Shown here one piece after another: positions 1 to 64,000 of a stretch of DNA of 64,000 nt. The stretch is taken from contig DASUJH010000020.1 in the NCBI GenBank assembly GCA_036279355.1, forward strand, positions 199,902-263,901, given 5' to 3'. Under the pieces are notes generated by a model. That model searched no databases and had not been told where the DNA came from. It saw only the letters and a list, made by a program, of their open reading frames with translations. The position numbers were made by a program, and so were the translations under genes. The stretch comes from Gemmatimonadales bacterium. GTDB taxonomy: Bacteria; Gemmatimonadota; Gemmatimonadetes; Gemmatimonadales; GWC2-71-9. Positions within the stretch are counted from its first letter, which is position 1. Every line of letters starts with the position of its first letter.

Positions 1-205
1 AGCCGAGCGCGCCGAAGGAGTAGGCGCTGGTCAGGCTGGCGCGGCGCCGGCCCGACGCGTCGCGCCGCGGGCCGAGCGTCTGTTGCACGGCGACGACCTC
101 CACCTCGTGTCCCAACGCCGCCGCGCCTTCGGCGAGTCCCTGGACAACGCGCTCCATGCCGCCGGACCGCGGCCAGTAGTATTTGGCGAGATGCAGAATG
201 CGCAT
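1..205 (-). CDS. Glycosyltransferase family 4, N-terminal part (cut by window edge)
   Basis: The reverse strand from 205 is open to the window edge and begins MRILHLAKYYWPRSGGMERV, a typical start of a family 4 glycosyltransferase: a short beta strand, then the glycine-containing acceptor loop (SGGMERV). A helix with 'GLAEGAAALGHEVEVVAV' follows, as in the N-terminal Rossmann domain of GT-B enzymes. Only 68 codons are visible and the donor-binding domain lies outside, so the sugar is unknown. It is divergent from the glycosyltransferase starting near 300. A TATAGA element (reverse strand, 249-244) lies about 38 bases before the start and could be its -10 box. Confidence 0.8.
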   Translation of the reverse strand, partial: MRILHLAKYYWPRSGGMERVVQGLAEGAAALGHEVEVVAVQQTLGPRRDASGRRRASLTSAYSFGALG

Positions 206-299
206 GGGCTCCGTGCACCGCTCGGGAATGGCGCGTCGTACCGTCTATATTGCCGGAAGTTCCCCCAAGTTGCCCAGGACTGCACATGGCCGTCAACTC

Positions 300-1442
300 G
301 TGAGCGACGCGAGTCGCGCGGGCGCGCTGCGCGCCGTCGTCGTGGGGCGCGCATACGCCGATCCCGCGGCGCGTGGCAAGCTTCGCGCCCTAACGGGCCT
401 CGGCTGCGCCGTCGGCGCCGTCGTGCCCGCTGAATGGCGCTCCCCTTCCGACGGACGGCTGCACAAGCCCGAGACCGGCGATGACGGGGGTACCCGCATC
501 CTGGCCATCCCGGCGCGCCGCGGGGCGGAATCGCGCTGGGACGGCACTGCTCTTCGGCGCGCGCTCGCGGAGTTTCGACCCGACGTGGTGCAGCTCGAGG
601 AAGAACCGGGAACGCGCGCGGCGGCGCAGGTCAGGCGCGCCGCGGCACGGCTGGGTATTGCGCTGGTGGCGTGCAGCTCGGAAGGCCGGCACCGCATTGC
701 GCGCCCTCTCCAGTCCCGCATGCGCCGCCGCCGTGTGCTGCGGGAGGCGCGAGGCCTCGTGGGGAGTAACCGCCTCGCCCTCGAATCGCTCGCGGATGGC
801 CGCGCGTCCGTTCCGCACTCGGTCATTCCGCCGCTGGGCATCACCCCGCCGCTCACGCCGGTCGCGCCGCCGTCGGAAGGGTCGGACGACCGACTGGTGA
901 TCGGCTTCGTCGGCCGCCTGCGCCCTGAGAAAGGGGTCGACCTCCTCCTTCGGGCGGCGGCATGGCTGCGCAGCACCTGGTCGATGGAAATCGTCGGCAC
1001 CGGGCCGGCCCTGGAGGAGCTTGAGACGCTCGTGACGAGGCTCGGCATCGCGGGGCGCGTCACCTGGCACGGCGCGCTGCCGGCGTCGGCGCTCGCCGAG
1101 TGCTGGCGCGGCTTCGATTGCCTCGTGCTTCCGTCCCGCACCACCGAACACTGGATCGAGGACCGGGGCCGCACGGTGCTCGAGGCAATGGCCCACGGCC
1201 TCCCGGTGGTGACATCCGATTCCGGCGTGCTTCCCGAGCTCGTGGGCGAGGCGGGCATCGTGGTGCCGGAAGGTGATGTCGATGCGCTCGCCGTCGCGCT
1301 CCACCGGCTCCTGGCGCAATCCGCGCTTCGCGCCCGCTTGGGTGCGGACGCGCGGCGCCGCGTGCTGGCGGATTTCAGCGATGCCGCGGTCGCCCGGCGA
1401 ACGCTCGAGTTCTGGCACGCGGTGCTCGCGCCGCGTGCTTGA
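300..1442 (+). CDS. Glycosyltransferase family 4 (GT-B)
   Basis: A protein of about 380 residues with the two-domain GT-B layout. The C-terminal half has the family 4 signatures: 'VIGFVGRLRPEKGVDLLLRAA' as the start of the donor domain, 'WHGALPASALAECWRGFDCLVLPS', then the nucleotide-sugar loop with RTVLEAMAHGLPVVTSDSG and PELVGEAGIVVPEGD. It would add a sugar to a lipid-linked repeat unit in the cytoplasm. The start is uncertain. I chose GTG at 300 because the Rossmann strand (LRAVVVGRAY) follows soon after; an in-frame ATG at 228 would add 24 residues of unusual composition. The linkage formed cannot be told from sequence. Confidence 0.85.
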   Translation: MSDASRAGALRAVVVGRAYADPAARGKLRALTGLGCAVGAVVPAEWRSPSDGRLHKPETGDDGGTRILAIPARRGAESRWDGTALRRALAEFRPDVVQLEEEPGTRAAAQVRRAAARLGIALVACSSEGRHRIARPLQSRMRRRRVLREARGLVGSNRLALESLADGRASVPHSVIPPLGITPPLTPVAPPSEGSDDRLVIGFVGRLRPEKGVDLLLRAAAWLRSTWSMEIVGTGPALEELETLVTRLGIAGRVTWHGALPASALAECWRGFDCLVLPSRTTEHWIEDRGRTVLEAMAHGLPVVTSDSGVLPELVGEAGIVVPEGDVDALAVALHRLLAQSALRARLGADARRRVLADFSDAAVARRTLEFWHAVLAPRA

Positions 1443-1467
1443 CGCCGATTCTTCCACGGGTGATTAT
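1439..1467 (+). promoter_or_regulatory. Candidate promoter of the SLBB exporter gene
   Basis: TTGACG (1439-1444) and GATTAT (1462-1467) are separated by 17 bases. The -35 box matches the sigma-70 consensus at 5 of 6 positions and the -10 at 4 of 6. It overlaps the stop codon of the upstream glycosyltransferase. Transcription would begin only a few bases before the ATG at 1477, so the mRNA would be nearly leaderless. Inferred from sequence only. Confidence 0.4.
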
Positions 1468-1476
1468 CTGCACCTC

Positions 1477-4107
1477 ATGCCGATAAACCTGACCCGCCGC
1501 CCGCGGCTCGCCCTCGGGTGCGCGCTCGTGTTCGCCGCCCTTCTCACGCGACCGGTGTCGGCGCAGGTTCCCGGACAGATCCCCGGCTTTCCACCCGGCG
1601 TCCGCCCCACGCCCGAGCAGGTGCGCGACATCCTGCAATCGCGGCCCGAGCTGGTCCAGCAGCTCCGTGAACGCTTGCAGGCCTCCGGGCTCACACCTGA
1701 CCAGGTACATGCGAGGCTCCGCGCCGAAGGATATCCGGAGGATCTGCTCGACCCCTACCTCCCCGGCGCCGACACGACCCGATCATTTACCCCGGCGCCC
1801 AACACGCTCGACGCCGTGCGGTCGCTCGGCGTGGTTTCCACCGCCGGTATCGATTCGCTGCTCAGACTCGATTCGACCCGCGTTGTTTCCGACTCGGCGC
1901 GGCGCGTCGTCGATTCGATTCTCGCGGCACGAGTCGATTCGCTCCGGCTCGACTCCCTCTCGGACACGCTGGCCGCGAGGCGCGGCCTCAAGCTGTTCGG
2001 CTACGAGGTGTTCCGCCATTACACCACGGCGTTCGAGCCGGTCCAGGTGGGTCCGGTGGACGAGAACTACCGGCTCGGCCCGGGAGACGTGCTGGTTCTC
2101 ATCGTGACGGGCGATGTCGAGCGCAGCGAAACGCTGGAGGTGACCCGCGAGGGTTTCGTGGTGATCTCGCAGGTGGGCCAGGTCTACGTCGCCAATCTCA
2201 CCCTCAAGCAGCTCGAGGACGTGCTCTACACCCGGCTGGGCCGCGTGTACTCGGGCGTGCGGCGCGGACCCAATGCACGCACGAAGTTCTACGTGACCGT
2301 GAGTCGCCTCCGCAACATCGAGGTCTACGTCACCGGCGACGTGTTGCGAGCGGGCGCGTACCAGATCTCGGCGTCCGGCACCGTGCTCACGGCATTGTAT
2401 CAGGCTGGAGGGCCGACCCAGGCCGGCAGCTTCCGCCGGATCGATGTGCGGCGCGGCCCAACGCTCGTCGACTCGGTCGACATCTATGATTACCTCCTCC
2501 GCGGCATCAACCACTCGGACGTGCGTCTCCAATCGGGCGATGTGATCTTCGTGCCGCCCCGCGGCGGCTTGGTGAAAGTGACCGGGCGGGTGCTGCGCCC
2601 CGCGATCTACGAGATCACGCCGAACGAAACGCTGCGCGACGCAATCGCGGCGGCCGGCGGGTACGAGCCGAATGCAATCCAGGGCAGGGTTCAGATCCAC
2701 CGCGTCCTCCCACCCGCGGCCCGGGGGCCGGGCGGGCGCGACCGGGTCGTGATCGACGTGACCGACCAGCAAGTGGCGAGCGGGGTGGCGCCGGCCTTTC
2801 CGCTCGTGCCGGGCGATTCGATTACGGTGTTCGCTGCGGCGGCGCCCCTTCGCGACTTCGTGAGCGTCCGCGGTGATGTCTACGTCCAGGGGCGAGTCGG
2901 ATATACCGAGGGCATGAAGCTGAGCGAGGCCATCCGGCTCGCCGGCGGCCCGAAGCCGGATGTTTACCTGGACCGAATCCTCATCTCTCGGATCCGGAGC
3001 GATTCGAGCAAAGTGCAGCTCCGCTCCGGCTTCACTGACTCGACCGGCACGATCGCCGATGACATCGTGCTGGAGCGGGAGGACGACATCCAGGTGTTCT
3101 CGCGGGCCGCATTCCGCACGGAGCCGTACGTGAGCGTCGTCGGCGCGGTGCGCCGCTCGGGCCGCGTGCCGTACCGCGAAGGAATGACGCTCAGAGATCT
3201 CGTGCTCATTGCCGGCGGGCTCACGGAGGACGCCTCGCTCGATCACGCTGAGATTGCGCGGCTCCCCACCGCCCGTCCCACCGGTGCGCTGGCGCAGACG
3301 GTCCGGGTGCCGCTCGACTCGAGCTATCTCTTCGGACGAGGCGGCGGGGCACCGGGCGCTCCCGCCGCCGGCCGTGACCCCGCAGCGCCCCCTCTCGAAC
3401 CGTACGACAACGTGCTCATCCCGCGGCAGCCGGGGTGGGCCTTGCAACGGCTCGTTTATGTCACGGGCGAGGTCAAGTACCCCGGCCGTTACGCGCTCAC
3501 CAGCAAGACCGAACGGCTTGCCGACGTAATCGCACGCGCGGGCGGGCTCACCGACGAGGCGTACGCGGGCGGCGTCGCGTTCTTCCGTCGGGCCGACCCT
3601 TCGTTTCCCGCACCGCCGCGCGCGCCGGTCGAAGCCTCGGAGCGGGTGCAGCCGCTGCCCCCGGGATTCAAGGAGCGGGTGGGCATCGACCTGCCTCAGG
3701 TGCTCAAGAACGCGGATGATCGGGACAATCTGATCTTGGCGGCGGGCGACTCGATCGACGTCCCCGAATACGACCCGATCGTGACGGTTGCGGGCGCAGT
3801 CAATGCACCTGGACCGGTGGCGTACGCGCCGGGGAAAAACCTCGACTGGTACGTCGATGCGGCCGGCGGCTATGCGCCGACCGGAGACCGGGACCGGGTA
3901 TACGTCACCCAGCCCGATGGCAAGAAGGGTACGGTGAAGCGGCGTTTTCTCCTGAGCGATACACAGCCGAAACCGGGGCCCGGCGCGTCGATCTACGTGC
4001 CGGCAAAGGCGGGCGGGTCCAAGTCCGGCAACGCGGCCGCGGTGCTTGGCGTCGTGGCCTCGCTCATCGCGAGTCTCACGACGATCGTGGTTGTATTGCG
4101 GCGCTGA
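1477..4107 (+). CDS. Polysaccharide export protein with six SLBB domains (Wza-like)
   Basis: An 876-residue envelope protein that probably forms the periplasmic/outer-membrane channel for exported polysaccharide. The start at 1477 gives a clear signal peptide (LALGCALVFAALL, cleavage near VSAQ). An Asp-Ser-rich stretch lies near residues 125-170. The polysaccharide export domain begins near 197 with 'YRLGPGDVLVLIVTGD'. Six SLBB units start near residues 279, 362, 460, 550, 658 and 768, each with a V-x-G-x-V strand and an 'AGG' turn. The C-terminus is a hydrophobic helix ending VVVLRR. E. coli Wza is about 380 residues with fewer SLBB units, so this one is much enlarged. It follows a glycosyltransferase gene and fits the Wzx/Wzy system of this locus. 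Confidence 0.9.
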   Translation: MPINLTRRPRLALGCALVFAALLTRPVSAQVPGQIPGFPPGVRPTPEQVRDILQSRPELVQQLRERLQASGLTPDQVHARLRAEGYPEDLLDPYLPGADTTRSFTPAPNTLDAVRSLGVVSTAGIDSLLRLDSTRVVSDSARRVVDSILAARVDSLRLDSLSDTLAARRGLKLFGYEVFRHYTTAFEPVQVGPVDENYRLGPGDVLVLIVTGDVERSETLEVTREGFVVISQVGQVYVANLTLKQLEDVLYTRLGRVYSGVRRGPNARTKFYVTVSRLRNIEVYVTGDVLRAGAYQISASGTVLTALYQAGGPTQAGSFRRIDVRRGPTLVDSVDIYDYLLRGINHSDVRLQSGDVIFVPPRGGLVKVTGRVLRPAIYEITPNETLRDAIAAAGGYEPNAIQGRVQIHRVLPPAARGPGGRDRVVIDVTDQQVASGVAPAFPLVPGDSITVFAAAAPLRDFVSVRGDVYVQGRVGYTEGMKLSEAIRLAGGPKPDVYLDRILISRIRSDSSKVQLRSGFTDSTGTIADDIVLEREDDIQVFSRAAFRTEPYVSVVGAVRRSGRVPYREGMTLRDLVLIAGGLTEDASLDHAEIARLPTARPTGALAQTVRVPLDSSYLFGRGGGAPGAPAAGRDPAAPPLEPYDNVLIPRQPGWALQRLVYVTGEVKYPGRYALTSKTERLADVIARAGGLTDEAYAGGVAFFRRADPSFPAPPRAPVEASERVQPLPPGFKERVGIDLPQVLKNADDRDNLILAAGDSIDVPEYDPIVTVAGAVNAPGPVAYAPGKNLDWYVDAAGGYAPTGDRDRVYVTQPDGKKGTVKRRFLLSDTQPKPGPGASIYVPAKAGGSKSGNAAAVLGVVASLIASLTTIVVVLRR

Positions 4108-4161
4108 GGCGTGCAGCCGCTCCGATAAGGCAGGGTGCGCCCCGCGCGCGGGCGGCGACTG

Positions 4162-6081
4162 TTACGCGGCGCCGACCGAGGTGCGTGCAGGTCCCTGCGC
4201 GGCGGCGGCATCCGTGAGGGCGGGGGCGTAGTCCGGCACCAAGCGAGTAACGAGCATCCGAAGGTCGTGCTCCGGCGCTCCGCCCTGTGCAGCGTCGATA
4301 AGCCGCTCGATCGTCTGAGAGGCGCCAAACGGCACAGTTCGAGTGAGCGCCCGGCGCACTCTCGGATGCGAAGTCGGCACTGTGCGCTCATGATCGAGCA
4401 GGATCTGCTCGTCCAGCCGCTCGCCGGGGCGAATGCCGGTGAAGCGGATTTCGATTGGATTGCCGGTGTCACGCCCGTGGAGGCGGATGAGCGCCGCCGC
4501 CAGATCAAGAATCCGCACCGGCTCCCCTGCATCGAGCACCAGCACCTCGCCCCCCCGCGCCGCGGCAGCCGCTTCCAGCAGCAGCGTGCTCGCGTCCCGG
4601 AGCAGGACGAAGTGGCGCCGCATCTGGGGATGGGTGACGGTCACCGGCCCGCCGCCCGCAATCTGGCTCAAGAACGTAGGCAGCACGCTGCTGCGGCTCC
4701 CCAGCACGTTGGAGAGGCGGATGGCGGCGAACCGCCGCCCGTCGTGAGTCGGCACGCCCTGCACCACCAGCTCCGCCACCCGTTTCGCGGCTCCCATCAC
4801 GCTGGTCGGACGGACGGCCTTGATGGTCGAGATAAGCACAAGATGCTGCGCGCCGTATTCATCGGCGAGGCTCACCACGTTCCGGGTGCCGAGCACGTTG
4901 CTCGTCACCGCCTCCCGGATGCTGTCCTCGAGCAACGGCAGGTGCTTGTGGCCCGCGGCATGGAAGACCGAGTGGGGACGGTGCTCTTCGAAGACCTGGC
5001 GCATGCGCTCGACGTCACGCACGTCGGCGATGACCGGCTGCACGTCGGCGCTGGGAAACGTCTGCGCGAATTCGCCCAGCAACTCCGCGATCGAGTTTTC
5101 GCCGTGCCCGAGAGCGACGATGCGCCTCGGCGCCGCGCGCGCGAGCTGGCGGCAGAGCTCGCTTCCGATCGAGCCACCGGCCCCGGTCACCATCACCGTT
5201 TCACCGCACGCGAGCGGACGGATGGCCTCGAGGTCGAGCTCGACGGGCTCCCGCCGCAGCAGGCGTCTCAGGTGCGCCTCCTCGATGGCGCTTGCCGCGG
5301 CGCCGGCCACGTGCAGGCGCGGGGCCGCGCGCCGGGCTTCGGCCGCGAGTGCGTGCTGGGGTATGGGGTTCGGCGCGAGCAGATATTCCGGCAGATCGGC
5401 GACGCCGAGTCCCCACGGGACGAAGATGAGGTGATGGTCGGGGGTTTCCGACCAGGCCAGGCGGGTACTCAGGAGGACGGTTGCCGTCTGAAACAGGATG
5501 GCGAGATCCGTCTTGAGACTGCACGCCTCGGCATATGCAACGCGAAGCCAGGATTTTTCCGGCCGCACCTGGGTTTCGTAATACCCTTCCCAGTCGTCGT
5601 GCGCGCTCCCGAGGATCTGCTCCTCGTTGTGAAAGCGGACGGAGGCCCAGTCGGTGATGCCGGGACGGACGTTGAGGGCGCGGCGCTCCCAGTCCGCGTA
5701 GCGCGCGACCTCTTCCTCGAACATCGGACGGGGGCCCACGAGGCTCATCTCGCCGCGAAGCACGTTGATGAGCTGGGGCAACTCATCGAGCTTGGTGGCG
5801 CGAAGGACGCGGCCGATGCGGGTGATGCGTTCGTCGTTGCAGGTGGTCTTGGGCCCGCCGAGCTGCTCCGCGTCAGCGACCATGGTGCGGAACTTCACCT
5901 GATGAAAGCGGCGCCCCTTGTAACCGGAGCGGGCGCCGCGGTAGAGGACGGCGCCCGGTGAATCGAGCAGGACGAGGATCGAAATGATCGCCATGGCCGG
6001 CGCAAAGAGGACCAGGCCGATGGCGCTGAAGACGATGTCGAGGATTCGCTTACCGCGCTTGTTGTATACGGGGTGGCGCAC
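4162..6081 (-). CDS. Fusion: phosphoglycosyl transferase + CapD/PglF-type NDP-sugar dehydratase
   Basis: A 639-residue two-domain protein. Residues 1-215 are a monotopic phosphoglycosyl transferase (bacterial sugar transferase family): a membrane-anchoring hydrophobic helix (12-40), 'KFRTMVADAE', and the catalytic D99-E100 dyad in 'KLDELPQLINVLRGEMSLVGPRP'. This domain starts a repeat unit by putting a sugar-1-phosphate on undecaprenyl phosphate. Residues from about 290 are an extended SDR of the CapD/PglF group with the NAD loop TGAGGSIGSE. The group's usual active-site S-T-D-K-A reads S-T-I-K-A here (Ile420 for Asp), while the Lys and the later 'VMGAAKR' (Met in place of SDR Tyr) are kept. 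Activity of this half is therefore uncertain. It lies alone behind a long structured leader, convergent with the exporter gene. Confidence 0.88.
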   Translation of the reverse strand: MRHPVYNKRGKRILDIVFSAIGLVLFAPAMAIISILVLLDSPGAVLYRGARSGYKGRRFHQVKFRTMVADAEQLGGPKTTCNDERITRIGRVLRATKLDELPQLINVLRGEMSLVGPRPMFEEEVARYADWERRALNVRPGITDWASVRFHNEEQILGSAHDDWEGYYETQVRPEKSWLRVAYAEACSLKTDLAILFQTATVLLSTRLAWSETPDHHLIFVPWGLGVADLPEYLLAPNPIPQHALAAEARRAAPRLHVAGAAASAIEEAHLRRLLRREPVELDLEAIRPLACGETVMVTGAGGSIGSELCRQLARAAPRRIVALGHGENSIAELLGEFAQTFPSADVQPVIADVRDVERMRQVFEEHRPHSVFHAAGHKHLPLLEDSIREAVTSNVLGTRNVVSLADEYGAQHLVLISTIKAVRPTSVMGAAKRVAELVVQGVPTHDGRRFAAIRLSNVLGSRSSVLPTFLSQIAGGGPVTVTHPQMRRHFVLLRDASTLLLEAAAAARGGEVLVLDAGEPVRILDLAAALIRLHGRDTGNPIEIRFTGIRPGERLDEQILLDHERTVPTSHPRVRRALTRTVPFGASQTIERLIDAAQGGAPEHDLRMLVTRLVPDYAPALTDAAAAQGPARTSVGAA

Positions 6082-6260
6082 CCTGATCCTCTACCGCTGA
6101 AGTGTGGTCCGTCGAACATCAGCACACTCGATCGGTGCCGCGAACGATCAAACCCGCCCTGAACCGTCGCTCCCCCCACCCGTCGCTGCCACTTCAGCTG
6201 ATCGCCTGACCGCGCTCAGTGCACGTCCGCGCCGCCGGCCGGACAGTCTCGGTGCCACAA

Positions 6261-6354
6261 GTTCGCCGGGGCCAGCCGACCCGCTGTCCCCCATGCAGGC
6301 CGGCCGGCGCGTCCCCATACGCCTCGGATGGGGCCGCGCCGAGCCCCGGCGAAC
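6261..6354 (-). repeat. Nested inverted repeats in the 5' leader (possible cis-regulatory RNA)
   Basis: An outer perfect 12-base inverted repeat pairs GTTCGCCGGGGC (6261-6272) with GCCCCGGCGAAC (6343-6354). Inside it, at 6306-6340, lies a second hairpin: GGCGCG, one mismatch, CCCCAT, a 9-base loop, ATGGGG, mismatch, CGCGCC. The rest of the interior (6273-6305) is unpaired or weakly paired. In reverse-strand RNA this gives a long closing stem with an off-centre hairpin. No run of U follows, so a simple terminator is unlikely. It does not match a riboswitch class I can recognise. Confidence 0.5.
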
Positions 6355-6358
6355 GGGC

Positions 6359-6399
6359 GTAAGTCCCTCTAGTGTCGCAAACTCCGACTTACCCGTCAA
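6359..6399 (-). promoter_or_regulatory. Candidate promoter with flanking dyad for the fusion gene
   Basis: On the reverse strand TTGACG (6399-6394) and GACACT (6376-6371) are separated by exactly 17 bases. The -35 box matches 5 of 6 positions, the -10 only 3 of 6. A perfect 7-base inverted repeat, GTAAGTC (6359-6365) with GACTTAC (6386-6392), brackets the -10 box, a layout suited to a dimeric regulator. The dyad could instead fold in RNA. Confidence 0.4.
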
Positions 6400-6550
6400 C
6401 TGACTGCAAACCTAAGCGGGCCCGGGACAAGCAGGAAGTATGCTCGCCCGCCCCACCGCTGCGGCCGCTGGCCTAAGCCTCGACACGGGCGAACCTCGAC
6501 TGCAAATCCGCGTCCCGCCCCGGCAAGAAGCGTGTCAGCGTGAGACGAGG

Positions 6551-7627
6551 CTAGCGGGCGCCGGCAAGGAATAACCGGCGCATATCGGCCTCGACGGACT
6601 CCAGCGTGCCCGACATGAGATAGGTGTTGAAACGTGACGTGCCCGCGGGGAGCCCGAGGCCGTGCAAGGCATTGATCTTGGAGACCGAGCGCGAGGTCGC
6701 GTCATATGTGGTTTCGGCCGGCGTCGCGCTCCGCATGTACTGGAATCCCCCGCGGGTCACGGAGCCCCCGTGGTCTGCGCTCACGCCGTAGAGCCCGAAC
6801 GCTTCACCGCCATCAGGCGTGGCCACGATGAGGCCGCCGAACCCTGAGGGCGGCCGGGTCCCGCCAGTGCGCACCTTGACGTCGAGCAGCGGCGCCAGCG
6901 CCTGGTCTCCGGCGTCGTAGCGGTAGAACCGCGAGAGCCGCGCGTTGACGTACACCGCGGGGATCTCGAGGCTCGCCCGGGGCAGCGCCGCCGCCAGGGT
7001 GACCACGGTAGTGTACCGGGCGACCGGTCCCATCCCTGCGTAATCGAGCGTGATTTCTTTTCCCAGCTGGGTTCCCCGCCAGACGATCGCGTGCGTCGTG
7101 TCGCCGCCGAAGAATTCGGGCTGCCACTCGAGCGGCGCAGCACGGGTGGACTGGGTCGTGGCGGACGAGTTAACCATGGAGAGACACGGCGACCCCTGGC
7201 GCGTCGCCGGATCGGGAAGCCAGAGCGGCTCCGAGTGCACGCTCCCCGCCTCGGTCGGATTGCCCCTCGTGAGATCGTGCGCATCCACCACGAACGCCGC
7301 CTGGATCTCGCGGCCGTAGTCGCGCACGTTCACAAACTCGGCGCCCTTCCATTTCCACGACCAGAGCGCGCAGCCGGCGACGGGGTTGGACGTGATCGTG
7401 ACGCCGCCGGCGGAGAGAGCGAGCATCGCGGTATCCCTCGCACCCGGCCCCGCCGGAAGTAATGCCGGCTCGCCGCCGGCGCCCGCCGACGTGAGCCACG
7501 ACCGCCGTGCGCTCGACCAGCCCAGGTCCGACCGCATCCCGCCGGGCACACCGGTACCGGGCACGCCGGCGCCCGTCGAGCAGGCGAGCGCAAGCAACGC
7601 GGCGACCAGCGTACGGCGGCGCGTCAC
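6551..7627 (-). CDS. Secreted protein or lipoprotein of unknown function in the polysaccharide operon
   Basis: A 358-residue protein with an N-terminal export signal (RRRTLVAALLALAC); the Cys could be a lipid anchor, but the box is not canonical. I do not recognise a family. The rest looks beta-rich, with aromatic and glycine-rich segments such as 'ALWSWKWKGAEFVNVRDYG' and 'LSRFYRYDAGDQ'. Its start lies 7 bases after the stop of the wzz-like gene, so it should be co-transcribed as the last gene of the glycosyltransferase operon. A role in polysaccharide modification or surface retention is possible but is only inferred from position. Confidence 0.75.
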   Translation of the reverse strand: MTRRRTLVAALLALACSTGAGVPGTGVPGGMRSDLGWSSARRSWLTSAGAGGEPALLPAGPGARDTAMLALSAGGVTITSNPVAGCALWSWKWKGAEFVNVRDYGREIQAAFVVDAHDLTRGNPTEAGSVHSEPLWLPDPATRQGSPCLSMVNSSATTQSTRAAPLEWQPEFFGGDTTHAIVWRGTQLGKEITLDYAGMGPVARYTTVVTLAAALPRASLEIPAVYVNARLSRFYRYDAGDQALAPLLDVKVRTGGTRPPSGFGGLIVATPDGGEAFGLYGVSADHGGSVTRGGFQYMRSATPAETTYDATSRSVSKINALHGLGLPAGTSRFNTYLMSGTLESVEADMRRLFLAGAR

Positions 7628-7634
7628 CGGTGCG

Positions 7635-8705
7635 TCACGCTGATCCGAGACCCGATTTGGCGAGCACGACGAGACCGGCGATCATCGCGGCGACGAGCGC
7701 CACCGCGGGCACCTTGAGCAGGAGCCAGCGGGGGTCGGGTCGAGGCGGGACGATCGGCGGGTCCAGCACGGTGAAGACGGGTGTGTCGCGAACCTCGTCC
7801 ACCCGCGCCTGCTCATAGGACTGAGTAAGAGATTGGTAAAGCTGCTGGTAGAGCTGCACCCGCCGCTGCAGGCGGTCGTGGACGACGCCGAGCAGAGGCG
7901 AGTCCTCGAACTGGCGGTTCTTGGCTAGGAACGTTGCCAGGGCCGATTCGGCCGCATCGAGGCTGTCCTTCGCATCCTGCTGGCGCGATTCGGCGAACGC
8001 ACGCTCTGCCTTTGCGCGCGATTGGCGCCGCGTCGTGTTGAATTCGGTCAGGCTCCGCAGAACGCGGTCGGCCACCGCGTGCGAGAGCGCCGGAAAGCCG
8101 GTCACCACCGTGAACTCGACGGTGCCGGTGGCGTCGTCCGTCGTCACGGTCATGTGGTCGCGGAGCTTTCGGAGCGCCTTGTCCTCGCGGATCGCCGGCG
8201 TGTCGCCCTTCACGTCGAGTGCCTGCGTCAGCGTGCCGGACCGCCGCTCGTCATCGTCGGTCCATTGGTAGTGGTCGCGGAGCACGGGCGTAAGCACCGA
8301 GCGGGCGCGCAGCAGGCTCGCATAGAGCTCGGGCGAATCGGACTGCGCCTCCGCGGGCAGCGCGACACCGAACTGGGCAGCGAGCCCGGCAATATTGCCG
8401 AGACCGCCGAACGACCCCTCCGCCTGCTGCGGCATGATGATCGTTTTCGCCGTGAAATCCCGCGGCAGCAGGAGCAGAATCACGAGCGCGATGGCGGCCG
8501 ACGCAGCCGCGACGAGCAGAATCTGGCGCCACTCCGCGCCGAGCACGCGCAGGGCATCCTGAAGCCGGATTTCTCCCTCGGGGCCGGCGGCGCGGGGCGC
8601 GCGCTCGGGCTCGGGGCGCGCGTCGCGCTTCGGGCCGGGGGCCCGCTCAGGCGGCGGTGGGGCCTTGCCGGTGATCAGATCGGATTCAGGCAAGGCGCCA
8701 TCCAT
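7635..8705 (-). CDS. Chain-length determinant (Wzz family)
   Basis: A 356-residue polysaccharide co-polymerase that sets polymer length. A Pro/Arg-rich cytoplasmic N-terminus (1-50) is followed by a first membrane helix (ILLVAAASAAIALVILLLL, about 60-80) and a large periplasmic region. That region has long helices (about 200-290) containing 'LSRAKAERAFAESR'-like and 'YQQLYQSLTQSYEQAR' coiled-coil segments. The typical proline-rich run 'VLDPPIVPPRPDPRW' precedes the second membrane helix near the C-terminus. No cytoplasmic tyrosine kinase domain is attached and no separate BY-kinase was found in the window. Its first 20 bases overlap the end of the preceding glycosyltransferase gene, which suggests coupled translation. 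Confidence 0.88.
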   Translation of the reverse strand: MDGALPESDLITGKAPPPPERAPGPKRDARPEPERAPRAAGPEGEIRLQDALRVLGAEWRQILLVAAASAAIALVILLLLPRDFTAKTIIMPQQAEGSFGGLGNIAGLAAQFGVALPAEAQSDSPELYASLLRARSVLTPVLRDHYQWTDDDERRSGTLTQALDVKGDTPAIREDKALRKLRDHMTVTTDDATGTVEFTVVTGFPALSHAVADRVLRSLTEFNTTRRQSRAKAERAFAESRQQDAKDSLDAAESALATFLAKNRQFEDSPLLGVVHDRLQRRVQLYQQLYQSLTQSYEQARVDEVRDTPVFTVLDPPIVPPRPDPRWLLLKVPAVALVAAMIAGLVVLAKSGLGSA

Positions 8706-9543
8706 GCGCGCGGAAGAAGGTCACGGCCGATCTCGTGAAGAGGCACACATGCCACCAACCCTTCCTGGCGGCATTGCCGCCGTGGTGCACGATGCGCATG
8801 GCCGGCAGATAGGCCAGCGCGCCGTGCTGCCGCATTCTGAGACTCAGGTCGGAATCCTCGAAGTAGAGGAAGAATCGCGGGGAGAAGCCCCCCGCCGCAA
8901 TGAACGCATCCGATCGGACGAGCAGGAAGCAGCCGCTCGCCAGGAAGTCGGCGCGCACCGGCGTGGCCGCGGCAAAGAGATGTCGCATCTCGTACTGGCC
9001 CAGCCGCGCGTCCCAGCGAGCCCGGACGCACCGTGGCGCAAAGCCCCGGAGTGCCAGCACGAGTACGCTCGGATACCGCTTGCAGAGATGGAGCGGCACC
9101 CCATGCGGACTCACGGCGCAGGGGGCGGCCAGCACGACGTCGGGATTCTCGCGAAGGAACCGGAGTCCCGCCGCGAGGGCGCCCTCCACCAACTCGACGT
9201 CCGGGTTGAGCACGAGGTGGTAGCGGCCGAGGCCGCGTTGGGCCGCGATGTTGTGTCCCCGGCCGTACCCCACGTTGCCATGCCCGCGCAGAAGCGTCCA
9301 GGCGAACCATGGAGCGGCGCGCAGCTCTTCCGCGAGAAGGGTGTCGAGCGCAACCGCAGGTGAACCGTTGTCCACCACCACGAGCTGCACCGACGCGACC
9401 TCCCGTGCGGCGACCGCGCGCTCGGCCTCGCGGCGGAACGTACGAAGCGTGGTGCGCAACTCGTCGGACGAAGGCCGGTAGACCACGACGCTCGCGCTGA
9501 GCGCGGGGGCGGCCCGCTCGTCGGGGGTACCCGCGCCGCTCAC
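8686..9543 (-). CDS. Glycosyltransferase family 2 (rhamnosyltransferase-like)
   Basis: A 285-residue GT-A enzyme. The N-terminal strand 'LSASVVVYRPSSDELRTTL' leads into 'VVVDNGS', then 'GNVGYGRGHNIA' and the metal-binding 'LVLNPDVELVEG'. The acceptor half has 'SGCFLLVRSDAF' and 'FFLYFEDSDLSLRMR', as in WbbL/RfbF-type rhamnosyltransferases. This fits the rmlACDB genes nearby, though the specific acceptor is unknown. The start is GTG at 9543, whose GTGA overlaps the stop of the upstream Wzy/WaaL-like gene. Confidence 0.87.
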   Translation of the reverse strand: MSGAGTPDERAAPALSASVVVYRPSSDELRTTLRTFRREAERAVAAREVASVQLVVVDNGSPAVALDTLLAEELRAAPWFAWTLLRGHGNVGYGRGHNIAAQRGLGRYHLVLNPDVELVEGALAAGLRFLRENPDVVLAAPCAVSPHGVPLHLCKRYPSVLVLALRGFAPRCVRARWDARLGQYEMRHLFAAATPVRADFLASGCFLLVRSDAFIAAGGFSPRFFLYFEDSDLSLRMRQHGALAYLPAMRIVHHGGNAARKGWWHVCLFTRSAVTFFRAHGWRLA

Positions 9544-10862
9544 CCGTCGGCGCCCCGGGCGGGTGGTGGGCCTGCGACCAGAGATGCCCACTGGATTACG
9601 AGGCATCCGATGATCGTCATGCCGACGAAATTGATCATGAGCGGATTCGTAAGCGACGACGCGAGCACGGCAACCAGCGCGCCCGCAAACACGGCGGTGT
9701 CGAGCGGCTGCCGCCGCCCCGCGAGCGCCACAGCCGTCGCCATCAGGGCAATGAAAAACGACCAGAACACGAGCGAACCGATGAGCCCCAGCTTGGCGAG
9801 AAGCGCGGCCGGCGTGTACTCGTAGCTGAACGGCGCGTGCACGTCGCGCACGTGCTGCACGGCGTACGCGCCGTACCCGTTGCCGAAAATCGGGCTCTTG
9901 TCCCACAAATCGAGCAGGTACGGTAGCTGCCGCAGGCGCTCCGACACGCTCACGTCCTGGCTGTTGAACGCCGAAGTCAGCCGGATGGAAACCTGGTCCC
10001 AGCCCGCGGCGGCGGCGAGTGCCGTGATGCCGGCCGCACCGACCACCACCCGGCGCACGAGCCGCGCCGGCGCGGGAATGGTGCCGGCGAGGCGGGTCCG
10101 AAGCACGAGAAACGTGATCCCGCCAAGACCGGTCGCGAGCCAGAGCCCGCGGGAATAACTCACCAGCAATCCGGCGCTCAGGATGAGGGCGCGGAGCCCG
10201 CGCGCCCGCACCTCACCGCGCAGGCTGGGCAGCCAGAAGAGCGCGACCATCTCCCACAGCGTGCAGATCCAGAAGACCCGGTAGAACCCGTCGGGCATGT
10301 GCCCGATGTACATCGACTGGTAGCGATAGAGCCATCCCAGGCCAAATCGAATCACGAGCTGTGCGGCGGGCGCCAGGGTGCCGGCGGCCCAGATCACGAC
10401 CTGCAACGTCGCGAGCACGGTCGCCCCGCCAATCACGATCCGCTGCATCGTGCGCACGGGCGCATCGCCCGCGTCGGTCGCGGCGATGAAGAATACGACC
10501 GGCACGAGCACCAGGATGGCGCGGATCTCGGCCAACGCCGTGAAGAGGTCCTCGCCGTGCACCGTCGGGATCGCGGTCGCCCACGCAAGATTGAAAGCGA
10601 GAAATCCGAGCACGGCGAGCAGCGCGCGCAGCACGCGGGGGCGAACCCGCCCCCGCCGCAGCGCGAGTAGCGTGAGGCTCAGGACCGTGGCGAAGAAGAG
10701 GATGTAGCGGGAGGGCGCGGCGCGGAGGCCCGCCGGGCCGCCCAGGATGGTTTCGACAACGAAGGCCGCGGGGAAGAACCAGAGCACGCGCCGGAGCGGC
10801 TGCGCTCGCGTCGCGGCACCGTGCGCGCGGACCGCCGGGGCCGTCGCCGTTTCTGCCGTCAT
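9540..10862 (-). CDS. Wzy/WaaL-like O-antigen polymerase or ligase
   Basis: A 440-residue integral membrane protein with about 11-12 hydrophobic helices and a large periplasmic loop containing 'SVSERLRQLPYLLDLWDKSPIFGNGYGAY'. This N-x-G-x-G pattern after an Arg-rich helix, and 'VSYSRGLWLATGLGGI' before it, are characteristic of the O-antigen ligase/polymerase superfamily (Wzy_C). It would polymerise or transfer repeat units on the periplasmic side. Which of the two it does cannot be decided from sequence, but it is the only such protein in the locus, so polymerase is the simpler assumption. The start ATG at 10862 overlaps the previous stop (ATGA). Confidence 0.85.
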   Translation of the reverse strand: MTAETATAPAVRAHGAATRAQPLRRVLWFFPAAFVVETILGGPAGLRAAPSRYILFFATVLSLTLLALRRGRVRPRVLRALLAVLGFLAFNLAWATAIPTVHGEDLFTALAEIRAILVLVPVVFFIAATDAGDAPVRTMQRIVIGGATVLATLQVVIWAAGTLAPAAQLVIRFGLGWLYRYQSMYIGHMPDGFYRVFWICTLWEMVALFWLPSLRGEVRARGLRALILSAGLLVSYSRGLWLATGLGGITFLVLRTRLAGTIPAPARLVRRVVVGAAGITALAAAAGWDQVSIRLTSAFNSQDVSVSERLRQLPYLLDLWDKSPIFGNGYGAYAVQHVRDVHAPFSYEYTPAALLAKLGLIGSLVFWSFFIALMATAVALAGRRQPLDTAVFAGALVAVLASSLTNPLMINFVGMTIIGCLVIQWASLVAGPPPARGADG

Positions 10863-11824
10863 GCGAGCGCCACGCGCCACCAGAAGAGCGCGCGCCGGCT
10901 CATGCCTTCGGGCCGCACGCCGAGCCCGGCCACGGTGGCGAGACGCCGGAGGCGGCCTCGCGGGCCGTCGAAGGCGCGCGCGTACTCCCGCACCAGCGCG
11001 CGCGCGTCCGCTCGTCCCGACCCCCGCTCGGTGAGGCGCGCCTCGAGCGCCGCGGCCTGTCGGATGCCGCCGCGAAAGATCGCAAGGCGAGCGCTCCACC
11101 AGTTTACCGCATCGCTGGCGGCGCGAACCGCCAGCCCCCACTGACCGGGTGCTCCGACGGTGTTCCGCCCGTGTTGCCGGTAGTCGACCAGGGCGTCGGG
11201 CTCGAACCTGAGCTCGCCGGCCGCTGCGGCACAGAGCGCGATCCACCAATCGTGCATCACGGCGGATTCGGGAAACGGCGCTGCCAGCAAGGCGAGCGGC
11301 CGGTTGAACGCGGCCGCGCACGCCGTCACGAAGTTCTGCGCCAGGAGCGTGCGCAGCGGATCGGCGGATGGTTGGCGAAGGCCCTGGTACCGGAGGAACG
11401 AGGGATGGCGGGGGCGCAACTCGGCATCCACGACGCGCAGATCCGAATGGACGAGGATGGGGGTCTCAGAGCCGAGCTCGCGCTCGGCGCCGGCAAGCGC
11501 CGCGAGCTGCCGGGCGACTTTGTCGCGGTGCCACACGTCGTCCTGGTCCGCGAGCAGAAAGCGGCGGCCGCCCAGCGCCACACCGCGTTCCAGCAGCACG
11601 CCGAAGCTGCCGGCCGGGCCGACGTTGCCGGGCACGTGGTCGGTCACGACGCGCACGCGAGAGTCCGCAGCCGCGGCCTCGGCGAGCAGTGACGGCGTGC
11701 CGTCGCGCGACCCGTCGTCACGGACGAGCAGGACCCAATCCGGCTCGGTCTGCGCCACGAGGCTGTCCAGTTGAGGCCGCAGGAACGCGGCGCCGTTGTA
11801 CGTGCTGAGCAGGATGAGGTTCAC
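10859..11824 (-). CDS. Glycosyltransferase family 2
   Basis: A 321-residue GT-A glycosyltransferase. It starts MNLILLSTYNGAAFLRPQLD, followed by 'LLVRDDGSRDGT' (UDP/dTDP-sugar binding) and 'FLLADQDDVWHRDK', the DQDDVW signature of rhamnosyltransferase-like family 2 enzymes. The acceptor segment has 'AVMHDWWIALCAAAAG'. It lies 33 bases after the preceding glycosyltransferase in the same operon and overlaps the next gene by ATGA. Sugar specificity is not visible. Confidence 0.88.
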   Translation of the reverse strand: MNLILLSTYNGAAFLRPQLDSLVAQTEPDWVLLVRDDGSRDGTPSLLAEAAAADSRVRVVTDHVPGNVGPAGSFGVLLERGVALGGRRFLLADQDDVWHRDKVARQLAALAGAERELGSETPILVHSDLRVVDAELRPRHPSFLRYQGLRQPSADPLRTLLAQNFVTACAAAFNRPLALLAAPFPESAVMHDWWIALCAAAAGELRFEPDALVDYRQHGRNTVGAPGQWGLAVRAASDAVNWWSARLAIFRGGIRQAAALEARLTERGSGRADARALVREYARAFDGPRGRLRRLATVAGLGVRPEGMSRRALFWWRVALA

Positions 11825-11857
11825 GCTGCTCCGGTCCTCTTGCGGCTCATGGATCGA

Positions 11858-13135
11858 TCACACGTCGTCCGGAGCGAGCTCCAGATCCCGGAGAAATCTC
11901 CTCCGCAGATACCGCTCCGTGAATTGCTCGGGAAGTCCATACGCGGGCTCGCGCTCGGCGCATGCGGCGAGAAAGGCGCTCAGCACGGGCGAGGAATGCT
12001 CGGGGCGAAGATAGTCGGTCAGAAACACCTGTGGTATTTGCCGGCAGAGCCGCCAGAGCGCGCCGGTCGGGCTCGCGGCTGCTAGGATCGGACGACCGGC
12101 GGGGATGTACTCGAAGAGCTTGCTCGGCACGGCGGACTCCGAGGCCGAAAGGAGCAGCAGTCCGCTCGCGCGGCGCAAACGGGCCAGGATCGCGGCCCGC
12201 GGCACGGGCGCATGGGTACGCACGCTCCAGCCCGCCTCCTCGAATCGCGGGCTCCAAGCCGCGATTTCCGTCACGTCCTCGCCGCTCAGATGACCGACGA
12301 GATCGATGCAGGCGGCCCGCCCGCCCTTGCGCGCGGCGAGCCAAAGCGGCTCCAGGAGCAGCCTGGGGTGCTGCGTGCTCCGCGACTGGGTAAACTGGCC
12401 GGCATAACAGAGCTCGAGCGTGTTCCGCTCGTCGGCGTGCGCCGCCGATTCGCCAGGGACAGCACCCGGGCCGTCCGGCGGGTACCCATTGGTGAGTAGC
12501 CCTACCTTGCCGACCGCGCCGGGATATCGTTGCGCCAACTGCTGCCGCCAGCCCTCCGAGGTCACGAAGATGCGATGCGCCTGCGAGATGATGCGGCGCT
12601 CGAGCCGGCGCTCCCGCCACCGGTGGAAGCGCGAGGTTTGCACGAGCGACCGGAGGGGTTCGTCGAGCCAGCCGTCGCGCAGATCGACGACGAGCTTGGC
12701 ACCCACGCGCGCGGCGAGCGCGGCGGCTCCGACGTGCACCGACTCTGGCGGGCTCGACGCGATCACCCACCGCGCACCGGCCGCGTGCTCGAGGACAGTG
12801 GGGTGGCGGGCCGCGCGCCGCGCCCAGAGGATCAACGGATCGGGCGTCAGCACTGCCATTGCCGCGAGCCGGCGAAGGCGATTGGGCCGGCGGCGCCATG
12901 CCGGCAGAGGCGGGCCGCCCGGCTCGCGGTAGAGCGACACGGGGTCGCGCATCGAGATCTCCGTGCCCCACGGGGTCTGCTCGACGAAGTCGCGGGACGA
13001 GGCGCGCACGAGGACCACGTCCACGCCTTCGCCCTGAAGCCACCGCACGAAGCGCTCCACGCGATAGACCGCGACGTGCGACGGCAATCGCCAGAAAGGC
13101 GCGAGTACCACCGCCTTGCCGTTGGGCTGCATCAT
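11858..13135 (-). CDS. Glycosyltransferase (GT-B, family 4-like)
   Basis: A 425-residue protein resembling WbuB/Cap-type glycosyltransferases. The acceptor domain has 'VIASSPPESVHVGAAALA' and 'LVVDLRDGWLDEP'. The donor domain has 'LELCYAGQF', 'RASGLLLLSASESAVPSKLFEYIPAGRPILA' and a C-terminal helical cap. The S-K-L-F-E-Y motif is typical of this group. The start is the first ATG of an ATGATG at 13135, giving the ATGA overlap with the upstream glycosyltransferase stop. Confidence 0.83.
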   Translation of the reverse strand: MMQPNGKAVVLAPFWRLPSHVAVYRVERFVRWLQGEGVDVVLVRASSRDFVEQTPWGTEISMRDPVSLYREPGGPPLPAWRRRPNRLRRLAAMAVLTPDPLILWARRAARHPTVLEHAAGARWVIASSPPESVHVGAAALAARVGAKLVVDLRDGWLDEPLRSLVQTSRFHRWRERRLERRIISQAHRIFVTSEGWRQQLAQRYPGAVGKVGLLTNGYPPDGPGAVPGESAAHADERNTLELCYAGQFTQSRSTQHPRLLLEPLWLAARKGGRAACIDLVGHLSGEDVTEIAAWSPRFEEAGWSVRTHAPVPRAAILARLRRASGLLLLSASESAVPSKLFEYIPAGRPILAAASPTGALWRLCRQIPQVFLTDYLRPEHSSPVLSAFLAACAEREPAYGLPEQFTERYLRRRFLRDLELAPDDV

Positions 13136-14340
13136 GCGCCGGGGGAGTCGGCTGCCGCATCGCAGAGCAGCCGTTCCAGTCGTTCGATCTGGCCGGCCAG
13201 GTCGAATGCGGCGATCCGCTCGCGGGCGGCCTGCCCCATCCGACACCTGAGCGCCGGGTCGGCCGCGAGCCGCAGCATGTGCGCGCCCATCGCCTGCCAA
13301 TCACCCTCGTCGCACAGCAATCCGGACGACTCGTGCGCGACCTGCTCGGGAATGCTCGCGTGGCGCGTTGCGACGATGGGGAGACCACTCGCGGCTGCCT
13401 CGGCGATTGCGACCGGCCAGCCCTCCATGTCTCCGTTCGACGCCACCATCGAATGCTGCACGAAGACGTCGGCGGCCTCCATGGCCTCACGCACCCGTTG
13501 CGGCGGCTCGGAGCCGAGCATCGTGACGCGATTGGCCAGTCCGCCCTGGGCGGCGAGCTCCCGCACGGATGCGAAGAGCTCGCCGCCTCCGATGATGGTA
13601 AGATGCGCATCGGCGTCGGCGCGAGCCACGAGCTCGAACGCCCGGAGCGAAAGATCGGGGCGCTTCTTCTCGGTCAGGCGACCGACCATGAGAAATCGGC
13701 ACGGACTGCGACCGCGCGCCATGGCGGGGAACTCTTCGAGGGGCACCCCATAGGGAATGCGCTCGATCCGATCCCGCTCCGCGCCGAGACGCGTCAGCGC
13801 GTCGCGCATGTATTCGGCCACGACCACGAAGCGAGTGACGCGTGGAATCGCAACGCGCAACGACCTGCGGTAGTGGGCGGAGCGCAGCATCGCGGAGAGG
13901 TCGACGCCGTGAAAGTGCACCACCAGCGGAATGCGTTCCGCCGCAGCCGCGGGCGCGATGCGTATGCCCGTCGGTCCGTACTGCGCGAGGATCACACTGG
14001 GGCGCCGCTGCCCGATCGCGGCGCGAAACCAGGCCATCTCGCCGCGCGTGCTGCCGGGGCGACCCAGCGCAAGGCTCAGGGCGCCGCGCACCCTCCGGCG
14101 CCATCGCCCCCCCGGAGGCGCAAACGGAGTCGGCACCTGAGTCACCTCGCACGGACCAGCGGGGAACTGCTCCGCGTCCCGCTCGTTCCAGGTGATGACG
14201 CGGACGCGGTGCCTGCGCATGCCGGTGGCCTGGCGGTAGAGCCATACCTCGCTCGCGGCGCCGAACTCGGGACACACGACCCACGCCACGGCTCCTGGCT
14301 CGGTGCCGCGCGTCGCAACGGCGCTACCGAGGCCGGGCAA
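13132..14340 (-). CDS. Glycosyltransferase family 4
   Basis: A 402-residue GT-B enzyme. Visible landmarks are 'LVVHFHGVDLSAMLR' (acceptor side), 'VVVAEYMRDALTRLGA', the donor-domain start 'CRFLMVGRLTEKKRPDLSLRAF', and 'GDMEGWPVAIAEAAASGLPIVATRHASIPEQV', which carries the E-x7-E-like nucleotide-binding helix. The 'EGWPVA' context resembles WcaL/AmsK-type colanic-acid and amylovoran transferases. Its first 17 bases overlap the end of the methyltransferase gene. Confidence 0.87.
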   Translation of the reverse strand: MPGLGSAVATRGTEPGAVAWVVCPEFGAASEVWLYRQATGMRRHRVRVITWNERDAEQFPAGPCEVTQVPTPFAPPGGRWRRRVRGALSLALGRPGSTRGEMAWFRAAIGQRRPSVILAQYGPTGIRIAPAAAAERIPLVVHFHGVDLSAMLRSAHYRRSLRVAIPRVTRFVVVAEYMRDALTRLGAERDRIERIPYGVPLEEFPAMARGRSPCRFLMVGRLTEKKRPDLSLRAFELVARADADAHLTIIGGGELFASVRELAAQGGLANRVTMLGSEPPQRVREAMEAADVFVQHSMVASNGDMEGWPVAIAEAAASGLPIVATRHASIPEQVAHESSGLLCDEGDWQAMGAHMLRLAADPALRCRMGQAARERIAAFDLAGQIERLERLLCDAAADSPGA

Positions 14341-15070
14341 TCAGAAAATACCCGAAGGGAAACTGTGCGGCGGTCGAGGTCGACATCCAGCGTCCCGGCT
14401 TCGTGCGCACCCACCAGCCGGCAACCGCCTGCGCCGAACCCGCGAGGGAGGGGCCCGCGATCCGCATCCGCAGGAACAGCTTCGAGACGAGATCGACCAG
14501 CACCTCGGGCGCGCCGCCAATCGACTCGAGCGCGACCGCCTCCAGGCTGGCGTCGCCGAGCATCCGCTCGAGCGCAAAGCGCGTGTACCGATAATAGTCG
14601 TGCGGCTGCTCGTGGATCGGGTACATGAATGGCAGGTTCATCAGCAGCGTCCCCTCCGGGCGCAGCACGCGCCTGATCTCCTCAAGCGCCTGCTGAGGAC
14701 GGTAGAGATGCTCCATCACGTCAGAGAAGATGATCGTGTCGAAGGATGCATCCGGGAACGGGATCGGCTCGTTCAAGTCGCAGAGTACGTCGGCATGACG
14801 CACGTCGTGCTCGGAATCCGCCCAATCCACGCAGGTAATTGTCCCGGCGAAGTGGCGATAGAGTCCGTAGAGCGGCGCCCGGCCACATCCCAGGTCCAGC
14901 ACGTCGCCGCGGCAGTGGAGCGGGATCGCCGCCGTGTAGCGCGCCGCGATCGCGTCCACCATGAGGCGGGACCCGATGCTCACGATGCGCGGGTCCGCCG
15001 CGGCGCGGAGGCGGTCGTCGCGAATGACGTACTTGGTCGGGGTCCACGCGGCGGCACTCAGCATCGGCAT
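14324..15070 (-). CDS. SAM-dependent methyltransferase (class I)
   Basis: A 248-residue protein with the Rossmann methyltransferase core: motif I 'GDVLDLGCGRAPLYGLY' (about 55-70), the acidic residue of motif II in 'TCVDWADSE', and 'FDTIIFSDVMEHLYRPQQALEEIRRVLRPEG' as motifs IV-V. C-terminal 'HDYYRYTRFALERML' is common in polysaccharide-locus type 11 methyltransferases. It may methylate a sugar of the repeat unit or cap chains. ATG at 15064 is an alternative start. Confidence 0.85.
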   Translation of the reverse strand: MPMLSAAAWTPTKYVIRDDRLRAAADPRIVSIGSRLMVDAIAARYTAAIPLHCRGDVLDLGCGRAPLYGLYRHFAGTITCVDWADSEHDVRHADVLCDLNEPIPFPDASFDTIIFSDVMEHLYRPQQALEEIRRVLRPEGTLLMNLPFMYPIHEQPHDYYRYTRFALERMLGDASLEAVALESIGGAPEVLVDLVSKLFLRMRIAGPSLAGSAQAVAGWWVRTKPGRWMSTSTAAQFPFGYFLIARPR

Positions 15071-15113
15071 GCCACGCGACGCGCTGTCGCGGCCCAGCTC
15101 AGGGGCGTGTCGA

Positions 15114-16601
15114 TCACAGCTCGGCGGACGTTGGCGCGATCATCGCCCGCCCCGTGCCCGAGCCTCCCGGCAGGAATCGGCGAAGCTCCGCGTACAGCCC
15201 CGGCGTGAGCGCTCGGAGCGCGACGAGGTAAACCAGCACCGCCCCCGCGATCTGAATCGCGAGCACCGCGGCGTCGTTCCAGGGCACGAGCGAGCCGAGC
15301 AGGTACATCGGAAGCGTCGCCATGAGCGCGAGAGCCAGCGGAGTCGCGACGGCGCCCAGGTACTCCCGGCCGCAGTCGCCGGCAGTCGGCCGTACGAGCA
15401 CCGGATATCCGAGCGCACCAAGAACGACCTGCGTCGCGAGGAGCATGACGGCAACGCCGAGCGCTCCCCCATAGCGCACGCCGACGACGAGCGCGGGCAC
15501 GTTGAGCGCGAGGAGGAGCACGTTCCACCAGAACCCCAGATCCACCCGCCCGCGCGCGAGGAGCAGGCTGCCCTTCAAGTTGCCGATGCAGCGTCCGAGC
15601 CCGACGAGGGCGAGCACCTGCACGAGGGGGATGGCGGCGGCCCACTTGGCGCCAAACACGACGACGATGAACCACGGCGCCACTGCGGCGAGCCCGAGCA
15701 GGAGCGGCGCGTTGATGGCCGTGACCAGTTCAAGCATCTTCACGAATCCCCGCCGCAGCCGCACCGGCTCGTCCTGCACCCGACAGAAGAGTGGAAACGC
15801 CACCTTGGTCACGACCGGATTGATCCGGTTGACCGGCTGCGAGATCAGGTTGAGCGCGAAGCTGTAGAAGCCGAGCGCCTCGGCGCCGAGCATACTCCCC
15901 ACGAGAAATTGGTCGAGCCGCTGGCCAATGTAGCTGATGGTCCGTTCGCCCATCTGGTAGAGGCCGAACCCGACCAATCCGCGCACGTCGGACCACCGGA
16001 AGTGCAACGCCGGGCGATGCAGGCGCAGTCCTTCCGATGCGACGAGCACCGCGCGCGCGACCGCGGTAACGAGCGTGCCGAGCACGAGCGCCCAGACGCC
16101 GAGGCCGCCCAGCGCCCCGGCGATCGCGGCGACGGCTCCGCTCGCCGCCCCAAACAGGTCCTGGCGGGCAAGAACGTCGAACCGGAGGTCCCGCTGCAGG
16201 ATCGCCTCGAACTGTCTGCCGATCGGCTGGATCAGGAACACGATTCCCGTGACCTGCACCAGCGGCACGAGACGCGGCTCGTGGAACAGGGCGCTCGCCA
16301 GTGGAGCCGCGAGCCACAGGGCGCCGAATAGCAGCGCGCCAACCAGCATATTCAACCAGTAGAGCGACGAGAGCTGGGCGCGACTGAGGCCCTGGTGGTA
16401 GACGATGGCCGCGCTGATGCCGACGTCGGCGTACGCCTGCGTCAGCCCGAGCACGACCACCACCATGCCCATGAGTCCGAAGTCCTCCGGCCGGAGGACG
16501 CGCGCCACGACGACGAGTTGCAGCAGCTGTGCGATGATCTGGCCGCCGGCGGCGAAGGCGGTCCACCGGACACCTGATCTGGCTTCGGCGTGGAGGCTCA
16601 C
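15114..16601 (-). CDS. Wzx-type flippase (polysaccharide transport membrane protein)
   Basis: A 495-residue polytopic membrane protein of the MOP/PST family, with about 12-14 helices. The N-terminus 'ARSGVRWTAFAAGGQIIAQLLQLVVVARVLRPEDFGLMGMVVVV' is the standard opening of Wzx/WzxC-type flippases, and 'SALFHEPRLVPLVQVTGIVFLIQPI' follows. It should move lipid-linked repeat units across the inner membrane. The start is GTG at 16601, inside a GTGA overlap with the upstream methyltransferase stop. A 43-base gap separates it from the next gene. Confidence 0.9.
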   Translation of the reverse strand: MSLHAEARSGVRWTAFAAGGQIIAQLLQLVVVARVLRPEDFGLMGMVVVVLGLTQAYADVGISAAIVYHQGLSRAQLSSLYWLNMLVGALLFGALWLAAPLASALFHEPRLVPLVQVTGIVFLIQPIGRQFEAILQRDLRFDVLARQDLFGAASGAVAAIAGALGGLGVWALVLGTLVTAVARAVLVASEGLRLHRPALHFRWSDVRGLVGFGLYQMGERTISYIGQRLDQFLVGSMLGAEALGFYSFALNLISQPVNRINPVVTKVAFPLFCRVQDEPVRLRRGFVKMLELVTAINAPLLLGLAAVAPWFIVVVFGAKWAAAIPLVQVLALVGLGRCIGNLKGSLLLARGRVDLGFWWNVLLLALNVPALVVGVRYGGALGVAVMLLATQVVLGALGYPVLVRPTAGDCGREYLGAVATPLALALMATLPMYLLGSLVPWNDAAVLAIQIAGAVLVYLVALRALTPGLYAELRRFLPGGSGTGRAMIAPTSAEL

Positions 16602-17428
16602 GCAATCGCCCGCATCACGACAAGGTCCTGCACCCCGATGTTGACCCGATCGACCACCTCGAAGAACTGCCCCCACCGGCGGACGATGTAATCCCAGCCA
16701 TGGTACGTGTTCTGGTAGAAGTCGGGAAAAATTCGGTGCATCACGCCCGATCTCGCATGATAGAGGCCCGTCTTGTCCAGCTGGTTGCGCTGCACGCGAG
16801 GGAGCGCCTCGATCTCACGCTGCGCGTAGATCGAGAGCAGCACGTATGCGCGCGGGCGCGCCACGCGCGCGAGCTCGGCAAGCCATGCCGCGGCGAGGTC
16901 CTCGCTCAGGTGGGTGAAAACGGAAATGCTGAAGATGAGATCGAACGAGCCGGCGTCGAACGGCAGCGGCGGTCGCGGGCTTCCCACGAGGAAGTGGCCG
17001 AATCGGAGATGCCGCTCGTTCCAGCCGATGCATTCCCGATCGAGGTCCACGCCGGTGTAGGCAAGTTCGGGTCGATGCTTGCGAAACCAGAGCGCAGTGC
17101 GCCCGCAGCCGCATCCGAAGTCCAGCACGCGAGCGGCATCCTGTCCCCCGGGGCCGTGCGGGCACGCCGACGCCTCGATGGTGCGGTAGTGCCGCTCACC
17201 CTCCTTCAGGAAGGAGGGCAGATCGGGCGAGCCGTGGGTGCGATGGCGGAGATTCGGAGGCGGCGCCACATCGATGCCGTGCGCATCGAGGTATTCCGCG
17301 TCGTTCCGGGCGCTGCGGGCGTACGTCGCCGGCATGATGAGATCGTGGTACACCTTCCGCATCGCGAAGTACACGGGAAACGGAAGGATTGCCTTGATTG
17401 GGCGTTTGTAGGCGGCGACCAGGTTCAT
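16598..17428 (-). CDS. SAM-dependent methyltransferase, first gene of the polysaccharide operon
   Basis: A 276-residue methyltransferase. Motif I is 'ARVLDFGCGCGRTALWF', with 'AYTGVDLDRECIGWN' as motif II and 'FDLIFSISVFTHLSEDLAAAWLAELARVARP' as the later core. Start ATG 17428 is preceded by GGAG eight bases upstream, a better ribosome site than the ATG 51 bases further out. It opens the operon running down to 6551 and is divergent from the isocitrate-lyase-family gene. The substrate is unknown. Confidence 0.85.
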   Translation of the reverse strand: MNLVAAYKRPIKAILPFPVYFAMRKVYHDLIMPATYARSARNDAEYLDAHGIDVAPPPNLRHRTHGSPDLPSFLKEGERHYRTIEASACPHGPGGQDAARVLDFGCGCGRTALWFRKHRPELAYTGVDLDRECIGWNERHLRFGHFLVGSPRPPLPFDAGSFDLIFSISVFTHLSEDLAAAWLAELARVARPRAYVLLSIYAQREIEALPRVQRNQLDKTGLYHARSGVMHRIFPDFYQNTYHGWDYIVRRWGQFFEVVDRVNIGVQDLVVMRAIA

Positions 17429-17564
17429 CGGATCTCCAATCCAGCGCCGAGCGACGGACGGCCCGATCCAGCCGGCCACCAGAGAATGTAACGCGACGCC
17501 GAAGGCCGCCCCATCCGGACCGCGCGCCGACCCGCGGCCACTGGCGCCTCGGAAGGGCGCTCAC

Positions 17565-17585
17565 TATAATGTGAAATAATTCACA
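17565..17585 (+). promoter_or_regulatory. Perfect -10 box overlapping a CRP-type palindrome
   Basis: TATAAT at 17565-17570 is a perfect sigma-70 -10 element; the -35 region is poor. The sequence TGTGAAATAATTCACA (17570-17585) is a perfect TGTGA-N6-TCACA palindrome, the half-site and spacing recognised by CRP-family regulators. The palindrome is centred on the expected transcription start, which would favour repression of the gene at 17646. It could also affect the divergent polysaccharide operon. The AT-rich patch stands out in GC-rich surroundings. Confidence 0.55.
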
Positions 17586-17645
17586 ATCGCCGGGCCGCTG
17601 CTCCATCTGCCCGGCGTGGTTGTTTGCACCCTTGTGGAGGCCCTC

Positions 17646-18779
17646 ATGGCGACTGTCGCTGCTCCCAGCTCCCCGCACAGCACCTACCCGGCTCACGAGG
17701 TCGCCAAGCTCTTTGCGCCGCCCGAGGCCGAGGTCCCGGCCTTGAAGCTCCGCCGCCTCCTCAAGGAGGCTCAGACCCGGAAGAGCTATATCCACACCGC
17801 TGGCGCGTACGACGCGTTCACCGCGGCCATCATGACCCGTCTCGGATTCAAGGCGCTCTATGGGAGCGGGTGGCAGCTCGCCGCGACCAAGAGCCTGTAC
17901 CCCGACATCGGCATCTACTCGTCTCACCAGATGGTCGAGCTGGTGCTCGAGATGAAGAAGGGCATCGAGGGCGCGCGGAATACCTGCTGGTACGATTCGG
18001 AGGGCAAGGAGCTGATCGACGCGCCACCCGCGTTCGTCGACATGGAGGCCGGCTTCGGCGGCCCCACCCAGACGTTCACCCTCGCCACCGAGCTCATCCG
18101 GGTGGGCACCGCAGGCGTCCACCTCGAGAACCAGGACCCGACCAACCGCACCTGCGGCCACATCGTGAACGTCGGCAAGGCCAAGCGCGACAAGGTGCTG
18201 GTGCCCAGGAAGGACTGGCTCGCCAAGCTCAAGGCGATCAAGGCGGCGGCCGAGGTCACTGGCGTCGACGTCGTCATTATCGCGCGCACCGACTCGATCG
18301 ATGGCGCGCTTCCCGGCCAATCGTCGGGTGGCGTCAAAATGGCGGTCGAAGACGCGTGGGAGGCGGCCGAGCTCGGCGTTGACGTGATCTGGCCGGAGTT
18401 CAACAACGCCGACATCGACCAACCCGCCGAATTTTCCGAAGGGGTGCGCAAGCACTACCCCAAACAGATGCTGGGCTTCAATCTGTCGCCGTCGCTCTAC
18501 TTCGGCCGCGCGAAAAAGGCCGGCAAGCTCATCACCAATCAGCAGCTCGCTGATCTGGGGTTCATCCTGCAGTTCTCGACGCTCTTCAACTTCCGTACGG
18601 CGGGCATGGCGCTCGAGAAGGGCCTGCGCAAGTTTCTCCACTCCGGGATAGACGCCCTCGCCGACCTCCAGATCGAGGAAGACGAGATGTCGCCGCCGCC
18701 CATCACCAAGATGCACCAGAAGTTTGCCGGGATGAATCGCTGGCTCATCCTGGAACAGGTGCTGAGCGGGAAAGAGTAG
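17646..18779 (+). CDS. Isocitrate lyase/PEP mutase family protein (isocitrate-lyase-like)
   Basis: A 377-residue TIM-barrel protein. 'AYDAFTAAIMTRLGFKALYGSGWQLAA' opens the family's barrel. 'AFVDMEAGFGGPTQTF' carries the metal-binding acidic residues. The catalytic loop reads 'NRTCGHIVN', with the Cys-Gly-His of isocitrate lyases. 'DVVIIARTDSIDGALPG' and 'DVIWPEFNNADI' follow. The usual N-C-S-P-S-F-N-W segment of isocitrate lyase reads N-L-S-P-S-L-Y-F here, so substrate choice may differ (2-methylisocitrate or another acid). The start at 17646 has GGAGG five bases upstream. It probably feeds the glyoxylate shunt; no malate synthase gene is in the window. Confidence 0.8.
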   Translation: MATVAAPSSPHSTYPAHEVAKLFAPPEAEVPALKLRRLLKEAQTRKSYIHTAGAYDAFTAAIMTRLGFKALYGSGWQLAATKSLYPDIGIYSSHQMVELVLEMKKGIEGARNTCWYDSEGKELIDAPPAFVDMEAGFGGPTQTFTLATELIRVGTAGVHLENQDPTNRTCGHIVNVGKAKRDKVLVPRKDWLAKLKAIKAAAEVTGVDVVIIARTDSIDGALPGQSSGGVKMAVEDAWEAAELGVDVIWPEFNNADIDQPAEFSEGVRKHYPKQMLGFNLSPSLYFGRAKKAGKLITNQQLADLGFILQFSTLFNFRTAGMALEKGLRKFLHSGIDALADLQIEEDEMSPPPITKMHQKFAGMNRWLILEQVLSGKE

Positions 18780-18783
18780 CCGT

Positions 18784-18825
18784 AACGCCGAGGTGCTGCG
18801 TGCCACGAGCGGGGGCTTCGGCGTT
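18784..18825 (+). terminator. Terminator-like hairpin after the isocitrate-lyase-family gene
   Basis: Arms 18784-18793 (AACGCCGAGG) and 18816-18825 (CTTCGGCGTT) pair over 10 bases with one G-U, around a 22-base loop. Only a short run of three T overlaps the end, so strength is doubtful. Confidence 0.35.
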
Positions 18826-18839
18826 TGCCGGGGCCCCAG

Positions 18840-18868
18840 TTCATTGTGGGGCGTTGCCGGTGTACCAT
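18840..18868 (+). promoter_or_regulatory. Candidate promoter of the rml operon
   Basis: TTCATT (18840-18845) and TACCAT (18863-18868) are spaced by 17 bases, about 40 bases before the rmlA start. The matches are moderate (3 and 4 of 6), so this is a suggestion. A GGGAG ribosome site lies at 18895-18899. Confidence 0.35.
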
Positions 18869-18908
18869 CCATGCCTGCCATGCCACTCGACCCCGGGAGC
18901 ATCGTCGG

Positions 18909-19802
18909 ATGACGCGAGGGATCATCCTGGCCGGAGGTGCGGGCACCCGCCTGCTGCCGGCTACGCGCGTGCTGAGCAAGCAGTTGATCCCGATCTACGA
19001 CAAGCCGATGATCTACTACCCGCTCACGACGCTGATGCTCGCCGGCATCCGCGACATCCTGCTCATCAGCACGCCGGAGGACCTGCCCCGCTTCGGGGCA
19101 CTCCTTGGAGACGGCGCGGCGCTCGGCCTCTCGATCCGCTATGCCGAGCAGCCCCGGCCGGAGGGACTCGCGCAGGCGTTCCTCATCGGCGCGGATTTTA
19201 TCGCCGGCGACCCCGTGGCGCTCATCCTGGGGGACAATCTCTTCTTCGGGCAGGGGATGTCGCAGCAGCTGCAACGGGTGGCGGCGCGCACGTCGGGCGC
19301 CACCGTGTTCGCCTACCGCGTGCGCGACCCCGAGCGCTACGGCGTGGTGAGCTTCGACGTGGCCGGACGCGCGGTGAGCATCGAGGAAAAGCCGGCGCAG
19401 CCGCGCTCGTCGTACGCCGTCGTGGGCCTCTACTTCTATGATCGCGACGTGGTGCCGCTCGCGCGCGGGCTCCGGCCCTCGTCCCGCGGCGAGCTCGAGA
19501 TCACCGATCTCAACCGGCTCTACCTCGAGCGCGGCGCACTGAACGTGGAGCTGCTGGGCCGCGGCGTCGCCTGGCTCGACACCGGCACGCACGAGGCGCT
19601 GCTGGCGGCGTCGCACTTCGTGAGCGTAGTGGAGGAGCGGCAGGGTTTGAAGATCGGCGCGCCCGAGGAGGCCGCCTATCGGATGGGCTTCATCGATGCG
19701 GCCGGTCTGGAGCGTGCCGCCCAGCCGCTCGCGAAGACGCCGTACGGCCAGTACCTGCTCTCGCTCCTGCGCGAGCCCGAGGCGCGCCTGGCGGCCCGAT
19801 GA
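18909..19802 (+). CDS. rmlA: Glucose-1-phosphate thymidylyltransferase
   Basis: A 297-residue enzyme that makes dTDP-glucose from glucose-1-phosphate and dTTP, the first step to dTDP-L-rhamnose. The nucleotide loop '[36 protein letters not shown]' is at the N-terminus. '[12 protein letters not shown]' holds the metal-binding Asp, and 'VSIEEKP' and '[12 protein letters not shown]' are conserved active-site segments. Length matches RmlA. It starts the rmlA-C-D-B operon, and its stop overlaps the rmlC start (ATGA). Confidence 0.96.
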
Positions 19803-20365
19803 TCGTCGAGGTGACCGCGCTCCCCGGCGTGCTGCTGCTCGTTCCGCGGGTCTTCGGCGACCCGCGCGGGTACTTTCTCGAATCGTTCAATCGCCGCGTG
19901 TTCCAGGAGGCGGGCCTGCCGGTCGAGTTCGTGCAGGACAACCACAGCCGCTCGCGCGCGGGCGTGTTACGCGGGTTGCATTACCAGCTCCCCCACCCGC
20001 AGGGCAAGCTGGTCCGCGTCGCGCGCGGGCGCGTCTTCGACGTGGCCGCCGATATCCGGGTAGGCTCGCCGACGTTCGGGCGCTGGGTGGGCGTCGAGCT
20101 GAGCGACGAGAACGCGCGGATGCTCTGGGTTCCACCCGGATTCGCGCACGGCTTCTGCGCCCTCTCCGACCCGGCCGACGTGGCGTACAAGTGCACCGAG
20201 CTGTATCACCCGGAGGGTGAGCGCGGCGTGCGCTGGGACGACCCGGACCTCGCCATCGAGTGGCCGGTCCACGATCCGCTCCTCTCGCCCAAGGACGCCG
20301 CCTACTTGCCGCTCGGCGCCGCGCGCGACGATCTTCCGCGATACGCGGAGCGACACGGCGAGTGA
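19799..20365 (+). CDS. rmlC: dTDP-4-dehydrorhamnose 3,5-epimerase
   Basis: A 188-residue cupin enzyme for the third step of dTDP-rhamnose synthesis. Conserved elements: '[13 protein letters not shown]', '[19 protein letters not shown]' (catalytic His), '[18 protein letters not shown]', '[14 protein letters not shown]' and '[20 protein letters not shown]' with the catalytic Tyr region. It overlaps rmlA by four bases. Confidence 0.96.
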
Positions 20366-20393
20366 TGGCGCGGCGGCACCCGGACGGCACGTG

Positions 20394-21305
20394 ATGCGGA
20401 TGCTGGTGACCGGCGCGGGCGGCATGCTGGGTCGCGCCGTCTCCGAACGCGCGACGGACAGGGGCTGGAAGGTCGTCGCGCATCCGCGCGCGGCGCTCGA
20501 CGTGGGCGACCGTGGCGCCGTGCGCCGCGCCGTCGCCGACGCGCGGCCCGACGTGGTGGTGAACGCCGCGGGGTACACTCGAGTCGATGCCGCCGAGTCC
20601 GACCCTGCGACCGCGTGGCGAGCCAACGCGGATGGCGCAGCAGCGGTCGCCCAGGCATGCGCGGAGCACGGCGCCGCACTCATCCACCTCTCCACCGACT
20701 ATGTCTTCGATGGGCGTGCCACGACTCCCTATGCTCCCGACGCGCCGACCAATCCGCTCGGCGTGTACGGCGCCTCGAAGCTCGCGGGCGAGCAGGCCGT
20801 GCGCGCGGCGCTCGAGCGCCACGTCATCCTGCGCACCTCGTGGGTGTTCGCGCCCCGCGGCCACAACTTCGTGCTGACGATGGCGCGGCTGGCCCGCGAG
20901 CGGGAGGAGCTCCGTATCGTGGCCGACCAGACCGGCGCCCCGACGTCGGCCGGCGATCTGGCGGAGGCCGTGCTCGAGGCCGCGGCACGCGCCGCACGGA
21001 CGGAACGCGGCGGCGCGCGGGGTGCGGATCAACCCGGGAAAGCTGCGCCCTGGGGCACGCATCACTTCCGCAACGCCGGCCAGACGACGTGGCACGGGCT
21101 CGCGTGCGCCGTGGTGGACGGCCTAGCGGGGCGCGCCGGCGTGATCTGCCGACGCGTCGTTCCCATCGCGACCGCCGACTATCCGACGCCGGCCGCACGG
21201 CCCGCGTACTCGGTGCTCGACATGACGACCTGGTCCGAAAGGTTCGCGCTGGCGCCGCGGCCCTGGGAAGCGGCGCTCCACGATGTGCTGGCCGAGGTGC
21301 CCTGA
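20394..21305 (+). CDS. rmlD: dTDP-4-dehydrorhamnose reductase
   Basis: A 303-residue SDR that performs the last step to dTDP-L-rhamnose. 'MLVTGAGGMLGRAV' is the NAD(P)H loop, 'VVVNAAGYTRVDAAE' and 'LSTDYVFDG' follow, and 'YGASKLAGEQAV' carries the Y-x3-K catalytic pair. The start at 20394 (ATG of GTGATG) lies 28 bases after rmlC. There is a small insert near 'AARTERGGARGADQPG'. The stop TGA overlaps the rmlB start. Confidence 0.95.
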   Translation: MRMLVTGAGGMLGRAVSERATDRGWKVVAHPRAALDVGDRGAVRRAVADARPDVVVNAAGYTRVDAAESDPATAWRANADGAAAVAQACAEHGAALIHLSTDYVFDGRATTPYAPDAPTNPLGVYGASKLAGEQAVRAALERHVILRTSWVFAPRGHNFVLTMARLAREREELRIVADQTGAPTSAGDLAEAVLEAAARAARTERGGARGADQPGKAAPWGTHHFRNAGQTTWHGLACAVVDGLAGRAGVICRRVVPIATADYPTPAARPAYSVLDMTTWSERFALAPRPWEAALHDVLAEVP

Positions 21306-22345
21306 TGCCGGCCCCGCACGTCCCAGGGCGCGTGCTCGTCACCGGCGGCGCCGGTTTCATCGGCAGCAATTTCGTGCGCCACCTGCTCGCGAGCGACGGG
21401 TCGGTGCGCGTCGTCACGTTGGATGCGATGACTTACGCGGGCCGCCGTGAGAACCTCGGCGCCGCCGCCGGCGACGCGCGGCACACGCTGCTCGAAGGCG
21501 ACATCTGCGATGCCGCGCTGGTGCGCGCGCTGTTTGCCGAGCACCGCATTGATACGGTCGTCCATTTCGCGGCCGAGTCGCACGTCGATCGCTCGATCAC
21601 GGGACCCGCCGCGTTCGTCACCACCAACCTGGTCGGCACGTTTACACTGCTCGAGGCGGCGCGCGACGCGTGGCGCGCCGGCGCACAGGGCGCGCCGCGT
21701 TCGGTGCGCTTTCATCACGTGTCGACCGACGAGGTGTTCGGCAGCCTCGGAGAAGCCGATCCCGCGTTCACGGAAGAGACGCCCTACGCGCCCAATTCAC
21801 CCTATTCCGCGAGCAAAGCCGGGTCCGATCACCTGGTGCGCGCGTACCACCACACCTACGGCCTGCCCGTCACGACGACCAACTGCTCCAACAACTACGG
21901 GCCCTGCCAGCACGCGGAGAAGTTCATCCCCACCGTGATCCGTTCATGTCTCGCGGGCGTGCCGGTGCCGGTGTACGGCACGGGGATGAACGTGCGCGAC
22001 TGGCTCTATGTGGACGATCACTGCCGTGCGGTGGACCTGGTGATGCGCTGCGGCGCACCGGGCGCGCTCTATCTGGTGGGCGGCCGCAACGAGCACCGGA
22101 ACCTCGACATCGCACGCCTCCTCTGCCGGGTCTTGGCCGAGGCGACGGGGGTGCCGCCGGAGCGCTACCTGGAGCTGATCCGGCTCGTCACCGATCGGCC
22201 GGGACACGACTTCCGCTACGCGATTGATGCCGGGCGCCTCACGCGGGAGCTGGGCTGGCAGCCACTGGAGAGCTTCGAGTCGGGGTTACGCAAGACCGTT
22301 GCATGGTATCTGCAGAACCCGTGGTGCCTCACTGTCGCAGTGTGA
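21305..22345 (+). CDS. rmlB: dTDP-glucose 4,6-dehydratase
   Basis: A 346-residue extended SDR. 'VLVTGGAGFIGSNFVRHLL' binds NAD, 'HFAAESHVDRSI' and 'HVSTDEVFGSLG' line the active site, and 'PYSASKAGSDHLVRAY' has the Tyr/Lys pair. 'NNYGPCQHAEKFIP' and 'VRDWLYVDDHCRAVDLV' are standard RmlB segments. It follows rmlD with a one-base TGATG overlap and ends the four-gene operon. Confidence 0.96.
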   Translation: MPAPHVPGRVLVTGGAGFIGSNFVRHLLASDGSVRVVTLDAMTYAGRRENLGAAAGDARHTLLEGDICDAALVRALFAEHRIDTVVHFAAESHVDRSITGPAAFVTTNLVGTFTLLEAARDAWRAGAQGAPRSVRFHHVSTDEVFGSLGEADPAFTEETPYAPNSPYSASKAGSDHLVRAYHHTYGLPVTTTNCSNNYGPCQHAEKFIPTVIRSCLAGVPVPVYGTGMNVRDWLYVDDHCRAVDLVMRCGAPGALYLVGGRNEHRNLDIARLLCRVLAEATGVPPERYLELIRLVTDRPGHDFRYAIDAGRLTRELGWQPLESFESGLRKTVAWYLQNPWCLTVAV

Positions 22346-22354
22346 TGCCCGCCC

Positions 22355-22369
22355 GCGCCAGGGTGGCGC
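22355..22369 (+). terminator. Short hairpin after rmlB
   Basis: GCGCCA (22355-22360), loop GGG, TGGCGC (22364-22369) form a perfect 6-base stem nine bases after the rmlB stop. No U-run follows. It may still act as a processing or termination structure. Confidence 0.3.
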
Positions 22370-22417
22370 ACGGGGGGACAAATTGCTCCCTGATCTTTTC
22401 TGGCTCTCGTTTTCTCG

Positions 22418-22437
22418 CCGTACCCGCCCCGGTACGG
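22418..22437. repeat. Perfect 7-base inverted repeat before the glycosyltransferase at 22507
   Basis: CCGTACC (22418-22424) and GGTACGG (22431-22437) are separated by CGCCCC. It lies 70 bases before the next start. It may be an operator or an RNA hairpin; no T-run on either side supports a terminator. Confidence 0.3.
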
Positions 22438-22506
22438 TCGGTGCACGGCTCTTGCAAGCAGGCCGTCCTAGGGGTCCGCCGAGCGTCCGCACTCTCGGGA
22501 GTTGCA

Positions 22507-23706
22507 ATGAAGATCGCAATCATGATGCGTCCCATTGACCACGACAGCGGATTCCGCGCATACGTCGAGGGATTGGTGGATGCCATGCTGCGAATCGACC
22601 AGTCCAATCGATACCTGCTGCTCTACCGCACCAAGAAGTGGTTCGGCCGCTTCGCCTCGTTCCCCCAGGCCAGGGAAGTGCTGGTGGACCGGCCCCAGAA
22701 TACGCTGCTCTGGGACCAGGTCGCGATGCCCTACTGGGCGTGGCGCGAGCGGGCCGACGTCATCTTCAACCCCAAGTTCAGCGTGCCGCTTTTGAGCCCC
22801 TGTCCCCCGACCATGGGACTGCAGGAGCCGGCGCCCTGGGTCGAGCCCGAGCACTACGAGCGCCTCGACGTGCTGTACGAGCGGATCATGCTGCCACTCT
22901 ACTGCCGCCGCGCCGCACACATTTTTCCGATGGCGCACTGGATCCTCGAGGAGAATCGCAAGCACCTCGGCCTGCCCTTCCCGCGCACGACGGTCACGTG
23001 GCCGGCGCCGCAGGAGCATCTGCGTCCGGTCACCGACCGCGCCGCGCTCGACGAATTCCGCGCACGTTACCATTTGCCCGAGCAATTCATCGTGGCCGTG
23101 ACCCGGGTGGACCATCCCGGTCTCGCGGGCTCGACCAGCTTCTATCCCGGCAAGAATCCCCACACGACCCTGCGGGCGTTCCTCGAGATCCGCGACCGGA
23201 TCCCGCACGGTCTTGTCATTGCCGGACGGCGCGTCCGCGACTACCTGCTGTACATGGGATTCACCGACGCGGATTTCGAGCGGGTGCGGTTCGTCGATTT
23301 CATTCCGTTCGACGAGCTGCCGAAGCTCTACAGCCTCGCCGATCTCGGGGTTTTCCCGGCGTTCTACGAGGGGTTCGGGTTTTCGCTGCTGGGTGCGATG
23401 GCGTGCGGGTGTCCGGTGATCGCCTCGAAGACGGGCGCCTGCCCCGAGGTCGTTGCCGGTGGCGCGCCGCTGGTGGACCCGCGCGACCCGCACGACGTCG
23501 CACGTGTGATGCTCGAGGTGCTGGGCGACCCGGCGCTTCGGCAGCGTATCCGCGCCCGGGGCCTCGCGCGCGCGGCCGAGCTCTCGTGGGAGGAGACCGC
23601 CCGGCTTACGCTCAAGGGACTCGCGATGGCTGCGGGGCGTCGGGGAGAGCCGTCGACGCCAAAGCAGGTGCCTCGGGCAGCGCGGGAGCTGGCCGAACAC
23701 CGCTGA
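22507..23706 (+). CDS. Glycosyltransferase family 4
   Basis: A 399-residue GT-B protein, MKIAIMMRPIDHDSGFRAYV at the start, with GGGAG five bases upstream of ATG 22507. The donor half contains 'FIVAVTRVDHPGLAGSTSFYPGKNPHTTLRAF', 'VRFVDFIPFDELPKLYSLADLGVFPAFYEGFGFSLLGAMACGCPVIAS' and 'CPEVVAGGAPLVDPRDP', the family 4 donor motif. It stands as its own unit after the rml operon and probably belongs to the same polysaccharide pathway. It is convergent with hflX, 28 bases apart. Confidence 0.87.
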   Translation: MKIAIMMRPIDHDSGFRAYVEGLVDAMLRIDQSNRYLLLYRTKKWFGRFASFPQAREVLVDRPQNTLLWDQVAMPYWAWRERADVIFNPKFSVPLLSPCPPTMGLQEPAPWVEPEHYERLDVLYERIMLPLYCRRAAHIFPMAHWILEENRKHLGLPFPRTTVTWPAPQEHLRPVTDRAALDEFRARYHLPEQFIVAVTRVDHPGLAGSTSFYPGKNPHTTLRAFLEIRDRIPHGLVIAGRRVRDYLLYMGFTDADFERVRFVDFIPFDELPKLYSLADLGVFPAFYEGFGFSLLGAMACGCPVIASKTGACPEVVAGGAPLVDPRDPHDVARVMLEVLGDPALRQRIRARGLARAAELSWEETARLTLKGLAMAAGRRGEPSTPKQVPRAARELAEHR

Positions 23707-23734
23707 GCGCGTCCGCGGCGGTTGTGGCGCGCCG

Positions 23735-25045
23735 CTACCCGGTCGCCTGCCGCCGCTCCCCCAATCCGGCGCGCTCCACCTCGCGCCCCTGCTCGCGTAG
23801 CCGCTCGGCCTTCCATGTCTCCATCCGCACCGTGATCTCGTGTCGCCCGTCGCGCTGAGCGAGGCCGAGGACTTCGCCGTCGCGGTAGAGCGCGGCCAGA
23901 CCCGCCCCGTCCGTCATCGGCAGCCGCACGACCACCGTCACCTGCCCCGCGCGCGACAGCTCGCGAAGCCGCGCCTTGAGCGCGGAGAGGCCGTCCGTAC
24001 GCATCGTCGTGGCCATCACCGCCCCCGGATAGAGCGCGCGAACGCGCAGCGCAAACGCGGTGGGGTCCGCCAGGAGATCGAGCTTGTTGAAGACGGGAAT
24101 CAGCGGCCGGTCGGCGAGACCGAGCTCGGCCAGCACGCGATCGACCACGTGCATCTGGCCCTCCCAGTCGGGATGGCTCGCGTCCACCACGTGGAGAAGC
24201 ACGTCGCCCATGCGCGCCTCCTCGAGGGTGGCACGAAAGCTCGCGACCAGGTGGTGCGGCAGCTTGCGGATGAAGCCCACCGTATCGGTGATGCGCGCGC
24301 GGATGCCCTCGCCCAGGTCGACCTCACGGGTCAGCGTATCGAGCGTTGCGAACAGGCGATCTTCCACCACGATCTCGTGCTCGCCCGACAGCGCGCGCAG
24401 GATGCTCGACTTGCCGGCGTTGGTGTAGCCCACGAGCGCCATGCTCAGCAGCGGGTCGCGCCCCGCGCGCAGATTCTCGCGGTGCCGCTCGACGCCCTGC
24501 AGCTTACCCTTGAGCGCGCGGATCCGGCGGCGGATGATCCGCCGGTCGGTCTCTAGCTGGGTCTCCCCCGGGCCGCGGAGCCCGATGCCACCGCGGATCC
24601 GCGAGAGGTGAGTCCACATGCGGGTGAGGCGCGGGAGCAGGTATTCGAGCTGCGCCAGCTCGACTTGCAAGCGGGCCTCGTGACTCCGCGCACGGGTGGC
24701 GAAGATGTCGAGAATCACCTCGGCGCGATCCATCACCCGCACGTCGAGCTCGCGCTCGAGATTGGCGCCCTGGGCCGGCGCCAGCTCCTCGTCGAAGATG
24801 ACAAGCGTGGCGCCCGCCTCGGTCACCGCGGCGCGCACCTCCTCCACCTTGCCTTCGCCTATGAGCGTGGCCGGATTGGGGGCCACGACCTGCTGGGAAA
24901 TCTTGCCCGCCACCTCCGCGCCCGCCGTGTCGACCAGGCGGGCCAGCTCGTCGAGGTGGTCGACGAGGTGACGGGCATCGTTCGAGCCCTTGCGGGGCGC
25001 GGCCACCAGGATGGCGCGCTCCACCGGCTCGCGGATGGAAATCAA
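23735..25045 (-). CDS. hflX: Ribosome-associated GTPase HflX
   Basis: A protein of about 436 residues. The HflX N-domain ends with a Gly-rich loop and long coiled helices ('GGIGLRGPGETQLETDRRIIRRRIRALK'). The G domain follows with G1 'ALVGYTNAGKSS', G3 'DTVGFI' and G4 'NKLD'. HflX splits or rescues stalled ribosomes. I prefer TTG at 25045, which gives MISIREPVERAILVA, a normal HflX opening. A TTG at 25078 is also in frame but overlaps a likely -10 box. TTG 25045 overlaps the stop of a nine-codon leader ORF. The gene lies just downstream of rarA. Confidence 0.92.
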   Translation of the reverse strand: MISIREPVERAILVAAPRKGSNDARHLVDHLDELARLVDTAGAEVAGKISQQVVAPNPATLIGEGKVEEVRAAVTEAGATLVIFDEELAPAQGANLERELDVRVMDRAEVILDIFATRARSHEARLQVELAQLEYLLPRLTRMWTHLSRIRGGIGLRGPGETQLETDRRIIRRRIRALKGKLQGVERHRENLRAGRDPLLSMALVGYTNAGKSSILRALSGEHEIVVEDRLFATLDTLTREVDLGEGIRARITDTVGFIRKLPHHLVASFRATLEEARMGDVLLHVVDASHPDWEGQMHVVDRVLAELGLADRPLIPVFNKLDLLADPTAFALRVRALYPGAVMATTMRTDGLSALKARLRELSRAGQVTVVVRLPMTDGAGLAALYRDGEVLGLAQRDGRHEITVRMETWKAERLREQGREVERAGLGERRQATG

Positions 25046-25071
25046 TTCTCGGATAGGGTCCGTGCCTCCAT
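25042..25071 (-). CDS. Possible nine-residue leader ORF before hflX
   Basis: ATG at 25071 lies exactly six bases after TATATT (25083-25078), the same spacing seen at rarA, alaS and yraN. It encodes MEARTLSEN and stops with a TGA that overlaps the in-frame TTG start of hflX (TTGA). It could be a leaderless leader peptide coupled to hflX translation. It is too short for statistical support. Confidence 0.3.
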   Translation of the reverse strand: MEARTLSEN

Positions 25072-25077
25072 GCTCCA

Positions 25078-25083
25078 AATATA
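25078..25083 (-). promoter_or_regulatory. Candidate -10 box for hflX
   Basis: TATATT on the reverse strand, six bases before the leader ATG at 25071. No good -35 box is visible. Confidence 0.35.
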
Positions 25084-25106
25084 GGTGGGCCGGGCCGTGA
25101 GCCCGG

Positions 25107-26477
25107 TCACGAATCGCCGGTCGCGTCGGGCGCTCTGCCGCCGCCCGCCTCGCGCTGCCGGGCCCACCACTCGAGCCGCTCGGCGATCTTCTTCTCGTAG
25201 CCCATGTCTCCCGGCCGGTAGAGCGTGGTGCCGCGCAGCGCCTCGGGGAGGTATTCCTGCGGCAAGTAACCCGTGGGCGAGTCGTGCGCGTAGCGGTACC
25301 CGGCGCCGTAGCCCAGCTCTTTCATGAGGCCCGTCGGCGCATTCCGGATGTGGAGCGGAACCGGCTCCGCGGGTGTCTCGCGGGCCGCCGCGAGCGCCGC
25401 GTCGAGCGCCACCTTTGCGCGGTTCGACTTGGGCGCGGTCGCGAGATAGATCGTCATCTCGGCCAGCGGGAGATAGCCCTCGGGCGCGCCGAGCATGTGG
25501 AAGGCGTCGCGGGCGGCCACGGCCACGACCAGCGCGTGCGGGTCGGCCAGGCCCACGTCCTCGGCCGCCATCGCGATGGCCCGGCGGAAGAGCGTCATCG
25601 GATCTTCGCCGCCGTCGAGCATCCGCGCCATCCAGTAGAGCGCGCCCTGCGGATCGCTGCCCCTGAGCGACTTGTGATAGGCGGAAAGCAGGTTGAAGTG
25701 CTCCTCCCCCGCCTTGTCGTAACGAGCAAAGCGGCGCTGCATCGCCTCGCGCGCAACGTCGATCGTAATCCTCCCGCCGGTGCCCACGTGCATCGCCGCC
25801 GCCTCGAGCACCGTGAGCGCGCGGCGCGCGTCGCCATCGGCCTCCTCCGCGATGAACTCGAGCGCGTCCGGCTCCGCCGCGAGCCGCATGGCGCCGAGAC
25901 CGCGCTCGGCGTCGTCGCGGGCGCGACCCAGAAGCACGAGCAGGTCCGCCGGCGTGAGCGGCTCGAGCACGAAGACCCGGGTGCGCGAGAGCAGCGCCCC
26001 GTTCACCTCGAAGCTCGGGTTCTCCGTGGTGGCGCCGATCAGCGTGATCGTACCGTCTTCGGCGGCAGGAAGGAGGCTGTCCTGCTGCGCCTTGTTGAGC
26101 CGGTGGATCTCGTCCACGAAGAGGATCGTCTGCGCGCCGCCCGCGGTGAGCCGCTCGCGCGCCTCGCCGATGATTTCGCGAATCCGGGGAACGCCTTCGC
26201 TCACCGCACTGAATGGCACGAACACCCGCGCCGTGGCGCTCGCGATCAGATGGCCAAGCGTGGTCTTGCCGGTGCCGGGCGGCCCCCAGAAAATGAGCGA
26301 GCCCGGCGTCCCGCGTTCGATGATGACGCGGAGCGGCCGGCCCGGCCCGAGGATCTTTTCCTGGCCGGCGAACTCGTTCAGCGTGCGCGGCCGCATGCGC
26401 GCCGCGAGCGGTTCGGCGGCGCGCGCGGAGGGAAAGAGAGAGGTTACCGAAGCCGGCGTACGCTTGCGCGGAGGCAT
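25107..26477 (-). CDS. rarA: Replication-associated recombination ATPase RarA/MgsA
   Basis: A 456-residue AAA+ ATPase related to clamp loaders, acting at stalled replication forks. 'LAARMRPRTLNEFAGQEKILG' is the N-terminal RarA signature, followed by Walker A 'WGPPGTGKTTLGHLI', Walker B 'TILFVDEIHRLNKAQQD', sensor 1 'LIGATTENPSFEVNGALLSR' and the C-terminal MgsA domain ('HKSLRGSDPQGALYWMARMLDGGEDP'). The start at 26477 is six bases after TATCTT (26489-26484), suggesting a leaderless mRNA. hflX follows 28 bases later. Confidence 0.95.
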   Translation of the reverse strand: MPPRKRTPASVTSLFPSARAAEPLAARMRPRTLNEFAGQEKILGPGRPLRVIIERGTPGSLIFWGPPGTGKTTLGHLIASATARVFVPFSAVSEGVPRIREIIGEARERLTAGGAQTILFVDEIHRLNKAQQDSLLPAAEDGTITLIGATTENPSFEVNGALLSRTRVFVLEPLTPADLLVLLGRARDDAERGLGAMRLAAEPDALEFIAEEADGDARRALTVLEAAAMHVGTGGRITIDVAREAMQRRFARYDKAGEEHFNLLSAYHKSLRGSDPQGALYWMARMLDGGEDPMTLFRRAIAMAAEDVGLADPHALVVAVAARDAFHMLGAPEGYLPLAEMTIYLATAPKSNRAKVALDAALAAARETPAEPVPLHIRNAPTGLMKELGYGAGYRYAHDSPTGYLPQEYLPEALRGTTLYRPGDMGYEKKIAERLEWWARQREAGGGRAPDATGDS

Positions 26478-26483
26478 GGACGA

Positions 26484-26489
26484 AAGATA
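26484..26489 (-). promoter_or_regulatory. Candidate -10 box of rarA (leaderless type)
   Basis: TATCTT on the reverse strand, exactly six bases before the rarA ATG. No ribosome-binding sequence fits between. Confidence 0.4.
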
Positions 26490-26517
26490 GACAGGCCGCG
26501 CCCGGCTCAACGCGGCG

Positions 26518-27249
26518 TCACCCGAGCCAGAGGCCGATGAGCCAATCGCTCACTGCATACGCGCCGAGTCCACCGAAGAAGGCGAGCGCGATTGCGGCGC
26601 CGCGCCGGCTCTGGAACTCGGGTACGAGATTGCTGGCGGCGACGTAGAGCGTGACGCCCGCCGAGAGCGCAAGCCCATGCCGCGCGAGCGGAGCGATGCC
26701 TTCGGTCAGGACGACGCCGAGCAGCGTGGCCACGCCGAGCCACACGCCGGACCACACCGCACTTGCCTTGCTCTGCCCGCCCGCGAGCATGATGCTCGCG
26801 ATGGTGACGCCCTCGGGCAGCTTGTGGACCAACACCGCCAGAAAGAGCAACAGCCCGAGCCGGCCCGAGACGAGAAACCCGCTCGCGATCGCGACGCCGT
26901 CGAAGAAGGTGTGGAGCGAGAGGCCGAAGAGCGCGGTGATGCCGGTGAAACCGCTCACGCGGTGCGTCTCTTCGCCGAAATGGAAATGGGGGATGACGAC
27001 GTGCTGCGCGAGGTGCACGGCGAGATAGCCGGCGAGCACGTACACGGCGCCACGCGGATTGGCCTGGAAGACTACGGGCAGCACGCCAAGCACGGCCACC
27101 GCGAGCATGAACCCCGCGCCAAAGGCGATGCCGAGCTCGATGATCGTGAGCTCGCGCCGATGGTGGCGCACCACGGCCATCGCGCCAAGCAGGTTGCCGG
27201 CCGCGGCGGCCGCGGCCAGGGCCAATGCGGCCGGCGAGACGGAAATCAC
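26518..27249 (-). CDS. ZIP family metal transporter
   Basis: A 243-residue membrane protein with about eight hydrophobic helices. The paired metal-site helices are 'LFGLSLHTFFDGVAIASGF' and 'VLVHKLPEGVTIASIML', with the His and Asp/Glu ligands of ZIP proteins. A His-rich loop 'VVIPHFHFGEETHRV' lies between helices. Likely imports zinc or another divalent metal; specificity is not decidable. The start is GTG 27249, overlapping the cca stop (GTGA). It is the last gene of the alaS operon. Confidence 0.88.
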   Translation of the reverse strand: MISVSPAALALAAAAAAGNLLGAMAVVRHHRRELTIIELGIAFGAGFMLAVAVLGVLPVVFQANPRGAVYVLAGYLAVHLAQHVVIPHFHFGEETHRVSGFTGITALFGLSLHTFFDGVAIASGFLVSGRLGLLLFLAVLVHKLPEGVTIASIMLAGGQSKASAVWSGVWLGVATLLGVVLTEGIAPLARHGLALSAGVTLYVAASNLVPEFQSRRGAAIALAFFGGLGAYAVSDWLIGLWLG

Positions 27250-28529
27250 TCGGGCGCCGCCGCGATAGTGCGGGCAAGCTCGGTGAGACGCTCGCGCGTA
27301 TTGAGTGATGGATCGGCAAGCACGCGGTCGAGAAGCCGGTCGAGCACCGCACCGATCCTGGGGCCGGGCGGAATGCCGAGCGCCTGCACGTCCCGACCGT
27401 CGATGGCGAGCTGGCCGCGGATGACCGCGTCTCCCCGGGCGCGAATCTCGGCCACGGTCGTGGCCCATGGAGCTTCGCTGCGGTGCCGAAGTCGCCAGAT
27501 CGCGGTCAGATCATCGGCCGCACCGCCGGGCGCCGCGCCCACGACAGCGAGCCACCGGCGCACCGCCTCGGCTCCGCCGCCCGGCTCGGCCGGGCCGCGC
27601 GCGATCGCCTCCGCGCGCGCGATCTCGGCTCGCGAGGCGCGAAGCCGCTCCAGTACGGCCGCAGGGTCGTCGCAGAGAAATGCGGTGAGCAGCACCGGGT
27701 CGCGCGGCTCGCGATCTACCTCCGTGCTCGCGTAATCCCCCCCGGGCGGTCGCGCGTAAGCGAGCTCGGGGAGCCAGCGCTGAGCCGCGCCGCTCTCCAG
27801 CCACAGCTGGACCAGCCGCGCGACCGAGCGCGCGGTGCGCAGTCCCTTGAACCATTCGTCCCGGACGCGCTCAGCCGAGAGCCGCTCGAGCCCGGGCGCC
27901 GCCGCGCGCGCAGCGTCCCACGTCGCCGGCTCGATGCGGAACTCGAACCGCGCTGCGAAACGGAGCGCCCGGAGAATGCGCAGGTAGTCTTCGCGGAATC
28001 GCTCGGCAGGCCGGCCAACCGCCCGGATCACACCGGCCGCGAGATCGGCCGCGCCGCCGAACGGATCGCGCCACTCGTGGCGCAGCGGGTGGTATGCGAT
28101 CGCGTTGATGGTAAAATCGCGGCGCGCGAGGTCCTCCTCGAGCGACACGCCGTAAGCTACCACCGCGTGGCGCCCGTCGGTTTCCACGTCGCGGCGGAAG
28201 GTGGTCACCTCGTGCAGCACCCGTTGGCGGTCGAGCACGCCGATGGTGCCGTGTTTGAGCCCGACCGGCACGGTGCGCCGGAAAAGCGCCTGCACTTCTT
28301 CCGGGGTCGCGGACGTCGTGAAGTCGACCTCGGCCGCACCAGCGCCCGCGTGCTCGGCATCGATCCGCTCGGCGCGCGCTGCCGTGCCGCTCGGCGCCGC
28401 GCCGAGCAATGCGTCTCGCACGGCGCCGCCTACGCACCAGACCTCGAACCCGGCGTCGTGCAGGGTGCGCGCGATCGCGAGGGCCTCGTCGCCCAAATCC
28501 AGCCGGTTGGGGAAGGCTCGCGCGGCCAC
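27246..28529 (-). CDS. cca: CCA tRNA nucleotidyltransferase/poly(A) polymerase family
   Basis: A 427-residue class II nucleotidyltransferase. 'EVWCVGGAVRDALLG' is the substrate loop. The catalytic carboxylates lie in 'AEVDFTTSATPEEV', reading E-x-D where many members have D-x-D. An insert of about 20 residues separates the two motifs. 'EDLARRDFTINAIAYHP', 'DLAAGVIRAVGRPAERFREDYLRILRALRFAARF' and the RNA-binding helical domain follow. It should add or repair the tRNA 3' CCA; a poly(A) polymerase role cannot be excluded. It lies 10 bases after the asparaginase gene. Confidence 0.9.
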   Translation of the reverse strand: MAARAFPNRLDLGDEALAIARTLHDAGFEVWCVGGAVRDALLGAAPSGTAARAERIDAEHAGAGAAEVDFTTSATPEEVQALFRRTVPVGLKHGTIGVLDRQRVLHEVTTFRRDVETDGRHAVVAYGVSLEEDLARRDFTINAIAYHPLRHEWRDPFGGAADLAAGVIRAVGRPAERFREDYLRILRALRFAARFEFRIEPATWDAARAAAPGLERLSAERVRDEWFKGLRTARSVARLVQLWLESGAAQRWLPELAYARPPGGDYASTEVDREPRDPVLLTAFLCDDPAAVLERLRASRAEIARAEAIARGPAEPGGGAEAVRRWLAVVGAAPGGAADDLTAIWRLRHRSEAPWATTVAEIRARGDAVIRGQLAIDGRDVQALGIPPGPRIGAVLDRLLDRVLADPSLNTRERLTELARTIAAAPE

Positions 28530-28539
28530 GGGTTCCGCC

Positions 28540-29514
28540 TCAGTCCGACCCGTAGGGGGCGCGGGCCGAAAGCGCGATCGTGAGCTCCATTCGCGCCTGC
28601 GACGGCGTCCTCGGCCCCGCGGGTATGGCGCCGAGCCGCACGAGTTGCGCGCCGCCGCCGTCGAACGCGTACGCGGGCGTCACGACGCCGCGGGGGCAGC
28701 GGCTCGAGAGCACCACCGGTTTGCCTTCGTCGAGCCAGCGCCGCATGGCGGGCACCGCGCCGGGCGGCATGTTGCCGCTCCCGAACGCGACGATGACGAC
28801 ACCGTCGTGACCGGGCCGCGCAAGGTCGAGCAGCGCGCCGTCGTCGCCGATCACGAGCGGGAGGAGCGCGACACGAGCGCGCAGCGCCTTGGGGCGCAGA
28901 ACGCCGCCGGACCTCCTGGTGTCGGGCTGGGCGGCGTAGCGCACCGCGCCCTCCACCACAGTTCCGAGCGGCGCCCCGTGCGGCGCGGCGAACGCCTCGA
29001 GCGCCATCGTGTCCACCTTGACCGCCTCGCGCCCTGCAAAGATCCGCCCGGCAAAGACCACCATCGCGCCCCGGCCGGCGCTCGCCGGACTCGCGGCCAC
29101 CGCTGCGGCATCGGTGAGATTGCGCGGGCCGTCCCACGCCTCGTCGCTCGAGGTGCGCATCGCGCCGGTGACCGCCACGGGCACGGCGGGATCGAGCGTG
29201 CGCGCGAGGAGATACGCGGTCTCCTCCAGGATGTCGGTGCCGTGGGTGACGACGACACCGTTTGGGCGCTCGGCCGCGGCCGGATCGGGGCCCTCGACCA
29301 GCTCGCGCACGCGCTCCCGGAGCGCCCACAGCCGATCGGGGCCCATATGACACGCGGGCACCCGGGCCCAGTCTTCGACGCGAAACGGCGCGATCCGCTC
29401 GAGCCCCGGTGCGAAAGCCACGAGCGCGGCGCCGCCGTGCGCCGGCATGTTGCCGCCCGCGACGGCGTCGCGCCGCATGGAGATCGTGCCGCCGGTGAAG
29501 AGCAGATGGATCAT
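28540..29514 (-). CDS. L-asparaginase family amidohydrolase
   Basis: A 324-residue type I/II asparaginase-fold protein. 'IHLLFTGGTISM' carries the nucleophilic Thr loop. 'GVVVTHGTDILEETAYLL' is the second signature (Thr-Asp kept, following Thr replaced by Ile). 'AVTGAMRTSSDEAWDGPRNL' and 'EAVKVDTMALEAF' contain further active-site residues including the Lys. No signal peptide, so it is cytoplasmic. ATG 29514 overlaps the SDR stop (ATGA). Confidence 0.9.
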   Translation of the reverse strand: MIHLLFTGGTISMRRDAVAGGNMPAHGGAALVAFAPGLERIAPFRVEDWARVPACHMGPDRLWALRERVRELVEGPDPAAAERPNGVVVTHGTDILEETAYLLARTLDPAVPVAVTGAMRTSSDEAWDGPRNLTDAAAVAASPASAGRGAMVVFAGRIFAGREAVKVDTMALEAFAAPHGAPLGTVVEGAVRYAAQPDTRRSGGVLRPKALRARVALLPLVIGDDGALLDLARPGHDGVVIVAFGSGNMPPGAVPAMRRWLDEGKPVVLSSRCPRGVVTPAYAFDGGGAQLVRLGAIPAGPRTPSQARMELTIALSARAPYGSD

Positions 29515-30260
29515 CCGCAGAGCACGCTGCCGCCGTTGACGTTGAGGATTTCTCCGGTGATGTGCCGTGCGAGGTCGCTGCAGAGGAACAGGATCGGTCC
29601 GGCAACGTCCTCCGGCGTCGCCACCCGGCCGAGGGGAATCGTGGCCGCGATGCGCGCCTCGCCCCCGGCGGCAAAGGCCGGCGCGCACATCTCCGTGTCG
29701 ACCCAGCCGGGCGCGACGCAGTTCACCGTGATCTCCGGCGCGCACTCCACAGCGAGCGATTTCACGAGCGCGATCATCGCGCCTTTCGTCGCCGCGTAAT
29801 CGGCGTGATACGGCTCGCCTCGCTGGCCGGCCGTGCTGCCCACGAGCACCACGCGGCCTCCCGCGCGCATGAGCCGGAGCGCCGCGCGCGTGGTGAGAAA
29901 AATGGTGTCGAGATTGGCCGCGAGCATCTCGCGCCAGCGCGCGGCCGGCACGTCGCGGAGCGGCACGTCTTCGGGCGGCCAGATGCCCGCGTTGCCGACG
30001 AAAATGTCGAGCCCACCGAAGCGCGTCGCCGCCTCGGCTAGGCGGTCGACGACCGCCGAATCCGCCAGATCGCCGCCGAACACGTCGGCCCGGCGGCCGA
30101 GCTCGGTAACCTCACCGGCGACGGCGACCGCCTCCGGCGCGCGGGTGCGATAGGTGAGCAGCACGTCGGCGCCGGCCCGGGCAAGGAGCCGCACCGTGGC
30201 GCGGCCGATGCCGCGGCCGCCGCCCGTCACGAGCGCGGTCTTGCCCTCGAGATCGATCAC
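29511..30260 (-). CDS. Short-chain dehydrogenase/reductase (FabG-like)
   Basis: A 249-residue classical SDR. 'KTALVTGGGRGIGRATVRLLA' binds the cofactor, 'FVGNAGIWP' is the NAG motif, and 'VLVGSTAGQRGEPYHADYAATKGAMIAL' holds Ser and the Y-x3-K pair. 'NCVAPGWVDTEM' and 'GEILNVNGGSVLCG' are typical of FabG-like enzymes. The substrate is unknown. The position in the alaS operon gives no clear clue. Confidence 0.88.
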   Translation of the reverse strand: MIDLEGKTALVTGGGRGIGRATVRLLARAGADVLLTYRTRAPEAVAVAGEVTELGRRADVFGGDLADSAVVDRLAEAATRFGGLDIFVGNAGIWPPEDVPLRDVPAARWREMLAANLDTIFLTTRAALRLMRAGGRVVLVGSTAGQRGEPYHADYAATKGAMIALVKSLAVECAPEITVNCVAPGWVDTEMCAPAFAAGGEARIAATIPLGRVATPEDVAGPILFLCSDLARHITGEILNVNGGSVLCG

Positions 30261-30287
30261 GCGCCGCGCCCGCTCACGGGCCCCCCA

Positions 30288-31052
30288 TCACGCGTCGGCC
30301 GAGAGCCAGAGGCGGCGGATCCGGTCGAGCAGCGAGGTGCGGATCGGCAGCGGCGGCACATCGTCGGTCAGCTTGTCGGCGAGGATCGCCGCCGGATTCC
30401 GCGTGGTGAGCAACTGCGCCTGGGCGGTGCCGCCGTGTTCCTCGAGCATCTGCCAGCCGGCGAGCAGCATGCGGCTGTCGCCGTGGTTGTCGGCGGCGAT
30501 GATGTCCGCGAGCCCCTCCGAGACGAGCCGGCGCGCGCGGTCGCCGCGGGCCTGGCTCGCGAGCAGCGTCGTCGCGTCCACCTGCATGAGGGCCCCGAGC
30601 GTGCGCCACTGCCGCACCGAATCGACAGAGCACGAGCTGTAGCGCTCGGGGTGGGCCAGCACCGGCACGAGTCCGGTGGCCGCGACGTGCCCCAATGCAT
30701 TGCGCACGGCGTCCGACGAGACGAGCCGGGGGAACTCCACGAGGATGTACCGCGTGCCGCCGAGCCGCACGCCCGGCTGCGCCGCTGCCCTTTCCGAGAG
30801 CGGCCGGTCGAGCATCACCTCGGCGCCCCGGTGCAGCCGGGGCGACTCCGGCGCCGCGGCCGACAGCGCGGCAAAGGCGGCGTCGTGGTTGGGCGGCGGC
30901 CCGGCGCCGGCGCGGCTGGCCGGCAGATGCGGCGTGAGACACAGGTCCGTGATGCCGTTGTGTGCCATCGCCCGGAGCGTCCGGACCGCCTGCTCCAGCG
31001 TCCGGGCCCCGTCGTCCACCGCGGGGAGAAGGTGCGAGTGGAGGTCGATCAC
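30288..31052 (-). CDS. CpsB/CapC-type protein tyrosine phosphatase (PHP fold)
   Basis: A 254-residue metal-dependent phosphatase. 'MIDLHSHLLPAVDDGARTLEQAV' has the His-x-His metal site and the D-D-G segment of CpsB. 'LCLTPHLPA', 'RGAEVML', 'VPVLAHPERYS' and 'IIAADNHGDSRM' supply the remaining ligands (S-D-A-H in many members, A-D-N-H here). CpsB enzymes dephosphorylate tyrosine kinases that control capsule export. No such kinase is in this window. The start is GTG 31052, overlapping the previous stop (GTGA). Confidence 0.85.
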   Translation of the reverse strand: MIDLHSHLLPAVDDGARTLEQAVRTLRAMAHNGITDLCLTPHLPASRAGAGPPPNHDAAFAALSAAAPESPRLHRGAEVMLDRPLSERAAAQPGVRLGGTRYILVEFPRLVSSDAVRNALGHVAATGLVPVLAHPERYSSCSVDSVRQWRTLGALMQVDATTLLASQARGDRARRLVSEGLADIIAADNHGDSRMLLAGWQMLEEHGGTAQAQLLTTRNPAAILADKLTDDVPPLPIRTSLLDRIRRLWLSADA

Positions 31053-31423
31053 GCGCTCGGCGCACTCATGGCGAGGCCCGCCCGAATGAGCCCGTCGGCG
31101 AATTGGGCCAGCTCCGCGGGAGCCTGTTGTGCCTGTGCGAGGAGTGCCAGCGTAACGAGCGCGTCGGCGGCGAGGAGATCGAGGGCGGCGGAGCGGTCGC
31201 CCGGGTGTGCCAGAACGCGCGCGAGCGCCTCAGATGCCGCATGCGCGAGCAGCGCAGGCAGCGCGCGCGGCTCCGCGGTGCCGCCCGGCTTGCCACCCGC
31301 TGCGTTCTCGCTTGCCGCACCGGCAAAGACCCGAATCCGGGCGCCGAGCGGCGCCGGGGCGCGCGCAGAGTGCCGATCGAGCCACGCGCCCAGCGCCGTG
31401 GGGGCCGGCTCGCGCGAGCTCAC
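31049..31423 (-). CDS. Small Ala-rich protein of unknown function
   Basis: A 124-residue, alanine-rich, apparently helical and soluble protein; I recognise no family. It lies between alaS and the CpsB-type gene with GTGA overlaps on both sides, which supports it being a real translated gene. The C-terminal half ('ALDLLAADALVTLALLAQA') could form amphipathic helices. Confidence 0.65.
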   Translation of the reverse strand: MSSREPAPTALGAWLDRHSARAPAPLGARIRVFAGAASENAAGGKPGGTAEPRALPALLAHAASEALARVLAHPGDRSAALDLLAADALVTLALLAQAQQAPAELAQFADGLIRAGLAMSAPSA

Positions 31424-34092
31424 CCGCCGTTCCCGAGCCAGCCCGCGACGAGCGCGGGGGTCGCCTCGCGTGCCGCGCCGAGACGCGAGGGATCGCCCGC
31501 GCCGGCGGAGGCGAAGTGCGGCCGGCCACCGCCCCGGCCGCCGCTCACCGCTGCAATGCGATTCACCAGATCTCCCGCCCGATGTCCGCCGCTCACGAGG
31601 TCGTCGGTCACGGCAACATGAATTGCGCCGCGGCCGCCGGTGCCGAAGAGCACCAGCACTGCGCGCCGCTTCCCCTCACGGAAGCGGTCGGCCACCTGGC
31701 CCAACTCGGTGCGGTCCTCCGATGGCGTCTCGTCGAGCGTCACGGCGACGCCCGACACGTTGAGCGTCTCGCCCGTGGGTGCGGCGCCGTTGGCGCCCTG
31801 TTTCATCAAGTCGCTGATGCGCGACTCGAGCCGGGCCCGCTCCTCCAGCAGCTGATCGACCTTGCGCGCAACGTGCTCGGGCTGCGCCTTGAGGCGCTCG
31901 GCCACCTGCTCGATCCGGCCTTCCAACTCGCGCAGCGCCGCGTACGCCACCGGACCCGTGACCGCCTCGATGCGGCGCACGCCGGCCGCGACGCCGCCCT
32001 GACCCGTGAGCCGGAACAGTCCGATCTGGCCGGTGCTTCGCACGTGGGTGCCGCCGCACAGCTCCATCGACTCGCCCATCTGCACCACGCGCACCCGATC
32101 GCCGTACTTCTCCGAGAAGAAGGCCATCGCGCCGAGCGCGATCGCATCGGGGTACGGCATCTCGCGGGTGACGGTGTCCGCGTTGGCCCAGATTTGCTCG
32201 TTCACGTCGCGCTCGATGGCGCGCAACAGATCCGGCTCGATCGGGCGCTGGTGGGTGAAGTCGAAGCGCAGCCGGTCGGGCTCGACCAGCGAGCCCGCCT
32301 GCCGAGCATGCGCGCCCAGGTGCCGGCGGAGTGCCAGATGCACCAAGTGGGTGGCGCTGTGGTTCCGCTCGATGTCACGGCGGCGGGGTGCATCCACCAC
32401 CGCCCGCACCACCGACGGTTCGAATTCCTCGGCGAGCGTCCCGCCTATGGCCGTCCCCTTGCCCGGTTCCTTGTGCACTGCGTCGATCGCCAGCGACCAG
32501 CCCGGCCCGGCCACCGCGCCGACATCGCTCACCTGACCGCCTGATTCGGCGTAGAACGGGTTTTCCCGGAGCAGCAGCTCGACCCGATCGCCCGCCTGGC
32601 GGAAAGCGAGCACGTCGGACTCGGCCTCGGTGCGATCGTAGCCGACGAAGCGCTGCTTGCCGCGCCGCACCGTGCGCCACTTGCCGGGCTCCCGCACGAT
32701 GATGCCGGGCGCACCGGTCCTGGCGCCCGCCGGACCCGCTTCTGCGAGCCGCGCCGCGCCGTGCGCCGCGCGTGAGCGCTCGCGCTGGGCATCGAGCGCG
32801 CGCTCGAATCCATTGAGGTCGACTTCGAGGCCGCGCTCGCCCGCAATGATCTGGGTAAGATCGATCGGAAAACCGAAGGTGTCATACAGCTTGAACGCCT
32901 CGTCGCCCGACACCGTCGTGACACCTGACGCGAAGATCTCTTCCAGCCGCCGGAGCCCGCCCTCGATCGTCTCGAGGAAGCGCTGCTCTTCGGCCTCGGT
33001 GGTTTCGCGGATGTGCGCCTGCTTCCCCACGAGCTCCGGATAGACCGCGCCCATCTCGCGCACCACGACATCGGTGAGCGGCGCCAGCGTCGGCTCGCGG
33101 CGGCCGAGCAGCCACGCATGCCGCACCGCGCGGCGGAGAATGCGGCGGAGCACGTACCCCCGCCCCTCGTTGCCCGGATACACGCCGTCGGCGAGCAGAA
33201 AGCTCACCGCGCGGGCGTGGTCGGCCAGTACGCGGTACGACGCGCGGTCGGGGCTCTCCTTGTCGTACGGACGCCCGACCAGCTCGCCGACCCGCGCGAT
33301 GAGCGGCAGAAAGAGATCGGTGTGGAAATTGTCGTCTTCGCCCTGCATGACCGCGGCGATGCGCTCGAGGCCAGCACCCGTGTCTACCGACGGCCGCGGG
33401 AGCGGGGTCAGCGTTCCGTCCGCCGCACGGTCGTACTGCATGAACACGAGGTTCCAGATCTCGAGGAAGCGACCTTCTTCGGCCAGCCGCTCAAACGCTT
33501 CACGCGGGATCACCTCGTCATGCCGGGCACGGCCCGCGTCCGGCGTCGACTCGAGATCGACGTAGATCTCGGAGCAGGGCCCGCACGGACCGGTGTCGCC
33601 CATCTGCCAGAAGTTGTCTGCGTCGCCGAGGCCATAGATCCGGTGGTCGGGCAGCCCGGCAACCTCGCGCCAGAGCGTGCGCGCCTCCGTATCGGAGTGG
33701 TGAACGCTCACGCGGAGCCGCGCGGGCGCAATGCCGAGATACTCGGGGCTCGTAACGAATTCCCACGCGTAGGCGATCGCGTCGCGCTTGAAGTAGTCGC
33801 CGAACGAGAAGTTGCCGAGCATCTCGAAGAAGGTGTGGTGCCGCCGGGTGTGGCCCACCTGCTCGAGATCGTTGTGCTTGCCGCCGGCGCGCACGCACTT
33901 CTGGCAGGTCGTGGCGCGCACGTAATCGCGCCGCTCCTGGCCCAGGAAAACGCGCTTGAACTGCACCATGCCGGCGTTGGTGAAGAGCAGCGTCGGATCG
34001 CTCTTCGGGGCCAGGGACGAAGAAGGCACCTCGCGGTGCCCCCTGGCGACGAAGAAGTCGAGGAAGAGTCGTCGGATCTCGCCGGAGCGCAT
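31420..34092 (-). CDS. alaS: Alanyl-tRNA synthetase
   Basis: An 890-residue class II synthetase. The catalytic domain opens 'SGEIRRLFLDFFVARGHREVPSSSLAPKSDPTLLFTNAGM' and includes motif 2 around 'RHHTFFEMLGNFSFGDYFK'. The editing domain has 'NHSATHLVHLALRRHLG' (H-x3-H) and 'MELCGGTHVRSTGQIG' (Cys and His zinc ligands). The C-terminal oligomerisation domain ends with 'GGRGGGRPHFASAGAGD'. Start at 34092: TATATT lies six bases upstream and no ribosome site is present, suggesting a leaderless mRNA. It heads a seven-gene operon. Confidence 0.97.
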   Translation of the reverse strand: MRSGEIRRLFLDFFVARGHREVPSSSLAPKSDPTLLFTNAGMVQFKRVFLGQERRDYVRATTCQKCVRAGGKHNDLEQVGHTRRHHTFFEMLGNFSFGDYFKRDAIAYAWEFVTSPEYLGIAPARLRVSVHHSDTEARTLWREVAGLPDHRIYGLGDADNFWQMGDTGPCGPCSEIYVDLESTPDAGRARHDEVIPREAFERLAEEGRFLEIWNLVFMQYDRAADGTLTPLPRPSVDTGAGLERIAAVMQGEDDNFHTDLFLPLIARVGELVGRPYDKESPDRASYRVLADHARAVSFLLADGVYPGNEGRGYVLRRILRRAVRHAWLLGRREPTLAPLTDVVVREMGAVYPELVGKQAHIRETTEAEEQRFLETIEGGLRRLEEIFASGVTTVSGDEAFKLYDTFGFPIDLTQIIAGERGLEVDLNGFERALDAQRERSRAAHGAARLAEAGPAGARTGAPGIIVREPGKWRTVRRGKQRFVGYDRTEAESDVLAFRQAGDRVELLLRENPFYAESGGQVSDVGAVAGPGWSLAIDAVHKEPGKGTAIGGTLAEEFEPSVVRAVVDAPRRRDIERNHSATHLVHLALRRHLGAHARQAGSLVEPDRLRFDFTHQRPIEPDLLRAIERDVNEQIWANADTVTREMPYPDAIALGAMAFFSEKYGDRVRVVQMGESMELCGGTHVRSTGQIGLFRLTGQGGVAAGVRRIEAVTGPVAYAALRELEGRIEQVAERLKAQPEHVARKVDQLLEERARLESRISDLMKQGANGAAPTGETLNVSGVAVTLDETPSEDRTELGQVADRFREGKRRAVLVLFGTGGRGAIHVAVTDDLVSGGHRAGDLVNRIAAVSGGRGGGRPHFASAGAGDPSRLGAAREATPALVAGWLGNGG

Positions 34093-34098
34093 GGGAGG

Positions 34099-34104
34099 AA
34101 TATA
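34099..34104 (-). promoter_or_regulatory. Candidate -10 box of alaS (leaderless type)
   Basis: TATATT on the reverse strand, exactly six bases before the alaS ATG. The intervening bases CCTCCC cannot serve as a ribosome site. Confidence 0.4.
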
Positions 34105-34164
34105 GGAAGGCCCCTGCCTCCCGGCCACGAAATGCGGAACCACGCGTCTGCGCACCCGCGAGTA

Positions 34165-34794
34165 TTATCCGGCGACCTCGCGCACCGCATCGAGCGCCTC
34201 GCGTCCGCTGAAGCCGCGCCGCGCGAGATAAGCGAGCAGACGCCGCCGGAGCACCGGCCGCGGGAGACCGCCGAGCTGCCCCGCGCGGCGGGCGGCGAGC
34301 GCGCGCGGCATGGCCGCGCGATCGGTGTCGGGCGGCCACTCGTCGGCGATAGCGCGATCGATGGTGGCGCGCGCAAGGCCGAGCAGCATGAGATCTCGCG
34401 CGATGCGGGCCGGCCCGCGGCCGCGCGCCGCGCGCGTCTGGACGTAATGCGTGGTGAAGCGGACATCGTCCACGAGCCCGGCCGCGGCGGCGCGGTCGAG
34501 CGCCGCCTCCACGGCTTCCCGCGGATGCCCGCGGCGCACGAGCCGACGCCCGAGATCGACCCGGGCGTAGGCGCGCCGCTCGAGCGCGCGCACCACGCTC
34601 CGGAACGCCGCCTCCGCATCCGCCGCGGCATCGAGCCGCGCCAGCAGCGCCGGGTCGAGCGGGCGATCCAGCGCGAGCCCCGCGGCCACGCTCTCGGGCA
34701 CTGTGCAGTAGGGCTGGCCGTCCGCATAGACGCGGATGCAGCCCGGGCGCCGCGGGTCGGGCTCGAGCGCGGTGATGCGCTCGGGCCCCGTCAT
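34165..34794 (-). CDS. recX: Regulatory protein RecX
   Basis: A 209-residue helical protein with RecX three-helix repeats: 'FRSVVRALERRAYARVDLGRRLVRRGHPREAVEAALDRAAAAGLVDDVRFTTHYVQTRA'. 'GPARIARDLMLLGLARATIDRA' follows. RecX binds RecA filaments and limits RecA activity. ATG 34794 lies one base after the recA stop, so the two are almost certainly co-expressed. Confidence 0.9.
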   Translation of the reverse strand: MTGPERITALEPDPRRPGCIRVYADGQPYCTVPESVAAGLALDRPLDPALLARLDAAADAEAAFRSVVRALERRAYARVDLGRRLVRRGHPREAVEAALDRAAAAGLVDDVRFTTHYVQTRAARGRGPARIARDLMLLGLARATIDRAIADEWPPDTDRAAMPRALAARRAGQLGGLPRPVLRRRLLAYLARRGFSGREALDAVREVAG

Positions 34795-34795
34795 G

Positions 34796-35845
<1,050 letters not shown>

Positions 35846-35897
35846 GGTGACCTCGGTCTTAGTGTGACTGCTTTTGCAACACGGAACAAGCGGGGCG

Positions 35898-35926
35898 AAG
35901 ATAATGCCGAATACTTCCCGAAACAA
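35898..35926 (-). promoter_or_regulatory. Candidate recA promoter
   Basis: TTGTTT (35926-35921) and TATCTT (35903-35898) on the reverse strand with a 17-base spacer. Each matches consensus at 4 positions or fewer, but the spacing is ideal and the region is AT-rich. The -35 box is inside an inverted repeat. Confidence 0.45.
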
Positions 35927-35957
35927 GGGTATAAATGTGACTTGTTTTCGGTCACAT
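35918..35957. promoter_or_regulatory. Two overlapping inverted repeats at the recA promoter (candidate operator)
   Basis: Repeat A pairs CCGAAACAAG (35918-35927) with CTTGTTTTCGG (35941-35951), one extra T in the second arm. Repeat B pairs ATGTGAC (35935-35941) with GTCACAT (35951-35957), perfect over seven bases, and encloses the right arm of A. Repeat A covers the candidate -35 box, a suitable place for LexA-like repression. No published SOS box that I know matches exactly. Confidence 0.45.
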
Positions 35958-35970
35958 CAACAACCGAACC

Positions 35971-36366
35971 TCAAAGCCGCCACGCATCCACCAGGTGCTC
36001 CACCGCCATGGCACCCGCCGCATCCTCCACAACCCCGATCACGTCGAATCGATAGATGTCGCGCGGGCGCCCCCATCGAAGACGCCAGCACTCCGCCACC
36101 CGGGCCAGGATGGCCCGCTTCCGCCGCCCCACTGCCTCGGCCGGCGCCCCGAAGGCCGCGCCGCGCCGAGTCTTGACTTCGACGAACGCCACGACCCGGC
36201 CCTGGCGCGCCACCAAGTCGAGATCGTGCCGGCCCAGACGGAAGCGGTGGGCTTCGATCTCATAGCCGCGGGCGGCGAGGAATGCGAGCGCAACCCGCTC
36301 GCCCCGGAGTCCGCGCAGGTGGCGGGGATCGGTCCATTCGGATGGGGGCACGGGGTGCGCGCGCAT
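35971..36366 (-). CDS. yraN: YraN/UPF0102 family nuclease-like protein
   Basis: A 131-residue protein with the restriction-endonuclease-like core: 'GLRGERVALAFLAARGYEIEAHRFRLGRHDLDLVARQGRVVAFVEVKTRRGAAFG'. The E-V-K motif and the upstream acidic pair (D-L-D, usually E-I-D) match the family, whose function is poorly known (DNA processing suspected). ATG 36366 lies six bases after TACCAT (36378-36373). Confidence 0.87.
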   Translation of the reverse strand: MRAHPVPPSEWTDPRHLRGLRGERVALAFLAARGYEIEAHRFRLGRHDLDLVARQGRVVAFVEVKTRRGAAFGAPAEAVGRRKRAILARVAECWRLRWGRPRDIYRFDVIGVVEDAAGAMAVEHLVDAWRL

Positions 36367-36372
36367 GGGGGA

Positions 36373-36378
36373 ATGGTA
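36373..36378 (-). promoter_or_regulatory. Candidate -10 box of yraN (leaderless type)
   Basis: TACCAT on the reverse strand, six bases before the yraN ATG, matching the TAnnnT-N6-ATG arrangement of rarA and alaS. Confidence 0.35.
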
Positions 36379-36602
36379 GTGCGCGCCGGACGGGGAGCTG
36401 TACCCAATCCGGGCGGGCGCCATCGAAACGACGCGAAGCATGCGATACGCCCGGCTCAGGCCAGACGTTCGGCGCCGCGCATCGCCGCGACCTGGTCGAA
36501 TCGCGTCCCCGGCTGCCCCTCAACGAAGGGCTTATCGAGCACGATGGCGAGCGAGGCAGGGAGATCGCCTCGCCCCGGCCGCGTCGGCGAGCCGGGCCCG
36601 CA

Positions 36603-38924
36603 TCATTCCCCCCGCTCCGCGCCGACGGGATTGCCCTCACCCGATTCCCGCCCCCTGCGCGTCTCACTCTGCACGTGGGCGGGCGCCGCAATGGCCGACA
36701 GGAACGCGCGCGCGTCCTGCACGGTCGCGAGCTGCACGTCAGCCACCGTGGGGCCCGCGCCCACATGCACGCTGATGCCGCCTTCCGGCATGGCGGCGAA
36801 GAGTTGTTCGTCGGTGCGGTCGTCGCCCATGGCGATCGCGAGCGTGCCTGACGGGAGCGTGCCGAGGACCCGCGCCGCGACTCGCCCTTTGTTGATGCCA
36901 GATGGCCGCACCTCGAGCACGCAGGAGCCTTCCAGCAGCTCGACCGAGCCGTCGGGGACGATGCCTCCGATCATCGCGCGGATCACGTGCAAGGCCTCCG
37001 CGGCCGCCGCCGGATCGGCGAGTCGATAATGCCAGGCGACACCCACGGTTTTCTGCTCCACGAGCGCGCCCGGCACCCGGACGGCGCAGGTCTCCAGCAG
37101 CGACACGATCTCTGCCCTCCGCGGGAGCACGCCGGCGGCCGTGCGCTGCCATTCGCCCCCCTCCGGCGGACGCCACCACAGCCCGTGCTCGGCGTACAGC
37201 CCCACGCCCAGATCGCCGAGCCAGGCGGCAAGTGTATCGCGGTCGCGCCCGCTCACGATGTGCACCGTCGTGCGAGGCCGCCGGGCGAGCGCCGACAACA
37301 GCGCGCGCAGTTCGCGATCCGGGGTGGCGGCGGCCGGCGTCCGGGCGATGGGCACGAGCGTGCCGTCGTAGTCCAACAGGAGCACCAGCTCGCGCGCGGC
37401 ACGGGCGCGGGCGATCAGCTGCTGCGCCTGGGCCGCGCCGGCGTGCGGGCCGCCGGGCAGCACGGCGGCGAGCGCCGGCGGGGCCGCGGCGCCCCCCGGC
37501 GCGCTCGCCGCGCGCAGCGCCGCGAGGAAGTTTTGCGCCCATCGGTGCACGTCCGACGAGCGCACGGCGTCGCGTAGCGCGCGCATCCGGGCCCGGCGTT
37601 CGCCCGGTTCCATGTTGAGCGCGCGGGACAGGGCGCGCGCGGTGCGGTCGATATCGTACGGGTTCACCAGAAGCGCATCGCCCAACTCCGCCGCCGCCCC
37701 GGCGAACTCGCTCAGCACGAGGACGCCATCCTCGTCGGTGCGGCTCGCGACGAACTCCTTTGCGACGAGATTCATTCCGTCGCGGAGCGGCGTGACCACC
37801 ATGACATCGCTCGCGCGGTACAGCGCGATCAGCTCGTCTTCCTCCAGGCTGCGCGCGATGTAATGGATCGGCGTCCAGGTCGGCGTCCCCAAGCTGCCGT
37901 TGATTCGACCGACCAGCCCGTCGATCTGCTCGCGGACGCGCCGATACGCCGGCACGTCGCCCCGGCTCGGCACACCGAGCTGTACCAGCCTCACTTCGCC
38001 CCGCAGCTCGGGATGCATCTGCAAGAGGCGCTCGAACGCGAGTAACCGGCGCGGGATGCCCTTGGTGTAGTCGAGCCGATCCACGCCGAGGAGGATGCGG
38101 CTGCGCTCGGCGCCGAGATACCGCGCGCTGTGCTGCGCCACCGCCGGCGTGCCCGCCACTCGGCAGAATCGCTCGACGTCGATGCCCATCGGGAAGACGC
38201 CGAGGCGCACCTCGCGCGATCCGAGCGCGACCCCACCCCGCCGCACGACGTCGCGCTCCACCGAGGCGCCAAGCACCCGGGAGATGGCCGCGGCGAAATT
38301 GTCGCGGTAGGCCTTCGTGTGAAATCCGATCAGGTCCGCGCCGAGCAGCCCCCCGAGCACCTCCACCCGTTCGGGGAGCGCGGAGAAGATCTCCGCCGGT
38401 GGAAAGGGGATGTGAAGGAAGAAGCCGATCCGCGCGTGCGGGTCCAGGCGGCGGAGGAAGAGCGGCACTCGCATCAGCTGATAGTCGTGGATCCAGACGA
38501 GATCGTCCGGCGCGAGCTGGGCGTGGATCGCATCGGCGAAGCGCTCGTTGATGCGCTCGTAGACGCCCCAGGGCCCGGGCCGGAGTGGCAAGCGGTCGAT
38601 CTGCGAGTGGAAGAGGGGCCAGATGACGCCGTTCGAATAGTCCCGGTAATGCGCCGTCACCTCCTCGCCGGAAAGCGGGACGGGTACGCACCCATGGCGG
38701 CGCCAGAGCTCGGCCAGCGCGGGGCCGCCGGCGACCTCGTCCGCCAAGCCGGACCAGCCGAACCAGAGATCGTGCGCCGGATCGTGCACGCCCGTGAGTC
38801 CGGTCGCCAGCCCGCCGGCGCTCGGGCGCAGCACGATCCCGCCCGCACCGGCGGCCGCCGCCTCGGCGTCCTCTTGCACCGCGGTAAGCGGCAGTCGATT
38901 GGCGGCGATCAGGGTACGCGCCAT
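36603..38924 (-). CDS. Bifunctional trehalose-6-phosphate synthase/phosphatase
   Basis: A 773-residue fusion that should make trehalose in two steps. Residues 1 to about 480 are a GT20 synthase: 'LIAANRLPLTA', 'WIHDYQLMRVPLFLRR', 'GFHTKAYRDNF', 'GVDRLDYTKGIPRRLLAFERLL' and 'VVTPLRDGMNLVAKEFVA'. From about 515 a HAD phosphatase (OtsB type) follows with 'LVLLLDYDGTLVPIARTP', 'HIVSGRDRDTLAAWLG' and 'AIAMGDDRTDEQLF'. ATG 38924 is chosen; ATG 38933 is also in frame. Trehalose serves as an osmo- and desiccation protectant. It lies 43 bases after the marR-like gene. Confidence 0.94.
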   Translation of the reverse strand: MARTLIAANRLPLTAVQEDAEAAAAGAGGIVLRPSAGGLATGLTGVHDPAHDLWFGWSGLADEVAGGPALAELWRRHGCVPVPLSGEEVTAHYRDYSNGVIWPLFHSQIDRLPLRPGPWGVYERINERFADAIHAQLAPDDLVWIHDYQLMRVPLFLRRLDPHARIGFFLHIPFPPAEIFSALPERVEVLGGLLGADLIGFHTKAYRDNFAAAISRVLGASVERDVVRRGGVALGSREVRLGVFPMGIDVERFCRVAGTPAVAQHSARYLGAERSRILLGVDRLDYTKGIPRRLLAFERLLQMHPELRGEVRLVQLGVPSRGDVPAYRRVREQIDGLVGRINGSLGTPTWTPIHYIARSLEEDELIALYRASDVMVVTPLRDGMNLVAKEFVASRTDEDGVLVLSEFAGAAAELGDALLVNPYDIDRTARALSRALNMEPGERRARMRALRDAVRSSDVHRWAQNFLAALRAASAPGGAAAPPALAAVLPGGPHAGAAQAQQLIARARAARELVLLLDYDGTLVPIARTPAAATPDRELRALLSALARRPRTTVHIVSGRDRDTLAAWLGDLGVGLYAEHGLWWRPPEGGEWQRTAAGVLPRRAEIVSLLETCAVRVPGALVEQKTVGVAWHYRLADPAAAAEALHVIRAMIGGIVPDGSVELLEGSCVLEVRPSGINKGRVAARVLGTLPSGTLAIAMGDDRTDEQLFAAMPEGGISVHVGAGPTVADVQLATVQDARAFLSAIAAPAHVQSETRRGRESGEGNPVGAERGE

Positions 38925-38967
38925 GGCGGACATCCGGGGTGAGGGCGGCTGAACCTGCCGTCGGGAC

Positions 38968-39513
38968 CTACTCGTCGGCGAAGAAGAATCGGGCGTCGAT
39001 GTCGTGGGCTTCCATGGCGCCGACCAGGCGCGCGACCGCGGCGTCGATCCGTTCGCGTTCTCCCGCGGGCATCCGCCGGAGCGCGTGGAGCAAGCGACCC
39101 TGCGCGGCCTCCGGGGCACGCTCGGCCAGCGTGACGCCGCGCGGCGTGAGTGCCACCCGCACGACGCGGCGGTCGGCGCGGTCGCGGGAGCGGCGCACCA
39201 GTCCCCGCGCTTCCAGTCGGTGGAGCAGCGCCGAAAGGCTGCTCTGATGCACCACCAGCACCTGAGCCAATGCGCCGGCCGCGAGCGGTCCCTTGCGCGC
39301 GAGCACCTTGAGCGCCCAGAGCTGCGGGCCGGTGAGACCATAGGCCCGCTGCACTTCCTTCGAGTACACCTCCAGGGCTTTGACGATGCGGCGGAGCCCA
39401 TGCACGATGCGCGCGACGTCCTGTTCGCTGCCGTCACGCGCCACGAGCGCCACTCCGGTGGCATCCGGCGCACCGGGTACTCGCGCTGCGGACTGGCGCG
39501 CCGATCCCGCCAT
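38968..39513 (-). CDS. MarR family transcriptional regulator
   Basis: A 181-residue winged-helix protein. 'VYSKEVQRAYGLTGPQLWALKVLARKGPLAAGALAQVLVVHQSSLSALLHRLEARGLVRRSRDRADRRVVRVALTPRG' spans the recognition helix and wing, with the D-R-x-D-R-R wing of MarR. ATG 39513 has GGGAG upstream. A palindrome TTGATATCAA lies 21 bases before its start. It probably autoregulates and controls the trehalose gene downstream. Confidence 0.9.
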   Translation of the reverse strand: MAGSARQSAARVPGAPDATGVALVARDGSEQDVARIVHGLRRIVKALEVYSKEVQRAYGLTGPQLWALKVLARKGPLAAGALAQVLVVHQSSLSALLHRLEARGLVRRSRDRADRRVVRVALTPRGVTLAERAPEAAQGRLLHALRRMPAGERERIDAAVARLVGAMEAHDIDARFFFADE

Positions 39514-39533
39514 AGCCTGCTCCCGGAAATGCT

Positions 39534-39543
39534 TTGATATCAA
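39534..39543. promoter_or_regulatory. MarR-type operator candidate
   Basis: The perfect palindrome TTGATATCAA lies between the marR-like gene and the divergent HtrA-like gene, just downstream of a possible reverse-strand -10 box TATACA (39549-39544). MarR proteins commonly bind short TTG-n4-CAA palindromes. Confidence 0.5.
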
Positions 39544-39643
39544 TGTATAGCGGCGCAGGCCCGCGGCGCCATCCTCATGCCGCACGGCGCCCTTGCCCCC
39601 GGCCCCCGTCCGGTCCAAGTTGCGCCGAGGTCGACTACCCCCA

Positions 39644-40882
39644 ATGCCTCCGCTCGTTGCCCCTCCTCGGCGCCTGGCCGCTCTCGCGGCGGTCGCCGCC
39701 GCGATCCTCGTCGGCGGCGCCTTGGCACGGCCCACCCGGCGAGTGCCGCCCGTGCAGGTGAGCGGCAGCTCGTCGGCCCATCTGGTCGTGCTGTCGCAGT
39801 CAGCCGCAGCGGACGCGCTGGCCCGCGCGTTCGGCGACCAGATCGCCGCGAGCGCACGTCACATCGTGCCGCTCCCGCCCGATTCGGCGGGCGGGCGGAG
39901 CGTCAGCGGCGTTCGCTGGCGGCCCGACGGGACCATCCTGCGCGCGACCGACTCGGCGTCCGCCGCGCTTGTGACGCTCGCGGATGGGCCTTCGCCGGCC
40001 GGCGGCGCGGCGCGCGCGGCGCGCGCGACGATCGATTCGGCAAACGCGGTGAAGCGGCCGTTCGCACAGCCCGGCACCGGTTGGGTGGTCATCGTCGGGC
40101 GGACCGGTCGCGACACCGCGTCGGCCGTGGCATGGAGCGGCGGCACCCGCGGTATTGTGTGCGACGGACGAAGGGTCGAGGCGCTCACCCTGAGCGCCTC
40201 GTTCGGTACCGGACTCCTCGGCGCCGGCGTGTTCGATCTTGACGACAACCTGGTGGGCGTCGTGCTGCGCTGCGGCGCCGAGCTCGAGGCGATCACGCCG
40301 CGCGCTGTGGCCGGGTTGCTCAAGCGGGGCCGCGAACCCGCTGCCCGCCTCTGGGCGCGCGCCGGGCTGCGGCTCGCGGTGGCTGACTCGGTGCTCGGCG
40401 CGTCCGCCCCCGACACTCTCATCGCGGTGGCGGCGCTCCGCCGCGGCGGTCCGCTCGACCTGGCCGGCCTGCGTCCGGGCGACGTGCTGCTCTCGATGGG
40501 AGGGCGCCCACCGCCGAAGCTGGACGCCGCGGTGGCTCTACTCGCCGACTCGGACGCGCTGGTGCAGGCGGGATCCCTCACCGTCTCCCGGCGCGGTGTC
40601 GACCGGCAGATTCGCATCGGCGCAGCGGCGAGCGGTCTGGCGCCCGAGCCCCTCGGCCTCACGCTCGCCCGCGGCGTGCCGTTGCTCGCCGTGTCTCCCG
40701 GGAGCGCGGCGGCGCGCGCGGGGCTCCGGGCGGGCGATCGGCTGCTCGAGGTGGACGGCCGCGCCGTGCGCGCGGAGTCGGACGTCGCCTCGCTCCTTCG
40801 CCGCGCCGCGCGGCGGCCGGTGCTGCTCGTCTACGAGCGCGACGGCGTGCTTCGGGGCGCGCCATTCGGCCCGACGCAGTGA
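39644..40882 (+). CDS. HtrA/DegP-like protein lacking the catalytic serine, two PDZ domains
   Basis: A 412-residue secreted or membrane-anchored protein with an N-terminal hydrophobic segment (LAALAAVAAAILVGG). Residues about 35-225 resemble a degenerate trypsin-like domain. The segment 'FGTGLLGAGVFDLDDNLVGVV' aligns with the G-N-S-G-G-x-L-x-D strand of HtrA, but Ser is replaced by Leu. Two PDZ domains follow, each with the 'G-L-R-x-G-D-x-L' pattern ('DLAGLRPGDVLLSMGG', 'ARAGLRAGDRLLEVDGRAV'). It probably binds proteins instead of cutting them. Start 39644 is chosen for the signal segment; an upstream in-frame start exists at 39593. Divergent from marR. Confidence 0.75.
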   Translation: MPPLVAPPRRLAALAAVAAAILVGGALARPTRRVPPVQVSGSSSAHLVVLSQSAAADALARAFGDQIAASARHIVPLPPDSAGGRSVSGVRWRPDGTILRATDSASAALVTLADGPSPAGGAARAARATIDSANAVKRPFAQPGTGWVVIVGRTGRDTASAVAWSGGTRGIVCDGRRVEALTLSASFGTGLLGAGVFDLDDNLVGVVLRCGAELEAITPRAVAGLLKRGREPAARLWARAGLRLAVADSVLGASAPDTLIAVAALRRGGPLDLAGLRPGDVLLSMGGRPPPKLDAAVALLADSDALVQAGSLTVSRRGVDRQIRIGAAASGLAPEPLGLTLARGVPLLAVSPGSAAARAGLRAGDRLLEVDGRAVRAESDVASLLRRAARRPVLLVYERDGVLRGAPFGPTQ

Positions 40883-40910
40883 GCGGCGCCCGCGAGCGGA
40901 GCGCCGGCGC

Positions 40911-42116
40911 ATGAACGCGCTCACTGCCATCGGCGTCATTCTGCTGCTCGCGCTTCTGGCCGGCCACGCCGCCAAGCTCGTTCGCGTGCCCGAGGTGACC
41001 GGCTACATCCTGGCCGGGATTCTCGTCGGACCCTCGGCGCTCGGCCTCATTACCCACGAAAACCTGCAGGGACTCAGCGTGTTCAGCGAAATCGCGCTGG
41101 GCATGATCCTGTTCTCGATCGGTGCAGTGTTCGATCTCTCCGGCATCGGGCGCCTGGGCCGCGGGGTGCTCCGGCTCACGATCATCGAATCGACCCTGGC
41201 TTCCGTCATCGTCGCTGCCGGCGCAAAGATCGCGGGCCAGCCCTGGCCGGTGGCGTTGCTGCTCGGGGCCATTTCGATCGAAACTGCGGCCGCCTCCACC
41301 CTGATGGTGATTCGCGAGTACAACGCATCGGGGCCGCTCACCGACACGCTGATCGGTGTCATCGCCATCGACAACATCATCTGTCTGGTCAGCTTCAGCC
41401 TGATCGCCGCAGGACTCGACCTACACACGAGCGCGCTTACGGGCCGGGGCGCGCTTGCGGCGTGGGGCACCACGCTCTTCACGCTTGCGTGGCAGCTTGT
41501 GGGGTCGGTGGCGCTCGGCTATCTGGTGGGGCTACTGCTCGCGCAGTGGGCCTCGCGCGCGGTGGAGCACGGCGAGACCTTGATCCTGCTCTCCGGCTGC
41601 ATCCTGCTCACCGTGGGGGTGGCGAGCGCGATCGATCTGTTTCCGCTGGTGGCGAGTCTCGCCGTCGGCGCGACGATGGTGAACCTCACGGACCGGAGCC
41701 GCAGCCTTTTCGCCGCAGTTGGGCGCACCGATCCGCCGCTCTACGCAATCTTCTTCGTGATTGCCGGCGCCGATCTCCGGCTCGGGCTGCTCAAATCACT
41801 TGGCCTGGTGGGCGTGATCTACGTGGTGGGCCGTGCGGTGGGCAAGCTCACGGGCGTGCGGCTTGCTGCCGGACGGATCGATGCCCCGCCGCACGTACGC
41901 GAGCTGCTCGGCTACTCGATGCTCTCGCAGGCGGGGCTCGCCATCGGCCTCGTGCTCACGACCCGCGAGCGTTTCCCCGCCCTCGCGCCCACGATCACCG
42001 CGGTCGTGCTGGGGGCGATCACGATCTTCGAGCTGGTCGGCCCGCTGGCCGCGCGCGCGGCGCTCATGCGGGCGAAGGAGACGTATCCGGACGAAGCGGA
42101 GGGGGTAGCGGGGTGA
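40911..42116 (+). CDS. CPA2 family cation/proton antiporter (KefB/NapA-like)
   Basis: A 401-residue membrane protein with about 12 helices. 'VPEVTGYILAGILVGPSALGLI' is the typical CPA2 opening. 'IGVIAIDNIICLVSFSLIA' carries an Asp followed by Asn (D-N), the ion-binding position where electrogenic antiporters often have D-D. 'FFVIAGADLRLGLL' and 'LGYSMLSQAGLAIGLVLTT' are later core helices. No cytoplasmic TrkA-N domain is attached. It lies 28 bases after the HtrA-like gene, probably in one operon, and ends 10 bases from ftsK. Confidence 0.87.
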   Translation: MNALTAIGVILLLALLAGHAAKLVRVPEVTGYILAGILVGPSALGLITHENLQGLSVFSEIALGMILFSIGAVFDLSGIGRLGRGVLRLTIIESTLASVIVAAGAKIAGQPWPVALLLGAISIETAAASTLMVIREYNASGPLTDTLIGVIAIDNIICLVSFSLIAAGLDLHTSALTGRGALAAWGTTLFTLAWQLVGSVALGYLVGLLLAQWASRAVEHGETLILLSGCILLTVGVASAIDLFPLVASLAVGATMVNLTDRSRSLFAAVGRTDPPLYAIFFVIAGADLRLGLLKSLGLVGVIYVVGRAVGKLTGVRLAAGRIDAPPHVRELLGYSMLSQAGLAIGLVLTTRERFPALAPTITAVVLGAITIFELVGPLAARAALMRAKETYPDEAEGVAG

Positions 42117-42126
42117 GCGCGGCAGC

Positions 42127-44376
42127 CTAGGCGCAGTACTCGTCCACCTGCTCGATGCCCACCCGCACGTCGCGCGGCTTGCTCCCATTGGCGGGCCCCA
42201 GAATCCCGGCGTCCTCGAGCTGGTCCATGATCCGGGCCGCCCGGCCGTAGCCGATGCCGAGCTTGCGCTGCAGGAGCGAGGTAGAGCCACCCTGGTTCTG
42301 CACGCAGGCCACGGCCGCCTCCTTGAAGAGCGGGTCGCGGTCGCCGGCCTCGGCGCCGGTGCCGTCGATCTGCCCGTCCGTCTCGCCGTCGGGCACCTCG
42401 TCCAGAATGTTGCTCTCGACGGCAGGCACCGCCCCGCGCTCGGCCCGCGCGGCCGCCCACGTGCGGTAGCGCTCCATGATGCGCTCGGATTCCTCGGTCG
42501 AGATGTAGGCGCCCTGCAGCCGCATCGGCTCGCTCTTGCCCGGTTCCAGGAAGAGCATGTCGCCCTTGCCCAGCAATGCCTCGGCGCCGTTGCCGTCGAG
42601 GATGGTGCGGCTGTCGACCTTCGACGCCACGCGGAAGGCGATCCGGCTCGGAAAGTTCGCCTTGATGAGTCCGGTGATGACGTTCACGCTCGGGCGCTGG
42701 GTGGCGAGGATGAGGTGCAACCCCACCGCGCGCGCCTTCTGCGCCAGCCGGGCGAGCGGCGTCTCGACGTCCGCCTGCACGGTCATCATGAGGTCGGCCA
42801 GCTCGTCCACCACCACGACGATGAGCGGAAGCTTCCCGCCGGTGTACGCCTCCTCGGCCGGCCCAGGCGGCGGGGTGTCGGGTGCCTCGGCGGCAATGTC
42901 GGTGAGCGTGATTCGCCGGGGCGCCGGGGTCCGGAGCGGCCTGCCCTCGAGAAGCTTGCGGTTGAAGTCGGCCGCGTTGCGCGCGCCGTTGGCCTCGAGC
43001 AGCGCGTAGCGCCGCTCCATCTCGCCCACCGCCCACTTGAGCACCCGCGCCGCTTCCTTGTTGTTGGTGACGACCGGATGCCGGAGATGGGGCAAGTCCT
43101 TGTACATCGACAGCTCGACCATCTTGGGATCGATCATCAGGAAGCGCAGGTCCTCCTTGTGCTGGTACTGGTAGATGAGCGACGTGATGATGGCGTTGAT
43201 GCCCACCGACTTGCCGGTGCCGGTGGCGCCGGCGATGAGCAGGTGCGGCATCTTCGCGAGATCGGCGATGACGGGGCGCCCCTCGAGGTCGAGGCCGAGG
43301 GTGACGGGCAGGAGCCGCTCCTCACCGCTCCACTGCTCGTCCTCCAGCAGCTCGCGCAGCATCACGACCCGCGACTTGGGGTTCGGCACCTCGACGCCCA
43401 CCATGTCGCGCCCGGGAATCCGCGCCACGCGGATGGAGCGCGCGCTCATCTTGAGGGCGAGGTCGTCGGCGAGCGTCACCAGCCGGATCATCTTGACGCC
43501 CGGCCGGAGCCGCACGCCATATTGGGTGACGACCGGACCGGTGGTACGTCCCGCCACGTCGCCTTCGACCTTGAACTCGGCCAGCGTCGCCTCGAGCCGC
43601 TCCTGCAAGTCGTCCAGCTCGGCCTCGCCCGCGTCGATGGCCGTGGTGCGCGGCGCGTCGAGCAGGTCGACCTCCCAGACGGGACCGAGATCCTCCGCGC
43701 CCGCTCCGCGGCGGGATTCCTGACGCTTGGGCGGCTTCGCCTTGCCACCCTTCGCCTTCGTGGCCGAGTCGCGGGCGGCGGACGCATTTGTGGTTGCCTC
43801 GGCGGCGTCGGCGGTGGGGGCCAGCACCTCAGCCGCCAGCGACCGCCTCGACGCACCCGCGCGCGGCGATCGCGCGGCGCCTGCCGGCTTCCGCTCGAGC
43901 CGATGCAGCGGATGCCATGCAAACGTCACCAGCGTAAGCGCCGAGAGGGCGAGAAAACCGAGCAGCACCGCGCCCGCCATCCCGACGCGGCCCGCGATGA
44001 GCTCGGCGAAGAACCCCGGCACCAGTCCCACGAGGCGAGCCGACAACGCGCGCTGCGCCACGTCGGGATCGAGCTCGGCCGGCGTCACCCGCGCGAACAC
44101 GCCGGCGAGGTACGGCAGCAGCAGGCTCAGGCCGACAATGAGCACGGCCGCGCGCTTCATGTCGAGACCGCCCAACCGCTCGAACCCGGCGAGCGCGAGG
44201 CCGAGGCCCAGCACCGGCAGGCCCACCGCGCCGACGCCGAGCAGTTGCCAGAGCGCGTGTCCGACGGCGCGCCCCACCGGCCCCGTGACCGGCAGGGGCA
44301 GCAGCGTGAGTCCCATGAAGAGGCCCACGACGAGCGCGGTGAGCGCTCCGAGACGGCGGCGGGCGTCGGGGGTCAT
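42127..44376 (-). CDS. ftsK: DNA translocase FtsK/SpoIIIE
   Basis: A 749-residue septal DNA pump. Four N-terminal membrane helices (within about 10-165) are followed by an Ala/Lys-rich linker. The motor has 'PHLLIAGATGTGKSVGINAII' (Walker A) and 'LPLIVVVVDELADLMM' (Walker B), plus 'LILATQRPSVNVITGLIKANFPSRIAFRV'. The gamma winged-helix domain that reads polar DNA motifs is at the C-terminus ('GGSTSLLQRKLGIGYGRAARIMDQLEDAGILGP'). ATG 44376 overlaps the comB stop (ATGA). It ends the eight-gene operon. Confidence 0.96.
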   Translation of the reverse strand: MTPDARRRLGALTALVVGLFMGLTLLPLPVTGPVGRAVGHALWQLLGVGAVGLPVLGLGLALAGFERLGGLDMKRAAVLIVGLSLLLPYLAGVFARVTPAELDPDVAQRALSARLVGLVPGFFAELIAGRVGMAGAVLLGFLALSALTLVTFAWHPLHRLERKPAGAARSPRAGASRRSLAAEVLAPTADAAEATTNASAARDSATKAKGGKAKPPKRQESRRGAGAEDLGPVWEVDLLDAPRTTAIDAGEAELDDLQERLEATLAEFKVEGDVAGRTTGPVVTQYGVRLRPGVKMIRLVTLADDLALKMSARSIRVARIPGRDMVGVEVPNPKSRVVMLRELLEDEQWSGEERLLPVTLGLDLEGRPVIADLAKMPHLLIAGATGTGKSVGINAIITSLIYQYQHKEDLRFLMIDPKMVELSMYKDLPHLRHPVVTNNKEAARVLKWAVGEMERRYALLEANGARNAADFNRKLLEGRPLRTPAPRRITLTDIAAEAPDTPPPGPAEEAYTGGKLPLIVVVVDELADLMMTVQADVETPLARLAQKARAVGLHLILATQRPSVNVITGLIKANFPSRIAFRVASKVDSRTILDGNGAEALLGKGDMLFLEPGKSEPMRLQGAYISTEESERIMERYRTWAAARAERGAVPAVESNILDEVPDGETDGQIDGTGAEAGDRDPLFKEAAVACVQNQGGSTSLLQRKLGIGYGRAARIMDQLEDAGILGPANGSKPRDVRVGIEQVDEYCA

Positions 44377-45127
44377 GCGGCGGGTGGGGCGACGGCGGGT
44401 GCTGCGACCGTGACCCGCCGTTCGTGGAAGTGCGGCAGCACCGGGTATGCATCCAGCCGCGCGGCGTCGCGGACGTCGTTCTGGAAGCCGAGCCGGATGA
44501 GCTCACGTCCTGCGCGGCTCCGGGCGAGGGGCCGCTCCCAGCGCTCGCCGTAGCGGCGGACCAGATCAAGGCTCGCGAGCGCCGCATCGTTCACCCCCCG
44601 GCGCGGGGTGCGGCCGCCGAGCGCGCCGGCCGCGAGCCGTCCGGCGGTGTACGCATCGTCGAGCCCGAAGGCGCCCTCGCGGCCCGCGCAGACGATCAGC
44701 ACGTCGCGTCCCTGGGCCAGCGCGTCGCGGGCGCGTTCGGCCGCGGCGCTGAGATTGGCGGCGGCGGCGAGGTAGACGGCCGCAGCACCCTGCGCCGCGA
44801 GCAGCGCTTTGGTTCCGTTCGTCGTCGTAACGATGATTGTCCGCCCGCGCACTGCGTTCTCCGTCATCTCGAGCGGGCTGTTGCCCAGTGCGAATCCAGG
44901 AATCCGCACGCAGCGCGTTTCGCCGGCAAGGAGCACGTCCGCGCTGCCGATGGTCTGCGCGAGCCGAAGCGCCTCTTCGGTCGATGCGACCGGAATGATC
45001 GCCCTGGCGCCGTGGGTGAGCGCCGCGCACATCGCGGTGGTGGCACGCAGGATGTCGATCACGAACACCACACGGCCCTGCACCTCCTGCGGCGCGAGAC
45101 CGGCGGGAGAGAACGCGACGTCGAGCC

Positions 45128-45131
<4 letters not shown>
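44373..45131 (-). CDS. comB: 2-phosphosulfolactate phosphatase family protein (ComB)
   Basis: A 252-residue protein of the ComB family. Landmarks: '[31 protein letters not shown]' with the D-x-L-R-A motif, '[23 protein letters not shown]' and '[15 protein letters not shown]'. In archaea ComB removes phosphate from 2-phosphosulfolactate in coenzyme M synthesis. In bacteria the substrate is often unclear and no comA or comC is in the window. ATG 45131 overlaps the accC stop. Confidence 0.85.
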
Positions 45132-46485
<1,354 letters not shown>

Positions 46486-46486
<1 letters not shown>

Positions 46487-47661
46487 CAGGGCGTGAGGTC
46501 GAGCGAACGTGCCGCGTCCGGCTCGCCGGTCACCTCGCTGAAGGTCCGGTCGGAGGCCGAGTCCACGCCCGAGACGCGCAGCGCGAACTCGCTCGGGTTC
46601 GACGAATAGAAGAGCGCGCTCTCGTACGTGACCATTCCCTCCTTGTACCACTTCATGAGCGATTGGTCGAACGACTGCATCCCGTAGCTCACGGTGCCTT
46701 CCGCGATCAGGTCGGGAATGTTGAGCGCCTTCTCAATGTCGCGGATGTTGTCGGCCACCGCCGCCGTATTGATGAGCACCTCTGCCGCGGGCACGCGACC
46801 CCGGCCGTCCTTGCGTGGCACCAGCCGCAGACACACCACGGCCGCGAGGGCCGTTGAGAGAAGCGAGCGGATCTCCTGATGCTGGTGCGGCGGATAGAAG
46901 GAGATGACGCGGTTGATGGTCTGGGTCGCGTCGGTAGTATGCAGCGTGGAGAAAACGAGGTGGCCGGTGTCCGCCGCCTTGAGCGCCGTGTCGAGCGTTT
47001 CCATGTCGCGGATCTCGCCGATCAGGATCACGTCCGGGTCCTGCCGGAGCACGTGGCGCAGCGCGGTGTCGAACGCGAGCGTATCGCTCCCCACTTCGCG
47101 CTGCGAGATGTTGGACATCACGTCGCGATGGAGGAATTCGATCGGGTCTTCGATCGTGATGATGTTGCAGCGGCGGTGCTGGTTCACATGGTGGATCATC
47201 GCCGCGAGCGCGGTGGACTTGCCGGACCCCGTGATGCCGGTGACCAGCACCAGTCCCCGCGGCTTGAGCGAGATCTCCTCGAGCACCTGAGGCAGGTTGA
47301 GCTCCCGGGTGGTCTTCACCTCGTAGGGAATGGCGCGGAAGGCGAACGCCAGCGTGCCCCGCTGCTGGTAGATGTTGGTGCGGAACCGCCCCACGCCCGG
47401 GACGCCGATGGCGAAGTCCGCCTCCTTCTTCTCGGCGAACTCCTTCACCTGGCGCGGCGTCATCACCTGCTCGGCCAGGCTCTTCAGGTCCTCCGGGCGG
47501 AGCGGCGCCATTTCAAGCGTCGCCAAGTCGCCATTCACCCGCACGGTGGGCGAGCGCCCTACCTTGAGCAGCAGGTCCGACGCGTTGCGCTGCACCATCT
47601 GCGCGATGGCCTGCTTGAAGTTGAACGGCGGCGAGGCCGCGCCCGCGGTCGGCTCAGCCAT
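46486..47661 (-). CDS. pilT: Type IV pilus twitching motility ATPase (PilT/PilU)
   Basis: A 391-residue secretion ATPase. '[30 protein letters not shown]' is the PilT N-terminal domain. Walker A '[18 protein letters not shown]', Asp box '[12 protein letters not shown]', Walker B '[20 protein letters not shown]' and His box '[12 protein letters not shown]' are complete. The C-terminus '[19 protein letters not shown]' lacks the A-I-R-N-L-I-R-E motif of PilT and looks closer to PilU. It powers pilus retraction. It lies between accB and accC, overlapping accB by eight bases; no other pilus gene is nearby. Confidence 0.93.
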
Positions 47662-48226
47662 TGGGGTCGACCCTGAAGAGCACCTGTCCGAACTCCACCG
47701 GCTGCGCATCGTCCACCGCGACCTCGCGCACGACACCGGCCACCTCGGCTTCGATCTCGTTCATGATCTTCATTGCCTCGATGATGCACACCGTCTGGCC
47801 CGGGGTGACGCGGGCGCCCACGCTCACGTACGGTTCGGCGCCGGGCTCCGGCGCGCGATAGAACGTCCCCACCATCGGCGAACGCACTTCCTTGAGCCCG
47901 GACGGGGGACTCTGGATCGCTCCGGAACCCTCCGCGCCGCCCCTTGGAAGCGCGGCGGGTGCGGCCGGCGCCGCCGCGTGCGCGACCGGCGGCAACGCAG
48001 CGCCCGGCGGGATTCCGGGGATTGCGACGATCGACGGGCCCGCGGCCGCCGCCGTCCGGGTGATCACGACGCCGGTGCCGAACCAGCCCTTCACCTCGAT
48101 CGACCCGATCTCCGGCGACTCGCGCAGGAGCTGTGCGAGCCGCCGAACGTCCTTCAGGTCGATGGACTTGATGCCCGGGACCGTCTGGAGCAGCTCGGCG
48201 AGCTGCTGCATCTCTTGTGGGGTCAT
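47654..48226 (-). CDS. accB: Acetyl-CoA carboxylase, biotin carboxyl carrier protein
   Basis: A 190-residue biotin carrier. The N-terminal segment (1-55) is helical, a Pro/Ala-rich linker follows (about 60-108), and the biotinyl domain holds 'VRSPMVGTFYRAPEPGAEPYV' and 'VCIIEAMKIMNEIEAEVAG' with the biotinylated Lys in E-A-M-K-I-M. Biotin on this Lys is carboxylated by AccC. In many bacteria accB is directly followed by accC and preceded by efp. Here pilT is in between and efp is absent. Confidence 0.96.
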   Translation of the reverse strand: MTPQEMQQLAELLQTVPGIKSIDLKDVRRLAQLLRESPEIGSIEVKGWFGTGVVITRTAAAAGPSIVAIPGIPPGAALPPVAHAAAPAAPAALPRGGAEGSGAIQSPPSGLKEVRSPMVGTFYRAPEPGAEPYVSVGARVTPGQTVCIIEAMKIMNEIEAEVAGVVREVAVDDAQPVEFGQVLFRVDPNG

Positions 48227-48257
48227 AGTCGGGTGCTAGGGATTTGGGGCCGCCGGC

Positions 48258-49346
48258 TCAGGTCAACTCCACCAGCTGCGTCCGGTTGTCCGACAGGCAC
48301 TCCGGGCCGTCAGGACCGAGATAGACATCGTCCTCCAGCCGGACGCCACCCCAGCCGGAAAGATAGATCCCCGGCTCGATGGTGACTACGGCGTGCCGGG
48401 GCAGTGGCGTGTCTGCCATCGGCGACAGGCGCGGAGCTTCGTGGACCTCGAGCCCGAGCCCATGTCCGAGCGAGTGTCCGAACGCCTCGCCGAACCCGCG
48501 CGCGGCGATCGCGTCCCGGGCGAGCGCATCCGCCTCGCGGCCCGTCATCCCCGGCCGGAGGCCCTCCATCGCGCGGCGCTGGGCCGTACGCACCAGCTCG
48601 TAGACCGCGCGCTGGCGCTCATCGGCCGGCGCGCCCACCACGATCGTTCGAGTAAGATCGGCGCAGTATCCGTCCACCTGCGCGCCGAAGTCAAGCAGCA
48701 GCCACTCGCCGCGCTCGACCGCCCGGGTGCTGCTCCGGGCGTGGGGCAGCGCCGACCGCGGTCCGGAGGCCACGATCGTGGGGAACGGGTGCCACTCGCT
48801 CCCCCGCCGCCGGAGCGCTGCTTCCAGCGCGGCCGCGATGTCCAGCTCGCGCTGTCCGGGGCGCACGGTCGGCAGCACTTCGGCAAGCGCGGCCTCGGCC
48901 AGCTCGGCCGCGGCGCGGATCGCCGCCACTTCGCCGGGGTCCTTGGCCGCGCGCAGCCCCTCAACCAGGCCGTTGGTGGGCACCGGGCGCCCGCGGGCGC
49001 CGTCACCGATCCGCTCGGCATCTCGGAGCGTGAGCGACTCCGCCTCGATGCCCAACGTGGTGAGATCGCCGTCGCCCAGTACGCGATTGAGCCGCTGCCA
49101 CACGCTTGACGTATCGACCTCGACCAGGGCAGCGGCTCCCACTTCCGCCGGCGCCTGTTCGGCATATCTGAAATCGGTGATCAGAGTGGTATCTGCCGCC
49201 CGGACGAGAAGCAGCGCCGCCGATCCGGTGAACCCGGTCAGATATCGGACGTTCGGGAGATGGGTGACGAGCAGCGCGCACAGCCCCTCGCGCTCGAGCA
49301 CGGCGCGGAGCGCGGCTTGGCGCTCCGGCCGATAGTCATGCCGCAC
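48258..49346 (-). CDS. M24 family Xaa-Pro peptidase
   Basis: A 362-residue dimetal aminopeptidase. The N-terminal creatinase-like domain begins 'ALRAVLEREGLCALLVTHLPNVRYLTGFTGSAALLLV'. The catalytic pita-bread fold has the five ligands in 'LLLDFGAQVDGYCADLTRTI' (two Asp), 'GHSLGHGLGLEVHEAP' (His), 'VVTIEPGIYL' (Glu) and 'GVRLEDD' (Glu). It releases N-terminal residues before proline. The start is GTG 49346, overlapping aroQ by 11 bases. PepP versus PepQ naming is not decidable. Confidence 0.92.
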   Translation of the reverse strand: MRHDYRPERQAALRAVLEREGLCALLVTHLPNVRYLTGFTGSAALLLVRAADTTLITDFRYAEQAPAEVGAAALVEVDTSSVWQRLNRVLGDGDLTTLGIEAESLTLRDAERIGDGARGRPVPTNGLVEGLRAAKDPGEVAAIRAAAELAEAALAEVLPTVRPGQRELDIAAALEAALRRRGSEWHPFPTIVASGPRSALPHARSSTRAVERGEWLLLDFGAQVDGYCADLTRTIVVGAPADERQRAVYELVRTAQRRAMEGLRPGMTGREADALARDAIAARGFGEAFGHSLGHGLGLEVHEAPRLSPMADTPLPRHAVVTIEPGIYLSGWGGVRLEDDVYLGPDGPECLSDNRTQLVELT

Positions 49347-49776
49347 GCAGCCGGCCCACCAGCGCGCGCAAGGCGAGCGGATAGCTCTGCGCGCCGAACC
49401 CGGTCACGACGCCGAGCGCAAGATCGCCCAGCAACGAGCGGTGCCGATCAGGCTCATTTCGGGCGAACAGGTTCGACAGATGACACTCGACGAACGGCAC
49501 GCGCACGGCGAGGAAGGCATCGCGGAGTGCCAGGCTCGTGTGGGTGAACGCGGCCGCGTTGACGACCGCCCCGTCCGCCCTCCCGGCTAGCCGCTGCACG
49601 GCCTCCACCAACTCGCCCTCGTGATTGGTCTGCATCCAGTCGACGTCGACGCCGAGCTCGGCCGCCTCGCGCCGGATCAGCCGCTCGACGTCGGCGAACG
49701 CGGTCCGGCCGTAGATCTCCGGCTCACGCGTCCCCACCAGGTTGAGGTTGGGGCCGTTGAGGACGGCGATCAACAT
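49336..49776 (-). CDS. aroQ: Type II 3-dehydroquinate dehydratase
   Basis: A 146-residue shikimate-pathway enzyme. 'IAVLNGPNLNLVGTREPEIYG' contains the catalytic Tyr/Arg loop, followed by 'DWMQTNHEGELVEAVQ', 'AVVNAAAFTHTSLALRDA' and 'FVECHLSNLFARNEPDRHRS' with the catalytic His region. Length is standard. Its ATG immediately follows the stop of the TPR gene. Confidence 0.96.
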   Translation of the reverse strand: MLIAVLNGPNLNLVGTREPEIYGRTAFADVERLIRREAAELGVDVDWMQTNHEGELVEAVQRLAGRADGAVVNAAAFTHTSLALRDAFLAVRVPFVECHLSNLFARNEPDRHRSLLGDLALGVVTGFGAQSYPLALRALVGRLRAA

Positions 49777-51594
49777 TCAGCGCTTGAGGCTTTGAAGCCA
49801 GGCGTGGAACTGATCGAGGTCGTCATCGCCGGCGCGCGCCGCGCCGGGCCGCGGGGTGCCGCCACTGCGCGCCGGACCGGCGGCTCGCTCGGGTGTCGCG
49901 GATGCACGGCCGCCAAAGAAATCGTCGAACGAGACGGCTGCGCCGGCGCCCCTCGCATCGGCCGGGTGAGGAACGGCTGGCGCGCTCGCCGGGGGGGCGT
50001 CGCCGAAGAGTGAATCGAGCGAGAGCGGATCGCCTGCGGGCCGCGTGGGCGCGCCCTCGACCGCAGACGACGCCGCCGAATCGACATGCCCCGACGGACG
50101 CTCGGCCGGCGCAGCCTGCGACGGCGGCGGGGGCCGGCGCGGCGCCGCCACGTGCGGCGGACGAGCCGCGAGCAGGGCGCGAAACAGCTCAGCCACCGAC
50201 TGGCCACCGGTCTCGCGCGCGGCGTAGGTCGGGCGATGCTGCTGTGGCGGCGTCTCCCGTTCCGACAGCTCGGCGACGCGTTGGCGGAGGGCGGCGTCGT
50301 CCGGTCGCCGGCGCGCAAGCTCGCGGTAGATCACCAGCGCGTCGCCGGCGTGGCCCTGCCGAAGGTAGATCTCCGCCATCGTCTCGGTGATCACGAGCGC
50401 CGGTGCGGGTTCCTCGACAAACGCCGCGCTGTCGCCCGCGGCGACCGCGGACGGCGGCGCTGACGAGGGCGCCGCTTCGGGCGCGGTCGCTTCCGGAGCC
50501 GCCGCGACGGAAGGCGCCGCTTCCGGCGATGGCGCCTCGGTGCTCGAGCTTTCCACCGCCTGAGCCACTGCGGGCTCCCTATCGGGGCGCGGCTCGCCGT
50601 CCGCCTGTTGCTCCTCAACACCCTCGGCGTCGGTGCGCGCATCGGGAGGCGCCGCGCCGAATGCGTCGGCGCTGAGCGCCGTCGGGTCCTGTCCGTACCC
50701 GCCGATCAGGTCTTCGACCGCATTCGGCACCTGAAATTCCGATCCGCCGCCCGCGCTGAGCATGATGTCCTCGCTCCGCTCGACCCGCTCGAAAGCGAGA
50801 TCATCGGAGCCGGCTTGCACCGTGGGTTCGAGCGTCTCCAGCCCCTCGGCCGCGGCGGAGGTCGTCGCGGCCAGCCCGGCGTCGGAGCCCGAAAGCTCGA
50901 TCTCATTATGCTCGATTTCGGCGTGTTCCACCCCGGGCATGAACGGCTGCGACGACCACCCAGCTGCCGCGGCCATCGGCTCCTCGAGCGCAAGGGGCTC
51001 TGCGGCCGATTCCGGCACCGTTCCCTGCGCCTCACTCACCGCGGGCTCGGCCGCGAGCGGCTCAACGGCGGCGGCCTGCTCCGCTCCGGAATCGGCGGGA
51101 TCGGCCGCGTGGTCGGCCGGCGCGGCCTCGACCGCCGCCGCGCCGGCGGCGAGCGGCTCCAGAGTGCCGCTCGCCTCGGCCGCCGGCGCGCGCGCCTGCG
51201 TCCGCAACCGCGCGAGCTGTTCGCGCGCATCGTCGTTGCTACGATCCACGACCAGCACGCGCTCGAGCCATGTCTCGGCTTCGTTGTAGCGCGTCTGGCG
51301 CTCCGCGATGTCGGCGAGCGCCCGGAGTGCGATCACATTTTCGCCATCCAGCTCGAGGACATGGTTGAAGGCTTGCTCAGCCGCCGCGAGGTCGTTCAGG
51401 TCCCAGTGGCAGCGCCCGAGAACGATGTTGGCGGGGATGTAATCGGGATGGCGTTCGAGCCCCGGTCGCAGAATTTCCAACGCGCGTTCCGGGTCTTTGA
51501 GCTTGCGGTGGGCCTCCGCGAGGGGAGCAAAGGTGAGGCCCTGAGGATTCTCTCGCCAACGGCTCTCGAGCTTCGCGATCTCGGTAGTCGACAT
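49777..51594 (-). CDS. TPR-repeat protein with long low-complexity linker
   Basis: A 605-residue protein. Residues about 15-135 form TPR repeats ('RALEILRPGLERHPDYIPANIVLGRCHWDLNDLAAAEQAFNHVLELDGENVIALRALADI'). The middle (about 140-400) is Ala/Glu/Pro-rich and probably disordered. A further TPR-like unit ('YLRQGHAGDALVIYRELARRRPDDAALRQRV') and a Pro/Ala-rich tail ending 'DDLDQFHAWLQSLKR' follow. No signal peptide. Function unknown; it likely scaffolds other proteins. It heads the operon to ftsK. Confidence 0.82.
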   Translation of the reverse strand: MSTTEIAKLESRWRENPQGLTFAPLAEAHRKLKDPERALEILRPGLERHPDYIPANIVLGRCHWDLNDLAAAEQAFNHVLELDGENVIALRALADIAERQTRYNEAETWLERVLVVDRSNDDAREQLARLRTQARAPAAEASGTLEPLAAGAAAVEAAPADHAADPADSGAEQAAAVEPLAAEPAVSEAQGTVPESAAEPLALEEPMAAAAGWSSQPFMPGVEHAEIEHNEIELSGSDAGLAATTSAAAEGLETLEPTVQAGSDDLAFERVERSEDIMLSAGGGSEFQVPNAVEDLIGGYGQDPTALSADAFGAAPPDARTDAEGVEEQQADGEPRPDREPAVAQAVESSSTEAPSPEAAPSVAAAPEATAPEAAPSSAPPSAVAAGDSAAFVEEPAPALVITETMAEIYLRQGHAGDALVIYRELARRRPDDAALRQRVAELSERETPPQQHRPTYAARETGGQSVAELFRALLAARPPHVAAPRRPPPPSQAAPAERPSGHVDSAASSAVEGAPTRPAGDPLSLDSLFGDAPPASAPAVPHPADARGAGAAVSFDDFFGGRASATPERAAGPARSGGTPRPGAARAGDDDLDQFHAWLQSLKR

Positions 51595-51659
51595 CCCGGT
51601 CCCGGGCTGAGGAGTGGCGGTGGAAACAGAGGGTCTAAGTCGTTGCGGGGCTTACGGTG

Positions 51660-51688
51660 AGAGTAGCGAGCGGAAGTCGGCCTGTCAA
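51660..51688 (-). promoter_or_regulatory. Promoter of the TPR-aroQ-pepQ-acc-pilT-ftsK operon
   Basis: A perfect TTGACA -35 box (51688-51683) and TACTCT (51665-51660, TAnnnT) are separated by 17 bases on the reverse strand. The leader would be about 60 bases to the ATG at 51594. Confidence 0.55.
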
Positions 51689-51710
51689 CTGGCCGCGGGG
51701 CTCGGCGCGC

Positions 51711-51739
51711 TTGAGGTTCGGCGTTGTGGCGCTTAAGCT
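51711..51739 (+). promoter_or_regulatory. Candidate promoter of ppiD
   Basis: TTGAGG (51711-51716) and TAAGCT (51734-51739) with 17 bases between. Transcription would start only a few bases before ATG 51749. It is divergent from the TTGACA promoter 23 bases away. Confidence 0.4.
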
Positions 51740-51748
51740 TATGCCCCT

Positions 51749-53569
51749 ATGATCAAATGGTTCCGGAGCGGGATCGCGCTCAAGATTGCCGGCGTGGTAT
51801 TCGCCGGCCTCATGCTCATCTTCATGCTGACGGCGGTGGACTGGAGCAAGCTCACCACCGGGACGTCGGTCGGGTCGGTCAACGGTCACGCGATCGACGC
51901 GCGAGTGTACAGCCGCGCCGTGCAGCAGGCCACCGAACAGCGCCAACGGCAGACTCAGCAGAGCCTCGGCATCGACGATGACCGGGCCATCCGCAACGAC
52001 GTCTGGGAAAAATTCATCACCAACGATCTCTTGCAGTCCGAGTACGCCCGCCGCGGAATTCGGGTCACGAACGACGAGATCTTCGACGCGATCCGGACCC
52101 AGCCGCTGCCGGAGTTCTATGAATTGCCCGAGTTCCAGACGGACAGCCAGTTCGACATGGCGAAGTATCAGAAGTGGCTCAGCTCCAGCGTGGCGCAGCA
52201 GTTCGTGCCCTCGATGGAAGCGCAGTATCGCGACGAGATCGAGCGCTCCAAGCTTTTCCGGGCGGTCACGGCCGACGTCTTCCTGTCCAACGCCGCGCTC
52301 TGGCAGCGCTACCGGGACCTGCACGAAACGGTGACGATCGATCTTGCCGCCATCGTGCCGCGCCAGGTGATTTCCGACTCGGCGGTGTCGGTCACGCCGG
52401 CCGAGGTCGAAGCGTACTACAAGGCGCACCAGGCGGAGCTCGCGCAGCCGCGCACCATTTTCACGAGCTATCTCGCGATCCCGCGGCTGCCCGACGCCAG
52501 CGACACCGCCGCCGCCCGCGCCCGTGCGGAAGAGCTGCGCAAGGAAATCCAGGGCGGCGCGCCGTTCGCCGATGTCGCCAAACGCGAGTCGGCTGACAGC
52601 GCATCGGCCGCGAAGGGCGGCGAGTTGGGCGAGTGGACCCGCGGGCGCTTCGACCCGAAGTTCGACTCGGTGGCGTTCTCGCTGCCGATCGGCGCGCTCT
52701 CGGAGCCGGTGCTCACCCGGTTCGGGCTCCACATCATCCAGATCGAAAGCCGCAAGGGGAACAAGGCCAAGGGCCGGCACATCCTCATCCCGATCGAGAT
52801 TACCGGCGCGCACCGTGACCGGCTGGATGCCGAGGCGGACACGCTCGATCGCCTTGCGGCGGATCGGGTTGACGCCGCCGCGCTCGACACGGCGGCGCGA
52901 GCTCTGCACCTCCGCATCGGCACCTCCAAGCCGCTCACCGAGGGCGACAAGATGCGGATCGGCGTGCTTACGCTGCCGGACGCGGGCGCGTGGGCCGAGC
53001 GCGCGAAGGTGGGCCAGATCAGTCCCATCATCGAGACGCCGTTTGCGCTCTACCTCTTCCGCGTGGACAGCACCAGGCCGCCGGGCCTGCCCCGGCTGGC
53101 CCAGATCCGGGACGAGGTCACCCAGGCCGCGCGCAACCAGAAGAAACTGGGTGGCGCGCGCAAGATCGCGGACGAGTTGGTCCAGCGCATCGACCACGGC
53201 GCCACGCTGGCCCAGGCGGCTGACTCAATGAAATTGCCGCACGAGGTGATTGGACCGTTCACGCGGGTGACCTCTCCGGTGCACGATCCGGTGGTTGTGG
53301 GAACGGCGTTCGGGCTGGAGAAGGGCAAGCACAGCGGCGTCATCGCCGCCAAGGATGGGCTCTACGTGCTGCGCGTGCTGGACCACGCCAAGGCCGACTC
53401 GGCCACGTTCGTAAAGGATCTCGACAAGTTCCGGCAGCAGGCCCAGGTCGAGGCCCGCCAGGAACGGGTGCAGGTCTTCCTCGCGGGCCTTCGCAGCAAG
53501 GCGAACATCGTGGACAAGCGCGCCAAGGTCTTGCAGACGGCGCCGGGCGCCGCCGGCCCGGGCGCCTGA
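51749..53569 (+). CDS. ppiD: PpiD/SurA-like peptidyl-prolyl isomerase (periplasmic chaperone)
   Basis: A 606-residue protein anchored by one N-terminal helix (IALKIAGVVFAGLMLIFMLTA). The SurA_N-like region (about 40-210) binds clients. A parvulin domain follows near 230-335, with 'GGAPFADVAKRESADSASAAKGGELGEWTRGRFDPKFDSVAFSLPIGALSEPVLTRFGLHIIQIESRK'. A second, degenerate parvulin-like unit lies at about 340-440 and a third helical segment at the C-terminus. It assists folding of exported proteins near the Sec translocon, which suits the outer-membrane genes nearby. Confidence 0.87.
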   Translation: MIKWFRSGIALKIAGVVFAGLMLIFMLTAVDWSKLTTGTSVGSVNGHAIDARVYSRAVQQATEQRQRQTQQSLGIDDDRAIRNDVWEKFITNDLLQSEYARRGIRVTNDEIFDAIRTQPLPEFYELPEFQTDSQFDMAKYQKWLSSSVAQQFVPSMEAQYRDEIERSKLFRAVTADVFLSNAALWQRYRDLHETVTIDLAAIVPRQVISDSAVSVTPAEVEAYYKAHQAELAQPRTIFTSYLAIPRLPDASDTAAARARAEELRKEIQGGAPFADVAKRESADSASAAKGGELGEWTRGRFDPKFDSVAFSLPIGALSEPVLTRFGLHIIQIESRKGNKAKGRHILIPIEITGAHRDRLDAEADTLDRLAADRVDAAALDTAARALHLRIGTSKPLTEGDKMRIGVLTLPDAGAWAERAKVGQISPIIETPFALYLFRVDSTRPPGLPRLAQIRDEVTQAARNQKKLGGARKIADELVQRIDHGATLAQAADSMKLPHEVIGPFTRVTSPVHDPVVVGTAFGLEKGKHSGVIAAKDGLYVLRVLDHAKADSATFVKDLDKFRQQAQVEARQERVQVFLAGLRSKANIVDKRAKVLQTAPGAAGPGA

Positions 53570-53575
53570 TCCCGC

Positions 53576-53839
53576 CTACTGCGAAAGCCGCTTCGGCTCC
53601 CCTTGGGCTGTCGTGGGCGGCGCCTGCTGCGCCGCGCTATCGTCGAGCTGCCTCGGCGCGGTGGGCCGCTGGTCGTCCGGCGTGCCGAGCAGCGCTTCCT
53701 GGGTGTCGGTCAGACTGCGCTTGAACTCTCGGATCCCTTTGCCGATGGATGATCCGACCTCCGGCAGTCGCTTGGCTCCGAACAGGAGCAGCACGACTAC
53801 CAGGATGAGCATGATTTCGGTGAAGCCGAGATTTCCCAT
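53576..53839 (-). CDS. tatA: Twin-arginine translocase subunit TatA/TatE
   Basis: An 87-residue protein with the TatA layout: N-terminal membrane helix 'GFTEIMLILVVVLLLFG', hinge 'AKRLPEVGSSIGKGIREFKRSL' as amphipathic helix, and a polar tail. It should oligomerise as the Tat pore. No tatB or tatC is in the window. It lies 12 bases after the DUF4321 gene and converges on ppiD. Confidence 0.93.
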   Translation of the reverse strand: MGNLGFTEIMLILVVVLLLFGAKRLPEVGSSIGKGIREFKRSLTDTQEALLGTPDDQRPTAPRQLDDSAAQQAPPTTAQGEPKRLSQ

Positions 53840-53851
53840 CGGGAACTCCCC

Positions 53852-54124
53852 TCAAAAGAGCGATCGCGCGATCAGATAGGCCACCAGTACGCCCACCAGG
53901 CTCAGCAGCGATACGTGGAGCCCTACCGGGCCCAGCGTGAAGTTTACCACCAGCAGATCGACCGAGACAGGGCCAAACGTCGGCGTGGCCGTGCTGGTGA
54001 AAAAGCTCTTCGCCGCGCTGTCCGGCAGCCATTGTCGAAAGAATGCGGTGAGAAATCCGCCGGCGATGAAGCCGGCCACCAGGACGCCCAGGTAGAATCC
54101 CGGCCGATGGGGACCGGTGGCCAT
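53852..54124 (-). CDS. DUF4321 small membrane protein
   Basis: A 90-residue protein with two hydrophobic helices ('GFYLGVLVAGFIAGGFLTAFF' and 'VSLLSLVGVLVAYLIARSLF') and a short loop containing 'TPTFGPVSVDLLVVNFTLG', the pattern of DUF4321 proteins. Function unknown. ATG 54124 overlaps the polyprenyl synthase stop (TGATG). Confidence 0.75.
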   Translation of the reverse strand: MATGPHRPGFYLGVLVAGFIAGGFLTAFFRQWLPDSAAKSFFTSTATPTFGPVSVDLLVVNFTLGPVGLHVSLLSLVGVLVAYLIARSLF

Positions 54125-55110
54125 CAGCGCCGGCGCTCCAGCACGTAGCTGATGCTCGCGCGGAGCGCCTCGCGGCCGGGCGATTCGGGCAGCGCATCCA
54201 GCTCCGCATCGGCGCGCTCGCCCAACGCCTCGGCACGCCCGCGCGCGTACTCGAGGCCGCCGGCGTCGGCCACGGCCGCGATCACCTCCGCGATGAGCGG
54301 ATCGGGCGGATCGGGCTCGTGGAGGAGCCGGGCCACCGAGCGGCGCGCGCGCTCGTCCATGCGCGGCAGGGCGGCGATGAGCGGCAGCGTGACCTTGTGC
54401 TCCCGAAGGTCTGACCCCGTGGGCTTTCCCATCACGGCCTCCTCCTCGGTGTAGTCGAGCAGGTCGTCCACGATCTGGAATGCCATCCCGAGTAACTCGC
54501 CGAATCGGCGGAGCGCGTCGCGCTGGGCCGCCGGCGCCCCGAGAGCACCCACCTCGGCGGCGCCGGAGAGGAGCGACGCGGTCTTGGCGCGGATGAGCAG
54601 GTCGTACTGCGGCTCGCTGAACGCGAGCGGATCGTGCGCCAGCAGTTGCCGCATCTCGCCCACCGTCATCTCGTTGGTCACCCGGCTCAGTACCCTGAGC
54701 GGCTCGAGATCGTCGAGGCGGACCAGCTCGATCACCGCCCTCGAATACAGGTAGTCGCCCATGATGACCGACACCTGATGGCTGAAGAGCGAGTTGAGCG
54801 TCGGCATGCCGCGGCGGAGCACGGAGTGGTCCACCGAGTCGTCGTGCACCAGCGTGGCGAGATGGATCAGCTCGATGACGGCCGCGAGCGTGGTAGCGTG
54901 GGGCGAGGGAACCGTCGCCGCGTCGGCCAGGAGGAGGATCGTAGGCCGGAACAGCTTGCCCTGCATCCGGAGCAGATGGGAGTTGACCTCGCGGATAAGC
55001 TCGAATTCGGCCTCGACGATCCGCCGGAGCTCGCGCTCCACCCGCTCGAGCCCCGGGCGAACGGGGGCCTGCAGCGCCGCGAGCGACGCCGGCGCCACGT
55101 GGGAGCTCAC
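54124..55110 (-). CDS. Long-chain polyprenyl diphosphate synthase
   Basis: A 328-residue all-helical prenyltransferase. First Asp-rich motif: 'IHLATLVHDDSVDHSVLRRGMPTLNSLFSH'; second: 'GMAFQIVDDLLDYTEEEAVMGKPTGSDLREHKVTLPLI'. It extends farnesyl diphosphate to the side chain of quinones, probably C35-C40; chain length cannot be read reliably. The start is GTG 55110, overlapping the TPR gene stop (GTGA). Confidence 0.92.
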   Translation of the reverse strand: MSSHVAPASLAALQAPVRPGLERVERELRRIVEAEFELIREVNSHLLRMQGKLFRPTILLLADAATVPSPHATTLAAVIELIHLATLVHDDSVDHSVLRRGMPTLNSLFSHQVSVIMGDYLYSRAVIELVRLDDLEPLRVLSRVTNEMTVGEMRQLLAHDPLAFSEPQYDLLIRAKTASLLSGAAEVGALGAPAAQRDALRRFGELLGMAFQIVDDLLDYTEEEAVMGKPTGSDLREHKVTLPLIAALPRMDERARRSVARLLHEPDPPDPLIAEVIAAVADAGGLEYARGRAEALGERADAELDALPESPGREALRASISYVLERRR

Positions 55111-57269
55111 GCCCGCGCCACCCGGAGCTGCCGGACGCGGGTGTCGACGTCCATGAAGCGGATATCGACGGCGAGCGCGCGCTCGTACGCAATCAGCGCG
55201 TCGGGCGCCCGCCCCAACTCCTCGGCGGCCCGGCCGAGCCAGTAGAGCAGCCCGATCTTCGCGTCGTCCGCGCCATCGAGCGTGTCGACGGCGCGGCGAA
55301 GGACGGTTTCGGCGATGGCGAACTGCCCTTTCTCGAAGAAGGCGGTGCCGAGCGCCTCCGAGGTACGGAGCCGCCCCTCCGGCGCGCGGAGCGCCTTCTG
55401 GAATTCGGCGATGGCTTCGTCCAGCAGCCCCATCTCCTTGAAGGCGACGCCCAGATCGTAGTGGGCCTGGTAGTCGTCGGCCGCGAGGTTGCGCTCGATG
55501 CCGCGCTTGAATTCGGCCAGGGCTTCCTCGAACGCCCGCTGCTCGTCCTCGATCGGCTGGCGGCCCTCGACCCGCATGCGGGTGTCGCGCGGCTTCGCGT
55601 GCTCGTCGAGCACGAGCGAGCCCAGATCCACGAATGCACTGCCCGGTTCGGGGCCGGGCGGAGGCGCTGCAACGGCATCGGGCGGCGCGCCGGCCGGAGA
55701 CGCGGCGGCGCGGCCACCGGCCCGCGCAGAGACCCGCGCATCGAGCGCAGCCAACGCCGAAAGCGCGTGCGCGTTGGCGGCGTCGTGATCGAGCACCCGG
55801 CCATAGACCGCTCGCGCCTTCTCGGTGTCGCCCCAGGTCACCAGCACATCGGCGAGGCGGAGGTATGCCTCGATGAGCCGGCCCCGGTCTCCCGAGCGGA
55901 ACGCCAGCTCTACCAGCTTCTGGTAATGACCCATCACGTCGGGCTCGAGAGCGATGATCCGCTCGACGGTGTCGCTCGCCTGGTCCCACGCTTCGCGCCC
56001 CTCGTATCCCTGCGCCGCGATGCGGAACTCGTACACCGCTTCCCCCGTCGCGCCCGACTGCACCAGCGCCTCAGCGAGCGCGCGATGCGGCGCGGGGTCG
56101 TCGGGGCGGTCCGCCACCGCACGCTCGAGCGCGACGATGTCGGCGGTGCCGCCGGCCGCTGGCTCGGTCGGCGCGGAAACCGCGGGCTCGTCCGTCGCGG
56201 GCACCTCGATGAAAGTCAGATCGACGGCCCCGCCTCCGGCGACGAGCGGCTCGGCCGGAGTCTTACCGGTCGCGCCGAACTCGACCGGCTCGATCCGCTC
56301 GAACTCCGCTGCGGTTGCGGGATTGAGCTCGCCGATCGGGTCGGGCGAATCCTGCACCACCGCGGGGTCGAGCCACGGTGTGCCGAGCCCCTCGTGGTCG
56401 GGTGCCAGAGGCTCTGAATCGAGCAGCACCGGCTCCGGCTCGAGCCCGGTCGGGTCGAGCACCGTCGCTTCGAATCCGCCCAGCTCCGGCACTGATATGT
56501 CGGCCCCGGCGACCATGAGCCCATCGGGCACGAGCGGCTCCAAAGGCGTCTCGTCGACGATCCGGTCCGTCGATCGCACCGGTTCCGACGGCAGCCCGAA
56601 ACCCGTATCGAGGAACACCAGACCGTTCCCCCGCGACTCGCCGGGCTCGGGCCTGCCACGGGTGTCGGCGTCAGCGGCTGCAGCACCGTGCTCGGCGCGA
56701 CTGCCGGGGCCACCACCCAGCGCCTCGAGCGAGCTGGAAAGCTTTTCGAGCTGCTCCCGCGCTTCGTCGCTGCGCGATGCCGCGCGGAGCAGCTCGATCA
56801 GCATCACTCGGATGTCCTGGCTGCCGGAAAACTGATCGGCAAAGGTCTTCACCGCCGCAAACGCTTCGTCGAGCTGTCCCTGCGCGTTCATCCGCTCGAT
56901 GAACTCAAGCAGATTCCGCTTGGCCTCGATGACGACGTTCTTGCGGGCGTGCAGCCGCGCCAGGTTGAGGTACGTGACCGTGCGGCCCGGGTTCACCCGG
57001 AGAATCTTGCCGCAGAGCGCGATGGCGTTGTTGAAGAAGCCCTGATCCGCGTAGAGGTCGACCGCGCGGTCGTAGTGACGCACGGCGGACGCCGTGTCGC
57101 CCACTTTGAGGTAGAGATCGCCGACCCGGTTGTAGAGCGAGAGGTCCGGCGCGGATTCCTTGCCGGCTTCGATCTGCTGAATGGCCTTGAGGTAGACGTC
57201 GATGGCCCGCCGCCAGTCCTCCTTCTGCTCAAACTTCCGCGCCGTGTCCTTAAGCTTTTCCAGAGTCAT
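55107..57269 (-). CDS. Large TPR-repeat protein with low-complexity centre
   Basis: A 720-residue protein. N-terminal TPRs (about 1-185) include 'YNRVGDLYLKVGDTASAVRHYDRAVDLYADQGFFNNAIALCGKIL'. A Pro/Glu/Ala-rich region (about 190-375) is probably disordered. C-terminal TPRs include 'DYQAHYDLGVAFKEMGLLDEAIAEFQKAL'. No signal peptide. It resembles the protein at 49777-51594 in layout. Function unknown. It heads the operon with polyprenyl synthase, DUF4321 and tatA. Confidence 0.85.
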   Translation of the reverse strand: MTLEKLKDTARKFEQKEDWRRAIDVYLKAIQQIEAGKESAPDLSLYNRVGDLYLKVGDTASAVRHYDRAVDLYADQGFFNNAIALCGKILRVNPGRTVTYLNLARLHARKNVVIEAKRNLLEFIERMNAQGQLDEAFAAVKTFADQFSGSQDIRVMLIELLRAASRSDEAREQLEKLSSSLEALGGGPGSRAEHGAAAADADTRGRPEPGESRGNGLVFLDTGFGLPSEPVRSTDRIVDETPLEPLVPDGLMVAGADISVPELGGFEATVLDPTGLEPEPVLLDSEPLAPDHEGLGTPWLDPAVVQDSPDPIGELNPATAAEFERIEPVEFGATGKTPAEPLVAGGGAVDLTFIEVPATDEPAVSAPTEPAAGGTADIVALERAVADRPDDPAPHRALAEALVQSGATGEAVYEFRIAAQGYEGREAWDQASDTVERIIALEPDVMGHYQKLVELAFRSGDRGRLIEAYLRLADVLVTWGDTEKARAVYGRVLDHDAANAHALSALAALDARVSARAGGRAAASPAGAPPDAVAAPPPGPEPGSAFVDLGSLVLDEHAKPRDTRMRVEGRQPIEDEQRAFEEALAEFKRGIERNLAADDYQAHYDLGVAFKEMGLLDEAIAEFQKALRAPEGRLRTSEALGTAFFEKGQFAIAETVLRRAVDTLDGADDAKIGLLYWLGRAAEELGRAPDALIAYERALAVDIRFMDVDTRVRQLRVARA

Positions 57270-57316
57270 GCGGCTCGGGCTGAAAGAGGAAAAGGGGCGT
57301 GGGAATTGAACTTAGA

Positions 57317-57345
57317 AACATACGAACGGGTCCGGGGAGGGGCAA
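57317..57345 (-). promoter_or_regulatory. Candidate promoter of the TPR-polyprenyl synthase-tatA operon
   Basis: TTGCCC (57345-57340) and TATGTT (57322-57317) on the reverse strand with a 17-base spacer; each matches 4 of 6 consensus bases. The leader to ATG 57269 would be about 40 bases. Confidence 0.4.
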
Positions 57346-57375
57346 GCAGAGCGGCCGTCTGGGCCGCGCCCGCCC

Positions 57376-58902
57376 CTATCCCGGATCGAGCGTGCCCCGA
57401 GCGACGGCTGCGGCCAAGCGCTCCAGGTCGGGCCCCGGGGGCCGGTCCTCGCCGAGCGGCGTCACGGGCGGCGTGAGGCGCCGGAGCCGCTCGTAGATGC
57501 GTGCCACGCCTTCGCCAGGCGCGAGCGGCTTGAGGAACTCGAGCCCCTGCGCTGCGCACAGCAGCTCTGCCGCGACGACCAGTTGCGCGTTGGTCAGGAT
57601 CCGCCGCGCCTTCACCGCGGCGGCCATGCCCATCGGCACGAAGTCCTCCTGATTCGCATCCGTCGGGATCGAGCCGATGCTCGCCGGCATGGCGAGCGCA
57701 CGCGACTCGGCCACCAGCGACGCCGCCGTGATCTGCACCATCATGTAGCCGGAGCTCAGGCCCGGATCACGGGTGAGGAACGCGGGCAGGCCTTGCGAGA
57801 GGTCGGGGTTCACCAACCGCTCCACCCGCCGCTCGGCGAGCGCTTGCAGCGTCGTGAGGGCGATCGCCAAGAAATCGAGCGCCTGCGCCACCGGCTGACC
57901 GTGAAAGTTGCCGCCGGAGATTACCTCGCCATCCTCGAAGACGAGCGGGTTGTCGGTCGAGGCGTTGAGCTCGATCGTGGCGGTCGCATGGGCAAACCGG
58001 ATCGCGTCGGCCACGGCGCCGAGCACCTGCGGCGCGCAACGCACGCTGTAGGCGTCCTGCACCCGCGGATCGTTCTCCCGATGGGACTCGCGGATCTCGC
58101 TCCGCTCGAGCAGCCGTCGCATGAGCGCCGCGGCGGCGCGCTGGCCCTCGTGCGGCCGGGCATCATGGATCCGCGGGTCGAGCGGCGCCGGGGTGCCGCG
58201 GAGCGCTTCGAGACTCATCGCCGCGGCCCCGACCGCCGTTCTCCAGAGCACGCCTGCGTCGTGCACCAGCAGCGCGAGCATCGACGTCTGGGCCTGCGTG
58301 CCATTGATGAACGCCAGTCCCTCCTTCGGGGCAAATCGGAACGGCGCAAGCCCGGCGGCGGCCAGCGCGGGTCCGGACGGCTGCCGACTCTGCCCCGGGC
58401 CCAGCACCTGCCACTCGCCCATCAGCGCGAGCGCCACGTGGCTGAGCGGTGCCAGATCTCCGCTCGCACCCACGCTCCCCTGCTCCGGCACCACGGGAAG
58501 GAGCCCGGCATTGAGCATCGCAACGAGCGCGTCCACCAGCGCGGGCCGCACACCGCTCGTGGGACGGAGCAGCACGTTGGCGCGCAGCAGCATTAGGCCC
58601 CGCACCACGTCGGCCGGTAACGGTGCGCCCACGCCCGCGGCGTGGCTCCGGATCAGATTCGCCTGGAGCTGGTCGAGCTGGTCGCCGGGAATTCGGACGT
58701 TGGCGAGCTTGCCGAAGCCGGTATTGATGCCGTACATCGTGCGGCCGCTCGCGATGGAGCGCTCCACCACGGCGCGGCTTTGGTCGAGGCGTGCCCGCGC
58801 CGGGGGGTCCACGGAAATGCGGACGGCCGGATCGCGGGCCACGCGCACGACATCGTCGAGGCCGAGGGAGCGGCCATCGAGCAGGCAGATTGGGTCCGGC
58901 AT
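57376..58902 (-). CDS. hutH: Histidine ammonia-lyase
   Basis: A 508-residue lyase converting histidine to urocanate. 'MYGINTGFGKLANVRI' and the cofactor loop 'GSVGASGDLAPLSH' (Ala-Ser-Gly forming the MIO electrophile) are intact. 'STDNPLVFEDGEVISGGNFHGQP' and 'ANQEDFVPMGMAAA' follow. ATG 58902 has GGGAG upstream, better than the start 33 bases further out. No other hut gene is nearby, so it may work outside the classic pathway. Confidence 0.94.
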   Translation of the reverse strand: MPDPICLLDGRSLGLDDVVRVARDPAVRISVDPPARARLDQSRAVVERSIASGRTMYGINTGFGKLANVRIPGDQLDQLQANLIRSHAAGVGAPLPADVVRGLMLLRANVLLRPTSGVRPALVDALVAMLNAGLLPVVPEQGSVGASGDLAPLSHVALALMGEWQVLGPGQSRQPSGPALAAAGLAPFRFAPKEGLAFINGTQAQTSMLALLVHDAGVLWRTAVGAAAMSLEALRGTPAPLDPRIHDARPHEGQRAAAALMRRLLERSEIRESHRENDPRVQDAYSVRCAPQVLGAVADAIRFAHATATIELNASTDNPLVFEDGEVISGGNFHGQPVAQALDFLAIALTTLQALAERRVERLVNPDLSQGLPAFLTRDPGLSSGYMMVQITAASLVAESRALAMPASIGSIPTDANQEDFVPMGMAAAVKARRILTNAQLVVAAELLCAAQGLEFLKPLAPGEGVARIYERLRRLTPPVTPLGEDRPPGPDLERLAAAVARGTLDPG

Positions 58903-58952
58903 GGCCCGAATCTCCCCGGGTCCCCGCCCGGGCACAAGGCGGGCGCCGCGCG

Positions 58953-59804
58953 TCAGTGCGATTTCGCGACGGTGCGTAGCTCCGGGTCGCCGGGATCGGT
59001 CTGGAACGACCAGTCCATGATGAGAAAAGTCTGGCCCACGTGCGTCGTCCGCACCGCGCCGAAGCGGGCAAAGGCGTCGGGCCCGGCCATCTGGAAGACG
59101 TAGCCGAAACCGGGCAGCGCCTGGAGGCCGCCGCGCGCGAAGCCGCTGACGGGAGCAACGTCGATGCTCGTGAGATCCGCGACCGGCATGCTCGAGTAGA
59201 GGGCGACGGTCGTGGTCGGGATCACGGGGGTGAGGAAGAGCGCGCCCGTGCCGTCCCGCTCTACCGAGAAGTCGATCGCGGGGTCCGAGCCGTTGCGCAC
59301 GAGGCCCAGCTCGGCCGGCTGCACGATGCCATCACCGTTCTGATCGTCCCAGAACCGGAACCCGCTCCCCGCGTCCTGGGCCTGGCGGGCGAAGAGCGCG
59401 ACATTGCGCGCGTCCGGTCGCGGCGTGTCATTGCGGGGCGCCGAGCGGGCGCTTTCCGCCTGTCCCACGCTCACGGACGACACCGAGAAGCAGAGCGGAA
59501 CGCCGTTGGCCAGCGCGCCGACGAGGAACTCGGGTGCGACGGTGCTGCCCTCGAACTGCCACTGGGTGCCGCACACCAGGTTGTCGAGGTCGAATCCGGT
59601 GCTGTAGATCCGGTAGTTCTGGAACTGGTTCGGGTTGGCGGCGAACGCGTTGTCATCCCACATGAGGGCCACCTGCCCGTCGAGCGAGGTGCTCACGAGG
59701 CCGGTCGGCACCGGCGGTGCGGCGCCGTTCGGGCCCGTCCCGCCGTTGTTCGATGAGCACGCCGACGCGACGATCGCTCCGGCAAGAAGCCACCAGCCAC
59801 GCAT
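58953..59804 (-). CDS. Putative lipoprotein with an FN3-like N-terminal region
   Basis: A 283-residue secreted protein. ATG 59804 has AGGAG six bases upstream and gives a lipoprotein-type signal (LLAGAIVASAC, then SSNNGG). Residues about 30-120 look like a fibronectin III fold ('PVPTGLVSTSLDGQVALMWDDN', 'FQNYRIYSTG'). 'DDQNGDGIVQPAE' resembles a calcium-binding or dockerin-like loop. No known family assigned. It lies between lptD and hutH. Confidence 0.78.
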   Translation of the reverse strand: MRGWWLLAGAIVASACSSNNGGTGPNGAAPPVPTGLVSTSLDGQVALMWDDNAFAANPNQFQNYRIYSTGFDLDNLVCGTQWQFEGSTVAPEFLVGALANGVPLCFSVSSVSVGQAESARSAPRNDTPRPDARNVALFARQAQDAGSGFRFWDDQNGDGIVQPAELGLVRNGSDPAIDFSVERDGTGALFLTPVIPTTTVALYSSMPVADLTSIDVAPVSGFARGGLQALPGFGYVFQMAGPDAFARFGAVRTTHVGQTFLIMDWSFQTDPGDPELRTVAKSH

Positions 59805-59875
59805 AAGCAACTCCTGACCATGAGGGAAGACGGCAGCCGCGCGCCGGATTGCACGGGCCGTGCCAGCCCGCGGCA

Positions 59876-62644
59876 TCAGCGCTCGATGGTCGCCTGGTTG
59901 TAGTCGAACTTGAGCTCCGGCAGAGCCACGAGGAAGATCGAAAAGTAGAGCGCCACGTTCCCGTTGGCGTTCCGGGTGAAGTTGAACGCCGCCCGCCAGT
60001 CGTGCAGCTCGCGCTGGAGCTGGATGGTGTTCGACTCGAATCGGTGGTCGGTAAGATTATACTGCGCCGCCCACGCAAGCGACCAGAACCGGGTGGGCGA
60101 AAACGCGGTGCTGAAGCCGAGATTCTTGGTTGACACCGGATTGGGGTTGAGCGTCGTCGGCCGGGTCCGATTGAGCGTAAAGTGGAACTGGATGGCGAAA
60201 GGCTGATGGCTCAGATCGGTCTGATTCGCGCTGAAAAACGTCGTGGTGCGATTGCCCTCACTCTGGTACACCTCCTGACCCGGCGTCACCGGCCCGTACC
60301 CCGATTCAGGCGCGTGGCGCCGGCCCAGCCCGAAGATCGAGCCGATCGCGCGGAACGTGCCGCCCGAGAGGGTAAAGTTGGTCTGCAGGCTCGTGAGGAA
60401 CGGATCGAACGTCGCGGTGTCGCTCGATGCGGCGCCGCGCCAGAGATCGTGGGTGATGAGCAGGCTGAAATTGGGCAGCAGATCGGTGAGGAAGCTGTTG
60501 GTGATCGACTGCGTGGTCCAACCGCGGAATCCCGGCTTCTTGGCCTGCTCGAAATCGTAGGAGATCGGGCTCGTGGTGATGGTGAGCAGCCGGAGTTTGC
60601 GCGCGCTGGTGCCGCTCGTGTCGCCCGGCGACGGCTTGGTCTTGCCCTCGAACGTATTCGCCATCCCGAAGCTCACCGTCTCGACCGGGTCCACCCGAAG
60701 CTGCAGCGGCTGGCCCGGAAGCGCGATGGCCCGCGCGAACTCCTCCGAGACCGTGGCCGCGGGCGAATAGCTGAATGAAATGCTCGGCGCGAAGCTGTGC
60801 CGGATACGCTGCAGCGGACCGAAGCCGGGGTAGAACGCGAACAGCGTGGGCGTCGAGCTGAGGGCGAAATTGAGCTTTTTGCCCTGCGCGACGAACGCGC
60901 CGCCCGTGTTCCGGTTCCGGACGGCGAACGCCTGCCCCGTCTTGTTCGTGATGTTGACGCTCGGCACCACGCGCCAGCTACGGGGAAAGAGCACTGGCAG
61001 CGAGAAGCCGGTCTGCCAGTCGAAGGTGGTGGAGAAGTCGCCGGGGAACACGCGGGAGATGGTGACCGAGTCGCCCGACGCGGGCGCCAGGGGGTCGGGG
61101 TTCACGAAGCGAACCGCCTGGCGGCCGGTTGTGCGCTGGTCCACGAAGATCACACTGTTGTCCAGATTGAATGAGCCGATCCGGAACGGCGTCGTGAAGT
61201 TGATCGACGTCATCCGGCTCGAGCCGAGCTGCGGTATGGCCTGGATGCCGCCGGCGCCGGCCACCTGGAGGTCGGCGAGCGGCGTGTTGGCGGTGAGGTC
61301 GTTCTTGAGCGTGAATCCCGGCGACCAGGTGATGTTGCTCCCGATGTCGAGCGGTTGGGGCGAGATCGTGAGCGCCGGCAGCTCGGTGCTCGAGCTGTTG
61401 TTCGAGAGGTCCTGGCGACGGTTACCGCCAAGATTGACCTTACCCCATCGATAGCTCTTGGTGAAATTGAACGAGCTGCTGATCTGCTGCGTGTTCCGCA
61501 GCGGGTCGAGCGCGTTGTCCCGCACGACGAACGAGTTGCTCACGTAGTTTGCGTTGAAGTTGAGGCTCGTCGTCAGATTGAACTGCTGCTGGTGACTCCA
61601 GCTCAGGTTGGTCGCGGCGCCGCCGCCGTTCTGCAGCTGCCGGCTCACCTCGAAGGAGCCCGACAGGAACCGGTCGAGCACGTTGTAGTTCGTGCTCACG
61701 CCGAACTGCACGTACCGATGGGAAAACCAGTCGAGCCGCGCGGTGACGTCGAGGTAGTCGTTCGTGGCCCAGTAATAGCCGATGTTGGAGATCTGGCGGT
61801 TGTACGACCGCGATGGCCGGACGATGTCACTGAACCCGAACTGCGGCACCAGAATGCCGGAATGGCGCCCGGGGCGGATATCCTGGTAGATGAAGGGCAG
61901 CCAGAGGATCGGCACGTCACGGATGTAGAGCACGATCGAGCGCGCGGCAAGGCTCTTGTCGGCGACCCACTTGATCTTCCGGGCGGCGAAATGATAATGC
62001 GGCGTCGGAAGATCGCAGCTCGTGAGCTCGCTCTTCGCCGCGTAGATCCGCCGGGCGCTCGAGTCAGCCGCGACGTTGCCGCGGAGAAACCAGACGGTCG
62101 ATCCCGTCGAGAACGTGGTGCGCGCGCCCTTGATGATGCCGCGCCGGGTGCACGTGTTGTAGGCGATGCCGCCGCCCACCAGCACCTGCCCCTTGGCGAA
62201 CAGCTTCGGCTCGCCGGAAGCCTCGAGCACGCAGCTCCCCTGGGTATAGGTGATCGTGTCGGCCTCGAGCGTGATGTCCCGCTGCTCGGCGAGCGCCTTG
62301 CCGATGAGCTCGATCCGGTGCTCGTCCGGGTGGAGCACGGCCGAGTCGGCGGCAAAGCGGGTGGCCTTGTAGCCGGAGCGTTGCAGCAACTGCGAAAGCA
62401 CGGAATCGGGTGTGGGAAACGAGCGCGAGGGCCCGGTGGGGAGCCCCAGTATGCGGGCGGTGGCGGTGTCGAGCGGCTGCGCGGGCCCCACCTGCCCGAC
62501 GCTGAGACCTCGGCCAGGCTGCGCGCCCGGAATCAACCCGCCAAGGCCGCCGCCGGGCTGCTGCGGCACCTGGGCCCACGCAGCCGAAGCGGCGACCGCC
62601 AGCGCGATCACCGCCCCAAGGCCTCCCCGCGTGCGGCCCTTCAT
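59876..62644 (-). CDS. lptD: LPS-assembly outer membrane protein LptD
   Basis: A 922-residue outer-membrane beta-barrel that inserts LPS into the outer leaflet. A signal peptide (AVIALAVAASAAWAQ) and Gly/Pro-rich spacer come first. An OstA/LptA-like beta-jellyroll lies at about 90-230 ('ITLEADTITYTQGSCVLEASGEPKLFAKGQ'). 'LYIRDVPILWLPFIYQDIRPGRHSGILVPQFGFSD' begins the barrel half. There are only three Cys (138, 165, 210), all N-terminal; the C-terminal Cys pair used for disulfides in E. coli LptD is absent. It lies 22 bases after cpoB. Confidence 0.92.
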   Translation of the reverse strand: MKGRTRGGLGAVIALAVAASAAWAQVPQQPGGGLGGLIPGAQPGRGLSVGQVGPAQPLDTATARILGLPTGPSRSFPTPDSVLSQLLQRSGYKATRFAADSAVLHPDEHRIELIGKALAEQRDITLEADTITYTQGSCVLEASGEPKLFAKGQVLVGGGIAYNTCTRRGIIKGARTTFSTGSTVWFLRGNVAADSSARRIYAAKSELTSCDLPTPHYHFAARKIKWVADKSLAARSIVLYIRDVPILWLPFIYQDIRPGRHSGILVPQFGFSDIVRPSRSYNRQISNIGYYWATNDYLDVTARLDWFSHRYVQFGVSTNYNVLDRFLSGSFEVSRQLQNGGGAATNLSWSHQQQFNLTTSLNFNANYVSNSFVVRDNALDPLRNTQQISSSFNFTKSYRWGKVNLGGNRRQDLSNNSSSTELPALTISPQPLDIGSNITWSPGFTLKNDLTANTPLADLQVAGAGGIQAIPQLGSSRMTSINFTTPFRIGSFNLDNSVIFVDQRTTGRQAVRFVNPDPLAPASGDSVTISRVFPGDFSTTFDWQTGFSLPVLFPRSWRVVPSVNITNKTGQAFAVRNRNTGGAFVAQGKKLNFALSSTPTLFAFYPGFGPLQRIRHSFAPSISFSYSPAATVSEEFARAIALPGQPLQLRVDPVETVSFGMANTFEGKTKPSPGDTSGTSARKLRLLTITTSPISYDFEQAKKPGFRGWTTQSITNSFLTDLLPNFSLLITHDLWRGAASSDTATFDPFLTSLQTNFTLSGGTFRAIGSIFGLGRRHAPESGYGPVTPGQEVYQSEGNRTTTFFSANQTDLSHQPFAIQFHFTLNRTRPTTLNPNPVSTKNLGFSTAFSPTRFWSLAWAAQYNLTDHRFESNTIQLQRELHDWRAAFNFTRNANGNVALYFSIFLVALPELKFDYNQATIER

Positions 62645-62666
62645 TGCGCCGGCAGCGGCGCCGGGC

Positions 62667-63476
62667 TCAGCGCCCGAGCGCCTTCAGTCGATCGCGCGCG
62701 AGCGCGGCTTCATCGGACCGCGGATACTTCTGGATCACCCGCTGATACGCGTCCCGGGCCGCGCCATTGTCTTTCCGGCGCTCCGCGAGGAGGCCCAGGT
62801 TGTACAGCGCCGCGGAGGCCCGCGGCGACTGCGGGTGGCTCTGAACGACAAGGTTGTAGTAGTACGCGGCCGAATCCGGATTTTCCGCCGCAAAGCTCTG
62901 GCCCATGAAGTAGAGCGCGTCGGGCACCCGCTCGCTGGTTGGATACGACTGGAGCAACTGGCGCAACCCGGTGCGGGCCGTCGCCGTGCTGCCCCGGCGG
63001 AGCTGCGCCACCGACGCCTCGTACATCTGGTCGGCCGAGGCAGCCGTCGCGGCGCCGCCGGGGGCAGTCGGCTGGGTGCTGTCGGTCGGGGCGCCCGTTG
63101 CGCCCGGCGGGGCGCCGGCCTTCGACGCGGCGATCTGGTCGGCGCGCTGGTCGAGTTGCGTGCGCAGCTCGGTGAGCCGCCGCTGGCTCTGGCCGGTGAG
63201 CTCCTGGAGCTGGAGCAACTGCTGCTGCACGTTGTAGAGGTCCTGCTGCGTGTCACCCTTGAGGGTCCGCACCGCCATCCGTGTGGCCTCGAGCGAGTCC
63301 ATGATCCGCTGTTGCGTTCGGATGATTTCGGAGAGCCGCGCCGCCCGCGCCGAGTCCTGACGCGCGGTCTGCGCGCGGAGCTGCGCCACCTCGTCCTGCA
63401 CCTGCCGCACGTCGCTCGGAGAGGCGCAGGCCGCTCCGGCGACGATGACGGCAAGCAGCGCCCAACCAGCGCGCAT
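62667..63476 (-). CDS. cpoB: CpoB/YbgF-like Tol-Pal-associated TPR protein
   Basis: A 269-residue periplasmic protein. The N-terminal signal ends near 'VIVAGAAC', so it may be lipid-anchored, unlike E. coli CpoB. A coiled coil (about 20-110: 'VRQVQDEVAQLRAQTARQDSARAARLSEI') precedes a Pro/Ala linker and C-terminal TPRs ('DQMYEASVAQLRRGSTATARTGLRQLLQSYP', 'DALYFMGQSF', 'ALYNLGLLAERR'). It links peptidoglycan synthesis and outer-membrane constriction. ATG 63476 overlaps the pal stop (TAATG). Confidence 0.9.
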   Translation of the reverse strand: MRAGWALLAVIVAGAACASPSDVRQVQDEVAQLRAQTARQDSARAARLSEIIRTQQRIMDSLEATRMAVRTLKGDTQQDLYNVQQQLLQLQELTGQSQRRLTELRTQLDQRADQIAASKAGAPPGATGAPTDSTQPTAPGGAATAASADQMYEASVAQLRRGSTATARTGLRQLLQSYPTSERVPDALYFMGQSFAAENPDSAAYYYNLVVQSHPQSPRASAALYNLGLLAERRKDNGAARDAYQRVIQKYPRSDEAALARDRLKALGR

Positions 63477-64000
63477 TACTGCGGCGCCACCAGTTGGTCG
63501 CCGCCCGCGGTGACCTCGAAGTCGTCGCGGCGATTCTTGGCCCATGCGTCCTCCGTGTGGCCCGGATCGAGCGGCCGCTCTTCGCCGTACGAAACGACGT
63601 CGAGGCGCGCACCGTCCACGCCCTTGCTCGTGAGATAGCGTTTGGCGGCCGCCGCACGGCGATTGCCGAGCGCAAGGTTGTACTCGTCGCTGCCGCGCTC
63701 GTCGGCGTTGCCCGCGATGCGCAGGGTGAGACCCGGATTCGCGGCGAGGATCGCGGCCTTCCGGTCGAGGTTGGACTGGTCCGCCGGGCGGATGTCGGCC
63801 TTGTCAAAGTCGAAGTTGATCGTCGACGTGACGTCGGCCCGAAGCGCCCGCATCCGCTCCATCGCCTCATTCGCCATCCGTGCGGAGTCGGCGTTCGGGC
63901 CGGGCGGAGGCGGCGGCGGCGGTGTCGGCGCGGGGGCCGGAGCCGGGGCCGGCTCGGGTGCGGGCTGCTCCGGCGCGGGCTTCTTACCGCAGGCGGCCAG
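63476..64000 (-). CDS. pal: Peptidoglycan-associated lipoprotein Pal (5' end beyond window)
   Basis: The frame stays open to the window edge. The visible part begins with a lipobox L-A-A-C-G near 63991, so only the signal peptide start is missing. A Pro/Ala-rich tether follows, then the OmpA-like domain: 'INFDFDKADIRPADQSNLDRKAAILAANPGLTLRIAGNADERGSDEYNLALGNRRAAAAKRYL' with the Asp and Arg that bind diaminopimelate. Pal anchors the outer membrane to the cell wall. It is followed by cpoB as in tol-pal operons; tolB presumably lies upstream, outside the window. Confidence 0.95.
   Translation of the reverse strand: MAACGKKPAPEQPAPEPAPAPAPAPTPPPPPPPGPNADSARMANEAMERMRALRADVTSTINFDFDKADIRPADQSNLDRKAAILAANPGLTLRIAGNADERGSDEYNLALGNRRAAAAKRYLTSKGVDGARLDVVSYGEERPLDPGHTEDAWAKNRRDDFEVTAGGDQLVAPQ

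Follow-up and report, generated by a model that had tools for sequence, protein, structure and literature searches.

A single gene in the window (the whole 64,000-nucleotide stretch of DNA analysed) encodes a small monotopic phosphoglycosyl transferase that is followed, in the same chain, by the SDR half of a PglF/CapD dehydratase. It is probable that the protein combines an active transferase with a folded, disabled dehydratase that is kept as a non-catalytic domain, possibly one that senses a ligand or dimerises. On this reading, the membrane helices of CapD and most or all of its N-terminal domain would have been lost on fusion. The transferase half would take sugar-1-phosphate from a UDP-sugar and load it on polyprenyl phosphate, in the service of the Wzx/Wzy-type polysaccharide locus around the gene. 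The SDR half would still fold and probably bind NAD(H), perhaps also a UDP-sugar; it would no longer carry out 4,6-dehydration, and would persist most likely by regulating, dimerising or positioning the transferase.

The gene is one open frame of 639 codons on the reverse strand, with a GTG start at 6081, the stop at 4162 and no internal stop codon. The Pfam search placed PF02397 (bacterial sugar transferase) on residues 11-204, with 186 bits, and PF02719 (Polysacc_synt_2) on residues 296-577, with 312 bits. This bears out the original prediction that one frame joins a sugar transferase to a CapD/PglF SDR, and the uninterrupted frame rules out two genes or a frameshift. By sequence, the solved structure nearest to the SDR half is PglF, and those nearest to the transferase half are PglC-type transferases and WbaP. 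A second pathway domain is present in the same chain as the transferase, the feature by which bifunctional monotopic phosphoglycosyl transferases are recognised. The residues that had been singled out beforehand (D99-E100, the NAD loop T299-G306, T419, I420, K421 and M429) were all correctly identified. The features are as follows:

4162-6081, reverse strand: whole fusion gene, 639 amino acids, GTG start (one open frame)
5461-6081, reverse strand: small monotopic phosphoglycosyl transferase domain, residues 1-207 (PF02397, AlphaFold, conserved columns)
5962-6060, reverse strand: N-terminal hydrophobic helix-break-helix, residues 8-40 (model)
5782-5787, reverse strand: catalytic Asp99-Glu100 of the transferase (invariant in 31 aligned sequences)
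5293-5460, reverse strand: linker, residues 208-263, without clear homology
4222-5292, reverse strand: PglF/CapD-type SDR domain, residues 264-620 (PF02719 and Foldseek)
5164-5187, reverse strand: NAD-binding loop T-G-A-G-G-S-I-G, residues 299-306 (conserved columns)
4822-4824, reverse strand: Ile420 (ATC) replacing the catalytic Asp (homolog alignment and motif search)
4795-4797, reverse strand: Met429 at the classical SDR Tyr position, as in PglF/WbpM (alignment; PMC8987622)
4594-4614, reverse strand: strongly altered segment, residues 490-496, HFVLLRD versus YFMTIPE (conserved columns)
4162-4221, reverse strand: C-terminal tail, residues 621-639, and stop, largely outside the homologous region
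1273-4107, forward strand: SLBB/Poly_export polysaccharide export gene, convergent with the fusion gene

The transferase half departs from its family at none of 33 conserved columns, and its PF02397 domain carries the Asp-Glu dyad together with the conserved Arg/Lys/Pro motifs of small monotopic phosphoglycosyl transferases. Modelled alone, the domain reached an AlphaFold pLDDT of 93.9. Helices 8-25 and 27-40 of the model form a broken hydrophobic helix across residues 8-40, which may be the re-entrant membrane helix expected of a monotopic transferase. This half would be an active enzyme. Three places in the genome carry transferase domains; the third gene (G000 contig C2, 121825-122421, outside the window) shows two adjacent matched stretches in a 315-aa frame.

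The SDR half was modelled as a PglF fold, with pLDDT mostly above 90 over about residues 281-600, and in Foldseek every one of its best matches is a PglF structure (e.g. 5BJU, with a TM of 0.86 by target length). The SDR fold and the NAD-binding loop of the PglF/CapD family are both present. Binding of NAD(H) is likely, since the loop is intact. T419, K421, K433, R489 and the G-x-R-P-G-E segment are also kept; R489 and this segment presumably have a role in UDP binding, and with both retained it is possible that the SDR half binds a UDP-sugar.

At position 420 the protein has Ile, and Asp was found in 42 of the 42 CapD homologs first recovered. The active-site motif indeed reads STIKA instead of STDKA, with the codon ATC at 4824-4822, as had been reported. 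A degenerate motif pattern allowing any NTN codon (Phe, Leu, Ile, Met, Val) at this position gave no match in the genomes of 84,980 species, a collection that may omit the window's own genome; the pattern requires Pro-Thr and Met-Gly at a fixed distance, and variants outside such a context escape it. As a control, the same pattern matched the window; among 395 genomes of the phylum, it matched this genome only. The Asp version of the pattern, also run as a control, found 30 loci in the collection and matches in 26 of 150 phylum genomes, with the codon GAC in every match listed. The change from Asp to Ile is real and isolated within the motif context searched. The change from GAC to ATC takes two adjacent base changes and is accompanied by 18 further departures from conserved residues (see below), which excludes a one-base sequencing error at codon 420. 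The genome is a 60-contig assembly, which leaves some room for two genes having been joined or for the Asp codon having been misread; these same changes speak against such an artefact, as do the in-frame fusion well within a 268-kb contig and the uniform third-position GC (0.84 in both halves, like the neighbouring genes), so that hardly any weight can be given to it.

Classical nucleotide-sugar SDRs rely on a Tyr as the base that takes the proton from the C4-OH. PglF and WbpM have Met in place of this Tyr, and it was proposed that in PglF the C4-OH proton is removed by Thr395/Asp396, and that Lys397 has a role in dehydration and reprotonation (PMC8987622). The T-D-K-xn-M-x3-K signature described for this type of enzyme (PMC8987622) is absent from the fusion, which has T-I-K together with M429 and K433. 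With Met429 and Ile420 neither base is left, and we infer that the combination should abolish 4,6-dehydration. The original prediction had allowed that a UDP-sugar might be made and loaded on lipid within one protein. An ordinary bifunctional enzyme of this kind, in which the dehydratase works with Ile420 and passes its product to the transferase, would be in line with the adjacent transferase and CapD genes of relatives and of Shigella sonnei and Deinococcus plasmids. It is nevertheless very improbable: the Asp, which belongs to the proposed C4 base of PglF, is invariant elsewhere, 18 further conserved sites are changed, and no aminotransferase was found among those of the locus frames that were scanned. 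For these reasons, the idea that an active dehydratase channels a UDP-4-keto-6-deoxy sugar to the transferase is not supported, with the Asp and the Tyr both absent and many invariant residues changed.

The departures beyond Ile420 were missed by the original prediction and are stronger evidence than Ile420 itself. They were counted, leaving each sequence out in turn, against 53 homologs at columns with at least 95% conservation. The SDR half departs at 19 of 88 such columns, and the 53 homologs do so at 1.4% on average and at 9.8% at most. At variable columns its divergence is an ordinary 52% (others 34-74%), so that the excess at conserved sites is specific; in a regression on variable-site divergence, the conserved-site departures lie about 11.5 z above expectation. 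At 15 of the changed columns, conservation extends to the active, distantly related PglF (39% identity). All 19 departures lie after residue 376, in the catalytic/substrate half, where conserved columns 492-496 are all changed. The NAD half (to residue 376) keeps 16 of its 16 conserved columns and the catalytic/substrate half loses 19 of 72, with a Fisher p of 0.018 that is optimistic because the split point was chosen after seeing the first departure. The SDR half sits inside the CapD tree on a branch of 0.87, compared with a median of 0.21. It descends from the PglF family yet, judged by its signature, is not a functional member of it; with the Asp and 18 other columns lost, the second domain does not appear catalytically competent, and a catalytically disabled dehydratase half is strongly supported. 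The alternative suggestion of the original prediction, that the SDR half is an inactive domain that may sense UDP-sugar, gains support from the same losses as far as the inactivity goes.

It is unlikely, though conceivable, that the SDR half has instead become a changed enzyme that runs another NAD-dependent reaction on a UDP-sugar (e.g. C4 oxidation or epimerisation) and feeds the transferase. The retention of the NAD half, Thr419, Lys421, Lys433 and the G-x-R-P-G-E segment would fit such an enzyme; of these, Thr419, Lys421 and the segment count against the non-catalytic reading. Several changes in the substrate half go together, and in UDP-sulfoquinovose synthase a Met at the corresponding position is compatible with activity (PMC8987622 Table 1). 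However, the catalytic Tyr is still present in that synthase and in the epimerases, where Met429 stands here, and the Asp that takes over the role of this Tyr in PglF is gone, which leaves no obvious base for the C4-OH.

Among the matches listed from the sets of relatives, the family and 395 phylum genomes, residues 1-639 were matched only by this genome; a strongly diverged fusion could lie among weaker matches beyond those listed. A scan of the whole collection with the full protein returned one locus only, a Planctomycetaceae CapD with the Asp. In relatives, CapD is encoded by open frames mostly of 640-760 aa, whose C-terminal end is the SDR; the N-terminal transmembrane region and the preceding domain of full-length CapD are absent here, and the transferase stands in their place. 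A profile of the CapD pre-SDR region gave 10.9 bits on residues 200-285, under the inclusion threshold and across a range that takes in the first part of the SDR, which does not establish the linker as a leftover of the CapD N-terminal domain. Two candidate fusions in other genomes (G040 C9 and G044 C37) were long open frames carrying PF02397 alone. The matches on Shigella sonnei and Deinococcus plasmids, which covered most of the query, were separate transferase and CapD genes side by side. In three relatives (L024, L037 and L076), a full CapD gene is immediately preceded on its strand by a transferase gene, which suggests that the fusion arose by a deletion between such neighbours that removed the membrane part of CapD.

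The finding of the fusion in a single genome, without a sister species or close homolog that shows it under selection, also weighs against a retained non-catalytic domain, and the long branch could also mean decay. The SDR half would then be a functionless, drifting passenger of a recent or neutral fusion, with many conserved sites already lost. This seems rather improbable, as the frame is intact over more than 350 codons with unchanged coding composition, 69 of the 88 conserved columns are kept, including all of those in the NAD half, and the PglF fold is predicted with confidence.

Upstream of the fusion gene lie genes of Wzz type and Wzy_C (O-antigen ligase/polymerase) type, several glycosyltransferases, a Wzx-type flippase and two methyltransferases. 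On the opposite strand are genes of dTDP-rhamnose type (nucleotidyl transferase, RmlD-like, and GDP_Man_Dehyd/RmlB-like), adjoined by a gene of the isocitrate lyase/PEP-mutase family (17616-18779, forward strand). A frame of about 357 aa without a Pfam match (6551-7627, reverse strand) lies between the Wzz gene and the fusion gene, and the 469 bp before the latter (6082-6550) hold no long frame in its direction, in an otherwise dense locus. The genome's sole strong DegT aminotransferase lies on a different contig. No other CapD-type SDR was found in the genome, with 314 bits here and at most 46 bits for nine other matches.

A more specific form of the non-catalytic reading, that the dead SDR half acts as an allosteric sensor, binding NAD(H) and a UDP-sugar and so turning the fused transferase on or off, is possible but tentative. 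If it is true, a nucleotide-sugar dehydratase would have been recruited to the enzyme through which sugar is committed to polysaccharide synthesis. The control of the first membrane step in bacterial polysaccharide synthesis is an open question, and the extra domains of large transferases are of uncertain function (PMC10942596); a seemingly dead dehydratase on a minimal transferase would offer a simple system for testing regulation by a non-catalytic nucleotide-sugar domain.

PglF (Campylobacter jejuni, 5BJU), WbpM and CapD are UDP-GlcNAc 4,6-dehydratases of the Met-x3-Lys type, which share with the fusion the SDR fold, the NAD loop, Thr-x-Lys and the Met-x3-Lys motif; in contrast to them, the fusion has Ile for Asp, 18 more changes and a transferase, and lacks the N-terminal transmembrane part. 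With PglC-type small transferases (8G1N) it shares the whole catalytic domain, the Asp-Glu dyad and all conserved columns, but adds a C-terminal SDR domain. Monotopic transferases with an added domain are an already known kind: bifunctional ones (Bi-PGT) are known from sequence networks (O'Toole 2021b, cited in PMC10942596), and sugar-modifying domains are one reported kind of domain fused to the transferase core (PMC12802240). The statement of the original prediction that such fusions are known is consistent with both sources. As in Bi-PGT, an extra domain is carried on the transferase core, although the one fused here looks catalytically disabled. In the large transferases such as WbaP, the transferase is likewise joined to an extra domain; the N-terminal domains of WbaP resemble those of PglF-like dehydratases and were suggested to take feedback signals (PMC10942596). 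The domain added in the fusion differs in that it is the SDR half itself, placed C-terminally and without a four-helix bundle. The large transferases are the closest functional analogy, one that would support a regulatory role of the SDR half.
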